A DNA stretch of 31,613 bases, taken from positions 1-31,613 of the forward strand of contig JADMIH010000026.1 in NCBI GenBank assembly GCA_015478675.1, given 5' to 3'. Every line of letters starts with the position of its first letter. Position 1 is the first letter of the stretch. Source of the stretch: Chloroflexota bacterium (GTDB lineage Bacteria > Chloroflexota > Chloroflexia > QHBQ01 > JADMIH01). Positions 1-31,613 of the stretch are shown here, one piece after another. The position numbers and the translations under genes are program-made. The notes beneath the pieces are model-generated. The model had not been told where the DNA came from, did not search any database, and saw nothing but the letters and a program-made list of their open reading frames with translations.

Positions 1-1078
1 GGCCTGTGTTCATTGCCTGGAGCATATCCAACGCCTCACCGCCACGCACCTCTCCAACCACTATCCGGTCGGGGCGCATACGCAGGCAGTTAATCACCAG
101 GTCGCGGATAGTTACTTCTCCGCGACCCTCGATGTTGGCGGGACGCGACTCAAGGGTGATAACGTGCTCCTGGCGCAGTTGAAGCTCGGCGGCGTTCTCT
201 ACAGTCACAATACGCTCATCCTCGGGTATCCACCCGGAGAGGACGTTCAGCGTTGTAGTCTTGCCCGAACCTGTGCCACCTGACACCACAATGTTCAACC
301 TGGCTTCTACACACGCCTTGAGAAACGTTGCCATTTCGGGGGTTATGGTGCCAAAGCGAATAAGATCGTCCACGGTGAAGGGGTCTTTGGAGAATTTACG
401 TATGGTAATCGTAGGGCCGTTGATCGCCAGCGGCGGGATGATAGCGTTCACGCGGGAGCCATCGGGAAGGCGGGCGTCAACGTAAGGCGAGCTTTCGTCA
501 ATACGCCTGCCCAGGGGAGCCACAATGCGGTCAATCACGCGCATAACGTGCTCATCATTCTGGAAGTGTACATTAGTCTTTTCCAGCCGACCATGACGCT
601 CTATGTAGACGTTTTTTGGCCCATTGACCATGATTTCGTTGATCGAGTTGTCTTTTAGAAGCGGTTCTATCGGTCCAAAGCCGAGGATCTCGGCGGCTAC
701 GGCCTCAAAGAGGCGAGCACGGTCCACACGCGAAAGAACTATATTTTCTGTTTCCAGGATCTCATTGAAGATTTCCTCGACGTTGCGTCGCACCTCCTCC
801 GTCTTGGTAAGGTCTAGCTTGGGGTCAAGCTCCGCTATCAACTTGTGCTGTACGCGGTTCTTCAAGTCGAGGAAATTGTCTCCGTTTGCGGCCATAGCGG
901 AGCGTTTGTTAGGGTCGTCAACAGGCGCGCCGAGCCGCCCTGTTGGGCGTGGCAAGACGTTGGTTGGTGAAGCGGGTGGGTTTGCCCCTGGAAGAGGGGC
1001 GGAGCCATTCCCCGGTAGGCCACCGGAGCCGGTGTTGCTTATTGGACCTGTGCCGCCTATTCGCTTTAAGAGAGACAT
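1..1078 (-). CDS. cpaF: CpaF/TadA-type secretion ATPase (partial, runs off left edge)
   Basis: Hexameric type II/IV secretion ATPase expected to power Tad/Flp pilus assembly at the cytoplasmic face of the membrane. Translating the minus strand from ATG 1078 gives 359 residues before the window edge. Residues 1-70 are Gly/Pro-rich and poorly conserved. The family N-domain follows, with [18 protein letters not shown] and the [18 protein letters not shown] block. Walker A is GGTGSGKTT at residues 267-275. The Asp-box region reads TVENAAEL, where relatives usually have an acidic residue in place of the Asn, and the [19 protein letters not shown]alker-B/His-box region ends at the edge. The start is preceded by a GAGGTAG-like ribosome site. 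It is the third gene of cpaB-cpaE-cpaF; tadB/tadC-like genes probably lie beyond the left edge (inference). Missing C-terminus is due only to the window boundary. Confidence 0.95.
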
Positions 1079-1104
1079 ACTACTACCTCATTACCCCTTG
1101 GGGA

Positions 1105-1160
1105 ATTGTGAATTATCAATTATGAGTTACGAATCACGAATCACGAATTACGAGTTAGCG
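1105..1160. repeat. Tandem heptanucleotide repeat, 8 degenerate units
   Basis: The cpaE-cpaF intergenic region (1079-1239) contains eight consecutive 7-nt units in perfect phase, consensus RTYAYGA. The best copies are ATCACGA (twice, 1133-1146) and ATTACGA (1147-1153); the outer units drift. It resembles the short tandemly repeated repeats known from intergenic DNA of cyanobacteria and other filamentous bacteria. It lies inside a probable operon, so it would be transcribed. No gene or clear terminator is seen in the rest of this gap. Confidence 0.75.
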
Positions 1161-1239
1161 GTAAGCTTACATAGGTAAATGGCGGAGGAAGCTTTCTGCT
1201 CATCGCAGCCCTACTGTTACCGCAATTCATAGTCCACAA

Positions 1240-2559
1240 TTATCGAAACGCCGCTTTGAGCCTGGACATCAGCTTTGTATTTGATGTCTCTTCAGCGTGG
1301 ACTGTAGCTGTAGCCTGAGCCAGTGCGCCTTCCTCTACTGCGGTCGCCGTCAACAGGCGTGCCAGACGGTATACGTCGCGTGAGAAAGGGTGTTCCCGGG
1401 CCGAGATGACCAGCGGCACTCCCTGGTTGATTGCCATCAACATGCCCACCCCATCGTTACTCAAACCTACCATTACTTTGTGCCGTAACGTTTCTTCAAC
1501 TGCTTCAACCTTGATGCCGCCTGCGCTCCCTGCCCTATTAAGAATGAGCTTTACCTTTTCGGCAGGATAGTTCAGTTTGTCAACCACCTCTAAATAGAGC
1601 TTTACATCTTTGATGGCTGTCATTTCCAGCGTCATCACAAGCAAGATGTGGTCGGACATGTCCATCGCGGTCAGCACTGTCTCAGCAAAGCTAGGCCAGG
1701 TGTCTACCACTATGTAATCAAAGTTATTCGATAGCTCTACCAGCACGCGCCGCACATGCTCGGCGTTGACCAGCTCCGCCATCTCAGGCTGAGGAGGGGC
1801 AAGCAGTACCTTCACGCCGGATGAGTGCGTCGTCATGATGTCGTTCAGCAAGTCGGCGTCAAGCTCATCTATATGCTCAATGGCATCTACAATGGTCTTA
1901 TTGGAGAGAAGGTTCATCATCACCCCGAGGTCCCCAAAGTAGAGCGATCCATCAACCAGGGCAACTTTCTTCTGCGTGGAGAGCTTGAGCGCCACCGCAA
2001 GGTTTGCGGCAACGGCAGTCCTGCCGACTCCCCCCTTGGGGCTGACAATAGCTATTACCTTCCCGCTGTGGCTGTTAGCTTCATCACCACCCTGCCCTCC
2101 TAGCATGCCGGTGCCGGGCATGGGGACTGCTGCCGCAGCCGCCATTGCACGCTTGCTCGACTCAAGCCTGTAGACATGGCGAATCGAGCGTACAAGGTCA
2201 TCACCAGAGAAGGGCTTGACAAGAAACTCACGCGCTCCCGCAAGCATTGCTCGGCGCAGGTAATCCTGCTCCCCCTGCACAGACATCATGATGATGCCGA
2301 TACCCGGTAATTCGGAGCTGAGCAACTCCGCAGCCTTGATACCATCCATCTCCGGCATGTTGATGTCCATCAACACCACATCCGGGTGCAGCTTGCGGCA
2401 CGCGTCAAGCGCCTCAGGCCCACTTGCTGCCGTGCCTATCACCTCGATGTCGCGCTCGAACATGAGCAACTTACTGAGGTTTTCGCGGGTGTCTGATATG
2501 TCATCTACGATCAACACCGCGATTCTAGGCACTGCGCCGCTTGCTCCCTGGCTATCCAT
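1240..2559 (-). CDS. cpaE: CpaE-like protein: response-regulator receiver plus MinD-type ATPase
   Basis: Pilus-assembly/localisation protein of the Tad system, 439 residues. Residues 12-133 are a complete receiver domain: acidic pair D19/D20, phospho-acceptor D65 in LMDINMPEMDG, S93 and K115 in the VKPF motif, so phosphorylation appears possible. An Ala/Gly-rich linker leads to a ParA/MinD-family ATPase from about residue 167. Its deviant Walker A KGGVGRT (175-181) keeps the signature first lysine but has Arg at the second lysine position, and VVDTWPSF marks Walker B. The start ATG has AGGAG about 7 nt upstream. CpaE proteins are thought to direct Tad machinery to its cellular site. The intact receiver suggests control by a two-component kinase not present in the window. 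Downstream of cpaB, upstream of cpaF. Confidence 0.93.
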   Translation of the reverse strand: MDSQGASGAVPRIAVLIVDDISDTRENLSKLLMFERDIEVIGTAASGPEALDACRKLHPDVVLMDINMPEMDGIKAAELLSSELPGIGIIMMSVQGEQDYLRRAMLAGAREFLVKPFSGDDLVRSIRHVYRLESSKRAMAAAAAVPMPGTGMLGGQGGDEANSHSGKVIAIVSPKGGVGRTAVAANLAVALKLSTQKKVALVDGSLYFGDLGVMMNLLSNKTIVDAIEHIDELDADLLNDIMTTHSSGVKVLLAPPQPEMAELVNAEHVRRVLVELSNNFDYIVVDTWPSFAETVLTAMDMSDHILLVMTLEMTAIKDVKLYLEVVDKLNYPAEKVKLILNRAGSAGGIKVEAVEETLRHKVMVGLSNDGVGMLMAINQGVPLVISAREHPFSRDVYRLARLLTATAVEEGALAQATATVHAEETSNTKLMSRLKAAFR

Positions 2560-2664
2560 TCTAAACTCCTATACTCTCTTTGGAATCTGTTCCTGATCCT
2601 TCATTGCCTTCTTCGTGGGGCTGAAGCGGTTATCTACCGCCGACCCCGCGCCCATTTGTGCCGT

Positions 2665-3618
2665 TTACGGTGCGATCTGCGGTACCGGCAAGCCGTACTT
2701 CTCAATCAGAAGGTTTATGCTTATACCTGTCGTCTGCTCGGCGTCGGCGTCAAGCCGTTGGTCCTCGCCTGTGGCGGGGTCTTTGACGACGTTGCCGTCT
2801 TTATCCTTCACCGTAGCAGAGGAGCGAAGGGTCAGATCGAGCGAACCATTTTCACGAGCATACTTGAGCACTTCTGCCTGCTGATCAGTTACGCCCAGCA
2901 CCAGCGCTTCCTGGTAAGGAGCATCTGTGTTGTACAAGGCTGCATTTGTCGCTGCATTCATTGCGCTGTTTGCAGATGTGCCAGTCGTCTGGTCCGCAGG
3001 GGTGACGGGGGCGCTGTTTGCACCGCTTGCCGGGGCAGGTGTAGTTAAGGTGATTACGCGGAGTACGCGAACGTTCTGTAGCAGCGCCTTTGTGCTGGTG
3101 AAGACCTTCTCTGAATAATCGAACTTGTTGTCGGCCAGAGGTTTCTTCTGATAGAACTGGATGCCCGTTGTCCAGAGAACATCAATGCGGTCGTTCTCAG
3201 TTACGGTACCGCCGAATGTGCTGCGCTCAGGCACGGCGAGGGTGAACGCATGCTCGCCCTTCTTGAGGATGCTGGAGAAGCCCGCTTCGGTAAGTTCGTT
3301 AGTCTGCACAGTCTGATTTTTCTTCAGGTTGAGCAGGGTCATCTTGTTGTACAGAGTGGCAGGATCGGTAGTGGTATTGGATGGCACAGTGCTGGCTTCC
3401 ACCTGCCTGGTTGCGACGTTGCTCGCGTCCAACACTGTGTACGCAGGCACATCCTGATTCATCACAGCCACCGACACCATCGGCACCGCAGTGGGCACCG
3501 AAGCCGAGTCACCGGAGCTGACCATCCCCTTCGACATGACTATATAAACGACCACAAATGCCATTACGGCAAGCCCTGCCCCAAGTATGAGCAGGAAACG
3601 ACCACCACGATTTTTCAT
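2665..3618 (-). CDS. cpaB: CpaB/RcpC-type Flp pilus assembly protein
   Basis: Periplasmic or extracytoplasmic component of the Tad pilus, 317 residues from the chosen start. One N-terminal transmembrane segment (about residues 7-27, hydrophobic from FLLILGAG) is followed by a Ser/Val-rich spacer and an SAF-type beta-clip domain (VAVMNQDVPAYTVL, then ASNVATRQVEASTVP). The C-terminal RcpC-like region contains the conserved ENDRIDVLWT block. An open frame continues upstream to 3753, but ATG 3618 has GGAGG 9 nt upstream and places the membrane segment directly at the N-terminus, so it is preferred. First gene of the cpaB-cpaE-cpaF unit; the 105-nt gap to cpaE shows nothing beyond the cpaE ribosome site. 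Confidence 0.9.
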   Translation of the reverse strand: MKNRGGRFLLILGAGLAVMAFVVVYIVMSKGMVSSGDSASVPTAVPMVSVAVMNQDVPAYTVLDASNVATRQVEASTVPSNTTTDPATLYNKMTLLNLKKNQTVQTNELTEAGFSSILKKGEHAFTLAVPERSTFGGTVTENDRIDVLWTTGIQFYQKKPLADNKFDYSEKVFTSTKALLQNVRVLRVITLTTPAPASGANSAPVTPADQTTGTSANSAMNAATNAALYNTDAPYQEALVLGVTDQQAEVLKYARENGSLDLTLRSSATVKDKDGNVVKDPATGEDQRLDADAEQTTGISINLLIEKYGLPVPQIAP

Positions 3619-3789
3619 CTGAGAATGCCTCCATTCCAAAAATAAGAGTTGTTGATTGCTGGAAATAACAAGTAAAGACAAGGCCACGCGAGGGCGCAAC
3701 ACACATCTAAGAACAGCTAAAGCCATTGGACCCTCAACGTCACTATACCCCACACTGAGGGCCTACTCTATAGCCCATAGGGGGGTAAG

Positions 3790-3814
3790 CCACTAGCCCG
3801 TTTTTGCTAGATGG
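3790..3814. other. Imperfect hairpin in the 294-nt gap between GT2 and cpaB
   Basis: CCACTAGC (3790-3797) pairs with GCTAG-A-TGG (3806-3814) with one bulged A and an 8-nt loop. It lies about 100 nt downstream of the GT2 stop (3913) and 170 nt upstream of cpaB. It could be a terminator for the upstream gene or a leader structure of cpaB; no convincing T-tract follows on either strand. A possible minus-strand -10 (TATAGT, 3742-3747) lies between it and cpaB but has no good -35. Nothing else is seen in 3619-3912. Confidence 0.35.
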
Positions 3815-3912
3815 TACTGTGAGGAGTGGAGTACAGAAGGCGTGTGGGACGCACGAAATACGAAGTGGCGTACGGTTTAGTCGTCGCGCATCGACCGCAA
3901 CTTGCCGTTGTG

Positions 3913-4971
3913 CTACACCGCGCCGGGGCGAGAAGTAAGAAGCGTATTGAGACGAGCGCGATAGTTGAGCACCTGGCGTGGAGAAAGGGCCGGAGCAAGC
4001 AGAGAGGCCATCTCATCGGGGTGCAGACGCGCGGAGGTTAGAATCTTGCGGCGCTCTGCGGTGAAGCTCTTCAGGCCCGAAAGAGCCGTTAGCCTGCCGT
4101 GAATCAATGCACGGTCTCTTGCAAGCGAGGCGCGGGCAATAGCAAGGGCATCGTACCTGGCGATGAGGGGCCAGTATCGCCTGAGTAATAGTTCGGGCAT
4201 ATTCTTATATAGAAGCCAGATGCGATTACGCGACACGAGCGAACGCTTGAAGCCGGAGCCGTGCCCACCGGTTGCAGAGTACTCATGGAGCACCTGGGCG
4301 CGGGGGTTGTGTAGCGCCTTCCAACCACGACTGCGAGCACGCCACGCGAGGTCCGCGTCCTCAAGATAGCTGAAGAATCGTTCATCAAAAAGGCCAACAT
4401 CACTCAGCATTTCGGCACGGTAGAGAGCGGCCCCGGCGCTGGGCCCAAAAACAGGCAGCATGCCTGCTCTAACCAGCTCATCTGAGAGCACACCCATGCC
4501 TCTGTCGAGTGCAACGCCGTCCTGGTGTATAGATATGCCCGCCGAGGCAACTACATCGGGCAGATGGGAGAATAGCATGGTCGAGGCTACCATCCCCACC
4601 GAACGACCACCCTGCTCTGCCGCTTTCACCAGCTCCTCCAGCCAATCTGGAGCGGCAACCGCATCGTTGTTGAGAGCAACTATATATTTTGCCTCGGAAC
4701 GGCCTATAGCCTGATTATTGCCCGCCGCGAAGCCTACATTGTAGTTGTTAGCTATGAGGCGGGTGGGAGTCGGTAGTGGCGCAGCAAGCCACGAGGGTTG
4801 GCCCTGCATGGCTAGCTCATTGACCAGCGCGGACGAGCCGTCTATTGAGCCATTATCTACCAGCCATAGCTCAAAATTGCGGTAACTTTGCCCCGCCAGC
4901 GCCGATAGGCACTCCGGCAGCAGGCGCGCCCCGTTCCAGTTGAGCACAATAACCGAGGTCTCAGGCTTCAA
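3913..4971 (-). CDS. GT2-family glycosyltransferase (rhamnosyltransferase-like)
   Basis: Probable inverting GT-A transferase adding a sugar to a surface glycan, 352 residues. The N-terminus has the GT2 signature TSVIVLNWNGARLLPECLSAL and LVDNGSIDGS. The nucleotide/metal motif is NNDA within IVALNNDAVAAPDW, where many relatives have DND or DDD, and the acceptor-side motif is YLEDADLAWRARSRGW. The last 100 residues are basic and helical. The start is TTG at 4971 with GAGAGG upstream; no ATG exists near the conserved N-terminus. It begins 28 nt after the M20 peptidase stop, so the two are probably cotranscribed. The closest family resemblance is to WbbL-type rhamnosyltransferases; the true substrate cannot be read from sequence. 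Confidence 0.88.
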   Translation of the reverse strand: MKPETSVIVLNWNGARLLPECLSALAGQSYRNFELWLVDNGSIDGSSALVNELAMQGQPSWLAAPLPTPTRLIANNYNVGFAAGNNQAIGRSEAKYIVALNNDAVAAPDWLEELVKAAEQGGRSVGMVASTMLFSHLPDVVASAGISIHQDGVALDRGMGVLSDELVRAGMLPVFGPSAGAALYRAEMLSDVGLFDERFFSYLEDADLAWRARSRGWKALHNPRAQVLHEYSATGGHGSGFKRSLVSRNRIWLLYKNMPELLLRRYWPLIARYDALAIARASLARDRALIHGRLTALSGLKSFTAERRKILTSARLHPDEMASLLAPALSPRQVLNYRARLNTLLTSRPGAV

Positions 4972-4999
4972 GATAAGCCTCTCGCCAGCTTCACAATGC

Positions 5000-6370
5000 T
5001 CAGGAGCTGACGGTCATTAGCTCGACGAGCCGGGCCATAGTATGCATATGGGCGCGCATATCCTCAAGGCGGATATTTTCATCAGGCCCGTGTGCGCGGG
5101 TGTCAGGGTAGCCGGTGCCAATTGCCGCAACAGCAAGACCGAGGCCTTGAGGCGCGGCCTGCGTGAAGCTGGACATTGGCCCTGAGCCGGCAGATGAGGG
5201 CGTGACCACAGGGGTCTTGCCGCTTACCTCCTGACAGGCCCAGCGCACCTTCTGGATAAATGGTGCAGAGGGATCGCTGGCCGCGGGAAGGAGATCGCCT
5301 TCATCAGGCACGCGGCGCACCTCTACGTCATCGAAACCCTTCTCCTTGAGAAACGCCTGGAGCGACTCGAATATAGCTTCCGGCTCCTGATCAGGCACAA
5401 GGCGAATGTCCAGACGGGCGCGCGCCTCTTTCGGGAGCACCGTCTTTGTGCCTGGGCCATTGTAGCCCGCTTCGATGCCGAAGATGTTGGCTGTTGGGCT
5501 AAATGACGACGCCCTGTAAACCTCTTCGCCGCGCATGTCGTTGATAAAGCTCTTGAGGCCCATGCTTTGCAGTTCACGCTCGCTTTCATCTGGTATGCTC
5601 TTAAGAAGCTCTTCTTGCTTGACGGTCGGCACAGTCACGGCGGAGTAGAAGCCGGGGATATGTATTTTGTTGTCCGGTGTCTTGATCTCGGATAAGGCCC
5701 AGACGAGCCGCCAGACAGGGCTTGGCACAAATGCCGCGTTCGCAGAGTGCAAGTCGCGGTTGGCGGTTCGAGCCAGCAACTCGACGCAAAGCATTCCTTT
5801 CAATCCGAGGGTGAGGTTGGGCGTGCCATTCCAGGTATACCCTCCGAACTCCCAAATACACCCATCGGCCTGCAACTCAGCCTTATGCGCCTCAATAAAA
5901 GGAGCGAGGTTTGGACTGCCTATTTCTTCCTCGCCTTCAAGGATCCAGATGATCCGCACAGGAAGCGAACCCTCTACAGCGCGTATAGCATTGAGCGCAT
6001 CAAGGCGCGAGACAATGTTACTTTTGGTGTCGGCCACACCGCGCCCAAACATCTTGTCGCCCCTTATATGTGGTTCAAAAGGCGGAGATGACCACTCGTC
6101 AAGCGCGCCTACAGGCTGCACGTCGTAGTGGTTATAGATAAGGATTGTGGGTGCGCCAACGGGTCCTGCGCTTGCAAAAAGAACCGGGAAGCCGGCAGTA
6201 GGGCAAAGCTCAACTTCATACCCACTTTGCCGCAACTCTACAGCGGCAAGTTGAGCCATCTCCTCAACGCCGATCTTCTCAGTCGAAATGCTGGGCTGGG
6301 CGCACCAGCGCGTTAGCCTGGCAAGGGTCTCGTCGAAATGCGCGTCAATATAATCAGTCACCGCAGACAT
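5000..6370 (-). CDS. M20-family metallopeptidase (dipeptidase/carboxypeptidase-like)
   Basis: Cytosolic di-zinc peptidase, 456 residues, normal for dipeptidases of this family. Metal and catalytic motifs are intact: H81 and D83 in YNHYDVQP, bridging D114 in GRGVADTK, the EGEEEIGS catalytic region (E148 as general base, E149 as ligand), an acidic residue in IWEFGG as probable further ligand, and the C-terminal His in AHGPDENI. The dimerisation lid contains DLHSANAAF. The open frame extends to 6532, but ATG 6370 has GAGGAG 6 nt upstream and matches the usual family N-terminus (TDYIDAHFDETLARL). It begins the leftward unit M20-GT2 and is divergent from the pseudo-PP2C gene. Specific substrate unknown. 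Confidence 0.93.
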   Translation of the reverse strand: MSAVTDYIDAHFDETLARLTRWCAQPSISTEKIGVEEMAQLAAVELRQSGYEVELCPTAGFPVLFASAGPVGAPTILIYNHYDVQPVGALDEWSSPPFEPHIRGDKMFGRGVADTKSNIVSRLDALNAIRAVEGSLPVRIIWILEGEEEIGSPNLAPFIEAHKAELQADGCIWEFGGYTWNGTPNLTLGLKGMLCVELLARTANRDLHSANAAFVPSPVWRLVWALSEIKTPDNKIHIPGFYSAVTVPTVKQEELLKSIPDESERELQSMGLKSFINDMRGEEVYRASSFSPTANIFGIEAGYNGPGTKTVLPKEARARLDIRLVPDQEPEAIFESLQAFLKEKGFDDVEVRRVPDEGDLLPAASDPSAPFIQKVRWACQEVSGKTPVVTPSSAGSGPMSSFTQAAPQGLGLAVAAIGTGYPDTRAHGPDENIRLEDMRAHMHTMARLVELMTVSS

Positions 6371-6508
6371 ACTTTTCTCCTCATAATATAGTAGCCCTCG
6401 TTCGCACGACCAGTGTACTCCAAAAGCGCTCAGAGGCGCAAAGGCCTCGTGAAACGTTATGAAATATTGCGTACTGCGTGCACCGTGACCCTTAGAGGTA
6501 AAGATGGA

Positions 6509-6526
6509 CGATCCATAACCGGATCG
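6509..6526. promoter_or_regulatory. 6-bp perfect dyad in the divergent intergenic region
   Basis: CGATCC (6509-6514) and GGATCG (6521-6526) form a perfect inverted repeat with a 6-nt centre. It sits 53 nt upstream of the candidate -10 of the rightward gene and upstream of the leftward M20 gene. It may be an operator; no regulator gene is nearby. Nothing coding is seen in the rest of 6371-6654. Confidence 0.3.
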
Positions 6527-6578
6527 GTTCACAGTTCACCTTCCATTTGTGGATAACTACGGCTCTTGATTGGTGCGC

Positions 6579-6587
6579 TGATATAAT
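6579..6587 (+). promoter_or_regulatory. Extended -10 promoter for the pseudo-PP2C/propeller gene
   Basis: TGATATAAT is a consensus extended -10 (TG-n-TATAAT). No good -35 lies 16-18 nt upstream, which fits extended -10 promoters. Transcription would start near 6594, giving a 60-nt leader to ATG 6655. Confidence 0.5.
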
Positions 6588-6654
6588 ATCCGCACCTCAA
6601 ATCGGGTGAATTGCGTTCACGTTTCCGGTAAGTGTGGACATTGCGAGGAGCATT

Positions 6655-9546
6655 ATGGGGCATTTTGAAGTATCGTGCCGCAGATTCGCAGTAAAGAGCA
6701 GCGTCAAGCAAGAAGCGGGAGACTATTCACGCTGCGTTCACCCACGCGCAGCGTCATCAGGGAGAAGAGGCATACTGGCGATGCTCACTGAGCCTGCCGG
6801 GGACCATCCGTCTCTTGCCACCGAAGCGTGCCGCCTCGTGCAGAGCGCCATAGCTCAGCACTACTTTGCCGACATGTCAGTCAGCCTGACGAGTAGCCTC
6901 CTGAATGCCCTGGAAAGCGCCAACAACGCCCTGCTGCAATACAATTACAACGATGAGATTTCGCGCCAGCACGCGCAGGCAGGCTCAGTGGCTGTGCAGG
7001 TGGGCGGGACCAAAACACGGCGTGCCAGAGTAGGGCTAACAACAGTGCTTGTGCGCCCGGATGGCACAGGGCTTTACATTTCACAGATGGCCCCTACACA
7101 ATGTTACCTGATGCACAACGGTGTCGTGAACGCCATTCCCGAACCGCCCGGCTGGTTAGGACCGGCAGGGCGAGTGGTAGTGCCTTTACGACGCGTTCCC
7201 TCATCGGAGGAACCGGATGAAGAAGTTGACAGCGCAACGTTACCTACCGTGCTGCCATCTGCTCCGCTGGGGAGCAGCGCCAGCATAGAAGCCGACTTGA
7301 TCTACAGGCGGATTGCGCCCGGCGATCTGGTGGTGATGGTTTCCTCCAGCCTCGCACGCCACCTGGACAGGGCACGCGCTGAAGAGATTTTCACGTCGGG
7401 CAGCATAGATATGATAAGCGACGCTCTCTACGCGATAACGGAAGAACAAGGGTTAGCCGAAGCGCATGCTTGCGTGCTCGAATTAGGAACGGAGCGCTCC
7501 GAGGGCGTAGAGACAGAGATTGCAGGCCATGTTGAGGACTACCGCCAGATGCCGGTGCTTACCCCGGCGGAAACAACGGCTAACGGTGGCGCAAGGTCGC
7601 AACCCCATAACATACTGCCTGTAGAACTGCCCCACATCAAGGTGCCATTCAAGGGGGCAAGAAGGTGGCTCTCGCGTCGCCGGGCCAATGCAGGCAGCGA
7701 AGGCATCGCTGGCGAGCAAGATGAGCGCGAGCCGGCGCTCACAGCTTTGGAGCAGGAATATGCCCCCCTGGACGAAGCTATCAGCTTAGAGCCCACGCTA
7801 CAACCGACCGAGGCGCTCACACACCAATCACTTGATGTGCCGCCATACAAGGCTAGTAAGGAGAGGTCGGAGAGCAAGAGGGTTGAAGAGCTTGACTTCG
7901 ACGGCTGGGAAGATGCGCCGCCTGTGCTCGACATTTCCAGGTACGGCCCAATGGAGCGGCTCACCTTCAGGCCACGCCCGCCGGTCGTAAATGAATCTCT
8001 TGAAAGTGAACCATCAGAAGTGGTGCAGCCCAGCACACATCACACAGCGCAGAGCTACATGCCCCCTGCTCTTTTCGATGAAGCTGATTTCGACGACGAA
8101 GAGCCGTACAGCAGCGAAGTGCCGGTGACACCAGAGAAAGCATTCCTGGACAATTGGATTGCGCTTGGAGAGCGCAGCGTAACTCCACTGAAGAAGATGA
8201 TCAGCGGATTCCTGCCCGACCATTCAGCGGAGGCAGGTGAGGGTACACGTCACGCGGTGCTGCCGGTACGGCTGGTGATAGCGCTTGCTCTTGTCGCGTT
8301 GCTGGCTATCTTTGCCTTCTCACTGCTGAGCCTCAGCAAAGGGCAGAAGCAGCAGGTCGTTTCAGGACTGTTGGCGCAGGCTAAGCAAGAGGACTTATTA
8401 GCCAATCAGCCAGGAACGGCCGATGCTGAGCGTCAGCAACGCCTCCGCCTCGCGCTCGATAAGGCTAGACAAGCTCTTACAGAGAACCCTCAGTCGCTTG
8501 AAACACAAACAGTGCTCAATAAGGTACAGGGCGAGCTTGACGCCGTAGAAGGCGTTACACGCCTGGTCAACCCAACCATAATCTTCGACCTGGCCGATGC
8601 TGACAAAGGTGTAAGCACAACCCCTCAGCCAGTGCCTGTGACTGCATCGGCGGCGGTCAGTGGCACAAACGCCGTCCAGACAAGCAGTATCCTCGTCCAG
8701 AGCAACGACGCATATGTGTTGGATCGCACCGCAGGCAAGATATATCGCTGCCGGATTTCGGCGCAGAACTGTACTGTTGTCCTTAGCTCCGGTGATAGCG
8801 CAGGCGGTCAGAAAGTAGGAACACTTATAGCAATGACCTTACGAGTGGGCAACTTGGTCGCGCTGGACAAGAACCTCGTAGCCTATATCTACAATGCAGA
8901 TACAAGCGCATGGCAAGCGCAGCCTCTTGGGGATGCTGACAAGTTGGCGGAGCCGAAGGAAATCGCCAGCTACGACGGCAATCTCTATCTTCTAGGAGCC
9001 AAACCAGGCCAGGTGTCAAAGTACCAATCAGGACAGTATGCTGATCCACCGAAAGATTGGATAACCGACCCCGCGGCAAGTGACGCTATGCAGAAACCTG
9101 TATCAATGGCGATAGACGGTGTTATCTACGTGCTGATGTCAGATGGCAAGGTGCTGGCGATGCAGGCAGGCAAAATAGACCGCACGATCGCTCCCAGGAG
9201 TAGTGCTATCGAGGCCGCCCCTACCCAGCTCTTTACGAGCGCCGATACGCGCGACCTCTACATACTAAGAGCAGCAGACGGCAGTATCACAAGAGTAACC
9301 AAAGAAGGTCAGACCGTCGCCAAAGTCAAGGCTCCAGTGACAGCAACCGAACTGGGCACCCTCAGCGGCATGACTGTAGATGAAGGGCGTGGAAAGATCT
9401 ATCTGCTGAGCGGGCGACGGGTCTACCAGGCAAACCTGCCCGGCATCCCGGCGCCAAGCAGTAATGCGTCGTCATCGCCAACCAGCACGGCCTCCGCAGG
9501 CAACACACCCCTGCAACCGGCCCCCCAGCCCACCGCCGCACCGTAA
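6655..9546 (+). CDS. Membrane protein: degenerate PP2C-like domain, one TM helix, extracellular beta-propeller
   Basis: 963 residues from ATG 6655, which has GAGGAG upstream but only a 4-nt spacer; GTG 6634 is an in-frame alternative. Residues about 20-290 match the PP2C phosphatase core in layout: GLTTVLVRPDGTGLYISQMAPTQCYLMH resembles the strand that shows a product to the active site, and RIAPGDLVVMVSS the usual 'GD-LLLCSDGL' strand. The metal-binding DGMGG and the final DN aspartates are not present, so catalysis is doubtful. Then come an acidic low-complexity linker, one TM helix (about 534-556), a helical segment rich in Gln/Leu, and repeats typical of a beta-propeller (SNDAYVLDRTAGKIYRC, NLYLLGAKPGQVSKY, YLLSGRRVYQ). 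The tail is Pro/Ser/Thr-rich. Probably a membrane signalling or scaffold protein; no specific function is assignable. Confidence 0.75.
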   Translation: MGHFEVSCRRFAVKSSVKQEAGDYSRCVHPRAASSGRRGILAMLTEPAGDHPSLATEACRLVQSAIAQHYFADMSVSLTSSLLNALESANNALLQYNYNDEISRQHAQAGSVAVQVGGTKTRRARVGLTTVLVRPDGTGLYISQMAPTQCYLMHNGVVNAIPEPPGWLGPAGRVVVPLRRVPSSEEPDEEVDSATLPTVLPSAPLGSSASIEADLIYRRIAPGDLVVMVSSSLARHLDRARAEEIFTSGSIDMISDALYAITEEQGLAEAHACVLELGTERSEGVETEIAGHVEDYRQMPVLTPAETTANGGARSQPHNILPVELPHIKVPFKGARRWLSRRRANAGSEGIAGEQDEREPALTALEQEYAPLDEAISLEPTLQPTEALTHQSLDVPPYKASKERSESKRVEELDFDGWEDAPPVLDISRYGPMERLTFRPRPPVVNESLESEPSEVVQPSTHHTAQSYMPPALFDEADFDDEEPYSSEVPVTPEKAFLDNWIALGERSVTPLKKMISGFLPDHSAEAGEGTRHAVLPVRLVIALALVALLAIFAFSLLSLSKGQKQQVVSGLLAQAKQEDLLANQPGTADAERQQRLRLALDKARQALTENPQSLETQTVLNKVQGELDAVEGVTRLVNPTIIFDLADADKGVSTTPQPVPVTASAAVSGTNAVQTSSILVQSNDAYVLDRTAGKIYRCRISAQNCTVVLSSGDSAGGQKVGTLIAMTLRVGNLVALDKNLVAYIYNADTSAWQAQPLGDADKLAEPKEIASYDGNLYLLGAKPGQVSKYQSGQYADPPKDWITDPAASDAMQKPVSMAIDGVIYVLMSDGKVLAMQAGKIDRTIAPRSSAIEAAPTQLFTSADTRDLYILRAADGSITRVTKEGQTVAKVKAPVTATELGTLSGMTVDEGRGKIYLLSGRRVYQANLPGIPAPSSNASSSPTSTASAGNTPLQPAPQPTAAP

Positions 9547-9584
9547 AGATAACTTCACCTGTGTGAGCGCTCAGCAAGGGTCGC

Positions 9585-9633
9585 ACAAGAAGCAGGTCAG
9601 GCTCCCTCCGGGCAAGCCTGACCTGCTTCTTGT
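9585..9633. terminator. Strong 19-bp hairpin between convergent genes
   Basis: A perfect 19-bp inverted repeat (9585-9603 with 9615-9633) closes an 11-nt loop. It follows the propeller gene stop by 38 nt and is followed on the plus strand by TTTGCGTTTTG, a moderately T-rich stretch. It also lies 49 nt beyond the stop of the leftward gene, so it may serve both; the minus-strand side lacks a T-tract. Nothing else is seen in 9547-9682. Confidence 0.8.
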
Positions 9634-9682
9634 TTTGCGTTTTGCGCGAAGGTAAAGTCACCACAGACGCGGGCGGTGCATC

Positions 9683-11620
9683 TCACAACCGCCAGACGTC
9701 TACTTGATCTGCAGGGTAGGAGTAGTCGGGCGGTCTTGCAAGCAAGGCGTTCAGCTTGGCTTGCATCGCGCTCTTTTGCTCCGGTGTGAAAGCCCACCAC
9801 CGTATAATAACGTACTTTACGCCGAGGTTCCGCAGTGCCAACACACCTTTGCCACCTGTAACCTGAGAGATAATTGGGTCAGCAGGCGCAGTTGTATCTT
9901 GTAGATACTTCAGGGCGGGCACCTCGTCGAGCAACGGATACGGCGGCAGGCGAGACAGATAGCCGCCTATTATCGGCTTGCCATGTATCGTTTGATAAGC
10001 CATGTAGTCACCGAATGGGCGAATAGGCAGCTCAAGAAGGGCGAAGTTCCCAGGCTCTTTGGCTATTTGCGCATAGATAGGCACATTCCAGCCAGGGGGC
10101 ACCGTCGGAAACGGCAGCGATAAAAACTCAAAGAGTATCAGCAATGGTGCGGCGGCAGAGACCGCTAACGACCAGCGGCGCGACAGCCTGAACGATCTCG
10201 CAGTTGGAATCGAGGGCGCAGCAATCAGGTTCGAAAGGGCGAAAGCTACAAGCACGCCAAGAGCCAGCATCGTTAGCATCGTCAGCCGCGCAGGGGTTCG
10301 CATTATGCTGATAAAGGGGAGCTTGTATAAAAGCAGATAAGGCATCGGCACCGTGACGCCGAACGCTGTGAACTGGCTCTTGCCGCCAATCTGCAAAACA
10401 GGCCCAAGGCTCAGCACCCACGTGGTTATTGCCATAAAGGTCCAGAAGCGCACTTGCCGTAGCTTCCAGCGCCGACAGACGCCATATGCGGCAAGGAGCA
10501 GCACACTGTAGCCAAGAAAAACGTCCCTTTCCGAAGGGTTCTTGATGGGGAGGTAAGGCCCCATCTGGTTTATGCGCTCTGCTATCGCCTTGCCCCAGAG
10601 CGGGTGCAACTCGGAGGGGATAAAGCTCATCAGCAGGTCGGAGGAGTAAACCAACGTTTCACGGGGCGGCTGCTGGGCGTATCCCTTCTGCGCCTCAGCC
10701 AACGTTGGAAAGAGTACAGGCGACACCAGCAGCAAAGCCGCCGCGCCCCCGACTACCAGCCTTACAAGACCTTCGCGCCAGCCCAGGCCTATCGAAGCGA
10801 AGTGCCACCGCTCAGAGGGGGCGAGCAGCCGCCAGCCGAGGAAAATACCGGTGAAGATCGCGAGGAAAATAGCATAGAGCCAGTCGGTGTATGAATTGAC
10901 GGCGAACAGCACGCCCGCGCCTGCCGCGTAAAGCAAAGCTGAATACCTGTGCTTATCTGGTGGGCTGTCAGCCTCTGCACGCACTCGCAGCCCCCAACCC
11001 CTGATGCCCGCCGTGCTGCCCGCCTCGTCAGTGGCTTTCAACAACAGTAAAACGTAGAAGGGCACCCACTGCAACGACACAAGGTTCATATGGCCGAAGA
11101 GGTGGGCGAAATGGTAAGGCGAAAAGGCAAATACGATCCCACCTACAAAGGAAGCCCACCGGCTCCCAGTCAAATAGTGGCAGAGGAGAAAAGCGCCGTA
11201 TCCTGCCAATAGAAAGCCAATGAGCATGATTAAGTTGTATGTGGCGATCAGGTTCAGCCCCATTAGCTGGAGCGGAATACCTATAAGCCCATCGGTCAGC
11301 ACGAGAGTATGGAAATAAAGGCTCACACCCTGCGGGTAATAAAGCAAGTTGGTGTAATAAGGGTTCGTTTGCAGGTTGATGAGCGCCTGCTTTACCCACC
11401 AGAGATTCCAGATATTCTGCCAGGCATCACCTCCGCCGGGCACCTCTGTGAATAGCTTCAGCCCTATAGGGAGGGTGAGCAGGAAGGTCAGAGCCGCATA
11501 AGCGGCGAGGGCCAGCAAATGTACGCGTAAAGACAATCGTTTTTGGTCTTGCGGCGTGAGGTCTACTTGCCTGGAGGCAGCTAGGAGTGGAGCTGTCTGC
11601 TCGTTTAGCACGGTGGTCAT
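9683..11620 (-). CDS. Polytopic membrane protein, GT-C glycosyltransferase-like
   Basis: 645-residue integral membrane protein with about ten to twelve hydrophobic helices. The first (about 34-52) is followed by an extracytoplasmic loop with an acidic site (VPGGGDAWQNIWNLWWV), where GT-C enzymes such as GT39/PMT and YfhO-like proteins carry their catalytic Asp. A large soluble C-terminal part (GNFALLELPIRPFGDYMAYQ, GGYLSRLPPYPL) ends with LGVKYVIIRWWAF, a pattern common in bacterial polyprenyl-sugar-dependent membrane transferases. It probably moves a sugar from a lipid carrier to an external acceptor, but substrate and activity are inference. ATG 11620 lies only 9 nt beyond a consensus TATAAT and has no ribosome site, suggesting a leaderless mRNA. 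Convergent with the upstream propeller gene. Confidence 0.7.
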   Translation of the reverse strand: MTTVLNEQTAPLLAASRQVDLTPQDQKRLSLRVHLLALAAYAALTFLLTLPIGLKLFTEVPGGGDAWQNIWNLWWVKQALINLQTNPYYTNLLYYPQGVSLYFHTLVLTDGLIGIPLQLMGLNLIATYNLIMLIGFLLAGYGAFLLCHYLTGSRWASFVGGIVFAFSPYHFAHLFGHMNLVSLQWVPFYVLLLLKATDEAGSTAGIRGWGLRVRAEADSPPDKHRYSALLYAAGAGVLFAVNSYTDWLYAIFLAIFTGIFLGWRLLAPSERWHFASIGLGWREGLVRLVVGGAAALLLVSPVLFPTLAEAQKGYAQQPPRETLVYSSDLLMSFIPSELHPLWGKAIAERINQMGPYLPIKNPSERDVFLGYSVLLLAAYGVCRRWKLRQVRFWTFMAITTWVLSLGPVLQIGGKSQFTAFGVTVPMPYLLLYKLPFISIMRTPARLTMLTMLALGVLVAFALSNLIAAPSIPTARSFRLSRRWSLAVSAAAPLLILFEFLSLPFPTVPPGWNVPIYAQIAKEPGNFALLELPIRPFGDYMAYQTIHGKPIIGGYLSRLPPYPLLDEVPALKYLQDTTAPADPIISQVTGGKGVLALRNLGVKYVIIRWWAFTPEQKSAMQAKLNALLARPPDYSYPADQVDVWRL

Positions 11621-11629
11621 AGCGCAGCC

Positions 11630-11659
11630 ATTATAGTCTATAGAGCAGCGCCTTGCGAA
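11630..11659 (-). promoter_or_regulatory. Sigma-70-like promoter giving a leaderless transcript
   Basis: On the minus strand, TTCGCA (11654-11659), 18-nt spacer, TATAAT (11630-11635). The expected start at about 11623 falls within about 3 nt of ATG 11620, so the membrane-protein mRNA would be leaderless or nearly so. The -35 matches consensus at four of six positions. Confidence 0.5.
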
Positions 11660-11677
11660 GAAATCTACAACCCATGC

Positions 11678-13054
11678 CTACTGGCGAGATGCCCTGGCCT
11701 GCATGCGCTTCCCGGCCCATATGCGCGCCCGCGAGCCCAGATAGAAGATTAATCGCCATGCGCGCGCGGTGAGCGTGGGGGCGGGATGCACCACAAAGTC
11801 ATCATCGAGGTCCAGCTCTTTGGGTAAGCTAGGTGCGGGAGCAGCAGCTCCGCGCTGGTCGGGGGTTTCCACGCCCTCTGGAATCCCTGACGGAGTGGTG
11901 CCCTGCGACCTGGACGCGCTAAATGAGGAGGCAAGCGGCCCCGTGACAAAGGCGCTGGTGGCGAGTGAGTGGGTGCCTTCCTGGTAAAGGGGCATCTGGT
12001 AGCGCAGGCGGCGCAGCAACGGCCTGCCTATCAAGTTGATAGCCCCGGCTACAGGTATACCGAACAAGCCGCCCCACAGCCCGCCCACCTGCCCACCTAT
12101 GAGCAGAGCAGCCATCACATAAAGGGGGTGTATACCTATCGCGCTCGACATAATACGAGGTCCGAGGAAATTCATCATCAAAGATTGCATGATGAACAAC
12201 GCCAGAAGCAGCCAAAGCCACAACGAAGCCTTGCCCGTCACTATGCAAACCAGCAGGGCCGGGATGAAAGCGAGGAAGTTGCCTACGAGCGGGATTATCA
12301 TGCACAATCCTGCCACAATAGAGGCAATCAGCACATACTCCAGGCGGAAAGGCGGCAGCAGCATCACGATGGCGTTGAGCAGTGCGTAAACCAGAGCAAA
12401 GACAAGCTGGCCGCGAATAAAGCCGCCAAAACTTTTCTCGACGCTCAGAGCCACCAGTCGCACTTCTTCCTGCCAGCGCGGCGGCAACATGCCGGCCATG
12501 TTGCCGAATAGACGGTCGCCATCTTTCATGAAGTAGAAGGAGAGTATGAAAACAAGGATCACTTGCAGCGCCAGCGTGGCTATGCTCTGCAAAACGGAGA
12601 GGGTGTTCTGCAACACCTGCGGCACCACATTCTGCGCCTGCGAAGCCACCTGCTGATAAAACTGCTTGAGGTCAACGTCCTTAACGCCCCACGACTTGAG
12701 TGTCCTTTCACCATCCACAACCAAATTGTACATCTGGTTTGTATAGCCGCCAAAGTTGTTGCTCAATTGCTGAATCTGCTCGGTAATAACAGGCACCAGG
12801 AGGAACCCGGCCACCGCGAAAACCACTGCAAGGCTCAGGTAGACAACTACAACCGCCAGTATATAAGGCATGCCGTGAGTAGATAACCAGCGCGCAATAG
12901 GGCGTAAAATGAACGCCAGCAGCCAGGCAAGGAAGAATAGCAGAAAGACATTTGAGAATCGTACGAGGAACGACCACACCTCCGCTATCAGCCAAGCGGA
13001 CGCAATAATGACCAGAAGCACAATGAGCGCTTGTAGCCAACGATTGTTCTGCAT
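11678..13054 (-). CDS. AI-2E family transporter (PerM/YdiK-like permease)
   Basis: 458-residue polytopic inner-membrane protein of family PF01594. Seven to eight hydrophobic segments fall in the family arrangement: two N-terminal helix pairs, a long amphipathic extracytoplasmic domain (ITEQIQQLSNNFGGYTNQMYNLV), and the C-terminal core with the signatures FILSFYFMKDGDRL, FGGFIRGQ, IPLVGNFLAFIPA, NFLGPRIMSSAIGIHPLYVMAALLIGGQVGGLWGG. Members have been linked to autoinducer-2 export, Na+/H+ exchange and other roles, so the substrate is not known here. Beyond the core, about 100 cytosolic residues (from about 355) rich in Ser, Pro and Ala have no recognised domain; many relatives end much earlier. 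ATG 13054 has AGGAGA upstream. Follows the CvpA-like gene by 78 nt. Confidence 0.92.
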   Translation of the reverse strand: MQNNRWLQALIVLLVIIASAWLIAEVWSFLVRFSNVFLLFFLAWLLAFILRPIARWLSTHGMPYILAVVVVYLSLAVVFAVAGFLLVPVITEQIQQLSNNFGGYTNQMYNLVVDGERTLKSWGVKDVDLKQFYQQVASQAQNVVPQVLQNTLSVLQSIATLALQVILVFILSFYFMKDGDRLFGNMAGMLPPRWQEEVRLVALSVEKSFGGFIRGQLVFALVYALLNAIVMLLPPFRLEYVLIASIVAGLCMIIPLVGNFLAFIPALLVCIVTGKASLWLWLLLALFIMQSLMMNFLGPRIMSSAIGIHPLYVMAALLIGGQVGGLWGGLFGIPVAGAINLIGRPLLRRLRYQMPLYQEGTHSLATSAFVTGPLASSFSASRSQGTTPSGIPEGVETPDQRGAAAPAPSLPKELDLDDDFVVHPAPTLTARAWRLIFYLGSRARIWAGKRMQARASRQ

Positions 13055-13087
13055 TTTCCGCTGTCTCCTACGAGCAACGAGGACTGC

Positions 13088-13119
13088 GGGTGAATCACCC
13101 CCTGCTCAGTCCTGAGCAG
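13088..13119. other. Two adjacent palindromes between the CvpA-like and AI-2E genes
   Basis: GGGTGA-A-TCACCC (13088-13100) is a perfect 6+1+6 palindrome. It is followed at once by CTGCTCA-gtcc-TGAGCAG (13102-13119), a perfect 7-bp stem with a tetraloop. They lie just after the CvpA-like stop and 34 nt before the AI-2E start on the minus strand. The second may end or attenuate transcription (no T-tract); the first is also compact enough to be an operator. Confidence 0.45.
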
Positions 13120-13132
13120 ATCAGCACTCGAG

Positions 13133-14347
13133 CTAGCTCAACGGCGCGCCACAATCTGTACAGAAGCGGGCATTGGCGGGCAATGACGCTCCACAGTTAG
13201 GACATGTGCGGCTGTCTATACTCTCAGTACTGTTAGCCTGTGCCGCGCTACTCTCCGGTTGAAGCTCCACATGAGCTGTATCATTCTGCGAGATTGGGGC
13301 GTGTGACGTCTCCGGCGAAGGAGTCATGCCTGCGCCGCTCCCCACAGAAGGGGTGGCTTTGACTAACCATGAAGGCTCATCTTTTTGCTGAAAACCGCTA
13401 TCGGCGGCAGGCGCATCAGCGCTGCTATAGCGGGCGACACTCTGATCCGTTGCGCCCAACACAGGCGGTGCGGCAGCCGCCGGACTATAACCGCTGGCGT
13501 TGTATGGGGCCGTAGCTTGCTGCTGTGATTGAGGCTGAGACTCCGGCGAGTAGGGCCTACCGGTGGGAAGCACAGAGGTGCGCGAGCTATCCTGGACAGG
13601 GAAGGCCGTGGTGGTGGCGACGCTCCCCACACCAGGCGTGTAAGGAGGAGGAGGAGTAAGATTGGGCGCTGGGGTATAGGGCTGAGTGGCGGAGGTCGAG
13701 GCTGCGGGCGGCGGCGGGTACGCTGCGCCATACATACCCCCGGGGGGGTACGGCGCGGTGGGGGGCGCGGAGGACGCCGGTGTTGCGGGCGCCCAGTTGG
13801 TCTGCGGCGCAGGCTCGGCAACGCGAGTGCGCACCCGTCGCACAGGTCCAACCAGAGCTACGATTGCGCCTACTAACGCCGCCACAAGAGGGAACCAGCC
13901 CGCCCAGATTATCAGATATTTGGAAACGTCGTTGTCAAGCTGCCCACCGGAGGGATTGGCGAGGTAGCCTAACCTCAGGAGCCAACCGCCTATAGCAGCG
14001 CCGTTGGCAAGACCTATAAGCGCACCGGCCAACCTGGAAGCGGCGGATATAGGATCGGCCCTGGATACAAGGGCGCTGCCCAGCAAATAACCAACGACCA
14101 GCACCACCAGCCCAATCACTACGATGTTCAATGCCAACTCGGTCTGGGTGCGGTCCAGCAAAGGAAAAGCCTCAACCGCATCACCCGCCCACAACGCGGC
14201 CCAGGTCTGGATAATAAGCGCACCGAGGAGAACCGAGACCGAGACGAGAGCCTCGCGCACAGCGCCGCGAAAGAGACCCACGATGCCGAGCACCACTGCC
14301 AGAGCTACCGGCAGCCAGACCAGATATATCAGATTCGTACTTATCAT
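13133..14347 (-). CDS. CvpA-like membrane protein with C-terminal zinc ribbon
   Basis: 404 residues. Residues 1-165 hold four hydrophobic helices with the CvpA/colicin-V-production look (LGIVGLFRGAVREALVSVSVLLGALI near the N-terminus, then ASRLAGALIGLANGAAIGGWLL). A roughly 200-residue linker rich in Pro, Ala, Ser, Thr and Gln follows. The last 25 residues are a compact zinc ribbon with two CxxC pairs, CPNC and CTDC. The Pro-rich linker would hold the ribbon well away from the membrane in the cytosol. ATG 14347 has a perfect AGGAGGT 9 nt upstream and a good promoter further up. Zinc-ribbon tails of this kind are common on Chloroflexota and Firmicutes membrane proteins, but the partner is unknown. 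CvpA assignment is by topology and the LGxxxGxxRE-like segment only. Confidence 0.7.
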   Translation of the reverse strand: MISTNLIYLVWLPVALAVVLGIVGLFRGAVREALVSVSVLLGALIIQTWAALWAGDAVEAFPLLDRTQTELALNIVVIGLVVLVVGYLLGSALVSRADPISAASRLAGALIGLANGAAIGGWLLRLGYLANPSGGQLDNDVSKYLIIWAGWFPLVAALVGAIVALVGPVRRVRTRVAEPAPQTNWAPATPASSAPPTAPYPPGGMYGAAYPPPPAASTSATQPYTPAPNLTPPPPYTPGVGSVATTTAFPVQDSSRTSVLPTGRPYSPESQPQSQQQATAPYNASGYSPAAAAPPVLGATDQSVARYSSADAPAADSGFQQKDEPSWLVKATPSVGSGAGMTPSPETSHAPISQNDTAHVELQPESSAAQANSTESIDSRTCPNCGASLPANARFCTDCGAPLS

Positions 14348-14411
14348 ATGGAGTCTACCTCCTAGAGATTACAGACAAGGCAGGGCACAGCCAACGCCCT
14401 TCAGATAAGCC

Positions 14412-14441
14412 ATTATATCACGCTATTATCTTCGCTGTCAC
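14412..14441 (-). promoter_or_regulatory. Sigma-70-like promoter for the CvpA/zinc-ribbon gene
   Basis: On the minus strand GTGACA (14436-14441), an 18-nt spacer, and perfect TATAAT (14412-14417). Predicted start near 14405, giving a leader of about 57 nt that includes AGGAGGT before ATG 14347. It implies the CvpA and AI-2E genes form a transcription unit separate from the SNF2 genes. Confidence 0.65.
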
Positions 14442-14517
14442 AATCTGTTGTTTTCTTCATATCCTTTAGCGGTTTCCGCCTTTTTGCGGTCCTGCCCACA
14501 AGCACGGGCGGGGTGAG

Positions 14518-15102
14518 TTATTGCGCCTCCAACCGCGCAAGGTCTGCGTCTGTAACGTTGTAGGCAGGCCATTCTTTGCCCAGAACGTAGCAGAGAACGA
14601 AGTGGGCGTCCTTCTGCAAGCGCATATTAGCATGCTGCTTGTACATAACCGCCAGCTCTGCGGCGTGGGAGCTGTCACCGAGCATGGCGAGCGCTAAAGC
14701 CGAGTAGCAATATCTACCAAGCTGCTCCTGCGCCTGCCACCACGCGCCCCAGTCACTCTTTTTCAACTCCTCGCCGAAGTCCGCATCGAGCACTCTGAGG
14801 GGTGAAGCCGCACCTGCTGATCGCCATATCTCCTCTAGCCGCGAAAGTAGACTGCTCTCCTGCCGCGCACCCTTGATAGTCGAGTAGCGCGAGATTCCAC
14901 CGAGGTCAAGGATCTGCAGGAACTGCCCCAGCCACGCTTCAGGGCTGCTCTCGCTCTTCAGGGCAAGGGGGCTGACAGGCGCAGCCTCTTCTTCAATCGC
15001 ATCGTCTTCAGCCGAGGAGTAGCTCGACGATTCGGCGGAGTCGCTCCGCCGGAACTTCGACATCAGTCCTGAGAGTGCCTGTTTCGGGGTCCAGCTCGGC
15101 AT
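14518..15102 (-). CDS. Unknown protein overlapping the SNF2 gene
   Basis: 194-residue protein that I do not recognise. Residues 20-45 are Ser-rich and acidic. From about residue 55 it looks like an all-helical domain (WLGQFLQILDLGG, SLLSRLEEIWRSAG, AWWQAQEQLGRYCYSALALAMLGD, AELAVMYKQHANMRLQKDAHFVLCYVLG), somewhat like a TPR-type or helical-bundle fold. It has no signal peptide or membrane segment. The start is supported by GAGGAG about 8 nt upstream of ATG 15102, which lies inside the helicase coding region, so the last 95 nt of the helicase gene overlap this gene in another frame. ATG 15063 is a weaker alternative. Tight coupling suggests a partner or regulator of the helicase (inference). 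Confidence 0.7.
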   Translation of the reverse strand: MPSWTPKQALSGLMSKFRRSDSAESSSYSSAEDDAIEEEAAPVSPLALKSESSPEAWLGQFLQILDLGGISRYSTIKGARQESSLLSRLEEIWRSAGAASPLRVLDADFGEELKKSDWGAWWQAQEQLGRYCYSALALAMLGDSSHAAELAVMYKQHANMRLQKDAHFVLCYVLGKEWPAYNVTDADLARLEAQ

Positions 15103-17239
15103 CTAATATCTCCTCAAATAGCTCCTGCTTGCGATAGAGCACCTCAAGCACGCGCTGCTCAACTGTATTATTCGCTATTATATTTATAACATTGACAGGG
15201 CTAGTTTGCCCGATTCTGTGGGCGCGGCCTATGCGCTGCTCTACACGCGCCGGGTTCCAGGGCAGATCGAGGTTGATCACGAAGGAGGCGGCCTGCAAGT
15301 TCAGCCCCAGCCCACCCGCATCCGTCGAGATAAAGAGGATGGTGGCAGGGTCTATATTGAATTGCTCTACGACCCTCTGCCGCGCACGCACACCAAGGGC
15401 GCCATGCATCCTGACGCTCTTGATACCAAGCGGCGCGAGAGCAGCCTGCGCGTGGCGCGTCATTCTCTCCCATTGCGAGAAGATAAGCATCTTATGCCCT
15501 TCTGCTGCTATCTCCTCTACCAGCGCGGGCAGCTCACGCAGCTTGCTTGAAGAATGAACATTAGGGTTCACCAGCTGCGCGGCGGTCGCGCACTCACGCA
15601 GGAGAGTGAGTAAGCGCAAGGCCATCGCGCCCTGCTCGGCGTTCCATTCGGGGAGGCGGATAAGGGCGGTCAGCTCCTTCTCAAGGGGGCGGTAGACCCG
15701 CTCCTGCTCGGTGTCAAGCGCTAGCCAGAAGTCGTTATCTATTCTTGCGGGAAGCTCCAGCAGCACGTCGGCTTTGCGGCGGCGCAGCAGTATTGGGGCG
15801 ATAGCGCGGCGCACTCCTTCCAGGTCCTTATAGCCGATAATACCTCCCCATTCGTCCTTGACCACATGCTGGGCCATAAACTGCCAGGGTGGTCCTAGTA
15901 TCTTGTCGTCAAGGAACTCCACGATAGAGTAAAGCTCCTCAAGCTTGTTTTCTAGGGGCGTTCCGGTAAGGACGAAAGCAAACCGGCTCGGAAGCTCTTT
16001 TATCGCCTGTGTCGTCTTGGCGCGCCAGTTCTTGATCCGCTGAGCCTCATCGAGTATCACCAGGTCGGGCTTGAGAGCATGTATATGGTCCAGGTCGCGC
16101 AGCATTAATTCATAGTTGATGATGGTGAAAAAGGAGTCTTGAGCATACTGCGCGGCGCGTTTAGCCTTACTACCGCCGACAACAGTAAAGCTCTCGTCGC
16201 TGAATCGCTCTATCTCCTTGCCCCACTGGTACTTCACCGAGGCAGGTGTCACCACCAGCACGCGCTTGATCCCGTGCCATTCCGTGAGGAGCTTCGATGC
16301 GGCGATTGACATCGGGGTCTTACCCAAGCCCATATCGTCGGCCAGCAATGCCCGCTCCGTGAAGGCCAGAAAGAGAGTTCCGACCGCTTGATACGGGTAG
16401 AGAGGCAGCTTCAGCAGGTCAAGCCTGGCGTGCCCGGCCTCTATACGGTCTAACAGCTCACGCCTGCGAGCATCGCGCGCCGCACGCCGCTTGACAGTCT
16501 CCGCATAATCGTAGACTTCGCGCTCAACTATCGCCTTGCCGCCGAACTCTTCTACCTCTTCAACGAAGTGGCCTAGCCTCTGGAGGAATGCCTGGGGGTC
16601 ATCTTCCAGGAGAGCAAGGTAGGGCAGAAGATAGTGGTTGATAAGGCGGAGCAGCCCAGGATCAAGTGCATGGTCGTAGACGGGCGCGGCGGTCCAGGTG
16701 CCGTCGCCAACATAGCGCAGCGTGACATATACGGTCAGCTTGTTGATCTCGATAAGGCGGGGTCTGGCGGTACGCAGAGCAGAGGCGTTCCTGCGCCTGA
16801 TATAGCCGAGAACAGCCTCAACGTGCTTACATGTGCCGAGATTGTTCGACTCGTAGTCCAGGCAGGAGCATCGGTTCACATGGTGTTCAGGGTTAGGGTC
16901 GCGTATAAGCACATCATATTCGCGCCCGTTCTCTCCTCTGACCTTGTAGAGGCCGAGGAAGTTGCTCTCAGGCTCGCCTTTAGTTGTGGGGCTGGCGTGC
17001 TCGATGCGGAAGAACTCGCGCCGGGCACGAGAGCGCCGGGCCTCAACAGCCACTTCACGCGCGATCATAGTGCCCAGCCCGCCGTAGTCGTACTCAGGCA
17101 AGCCCTCGATGGTTTCGTCTATGTCTTCAGCGTCTGTGCGCTTGCGTGTGGTCATGTTGGTCGAGCCGTTGGCTGCGATTCTGTTGTGGGAGGTTAGCCG
17201 CTCCCCGGCTATTTCACGGATCATTACGCCTGAGGGCAT
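15008..17239 (-). CDS. SWIM zinc-finger SNF2-family DNA-dependent ATPase
   Basis: 743-residue Swi2/Snf2 remodeler-type translocase. A SWIM zinc finger at residues 124-139 has CSC, ten residues, then CKH. The first RecA lobe has LYPYQAVGTLFLAF, motif I DDMGLGKT at 301-308, motif II DEAQ and motif III LTGTPLENKL. The second lobe has motif IV KMLIFSQWERM, motif V STDAGGLGLNLQAA and motif VI QRIGRAHRIGQ. All ATPase motifs are intact. Bacterial SWIM-SNF2 proteins (HepA/RapA relatives) act on DNA or transcription complexes, but the exact job is not known. ATG 17239 has no ribosome site and would follow a 26-nt leader from the promoter at 17272-17300; ATG 17224 or 17155 are alternatives. The 3' end overlaps the 194-residue unknown gene. 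Confidence 0.93.
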   Translation of the reverse strand: MPSGVMIREIAGERLTSHNRIAANGSTNMTTRKRTDAEDIDETIEGLPEYDYGGLGTMIAREVAVEARRSRARREFFRIEHASPTTKGEPESNFLGLYKVRGENGREYDVLIRDPNPEHHVNRCSCLDYESNNLGTCKHVEAVLGYIRRRNASALRTARPRLIEINKLTVYVTLRYVGDGTWTAAPVYDHALDPGLLRLINHYLLPYLALLEDDPQAFLQRLGHFVEEVEEFGGKAIVEREVYDYAETVKRRAARDARRRELLDRIEAGHARLDLLKLPLYPYQAVGTLFLAFTERALLADDMGLGKTPMSIAASKLLTEWHGIKRVLVVTPASVKYQWGKEIERFSDESFTVVGGSKAKRAAQYAQDSFFTIINYELMLRDLDHIHALKPDLVILDEAQRIKNWRAKTTQAIKELPSRFAFVLTGTPLENKLEELYSIVEFLDDKILGPPWQFMAQHVVKDEWGGIIGYKDLEGVRRAIAPILLRRRKADVLLELPARIDNDFWLALDTEQERVYRPLEKELTALIRLPEWNAEQGAMALRLLTLLRECATAAQLVNPNVHSSSKLRELPALVEEIAAEGHKMLIFSQWERMTRHAQAALAPLGIKSVRMHGALGVRARQRVVEQFNIDPATILFISTDAGGLGLNLQAASFVINLDLPWNPARVEQRIGRAHRIGQTSPVNVINIIANNTVEQRVLEVLYRKQELFEEILDAELDPETGTLRTDVEVPAERLRRIVELLLG

Positions 17240-17271
17240 ACTTTGCGTCTATTCATCTCTGAATATCTTAG

Positions 17272-17300
17272 AGTATAATGTTACTACTGAGCAGAAACAA
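17272..17300 (-). promoter_or_regulatory. Overlapping divergent promoters: SNF2 (minus) and cysS (plus)
   Basis: On the minus strand TTGTTT (17295-17300), 17-nt spacer and TATACT (17272-17277) face the SNF2 gene. On the plus strand a perfect TATAAT (17274-17279) faces cysS, with only a weak -35. The two -10 elements share four base pairs, so RNA polymerase could hold only one at a time. Confidence 0.45.
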
Positions 17301-17353
17301 GCCTGCGTAAGAGCAAAGTGCCCACAGACCAGGAGGCCAGGAGGAAAGATATT

Positions 17354-18856
17354 TTGGCAGAGCCGCGTTACCCTTTATTGATATATAACACCCTCACACG
17401 GAAGAAGGACCTCTTTGTGCCCCTCAAGCCGGGCGAAGTGGGTATGTACACCTGCGGACCGACGGTCTACAACTACGCGCATATAGGCAACTTGCGTACC
17501 TACGTCTTTGAGGATGTGCTACGACGTGTCCTCCTTTATGACGGCTTCGACGTGAAGCACGTGATGAATATCACCGACGTGGGCCATCTCAGCTCCGATG
17601 CGGATGAGGGCGAGGATAAAATGATCAAAGCGATGCGCCGCGAAGGGAAGACACCCTGGGACATCGCCCGGTTCTACACCGATGCCTTTTTCCATGATAC
17701 AGAGCGGCTCAACATCTTGCGCCCAACAATCGTCTCCCCAGCTACCGAGCACATCCCCGAAATGATCGCCCTGGTGCAATGCCTGGTAGACAAAGGCCAC
17801 GCCTACACCATCAGCGATGGCGTATACTACGATGTCGCCACCTTTCCCAGCTACGGCGAGCTTTCCAGACAGTCGCTTGAGGAGCAAGAAGCAGGAGCGC
17901 GCGTCGAGGTCAACCCGGAGAAGCACAACGCCGCCGACTTCGCGCTCTGGAAGCGGGCAGACCCTACCCACGCCATGCGTTGGGACTCGCCCTGGGGCCA
18001 GGGCTATCCAGGCTGGCACATCGAGTGCTCGGCTATGTCTATGGAATATCTGGGCGATACTTTCGACCTGCACTGCGGCGGGGTAGATCATATCCCGGTG
18101 CATCATGAGAACGAAATCGCGCAGTCTGAAGGCTGCACGGGCGAGCTATTTGTGCGCTACTGGGTGCACGGTGAGTTTCTGCTGATCAATGCGGGCAAAA
18201 TGAGCAAAAGCGCGGGGGCAGCCGAAGACCCTGGGATAACCGGCGAGGTGCGCGACATGGGCGAGGGGATCGAGCCTCTCAATAAGGGGGGTGGGGGCTT
18301 CCTGACGCTCCAAAAGCTGATCGACCAGGGATATGACCCTATAGCTTACCGTTACTTCTGTTTCTCGGCGAAGTACCGCGCCCAACTGAACTATACAGAG
18401 GAAGCGATGGGCGCCGCCGCCAGAGCGCTCGACAACCTCTACGACTTTGTCTACAGGGCGTCGCAAATGCCTTCTGTCGAGGAGACAGGTGATGGCTGGC
18501 AGCAGGAATACAAAGAGCGCTTCATAGCAGCTATCAACGACGATCTCAATATCCCCGGCGCCCTCGGCGAAGTACACAAGCTGATCACTGAGGCCAATCG
18601 CCGCGAGCAGCCTGCGGCGATTCTACCGACCCTCTACGACTGGGACCGAGTGCTCGGCCTCAGGCTCAAAGAAAAGGCCCAAGAGCGTAAAGCCGAGAGC
18701 TTACCTGCTGAGCTTCAGACCTTGCTTGATGAGAGACAGGCGGCGCGCAAAGCACGTGACTTCGCCCGCGCCGATGCCTTGCGCGCACAGTTGCGCGAAG
18801 CGGGCATCGAGATAGAAGATACGCCCCAGGGTGTACGCTGGAAACGGGTTTCCTAG
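17354..18856 (+). CDS. cysS: Cysteinyl-tRNA synthetase with insertion after KMSKS
   Basis: Class I aminoacyl-tRNA synthetase charging tRNA-Cys in the cytosol, 500 residues from TTG 17354. This start has AGGAGG 9 nt upstream and yields a family-like N-terminus (LLIYNTLTRKKDLFVPL). GTG 17318 is an in-frame alternative without a ribosome site. The HIGH motif is HIGN in TVYNYAHIGNLRTY, and KMSKS is at 282-286. Zinc ligands are recognisable in CGPTVY, WHIECSAM and HHENEIAQSE. After KMSKSAG, about 26 extra residues (AEDPGITGEVRDMGEG and a Gly-rich run) precede the usual FLTLQKL, where normal enzymes pass directly from KMSKSLGN to FFTL. The C-terminal DALR region is complete. It begins a rightward unit with surE 3 nt downstream. 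Confidence 0.95.
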   Translation: MAEPRYPLLIYNTLTRKKDLFVPLKPGEVGMYTCGPTVYNYAHIGNLRTYVFEDVLRRVLLYDGFDVKHVMNITDVGHLSSDADEGEDKMIKAMRREGKTPWDIARFYTDAFFHDTERLNILRPTIVSPATEHIPEMIALVQCLVDKGHAYTISDGVYYDVATFPSYGELSRQSLEEQEAGARVEVNPEKHNAADFALWKRADPTHAMRWDSPWGQGYPGWHIECSAMSMEYLGDTFDLHCGGVDHIPVHHENEIAQSEGCTGELFVRYWVHGEFLLINAGKMSKSAGAAEDPGITGEVRDMGEGIEPLNKGGGGFLTLQKLIDQGYDPIAYRYFCFSAKYRAQLNYTEEAMGAAARALDNLYDFVYRASQMPSVEETGDGWQQEYKERFIAAINDDLNIPGALGEVHKLITEANRREQPAAILPTLYDWDRVLGLRLKEKAQERKAESLPAELQTLLDERQAARKARDFARADALRAQLREAGIEIEDTPQGVRWKRVS

Positions 18857-18859
18857 CGG

Positions 18860-19618
18860 ATGCGTATACTCCTCACCAACGACGACGGGGTTGACTCGGA
18901 AGGGCTGCTGGCGCTGCGCACGAGCCTGTCCCCAACCCACGAGACAGTGGTTGTCGCACCCGACCGCAACTGGTCCGTATCAGGCCATACTCGCACTATG
19001 GACAGGCCACTTCGCATTGCCGAGGTGAAGCTGCGCGATGGCTCACCCGCCTATTCGACAGATGGCACGCCCTCCGACTGCGTAGCCCTCGCCGCCCTCG
19101 GCTTTCTCGACTATCTACCTGACCTCGTGATCTCAGGCATCAATCAAGGCAACAACCTGGGCGATGACATAACATATTCGGGGACGGTCGCCGCAGCGAT
19201 GGAAGGCGTAATCTCAGGCATCCCTTCGATTGCGGTGTCGATGAACACCACACCCGAATGGCCCGTTGAGCTAGCGGCAGCCTTCGTTGCCAGGCTGGTC
19301 GAGCAGGTGAACGAACGCGGCCTCGCAAAGGATATTTTGCTGAATGTGAACGTGCCCAATTTGCCGCACGACCAGATCAGGGGTGTGCAAATCACACGTC
19401 TCGGCAAGCGCGTCTACAACGATGAGCTTATAGTGCGCACCGATCCACGGGGCCGTAAATACTACTGGATGGGCGGCAACGCGGTCACCGATCACCTGGA
19501 AGAAGGCACGGATGTGGCCGCGGTAGAAGAAAATTACATCTCCATCACACCTATCCACATGGACCTCACAAATCACCGCCTGCTGGATACGCTTCGGTCC
19601 TGGGACCTGAGATTTTGA
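18860..19618 (+). CDS. surE: 5'/3'-nucleotidase SurE
   Basis: Metal-dependent survival-protein nucleotidase, 252 residues, full length for the family. It hydrolyses nucleoside 5'- and 3'-monophosphates and short polyphosphates in the cytosol. The metal site is intact: D8 and D9 in LLTNDDG, S39 in NWSVSGH and N95 in SGINQGNN, the same numbering as the Thermotoga enzyme. STDGTPSDCV and SGTVAAAMEG complete the active-site loops. It starts 3 nt after cysS with no clear ribosome site of its own, suggesting translational coupling. Ends in TGA, so UGA is an ordinary stop here. Confidence 0.97.
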   Translation: MRILLTNDDGVDSEGLLALRTSLSPTHETVVVAPDRNWSVSGHTRTMDRPLRIAEVKLRDGSPAYSTDGTPSDCVALAALGFLDYLPDLVISGINQGNNLGDDITYSGTVAAAMEGVISGIPSIAVSMNTTPEWPVELAAAFVARLVEQVNERGLAKDILLNVNVPNLPHDQIRGVQITRLGKRVYNDELIVRTDPRGRKYYWMGGNAVTDHLEEGTDVAAVEENYISITPIHMDLTNHRLLDTLRSWDLRF

Positions 19619-19671
19619 GCGAGTAGGAATTAGAGATCAGCTGCTAATCCCTGACTCCTGGTCTATAAACA

Positions 19672-20268
19672 ATGGACGATCAAACAAAACGTACTTTTGC
19701 CGCAATAGAGCTTCCAGAAAGCGTACATGAGGTTTTGGCCTCAACACAGGGCGAACTGCGCACACGGCTGGGCAGCGCGGCGAACTCTGTGCGCTGGGCG
19801 CGGCCAGAAGGCACTCACCTCACCTTGTTTTTCCTTGGAGACACCCTGCTGTCGCTGGTCGAGCAGGTAGAGAGAGCGCTACAAGACGCATGTGCCCAGA
19901 GTGCGCCCTTCGCGCTACACACCGGCAGCATGGGCGCATTCCCGAATCCGCAAAGGGCGCGCGTCTTGTGGGTGGGACTGCAAGGTAATTCAGATGCGAT
20001 GTCTGCTCTCTACAAGTTACAGGGCGACGTCTCCACCGCGCTGGAGGCTCTAGGCTTCAGACCCGACAAGAGCTTCAGCCCGCATCTCACCCTGGGGCGC
20101 ATCCGCGATAGTATTCTTCCCGGGGAGCGAACAGCTATCGCGGATGCGCTGCGGCAGGTAGAGGTCGCTTCGACCAACTTTCCGGTGCGCGATGTTAGCC
20201 TGATGGAGAGCCACCTTGAGCCGACCGGCGCTATCTACACGCAGATCAACTCTGTGAAGCTGCGATAA
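19672..20268 (+). CDS. thpR: RNA 2',3'-cyclic phosphodiesterase (2H family, LigT-like)
   Basis: 198-residue 2H phosphoesterase with the two catalytic H-x-T-x motifs, H49-LTL and H138-LTL, in normal spacing. Members hydrolyse 2',3'-cyclic phosphate ends of RNA and can join tRNA halves with 2'-5' linkage in vitro. The N-terminus RTFAAIELPESV is typical. It starts 53 nt after surE. No Shine-Dalgarno precedes ATG 19672, but no better start exists. The intergenic stretch contains 7-nt-phased sequence (AATCCCT, GACTCCT at 19646-19659), perhaps a relic of a repeat like that at 1105. Confidence 0.95.
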   Translation: MDDQTKRTFAAIELPESVHEVLASTQGELRTRLGSAANSVRWARPEGTHLTLFFLGDTLLSLVEQVERALQDACAQSAPFALHTGSMGAFPNPQRARVLWVGLQGNSDAMSALYKLQGDVSTALEALGFRPDKSFSPHLTLGRIRDSILPGERTAIADALRQVEVASTNFPVRDVSLMESHLEPTGAIYTQINSVKLR

Positions 20269-20343
20269 GGCCCGGACGAGATAGTGCGCTCAGATGCACA
20301 GCCACAACGTAGTCCCAGGCTCATCGCAGAGAGGACCGCAAGA

Positions 20344-22542
20344 ATGAAAGCTGCCATGAGGCTTCTAACAGGCTGCGTCGCCCTATTTACATTGTTTCAG
20401 GCTGCGCCGCCCCTGACACAAAGCTCGAATGCTATAGCGGGCGCGACAACAGCGCCACCCGAGGGCTTTGCCAACTCTGCGCTCCGCGCCAGGTGGCAGC
20501 AGGATGAGCAGGCAGCGACTGCATCGCGCAGCAGCTGGATGTGGGGGCCTGGACCCTTCTACACAAACTACGAGCCGGAAATAGACCTGCCGCAGGGAAC
20601 CCACCTGGTGCAATATTTCGACAAAGGGCGGCTCGAAATCAATGATCCTGGCGCAGACCCGCAGTCGCCCTGGTTCGTAACGAGCGGACTTCTCGTGAAG
20701 GAGATGGTATCGGGCAAGGCGCAGGTTGGCGCGAACTCGTACTACACGCTTGGCCCGGCCAATATACCTGTAGCCGGAGACACAGGCAGCCCCACAGCGC
20801 CCACTTACGCAAGCTTCGCGGGATTGACGGCGCGCGCCACAAACCGCGAAGGCCAGAGCGTTACCGAGGAGCTAAGCAGGCAAGGCAGCATACGCGCGGT
20901 GACTTCACTACCCACAGCTGTAAAAGTAGCAAGGTTCGAGCAAACATCTGGTCATAACTGGGCCGACATCTTCTGGCGCTATGCAGGCGCGCCCGAACGT
21001 CCGGTTAGCTGGGATTGGCTTTACACTCTCGGCTACCCGATTACTGATCCTTACTGGGTGTCGGTCCCGGTCAACGGCAGAGCGCAGATGGTGCTTGTCC
21101 AACTCTTCGAGCGGCGAGTGCTTACTTATAATCCGTCGAATCCTGCCTCATCACAGATAGAGATGGGAAACGCGGGCAGGCACTACTATAATTGGCGTTA
21201 TGCCGATATGCGCCTCGCGGAGCTAGGCATTAAATACAGCGTATCAATAGCCGTCGGCGCTGCGCCCCAGCGTCTCACCACAGTGCATGAGAACGTTGAG
21301 ATCACGAACGGCACCGGGCAGGCGATGACGAACGTCACACTCCGTGCGGTGTGGCACAACTGGGACACGGTCTTTGCCTTGCAAAGCGCCACTGTGAGCG
21401 GCAAAGATGCGCAGACTCGCTGGCTGCTGGGCATCAACCTGGAAGTGAGCCTCCCGCAACCCTTACCCCCGGGCGAGAAGACTGGTATCTCGCTGGACTT
21501 CACGCTCAAGCCGCGCCCTATCGGCGGGCGCACAGGCTACGACAGGTCGAACGACATCCTCAGCTTAGGGGATATGTTGCCTACGGTTGTGCCCTGGGAG
21601 AATGGCGGCTGGTCCTTTTACCCTTACTCTGACCTCGGCGACCTCGGCTATTACCCGGTGAGCGATTACGACGTGGAGGTCTCTTCTGCCGGCAGCGAGC
21701 GGCTGGTAGTCGGCGGCACGGGCCAGATCACAACTGTGAACCAGGAGCGCACAAGCTGGCGCTTCCAGGCGCAGAGAGTTCGGGACGTGGCTTATCTGGT
21801 TTCACCCCGTTTCGTCAACCCTCTGGACGACCCTTCTATGACCCGGCAGGTGGGCAGCGTAAAAGTGTTAGCCTACTTTTTGCCGGGGCACCGGGCGCAA
21901 GGGCAGCGGCAGCTCGATCTTGTCACCCCCTCTATCTCCTGGTTCAGCAGCCGTGTAGGGACCTATCCATTCAGCACAGACACTGTAGCTGAGATGGGCA
22001 TACCACTCGACCCAACTGACAACTATGCCCAGGAATACCCGATGCTTTACCTGATACCCACCTCGTGGCTCGCGCTAGGCGTCACTCCAGGCAAGTGGAC
22101 GTGGTACACGCCTGTGCATGAGACCGGACACCAATGGTTCTACTCGACTGTCGGCAATAACCAGTTGACCGACCCCTGGCTTGACGAGGCGATGACCACA
22201 TACATGACGACAGAATATATACGGGCCAACTACCCGGACCTTTACGCGCAATCCTGGGCCTCGATGACGGCGGGCGCTCAAAGCCTGCGCCCCGTCTCTT
22301 CAGGGGTCTTCGGCGGCTTCACCAGCGAGAACCAGTACAGCTACACCATCTACGACACCGGCGCAGTGATGCTCAACAAAGTACGCCAGGCGATGGGCGA
22401 CACGGCCTTCTACGCCGCAATACAAGACTACTATAAGAGCTATTCTTTCAAGATAGCCACGCCCGCCGCCCTGACAGCAACCCTGCAAAAGCACGCCACC
22501 ACCGACCTGACGCCCATCTTCGCGGCTTATCTGGCGCGTTAG
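20344..22542 (+). CDS. Secreted M1-family metallopeptidase with long N-terminal extension
   Basis: 732 residues from ATG 20344, which has AGAGG 9 nt upstream and creates a signal peptide (MKAAMRLLTGCVALFTLFQ). GTG 20284 is an in-frame alternative. LTGC resembles a lipobox but precedes the hydrophobic core, so ordinary secretion is more likely. Residues about 40-320 form an extracellular domain (THLVQYFDKGRLEIN, QLFERRVLTYNPSNP) of a type seen ahead of catalytic domains in secreted Chloroflexota proteins. The gluzincin site is H592-E-T-G-H596 with E615 in DEAMTTY. In place of the aminopeptidase GAMEN motif there is AQEYPML, which keeps only the Glu. It is therefore likely an extracellular zinc peptidase, with exopeptidase activity uncertain. 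Begins 75 nt after thpR. Confidence 0.85.
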   Translation: MKAAMRLLTGCVALFTLFQAAPPLTQSSNAIAGATTAPPEGFANSALRARWQQDEQAATASRSSWMWGPGPFYTNYEPEIDLPQGTHLVQYFDKGRLEINDPGADPQSPWFVTSGLLVKEMVSGKAQVGANSYYTLGPANIPVAGDTGSPTAPTYASFAGLTARATNREGQSVTEELSRQGSIRAVTSLPTAVKVARFEQTSGHNWADIFWRYAGAPERPVSWDWLYTLGYPITDPYWVSVPVNGRAQMVLVQLFERRVLTYNPSNPASSQIEMGNAGRHYYNWRYADMRLAELGIKYSVSIAVGAAPQRLTTVHENVEITNGTGQAMTNVTLRAVWHNWDTVFALQSATVSGKDAQTRWLLGINLEVSLPQPLPPGEKTGISLDFTLKPRPIGGRTGYDRSNDILSLGDMLPTVVPWENGGWSFYPYSDLGDLGYYPVSDYDVEVSSAGSERLVVGGTGQITTVNQERTSWRFQAQRVRDVAYLVSPRFVNPLDDPSMTRQVGSVKVLAYFLPGHRAQGQRQLDLVTPSISWFSSRVGTYPFSTDTVAEMGIPLDPTDNYAQEYPMLYLIPTSWLALGVTPGKWTWYTPVHETGHQWFYSTVGNNQLTDPWLDEAMTTYMTTEYIRANYPDLYAQSWASMTAGAQSLRPVSSGVFGGFTSENQYSYTIYDTGAVMLNKVRQAMGDTAFYAAIQDYYKSYSFKIATPAALTATLQKHATTDLTPIFAAYLAR

Positions 22543-22559
22543 GGCGGGCAAAAGGTTAA

Positions 22560-22577
22560 GCCACCCAGAGAGGTGGC
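22560..22577 (-). terminator. Hairpin terminator candidate for the DUF1573 operon
   Basis: A perfect 6-bp stem (GCCACC 22560-22565, GGTGGC 22572-22577) with a 6-nt loop lies 45 nt past the last gene of the leftward operon. On the minus strand it is followed by TTAACCTTTT. It also follows the plus-strand peptidase by 17 nt but without a T-tract on that side. Confidence 0.5.
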
Positions 22578-22621
22578 ACCACCAATGCCCTGTACTTACC
22601 GTGGCTCGGCGGTCACCATGA

Positions 22622-23134
22622 TCATGCGCCGTCGCTGGTAGGTTCAAGAGCCTGCGCGAGAGCTGCCGTATCTGGTTGCGCCCGAGCCTGCTGGCCCACA
22701 GTGTGATACGGCTGCGCGTTTGTAGTGCGCGTAACATCTGAACCGCGCATCTTCCATGCCATAAAAAGCATTGAGAGGGGACACATAGCCAGCAGTAAGA
22801 GCGGCAAAATACCCCATACAAGCTGTGGCGCGACTAGCCAGGCGGCTAGCCCCACAAGGGCCAGGCCGCCGACAACCCGCGGATTTATGCACATCCCGAG
22901 CATACGCAGCATATCCAGTGCTGGCGTCCGTCTCTTACCAACACGCGGCGATTCCGCTTGCGGAATCTTCGTGTCTTCGTTTTCTTCTCCCATCGATTCA
23001 GGGCTGCCCACGCCGGCGATATTGGTCAAGGAGCCTGCGCCAGGTGATTGTTGGTGGCGTCCCATGAACCACATCATGAGTCCCATCATAGCAGCGCAAC
23101 TAGCCAATGGCAGTAAAAAGAATAACTCTTTCAT
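22622..23134 (-). CDS. Small Met/Cys-containing membrane protein (DUF2933-like)
   Basis: 170 residues from ATG 23134, with AGGAGG 10 nt upstream; TTG 23140 is a less likely start. An N-terminal hydrophobic, Met-rich segment (MKELFFLLPLASCAAMMGLMMWFMGRH) is followed by an acidic loop. A second hydrophobic region (VVGGLALVGLAAWLVAPQL, GILPLLLLAMCP) ends in CPLSMLFMAWKM. The Cys-Pro...Met pattern resembles small DUF2933 proteins found near copper and heavy-metal genes; that resemblance is by eye. The C-terminal tail is polar. Last gene of the leftward operon, 71 nt after the DUF1573 gene, with a hairpin terminator beyond it. Confidence 0.65.
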   Translation of the reverse strand: MKELFFLLPLASCAAMMGLMMWFMGRHQQSPGAGSLTNIAGVGSPESMGEENEDTKIPQAESPRVGKRRTPALDMLRMLGMCINPRVVGGLALVGLAAWLVAPQLVWGILPLLLLAMCPLSMLFMAWKMRGSDVTRTTNAQPYHTVGQQARAQPDTAALAQALEPTSDGA

Positions 23135-23204
23135 GCTCAATATCCCTCCTGGTGTGAATAACTCAATTGTGCCTGTGTGCCCTACTGTAGTGGCGCAGCT
23201 TGGG

Positions 23205-23699
23205 CTAAGGCTTCACTAAAAAGCGGAGTGTAAGGGTTTGCTCTGGGGCCACAGGGTCGTTTGACTTAACTCGCAGCAATACGTCCTGCATGCCGGGCAT
23301 TGGCTTGTCGAAGCTTACAACGATAGTGCTTGATTCTCCAGGATTGATGGTCGCCGAACTGGCGACAGCTTTGACCCCTCAGGTTCAGGTGCCGCCGGGG
23401 CGAGGCGGCTCAGGGTTTATGTCCGTAATCTGGAGCGGTTGATTGCCTGAGTTGGTGAACTGCCAGCGATACTCCATTGGGGTGGCATAATTTATGGTGC
23501 CGAATTGGTGCTCTGTCTCCTGAAAGCTGAGCCTCGGCCCACCACCGCCCGCTTGCCCTTGTCCGCCGGACCCGCCGCCCAAATCGCAGGCGGTGAGGCC
23601 CAGGAGCACGGCAAAGGCAGCAACAAGAGCGAACAGCAGGCCCCCGTAGCCTATGATCGGGGGTGAGGTTGTCCACCTTAAAGTGTTCCTCTTACGCAT
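23205..23699 (-). CDS. DUF1573 lipoprotein with two in-frame UGA codons: candidate selenoprotein (Sec-Thr-Sec)
   Basis: 164 codons plus stop from ATG 23699 (GGAGG 6 nt upstream) to TAG 23205. A signal segment with lipobox LTAC (Cys38) and a Gly-rich spacer are followed by a DUF1573 domain (LSFQETEHQFGTINYATPMEYRW, NSGNQPLQITDI). Codons 105 and 107 are TGA (23387-23385 and 23381-23379), separated by ACC. The same frame then continues for over 50 sense codons of clean family sequence (SATINPGESSTIVVSFDKPM, LRVKSNDPVAPEQTLTLRF). The UGAs sit 12 residues before Pro-Gly, where DUF1573 proteins usually carry Cys-x-Cys. Read as Sec this is a U-T-U lipoprotein; otherwise it is a pseudogene with two nonsense codons one codon apart. 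Middle gene of the leftward operon. Confidence 0.7.
23341..23377 (-). promoter_or_regulatory. Candidate bacterial SECIS stem-loop
   Basis: In the mRNA, 12 nt after the second UGA, GUCGCC and GGCGAC form a perfect 6-bp stem with loop AGUUC. The loop carries G-U at positions 2-3, and its G is 20 nt after the second UGA and 26 nt after the first. That fits the 16-37 nt window described for bacterial SECIS elements. An outer GGGU/AUCC pairing can extend it across an internal loop. The E. coli bulged U is not reproduced. Confidence 0.5.
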
Positions 23700-23733
23700 C
23701 TTATACCTCCTCTATCTAATCATTTACCCGGGT

Positions 23734-24732
23734 CTACTTCTGACCCGACCATGTGGTCCCACCGTCCTCACTTCGGAAGACCAGCCCCTCCCGACTTTTG
23801 GCGTTCACAGCCAGTATCAGTTGCGGGCGAGCAGGGCTGATAGCCAGCGCTACGGCATTATCTCCAGGGTAGGTTGTCTTTTTCCATGTAGCTCCAGTGT
23901 CCGTGCTTTTGTATAGACCTCCCTCCACTCCTGCGTATAGAGTACTGCTTGTTTTGGGGTCCACAGCTACTGCATATATGTTACTTGAGACCAGATCGCC
24001 TCCCGCCGGCGCCCAGCTTTTCCCGGTATCGCTGCTACGTAGCATCCCGGAACCCATGCTCACCGCATAGAGAGATATGGGGTCGCCACCCGTCGCCAGC
24101 GACATCACGTCGGGCGGCATCTGGCCGCCAGTAGTTTGCCAGGTGCTACCACCGTCACTGCTCTGCAACACTCCACTGCCCACAAGATAAGCGAAGAGGC
24201 GATTACTGCCGTCGGTAGCGGCAGCGAAACCGTGAGTGTCGGTGCCTGGAAGATTGTTCTCGACCGGACGCCATGTTGCACCGCCATTCGAGCTTACTTG
24301 AAATATATCGTGGCCCGCCATGTACATCTGCTTTGAATTGGTAGGGTTCACAACTATGCCCATCGCGTCGAAGTCTTTCTTGTCAACCAGAGTGGTCCAC
24401 GTCTGCCCGGCATCATTGCTGCGCAAGATGCCCCCATGATGGCCGAAGAAGACTGTATTGGGGTCCTCCGGATTGAAGACAAGGGCGTGGTAATCCGAAG
24501 TGCCCAGGGTAGAGATAACGCCACCATTCCCCCCGCCTCTGGGCAGCAAGAAGAAGAGGAGCACAACCGCCAGGAGTGCGGCAACCACGCCAATGATGAG
24601 GGATCGCCTCTGTCGTTTTGGCATACCTCGCCGGTAAGCGGTTCGCCCTGCCTTCTGTTTCGTTTGCATCCCCGGGCTACCGGGGCGTATTGTTGTGGCA
24701 GTTTTGGCACGCTGTTTGGTCTTCTGTGACAT
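23734..24732 (-). CDS. Membrane-anchored Asp-box beta-propeller (F510_1955-like family)
   Basis: 332 residues. The basic N-terminus is followed by one TM helix (about residues 44-65), giving an extracytoplasmic propeller. Six Asp-box/BNR motifs of the S-x-D-x-G-x-T-W type are visible: SNDAGQTW, SSNGGATW, SSDGGSTW, SSDTGKSW, STDTGATW and SEDGGTTW, each at the end of a blade. Relatives are named F510_1955-family glycosylhydrolases, although no catalytic residues are evident and a sialidase role is not supported. ATG 24732 has GGAG upstream; ATG 24669 and 24624 are further in-frame candidates. First gene of the leftward operon, 34 nt before the DUF1573 gene, with a leader of about 147 nt from the promoter at 24886. 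Confidence 0.85.
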   Translation of the reverse strand: MSQKTKQRAKTATTIRPGSPGMQTKQKAGRTAYRRGMPKRQRRSLIIGVVAALLAVVLLFFLLPRGGGNGGVISTLGTSDYHALVFNPEDPNTVFFGHHGGILRSNDAGQTWTTLVDKKDFDAMGIVVNPTNSKQMYMAGHDIFQVSSNGGATWRPVENNLPGTDTHGFAAATDGSNRLFAYLVGSGVLQSSDGGSTWQTTGGQMPPDVMSLATGGDPISLYAVSMGSGMLRSSDTGKSWAPAGGDLVSSNIYAVAVDPKTSSTLYAGVEGGLYKSTDTGATWKKTTYPGDNAVALAISPARPQLILAVNAKSREGLVFRSEDGGTTWSGQK

Positions 24733-24879
24733 CTAATAGTCTCCGTTGTGCTTTCTGGATAACCGACATAGCAAGGTTAATTCACAATGGTGTAAAGGCC
24801 ACACCCGGCACAAAGCAGCAGGCACCATATCTACCTGTTACTTACCATATACATGTGGATGGATCAGGTGAGAGCGACC

Positions 24880-24908
24880 TTGCCCATTATATAAGAGCGT
24901 GGTATACT
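24880..24908 (+). promoter_or_regulatory. Promoter of the SHOCT-DUF305 operon, overlapping the divergent one
   Basis: TTGCCC (24880-24885), a 17-nt spacer, and TATACT (24903-24908). Expected start near 24915, giving a leader of about 85 nt to ATG 24999. It physically overlaps the opposite promoter at 24886-24915. Confidence 0.55.
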
Positions 24909-24915
24909 GAGTCAA
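24886..24915 (-). promoter_or_regulatory. Promoter of the propeller-DUF1573-DUF2933 operon
   Basis: On the minus strand TTGACT (24910-24915), 18-nt spacer, perfect TATAAT (24886-24891). Start near 24879, leader about 147 nt. Its -35 lies within ACCTTGAC and the opposite promoter's -35 within ACCTTGCC, making a symmetric arrangement (ACCTTG 24878-24883, CAAGGT 24913-24918). The leader (24733-24879) contains only a weak 5-bp hairpin at 24789-24805. Confidence 0.65.
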
Positions 24916-24937
24916 GGTACTGTGGTGGTGGGTACCT
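24915..24937. promoter_or_regulatory. Operator-like inverted repeat at the divergent promoters
   Basis: AGGTAC (24915-24920) and GTACCT (24932-24937) form a perfect 6-bp dyad with an 11-nt centre. It sits on the predicted plus-strand start site and abuts the minus-strand -35, so a bound protein could block both. The regulator gene is not in the window. Confidence 0.45.
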
Positions 24938-24998
24938 AGAAACAGCATAGGAGAGTGTCTAATGCTCTGTGCAATCAAGTGGCCTATAGAATTGTGTG

Positions 24999-25283
24999 AT
25001 GGGCGGTAATGGCATGATGAGTGGGATGATGGGGTCCGGCATCTACTGGTGGCTTTTCGCAGGATCGGTGATAGTGGTGATAACAGGTATCGTACTGCTT
25101 CTTGCCTGGCTTTTTGGCCGCAGTGCGAGCCGTGCACGCGTCACAAGCGAGGAAACCCCGCTGGTTATACTTCAACGCCGCTACGCGCAGGGGGAGATTG
25201 GCCCCGATGAATACGCTCGTGTCCGTTCGGATTTACTGTCTAACGCCAGTGCTCCGGCGGGGAACAAGGAGAATACAGAATGA
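24999..25283 (+). CDS. Small SHOCT-domain membrane protein
   Basis: 94 residues from ATG 24999; GTG 24996 is immediately upstream and in frame. The N-terminus is Met/Gly-rich (MGGNGMMSGMMGSG). One TM helix (about 16-38) is followed by the SHOCT motif at the C-terminus (LQRRYAQGEIGPDEYARVRSDL), typically an oligomerisation segment. No ribosome site is obvious. Its stop overlaps the DUF305 start (ATGA), so the two are translationally coupled. Met-rich N-termini and pairing with DUF305 are common in metal-stress loci of many bacteria (inference for this one). Confidence 0.85.
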   Translation: MGGNGMMSGMMGSGIYWWLFAGSVIVVITGIVLLLAWLFGRSASRARVTSEETPLVILQRRYAQGEIGPDEYARVRSDLLSNASAPAGNKENTE

Positions 25284-26032
25284 GAAATCGCACTTTATTA
25301 GTCGCCGGCCTGGGGTTGCTCTTCTTTGGGATAGCGGGTATGGTATTGGGCGGGGTGGGGGCCTTTGCCTCAGCGCCCACTTCTATGATAGCTGGGCCAA
25401 CGGCCCAGGCAGCTACGACACCCAGCGCTGCCCCAAGCCCGTTCATGGGCACCTCGGACCCCAACGCCGAGTACGATCTCCGCTTTATTGATGAAATGAG
25501 TATGCACCACCAGGGTGCTATCATGTCGGCGCAAGTGATGATAGGAGGGTCCAAGCGGCCTGAGCTGCGAGACCTGGCAAGCCGAATAGAGAAAGGGCAG
25601 CAGAAACAGTTAGACCAGATGCAAGCCTGGCGTAAGCAGTGGTACCCTAATGCGCCCAAGCCCACTATGACTACGGATATGATGGGGGCAGGTGGCATGG
25701 GCAGCGCGAGTGGCGGCATGATGAGTGGGAGTTCTAATAGTGGTATGATGGGCAGCATGATGGTAGATATGATGGGCGGGCAAGACGCCTCCGACCGGAT
25801 GTTCCTGCGGATGATGATCCCTCATCACCAACTGGCGATTGACATGGCGCAGGATGCCCTGAAGAACGCCCAGCGCGCTGAGCTTAAGACCCTGGCACAG
25901 CAAATCGTTAACGACCAATCTGCCGAGATAAAGGAGATGGAAGGCTATCTTCTCACATGGTACGGCGAACCCTCGACACGCGACACAGCCCAGAGCATGC
26001 GCGAAATGATGCAGCGCGTGTGCAAGCCCTAA
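25280..26032 (+). CDS. Secreted tandem DUF305 (ferritin-like) protein
   Basis: 250 residues with an N-terminal signal peptide or anchor (RTLLVAGLGLLFFGIAGMVLGG). Two DUF305 repeats follow, each a helical segment with a His-His-Gln motif: MHHQGAIM around residues 75-81 and IPHHQLAIDMA around 180-190. A Met/Gly/Ser-rich loop (about 130-170, MMGAGGMGSASGGMM) joins them. DUF305 proteins are extracytoplasmic four-helix proteins often near copper genes; His and Met are plausible metal ligands, but activity is unproven. AAGGAG lies 9 nt before ATG 25280. Last gene of the plus operon. Confidence 0.92.
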   Translation: MRNRTLLVAGLGLLFFGIAGMVLGGVGAFASAPTSMIAGPTAQAATTPSAAPSPFMGTSDPNAEYDLRFIDEMSMHHQGAIMSAQVMIGGSKRPELRDLASRIEKGQQKQLDQMQAWRKQWYPNAPKPTMTTDMMGAGGMGSASGGMMSGSSNSGMMGSMMVDMMGGQDASDRMFLRMMIPHHQLAIDMAQDALKNAQRAELKTLAQQIVNDQSAEIKEMEGYLLTWYGEPSTRDTAQSMREMMQRVCKP

Positions 26033-26140
26033 CCCCAAAAGCGGCAGAAGCAGGACATAGGTTAGTGCAATGCGCAAGTGCTCAGAATAGGAGCTTGGGG
26101 TGAGCCTGGTATAGCCCCCTGACGGGGTACAAGGGCCGCC

Positions 26141-26165
26141 CCCCTCTCCCTTCATGGGAGAGGGG
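26141..26165. repeat. REP-like 10-bp hairpin in an intergenic region
   Basis: CCCCTCTCCC and GGGAGAGGGG pair perfectly around a 5-nt loop, followed by TTGGGGGTGAGGG. This hairpin-plus-G-rich tail resembles a dispersed intergenic element seen in many bacterial genomes. A smaller CCCC-CTGAC-GGGG stem precedes it. No gene is seen in 26033-26253, and no T-tract suggests a classical terminator. Confidence 0.55.
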
Positions 26166-26257
26166 TTGGGGGTGAGGGTAGTCGGGAGTACACCCGCACA
26201 GGTACCTCTCGAACTTTGCTCCACTCTAATTCTGAACTCTTACACCCCTACCCTTGT

Positions 26258-26286
26258 TTGACAAACCCTTCACCCTGCGTTACAGT
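26258..26286 (+). promoter_or_regulatory. Promoter at the start of the polysaccharide cluster, leaderless
   Basis: Perfect TTGACA (26258-26263), a 17-nt spacer and TACAGT (26281-26286). The expected start is at about 26293, exactly GTG 26293 of the next gene, implying a leaderless transcript. It sits inside the longer open frame that begins at TTG 26254, which argues against that earlier start. Confidence 0.5.
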
Positions 26287-26292
26287 TTGGCT

Positions 26293-27234
26293 GTGAAGTC
26301 TATAGCGGCAACGGCTGCTCATCTGTTGCAATCCTCAAGGGCCAGACGTTGGCTGCAAGTCGCGCTGGTGGCGCTGGTTCTTCTCTTTTTCGGGCGCGCC
26401 TTCTACGAGGTGGCCCCCAGGCTCCTCTCTTACAACTGGCAACTCGACCCGACCTATCTCCTTATCTCACTGTTGATCATGCTGGCGCGTGGGCCTATCG
26501 GCGCGTACGGCTGGTGGGCCATTGTGCGAAGGCTTGGCTATCCCCTTACATGGGTGCAAAGCGTGCGCCTCGTCTCGATATCGAGCGTGGCGGGTTTCGT
26601 CCCCGGCTCGATGTGGCACGCCGTCAGCCGCGTCTACCTAGCCGATAAAGAAGGCATACCACGCCTGACAAGCGTTGTGAGTATGGGGATAGAAACGATG
26701 ATGGTGCTGCTCGGTGCGCTTATCGTGGCTTCTCTGAGCCTGATAGGGTGGCATGATGCTCCTGTCTGGGGAGGGCTGGCGCTGCTTGTGATTATGTTCG
26801 CGCTGATCCTGCAACCGCAGCTTCTCTTTCGGGTGCTCAACTGGGCGTTAGTGCGGCTCAAGCGCAAGCCTGTGGAGGTGCAGCTATCGGCGAAGGATAT
26901 GCTTATTCTCCTCTGGCCCTATCTGCTCAACTGGCTGCTCTATGGGGTAATGTCATTTGCAATCGTCGCTGCCCTTTATCCACAGCTTTCTATTGCCTAC
27001 CTGCCTGTAACCGCAGGCATATTTACCGCCTCCTGGGCCGCAGGCTACCTGGTCATCTTTGTGCCGCAGGGCTGGGGTGTACGCGAAGTGATCGTCACAA
27101 CAGTGCTGGCAGGGCTGCTGGGCTTGCCTGTAGCTGTGGCCGCAGGCGCTGCCCTCCTGTCAAGAGCATGGTCCATAGCCGGCGTAGCCCTCTGGGGAGC
27201 AATCGCCACGCTAGCGATCAGGGATTATCAATAA
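26293..27234 (+). CDS. Flippase-like LPG-synthase-TM-family membrane protein
   Basis: 313 residues from GTG 26293, with eight or so hydrophobic helices. It belongs to the lysylphosphatidylglycerol synthase TM superfamily (PF03706/TIGR00374): LLISLLIMLARGPIGAYGWWAIVRRLGY, SSVAGFVPGSMWHAVSRVYL, and the C-terminal signature AGYLVIFVPQGWGVREVIV. It lacks the soluble aminoacyl-transferase domain, so it resembles the flippase-like members near polysaccharide genes. Function here is likely glycolipid handling (inference). The gene begins the surface-polysaccharide cluster; the upstream frame could start at TTG 26254, but the promoter overlaps it. Confidence 0.8.
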   Translation: MKSIAATAAHLLQSSRARRWLQVALVALVLLFFGRAFYEVAPRLLSYNWQLDPTYLLISLLIMLARGPIGAYGWWAIVRRLGYPLTWVQSVRLVSISSVAGFVPGSMWHAVSRVYLADKEGIPRLTSVVSMGIETMMVLLGALIVASLSLIGWHDAPVWGGLALLVIMFALILQPQLLFRVLNWALVRLKRKPVEVQLSAKDMLILLWPYLLNWLLYGVMSFAIVAALYPQLSIAYLPVTAGIFTASWAAGYLVIFVPQGWGVREVIVTTVLAGLLGLPVAVAAGAALLSRAWSIAGVALWGAIATLAIRDYQ

Positions 27235-27242
27235 ACCAGCCG

Positions 27243-28439
27243 ATGAGACAGCAGCGAACAACTCGTAGCCCCGCCATGCATCACCCCATAAATGAGCGAC
27301 AACGTAAGCTCCGCATACTGCATCTGATTTATGATGACATAGATAACCCCTGGGTTGGAGGCGGAGGAGCCAGGCGAACTATCGAGATTTACAGCCGCAT
27401 CGCGCAACGCGGTCATAAAGTGCAGGTGGTTTGTGGAAGCTACCCTGGCGCACCAAAGCGACGATTAAGGCGCGGTGTCAGCTACCGCTATGTGGGATAT
27501 CCGCGCTCCTATGTGCTGAGCAGGCTCACTTACATGCTGGAGGCCGTGCGCTTGATAAAGGGTGGTGGCTATGATATAGTCATCGAGGATGTGTCGCCTT
27601 TTTCACCTGTTGGCGCGCCGTTGTGGAAGAGGCATGTGCCTTCTGTAGCCAGCGTGCAGAATCTCTCCGGCATGCATGCAACCGCTAAGTATGGCATGAT
27701 CGGGTTGGGGCCAAAGCTGGCGCAGAGGCCGCTAATCTCGCTCTTCAAGAACTTTGTCGCGGTATCACCGGGCATTGCCGCCGAGTTGCGCGGGATGTTG
27801 AAGGGTAAGATACAGGTGCGAGTAATCCCAAACAGCGCCGGAACGCCTTTGCAGGCAGATGGTGAAGCCACCAACCCTTATGGGCGGTATATCCTCTCCC
27901 TGGGCAGGGTTGACATTTACCAGAAGGGGCTAGACCGGCTGATTACCACCTTCGAGGAGGTGGCGCGACAGCTACCCGACCTACGCCTGCTAATAGCGGG
28001 CAGTGGCGTCGAGGAGCAGGTGCGCTTGCTGAGGTCGCTGGTGAATAAATCAGGCGTGAGCGAGCGCATAGAGTTGCTGGGCCAGGTGAGCAGCGATGAG
28101 GCGGCCAAGCTTATGAAAAGTGCCCTTGCCCTCGTTATGCCCTCCCGTTACGAGGCGTGGCCGCTCAGCGCGATAGAGGCAGGAGCGGCTGGAACACCTG
28201 TAGTGGGTTTCGATATAGTAGGCGTGAGGGACGCCGCGCCTCTCTTTCCGAAGGGTCACGGCCAACTGGTGGAGGCAGGCGACACAGCGGCCATGTCGGA
28301 AGCGCTGGTGAGAATCGCCACAGATGCAACTCTCCGAGCCAAAGTGGGCAGAAAAGGGCAGGAGTGGGCTAGCCACTTCACCTGGGACGCCCTGGCCGAG
28401 GAGCAACTCCGCTTTTATGAGGAGCTAGTGAGTAAATAA
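27243..28439 (+). CDS. GT4-family glycosyltransferase
   Basis: 398 residues from ATG 27243, 8 nt after the flippase-like stop; ATG 27276 is an alternative nearer the conserved domain. The two-domain GT-B fold is clear: an N-terminal acceptor domain with GGGGARRTIEIYSRIAQRGHKV, and a C-terminal nucleotide-sugar domain with ILSLGRVDIYQKGLDRL and RLLIAGSG. The retaining GT4 EX7E motif is intact in EAWPLSAIE. It transfers a sugar from an activated donor, probably onto a polyprenyl-linked glycan. Cytosolic or membrane-associated; donor and acceptor unknown. No strong ribosome site is present. Confidence 0.9.
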   Translation: MRQQRTTRSPAMHHPINERQRKLRILHLIYDDIDNPWVGGGGARRTIEIYSRIAQRGHKVQVVCGSYPGAPKRRLRRGVSYRYVGYPRSYVLSRLTYMLEAVRLIKGGGYDIVIEDVSPFSPVGAPLWKRHVPSVASVQNLSGMHATAKYGMIGLGPKLAQRPLISLFKNFVAVSPGIAAELRGMLKGKIQVRVIPNSAGTPLQADGEATNPYGRYILSLGRVDIYQKGLDRLITTFEEVARQLPDLRLLIAGSGVEEQVRLLRSLVNKSGVSERIELLGQVSSDEAAKLMKSALALVMPSRYEAWPLSAIEAGAAGTPVVGFDIVGVRDAAPLFPKGHGQLVEAGDTAAMSEALVRIATDATLRAKVGRKGQEWASHFTWDALAEEQLRFYEELVSK

Positions 28440-28490
28440 CTTTCCAGCTGATTTTCAATCTCCCTATCGAGCGTGGCATCTTCATCATTT

Positions 28491-29696
28491 ATGATCCTCT
28501 TTATTACTCGCAAACACCCGCCCTCCGTTGGTGGGATGCAGAAGCTAAGCCAGAGCTTGACCAAAGAAGTTGGCAGGCTCACACCCACCACCACCATCTA
28601 CTGGGGCGGGTCCACTTTGTTTGTGCCTTTCTTCGTGGTTTATGCCTTCCTGCGGGCGGTCTTCACGATACCCCGCTCAAACCACGTCAAGCTGATACAT
28701 CTCTCTGATGCGCTCCTCACCCCACTTGGCCTTGCACTTCGCACACTGCTTAGGGTACCTGTAGTAGTCACGGTGCATGGACTGGATGTAACTTACTCCA
28801 ACCGCCTCTACCAGTGGCTCATACCAAAGTGTCTCCAGCGCATGGACAAAGTTATATGTGTGAGCAGTAACACCCGCCAGCAGTGTATCAGGCGCGGAGT
28901 ACCTACTTCCCTCTGCGTGGTGGTGCCTAATGGGGTGAATATGCTGGAGTTTGGCGACCGCCAGTACACCGCGCAGGGGATGCGCAACCTCCAAATGGCA
29001 GCAGGTCGCCAGCTCCGAGGCCGAAAGGTCCTGCTCACTGTAGGCAGGCTCGTAGAGCGCAAAGGAGTAGTGCATTTCCTGACCGAAGTTATGCCGCGCA
29101 TGATGGCGCAAAGGCAGGATATTTGTTATCTCATCATAGGGGAAGGCCCACAGCGCGACTTGCTTGAAACGCGGATTGCTTCCCTGCACCAGGAGGACCA
29201 CGTTGTGCTCCTGGGGCGCGTAGATGACGACACGCTACGCGCAGCTTATCACGTAGCCGACCTCTTTGTGATGCCCAACATCCCGGTACAAAACGACATT
29301 GAGGGCTTTGGCCTCGTTGCGCTCGAGGCCGCCGCCGCCGGGCGCTATGTTGTGGCCTCGCGGCTCGACGGAATACCGGAGGCAATAGTACCGGGAGAGA
29401 ACGGCATATTGCTCGACCCTCTGGACAGTAAAGCCTTTGCCGATACAATCCTGGACCTGCTGGCACACGACGAAAAGCGGATCGCCCTGGGTAAGAAAGC
29501 AAGGGAGTTCGTCAGAAACAGATATTCGTGGGACATCGTGGCGCGCCGGTACCAGCAAATTTTCATGCGTGTGATTCAAGCACAGCATGAGCAAAACTCC
29601 CACCTCCCGCCCGCAGAGACAGATCGCAACTCTCCACCAGCCCGCCCACAGGAAGGCGCAGACGCGCAACCCGCGAGCCGGGAGATAGAGGGGTGA
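28491..29696 (+). CDS. GT4-family glycosyltransferase
   Basis: 401 residues from ATG 28491; GTG 28473 is an in-frame alternative. The N-terminus MILFITRKHPPSVGGMQ is the standard GT4 opening (glycine-rich acceptor loop). VVPNGV, LLTVGRLVERKG and LIIGEGP mark the donor domain, and the EX7E motif is in EGFGLVALE. About 30 C-terminal residues are Pro/Glu/Gln-rich and probably disordered. Its TGA stop overlaps the start of the next gene as GTGA, showing translational coupling. It differs from the preceding GT4, so the two likely add different sugars. Confidence 0.9.
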   Translation: MILFITRKHPPSVGGMQKLSQSLTKEVGRLTPTTTIYWGGSTLFVPFFVVYAFLRAVFTIPRSNHVKLIHLSDALLTPLGLALRTLLRVPVVVTVHGLDVTYSNRLYQWLIPKCLQRMDKVICVSSNTRQQCIRRGVPTSLCVVVPNGVNMLEFGDRQYTAQGMRNLQMAAGRQLRGRKVLLTVGRLVERKGVVHFLTEVMPRMMAQRQDICYLIIGEGPQRDLLETRIASLHQEDHVVLLGRVDDDTLRAAYHVADLFVMPNIPVQNDIEGFGLVALEAAAAGRYVVASRLDGIPEAIVPGENGILLDPLDSKAFADTILDLLAHDEKRIALGKKAREFVRNRYSWDIVARRYQQIFMRVIQAQHEQNSHLPPAETDRNSPPARPQEGADAQPASREIEG

Positions 29697-30934
29697 CCCC
29701 ATCGCATCGAGTAGATGAGCAGCCTCGTATAGTAATCCTCGGCTGGTACGGCAGCGACAACACAGGCGACGAGGCCGTCTTGCAAGCAGTGGTCGAGGCT
29801 CTGCGCAAACGCGGCTATACTAACCTGTGTGCCCTCTCGGTAAACCCCACCGAGACAACATCCCGGCTTGATATAGATAGCGTGCCGCGCCTGCTGGGGA
29901 TGCAAACATTGCGTGCCTTGCTTGATGCTGACGCCTTGATCCTGGGTGGAGGCGGCCTGATACAGGACGGTACCAGCCTGTATAATCTCCCTATCTATGC
30001 GGGGTATGTAGCGTTGGCACGCTTGTTACGCATACCTGTCATCGGCTGGGGCCTCGGTGTAGAGCCTGTATTTACCCAACTGGGCAAGTATCTCGCCCGC
30101 TTTATCTGCTCATCAGCTGTCTGTTTTAGCGTGCGCGATAATACTTCTAAGAGGCTCCTGCGACGTGCCGGCGTGCCGGGTGACCAGATAAAAGTAACCG
30201 CCGATCCGGCTTTTCTCATATGCCCTGACAGAGGTGCGACGGAGAGCAAAGCTCCAGAGAGACCTCTTGTGATATTCTGCATACGCAGCCTCTCGGATAA
30301 CCACCCCGGCATCAATTTACATTATCTGCTGCCCGTAAGCGTGCGCCAGAAACTGAACATTGGCTGGCGGCCTCCGCCGGAGAGAGGTGCGCGTTTTGTG
30401 GAAGGAGTGGCCCGCGGCATTAAAGTCTGCGTTGAGGAGTTTGGCGCACGAGTAATCCTGCTCCCTCTCTGGCCTGGCCGCGATGATGCTATACTCGACG
30501 AAGTGAAGGAAGCAGCCATCGAGATGGGGGTTCCAACAGAAGCTATAAGGCGGTCAGAGATCGAGCAAAGACCTGACAGGATAGCAGGGTATATCGGCAG
30601 CGCCGATCTCCTTGTAAGTATGAGGCTTCACGCCCTCATCTTCGGAGCGAGACAGGGCGTGCCACTCCTCGCGCTATCCTACGCGCGCAAAGTACGCGGG
30701 CTGATGAAGCTCCTGGACCGGGAGAGGTGGGTAGTAGAAGTGGAGACGCGAAGCGCCCCGCCCGAAGAGATTGAGATGAAGCTGCGCCTGCTTTGGCAAG
30801 CACGCAAGCAGGAGTCACAGCTTGTGCGAATAGCTGCTATTCGCACAGTGGCACGTGCAGAAGCAGATGCTGATGAGATTGTGCGCGTATTGCAGAGCAG
30901 GGGTTGTGAACCGTACCGGCTCACTATTGATTGA
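29693..30934 (+). CDS. csaB: CsaB-type polysaccharide pyruvyl transferase
   Basis: 413 residues from GTG 29693, with GAGGG immediately upstream. It has the PF04230 signatures GWYGSDNTGDEAVLQAVV at the N-terminus, LILGGGGLIQDGTSLYN, and SMRLHALIFGARQGVPLLALSY near the C-terminus. CsaB-type enzymes add ketal-linked pyruvate from phosphoenolpyruvate to cell-wall or secondary polysaccharides; in Firmicutes this makes the ligand for SLH-domain S-layer proteins. Whether the same anchoring occurs here is inference. The neighbouring glycosyltransferases fit a pyruvylated surface glycan. Ends with TGA. Confidence 0.88.
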   Translation: MTPSHRVDEQPRIVILGWYGSDNTGDEAVLQAVVEALRKRGYTNLCALSVNPTETTSRLDIDSVPRLLGMQTLRALLDADALILGGGGLIQDGTSLYNLPIYAGYVALARLLRIPVIGWGLGVEPVFTQLGKYLARFICSSAVCFSVRDNTSKRLLRRAGVPGDQIKVTADPAFLICPDRGATESKAPERPLVIFCIRSLSDNHPGINLHYLLPVSVRQKLNIGWRPPPERGARFVEGVARGIKVCVEEFGARVILLPLWPGRDDAILDEVKEAAIEMGVPTEAIRRSEIEQRPDRIAGYIGSADLLVSMRLHALIFGARQGVPLLALSYARKVRGLMKLLDRERWVVEVETRSAPPEEIEMKLRLLWQARKQESQLVRIAAIRTVARAEADADEIVRVLQSRGCEPYRLTID

Positions 30935-31002
30935 CAACGCCTGACCCCTGCGCTCTCTTGCGCGGGCGGCAAAAGAAGGCGAGATGGAGGACGTTTGCAG
31001 CA

Positions 31003-31613
31003 GTGATCAACAATGAACATGATAGCGCTCACGGCAGCGCCGGTTCGGGAACTGGAAGTGCGGCGGCTGAGGCACAAGCGACGGCTGGACCACGCCTGTC
31101 CGTCGTCATACCGATGTTCAATGAAGCCGAAAGAATGCGTAAGAGCTTGCCGGAGCTTCTTGCGTACTTCGAGAAGCAACCCTATCCGTGGGAGATGGTG
31201 GTCGTGGACGACGGGTCAACAGACGGCACGGCGGCGCTCGCTCGCCAGCTTCTAGGCGACCGCGCAAACATCAGGATACTGGCACAGAGACAGAACAGAG
31301 GAAAGGGTCACGCCGTGAAGGTGGGCATGCTGGCCGCAGCGGGCGAAGTGGTGCTTTTCTGCGATGCTGATCTCTCCACGCCGCCATCAGAGCTTGGGCG
31401 CTTCTGGCAGTGGTTTGATAGGGGCTACGACCTGGTGATAGGTTCGCGCAAGATGCACGGCGCAAATATAGAGCGCCACCAGCCCGCCTGGCGTGAAAGG
31501 CTCGGCAAGGTATTTACCTGGCTTACCAACACCGTAGCCACGAAAAATCTCTCTGATGTAACCTGCGGCTTCAAATGCTTTACCCATGCAGCCGCGCAAG
31601 AGCTATTCTCCCT
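31003..31613 (+). CDS. GT2 glycosyltransferase, dolichyl-phosphate-glucosyltransferase-like (partial)
   Basis: 203 residues from GTG 31003 to the right edge. After about 30 residues of Ala/Gly/Ser-rich leader, the GT2 GT-A core is clear: LSVVIPMFNEAERM, MVVVDDGSTDGT, NRGKGHAVKVGMLAA, and the DxD site FCDADLSTP, then VIGSRKMHGA and DVTCGFKCF. This set matches polyprenyl-phosphate-sugar synthases related to dolichyl-phosphate beta-glucosyltransferase, which charge a lipid carrier at the cytosolic face. GGAGG lies 12 nt before the GTG, rather far. The 68-nt gap after csaB shows no terminator, so it is probably part of the same cluster. The C-terminal half is outside the window. Confidence 0.88.
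   Translation, partial: MINNEHDSAHGSAGSGTGSAAAEAQATAGPRLSVVIPMFNEAERMRKSLPELLAYFEKQPYPWEMVVVDDGSTDGTAALARQLLGDRANIRILAQRQNRGKGHAVKVGMLAAAGEVVLFCDADLSTPPSELGRFWQWFDRGYDLVIGSRKMHGANIERHQPAWRERLGKVFTWLTNTVATKNLSDVTCGFKCFTHAAAQELFS

Follow-up and report, generated by a model that had tools for sequence, protein, structure and literature searches.

A single frame of 164 codons plus TAG on the minus strand of the window (the whole stretch of DNA that was analysed, 31,613 nucleotides) is interrupted by in-frame TGA at codons 105 and 107, which raises the question whether these two triplets are stops or are translated as selenocysteine (Sec). Judged from the sequence data presented below, the gene encodes with a rough probability of 0.8 a DUF1573 lipoprotein with the motif Sec-Thr-Sec; for the separate parts of this reading, insertion of Sec at codon 107 is very probable, and insertion at both codons 105 and 107 is likely. 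The original prediction of a Sec-Thr-Sec protein is thereby well supported; its main grounds are that TGA codons are conserved at the motif, that the hairpin behind them covaries and keeps one register, and that genomes of relatives carry Sec machinery. The coordinates of all features are collected in Table 1.

Table 1. Features of the DUF1573 locus and of its neighbourhood in the window
Feature	Position	Strand	Basis or remark
DUF1573 lipoprotein gene	23205..23699	-	ATG at 23699, TAG 23205-23207; read through 2 TGA codons
Shine-Dalgarno GGAGG within GAGGAGGTATAAG-ATG	23706..23710	-	read directly from sequence
Lipobox-like LTAC, Cys38 = likely lipidated residue	23586..23597	-	sequence motif
TGA codon 105 (putative first Sec = first Cys of family CxC)	23385..23387	-	relatives' ends, by eye
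TGA codon 107 (putative second Sec = second Cys of CxC)	23379..23381	-	TGA there in 11/11 Chloroflexota in-frame-TGA loci
SECIS-type hairpin GTCGCC-AGTTC-GGCGAC	23350..23366	-	loop GU at +22/+23 of TGA107
Downstream gene, DUF2933, possible same transcript	22622..23140	-	profile match (PF11666, 27.6 bits, cut-off 21)
Upstream BNR/sortilin-like repeat protein, possible same transcript	23734..24732	-	nearest NCBIfam F510_1955, 123.5 bits < cut-off 175
DUF305, CopM-family metallochaperone, divergent neighbour	25280..26032	+	profile match (101 bits, cut-off 90)

The frame was predicted to run from a strong ribosome binding site through a lipobox and a DUF1573 domain across both TGA codons, and the computational analysis bears this out. 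The hydrophobic segment of the protein ends in LTAC, which, with its last residue at Cys38, we take to be a lipobox, and the PF07610 (DUF1573) profile covers residues 57-153 on both sides of the TGA codons with E 3.8e-15 and 56.1 bits at a cut-off of 26.1, which places the protein in this family. The Pfam, NCBIfam, single-sequence protein, plasmid, and 158-genome searches as well as alignments A1 and A3 were made with the query 23211-23699, that is, 163 of the 164 residues, and the MAFFT alignment A6 included all 164. Residues 105-107, translated as U-T-U, occupy the place of C-G-C in ordinary DUF1573 proteins, about 12 residues before Pro-Gly, as was seen by eye in P0135, P0137, and P0138 and in agreement with the predicted Cys-x-Cys position. 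The part behind the TGA codons is 47% identical over 45 residues to the corresponding part of locus L060, the nearest relative of the window gene at the DNA level (46%).

UGA terminates 8 of the 22 other ORFs of the window that were taken as genes, including all three that had been named as such examples beforehand (surE, the second GT4, and csaB, in the nomenclature of the original prediction), and a global reassignment of UGA was rejected because of this. There are no tRNA genes within the window.

The database copy of the window protein (P0001) stops at codon 104, and two proteins found by single-sequence search, P0002 and P0003 (76% and 73% identical to the window protein, respectively), both end just before the place of codon 105. 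A profile query composed of the window protein, L060, P0002, and P0003, with which scoring was limited to the 7,994 candidates that had the most words in common, returned 17 proteins; six of them were set aside, namely, P0001 as the window's own, P0130 as the second half of L060, and P0135-P0138 as more distant. Nine of the 11 close relatives (P0002, P0003, P0126-P0129, and P0131-P0133) terminate at the position of codon 105, give or take Thr104, with PGG, PGT, PGGT, or similar ends, and most of these truncated proteins, like L060, have by eye no residue matching Thr104. The two others, P0134 and P0125 (the first half of L060), possess Cys aligned with codon 105 and end one residue later, at the position of codon 107, so that a full-length Cys-x-Cys protein was found in none of the 11 close relatives. 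These end positions were read by eye against the window protein and L060, because A6 set the PGG of the truncated relatives against the later PG of other proteins. For the truncated close relatives other than L060 the stops are presumably TGA as well. The active motif is missing from the database entry of the window protein, which ends at residue 104, and from those of the nine close relatives with a like end.

Among the homologues with Cys, also read by eye, the first position is Cys in L060 and P0134, the motif is EGCCPP in P0136, and SCGCT is present in P0135, P0137, and P0138. In the comparison of homologues proposed with the original prediction, TGA or Cys stands at the motif in P0134-P0138 and in 11 Chloroflexota loci with TGA, L060 among them. 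The break shared by the relatives and the Cys present in two of them speak against both sequencing error and decay of the gene. Plasmid records contained no relative, and scanning of genome contigs and viral contigs with the three-row alignment A1 gave 127 and 25 pattern matches, respectively, none of which is a relative.

At the DNA level a PF07610 search of 400 genomes of Chloroflexota, the phylum of genome G001, gave matches at E 1e-4 in 35 of them, with 62 match rows listed. Eleven of the listed rows, located in 8 genomes and with frames of 145-230 aa, carry a stop, which is exactly one TGA in each case and never TAA or TAG, and the translation places this TGA at the Cys motif in all 11. 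Ten of these forms (L054-L059 and L061-L064) read as Gly-Cys-Sec-Pro or Ser-Cys-Sec-Pro in translation, that is, a CU motif, and the above-mentioned P0136 is a Cys version of such CU-form proteins. The remaining one, L060 of genome G273, reads as Gly-Cys-Thr-Sec and has a longer loop after the motif. The L060 gene, which lies on the 5,688-base contig G273:C226, is represented in the protein database by two proteins, P0125 and P0130 (HYY04_11210 in NCBI), and is apparently a selenoprotein divided by annotation.

A second UxU gene was not encountered at the DNA level, as none of the 62 listed PF07610 rows has two TGA codons. The A3 profile, applied at E 1e-6, matched 4 of 13 genomes of the order of G273 and the same 4 of 29 genomes of its class, giving five rows with one TGA in each; G217, which has two TGA forms by PF07610, showed no A3 match. 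The window protein was found at E 1e-6 in none of the 158 genomes of the class of G001, a search that had no positive control.

The original prediction placed a stem-loop of SECIS type at the right distance downstream, and this hairpin was confirmed, with the GU of its loop in the register of TGA107 and with dimensions inside the published constraints. According to PMC13188914, the bSECIS model comprises an upper stem of 4-16 bp, a loop of 3-9 nt that begins 16-37 nt after UGA and has G at one of its first two positions, as a rule with G or U next to it, and a minimum free energy of at most -7.5 kcal/mol. The window hairpin has a 5-nt loop and a 6-bp stem and a loop sequence AGUUC with G within the first two positions; the loop lies 18 nt after UGA107 and 24 nt after UGA105, both distances being inside the published range. 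The energy is -13.4 kcal/mol, a value computed for the 42 nt after TGA107 including the outer stem, and is likewise within the limit.

When the hairpin was formulated as a rule (stem of at least 6 bp, 5-nt loop at +21..+25, GT at +22/23), one of the 945 TGA triplets that the window contains on its two strands complied, that of codon 107, and 15 of 63,106 positions overall did so, a count that is not blind, since the rule was fixed after the register of the relatives was known. Out of 20,000 trials of synonymous-codon randomisation per site, 276 reached the window hairpin, and between 104 and 591 reached the hairpin of each of the other 11 sites. The energy with which the region folds does not stand out from that of dinucleotide shuffles (z -0.93), which fold nearly as well; because this difference is not significant, energy by itself is no evidence, and it is the register and the covariation that count. 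TGA105 lacks a hairpin of its own, and no hairpin stronger than that of TGA107 serves UGA105, for which the latter is 6 nt further away than the hairpins of the relatives are from their TGA. The passages of PMC8659212 and PMC4513850 on the distance between UGA and SECIS hold nothing decisive for bacteria.

The 54 nt counted from TGA align without gaps in the 11 relatives and the window, and a 7-bp stem closing the 5-nt loop is paired in 91.7% of cells across these 12 sites, in comparison with at most 67.9% in slid registers. For each of the seven stem pairs at least one sequence has both partners changed, and the covariation score was reached by 0 of 500 shuffles, the structure having been drawn from the same 12 sequences on which it was scored; further types of pair are no more numerous than in shuffles, 399 of 500 of which attain the same count. 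Pairing at the outermost position is lost in 6 of the 12 sites. The loop GU stands at +22/+23 in 11 of the 12 sites (the window and 10 of the 11 relatives), being off by one in L061, and the minimum-energy structure of L057 by RNAfold is different from the SECIS-type hairpin.

A covariance model (R1) built from the 11 TGA-form relatives with the window excluded found the window at 23381-23328, that is, at codon 107, with 37.9 bits and E 1.4e-6, the next best match having 11.0 bits. The same site is also recovered by a model without base pairs (24.3 bits, E 9.8e-7). Homology alone therefore accounts for some of the R1 signal, and base pairing together with the longer match adds about 13 bits. 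In the bacterial SECIS search that had been proposed, the model made from relatives recovers the hairpin, and Rfam gave no match either in 23000-23800 at a permissive setting or in the whole window at the gathering score.

Genes for Sec decoding were looked for in the eight genomes with TGA forms, and each of them contains at least one of SelA, SelB, and tRNA-Sec. SelA (TIGR00474) is present in 7 of the 8 with E 3.9e-123 or better and was not found in G185; this is no enrichment, because SelA was over the cut-off in 321 of the 400 Chloroflexota genomes (and in 1 of 14 controls, E. coli), and therefore selenocysteine use looks widespread across the phylum. SelB was over the cut-off in 6 of 8 (not in G185 and G273), with a partial match in G273 (positions 201-580, 95.3 bits at a cut-off of 242.25); the SelB search gave some match in 14 of 14 controls and a match over the cut-off in 2 of 14. 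For tRNA-Sec 6 of 8 genomes, other than G266 and G273, reached 65.2-74.7 bits at a cut-off of 47, in a search that is not clean, as some match was seen in 14 of 14 controls and a match over the cut-off in 5 of 14. SelA, SelB, and tRNA-Sec are all present in G001. In the organism of the window itself Sec decoding of this gene is presumed.

The following mechanism may be proposed. The gene product would be a surface lipoprotein, probably of a member of Chloroflexota, with an Ig-like DUF1573 domain in which the CxC motif is Sec-Thr-Sec. SelB together with Sec-tRNA-Sec would bind the hairpin just after codon 107 and insert Sec at UGA107, and probably the same hairpin would also direct Sec at UGA105, 6 nt further upstream. 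By description this resembles the E. coli fdhF SECIS, a hairpin with a GU loop right after UGA, which differs in that it serves a single UGA. The two selenolates, two residues apart in the loop before strand 109-113, would most likely constitute a soft-metal site for Cu+ or Hg2+ or, alternatively, a reversible diselenide outside the membrane. Taken as a whole, a subfamily of DUF1573 lipoproteins with UxU, a single SECIS for both codons, and an extracytoplasmic two-selenolate soft-metal clamp or diselenide switch is a reasonably probable reading.

The AlphaFold2 model, for which A6 was the input, is an Ig-like sandwich with a mean pLDDT of 83.3 and a confident core, and the motif block 101-110 (mean pLDDT 74) is a less certain loop before the mentioned strand. 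The best Foldseek matches include HYDIN, VesB/VesC, CEP192, and PapD-like domains, and HYDIN and 2qsv were among the 10 matches of a sequence search in solved structures. This model would fit a binding or redox motif displayed on an Ig-like scaffold.

A soft-metal or redox role of the protein is suggested by its surroundings, and the metal- or redox-related operon of the original prediction is plausible, being hinted at in the window by one neighbour, CopM, over its cut-off. A serious alternative, though less likely than not, keeps the dual-Sec protein and gives it another task: it would bind no metal and would serve as a redox partner of the thiol/selenol type, either for electron transfer outside the cytoplasm or for the maturation of cytochrome c. 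The neighbours of the relatives, 7 of 10 of which matched Pfam, give it some ground: the contig of L060 carries DsbD_2, L064 adjoins a cytochrome c gene, L059 adjoins a Fer4_5 protein, L058 has a PCYCGC protein beside it, and a neighbour of L054 resembles CYCXC in NCBIfam below the cut-off. However, the other neighbours are uninformative, namely, the M56 peptidase and methyltransferase genes at L060, the PDZ protein at L058, and the 3 of 10 proteins without a match; CopM is the nearest named neighbour in the window, and a diselenide between positions two residues apart may be strained.

Less probable, and on balance unlikely, is that only UGA107 is efficiently recoded and UGA105 is mainly a stop or regulatory brake, so that mostly a 104-residue lipoprotein and little full-length protein would be made. 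Such a view agrees with the 11 of 11 DNA-level relatives, which have their one TGA at the position of codon 107 and the hairpin in that register, and with the additional 6 nt between UGA105 and the hairpin, as UGA-SECIS spacing matters in E. coli. Nevertheless, nine of the 11 close relatives share the break at codon 105, which would be odd if it blocked the protein, and 24 nt from UGA105 to the loop is within the range given in PMC13188914.

Very improbable is the explanation of the TGA codons as ordinary stops followed by a decaying remnant or an assembly error, for which the end of P0001 at codon 104 and the usual fold energy of the region may be adduced: the break recurs at this position in relatives of 73-76% and lower identity, the region after the TGA codons is still recognisable family sequence, the hairpin covaries, and no TAA or TAG occurs among the 11 broken matches. 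Sequencing error and pseudogene formation were rejected in particular because of the same break place in relatives and the hairpin covariation. Equally hard to credit is that an unusual tRNA, of a kind known elsewhere, inserts Cys or some other standard amino acid at UGA. Although Cys is the aligned residue in relatives such as P0136, UGA ends 8 of the 22 other ORFs taken as genes, and Sec agrees both with a hairpin in the SECIS register and with the SelA, SelB, and tRNA-Sec found in the genomes of relatives.

The Sec-Thr-Sec reading has to be compared with selenoprotein families already listed, and here the original prediction, in which no described bacterial selenoprotein of this kind was recognised, stands in part: DUF1573/PF07610 selenoproteins are already known, and the UxU form is apparently new. 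OS_HP2 is listed as a pfam07610 selenoprotein with the motif UxC (PMC2398784), and a DUF1573 selenoprotein with the UGC motif is listed in PMC9312934 and PMC13188914, with one Sec according to the latter. OS_HP2 (NCBIfam NF041425) shares with the window protein the DUF1573 domain and Sec in place of a Cys of CxC but differs in having UxC or UGC with one Sec (PMC13188914), and the window protein, with U-T-U, gives 34 bits with NF041425 at a cut-off of 100 and falls outside this profile. Six of the 11 TGA-form relatives were compared with NF041425, of which four gave 23.3-27.9 bits and two had no match listed. The Chloroflexota single-TGA proteins agree with the window gene in domain and in hairpin register, and by eye their TGA falls on the second Cys of the motif, but they contain one TGA (10 CU and 1 CxU) and the window gene two.

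According to PMC13188914, two or three Sec occur in a minor part of the selenoproteins, and the UxxU selenoproteins among those it describes (for example, metal-binding NF041115 and Prx-like) carry, as the window protein would, two Sec in one metal or redox motif, yet in other domains and with a two-residue gap. UxxU is listed and UxU is absent in the texts of PMC2398784, PMC9312934, and PMC13188914, an absence from open-licence literature searched by literal terms that is not proof; in the same kind of literature no further DUF1573 selenoprotein paper beyond these three and no paper for Chloroflexota with "novel selenoprotein" were found. Since different Sec motifs within one domain are counted as distinct subfamilies in PMC13188914, the UxU and CU forms may be regarded as new subfamilies, that is, new variants of DUF1573 selenoproteins as far as the search extended, and the survey adds a CU subfamily of Chloroflexota DUF1573 proteins with a covarying SECIS-type hairpin. 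If the Sec-Thr-Sec reading is true, two UGA codons 6 nt apart with one hairpin make a compact natural test of the reach of SelB from SECIS and of whether bacterial SelB recodes twice in succession.

Several minor observations were made in the course of this analysis. PCYCGC/CYCXC-type proteins (L058 4804-5265 and L054 2951-3412), which also belong to a family with listed selenoproteins, lie beside DUF1573-Sec genes. The cysS-like protein of the window (17318-18856) contains an unusual Gly-rich insertion after what we take to be the KMSKS motif; matches at E 1e-70 were obtained in 35 of 53 chosen genomes, with a best identity of 57% over residues 6-292, and in many relatives the match does not extend beyond about residue 290. 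The M1-peptidase-like protein (20284-22542) was matched at E 1e-100 in one of the 158 genomes of the class of G001, G001 itself, with 44% identity, and its first approximately 310 residues matched 10, 18, 35, and 45 places in four genomes, in most cases with no peptidase part attached, in the manner of a reused N-terminal domain.
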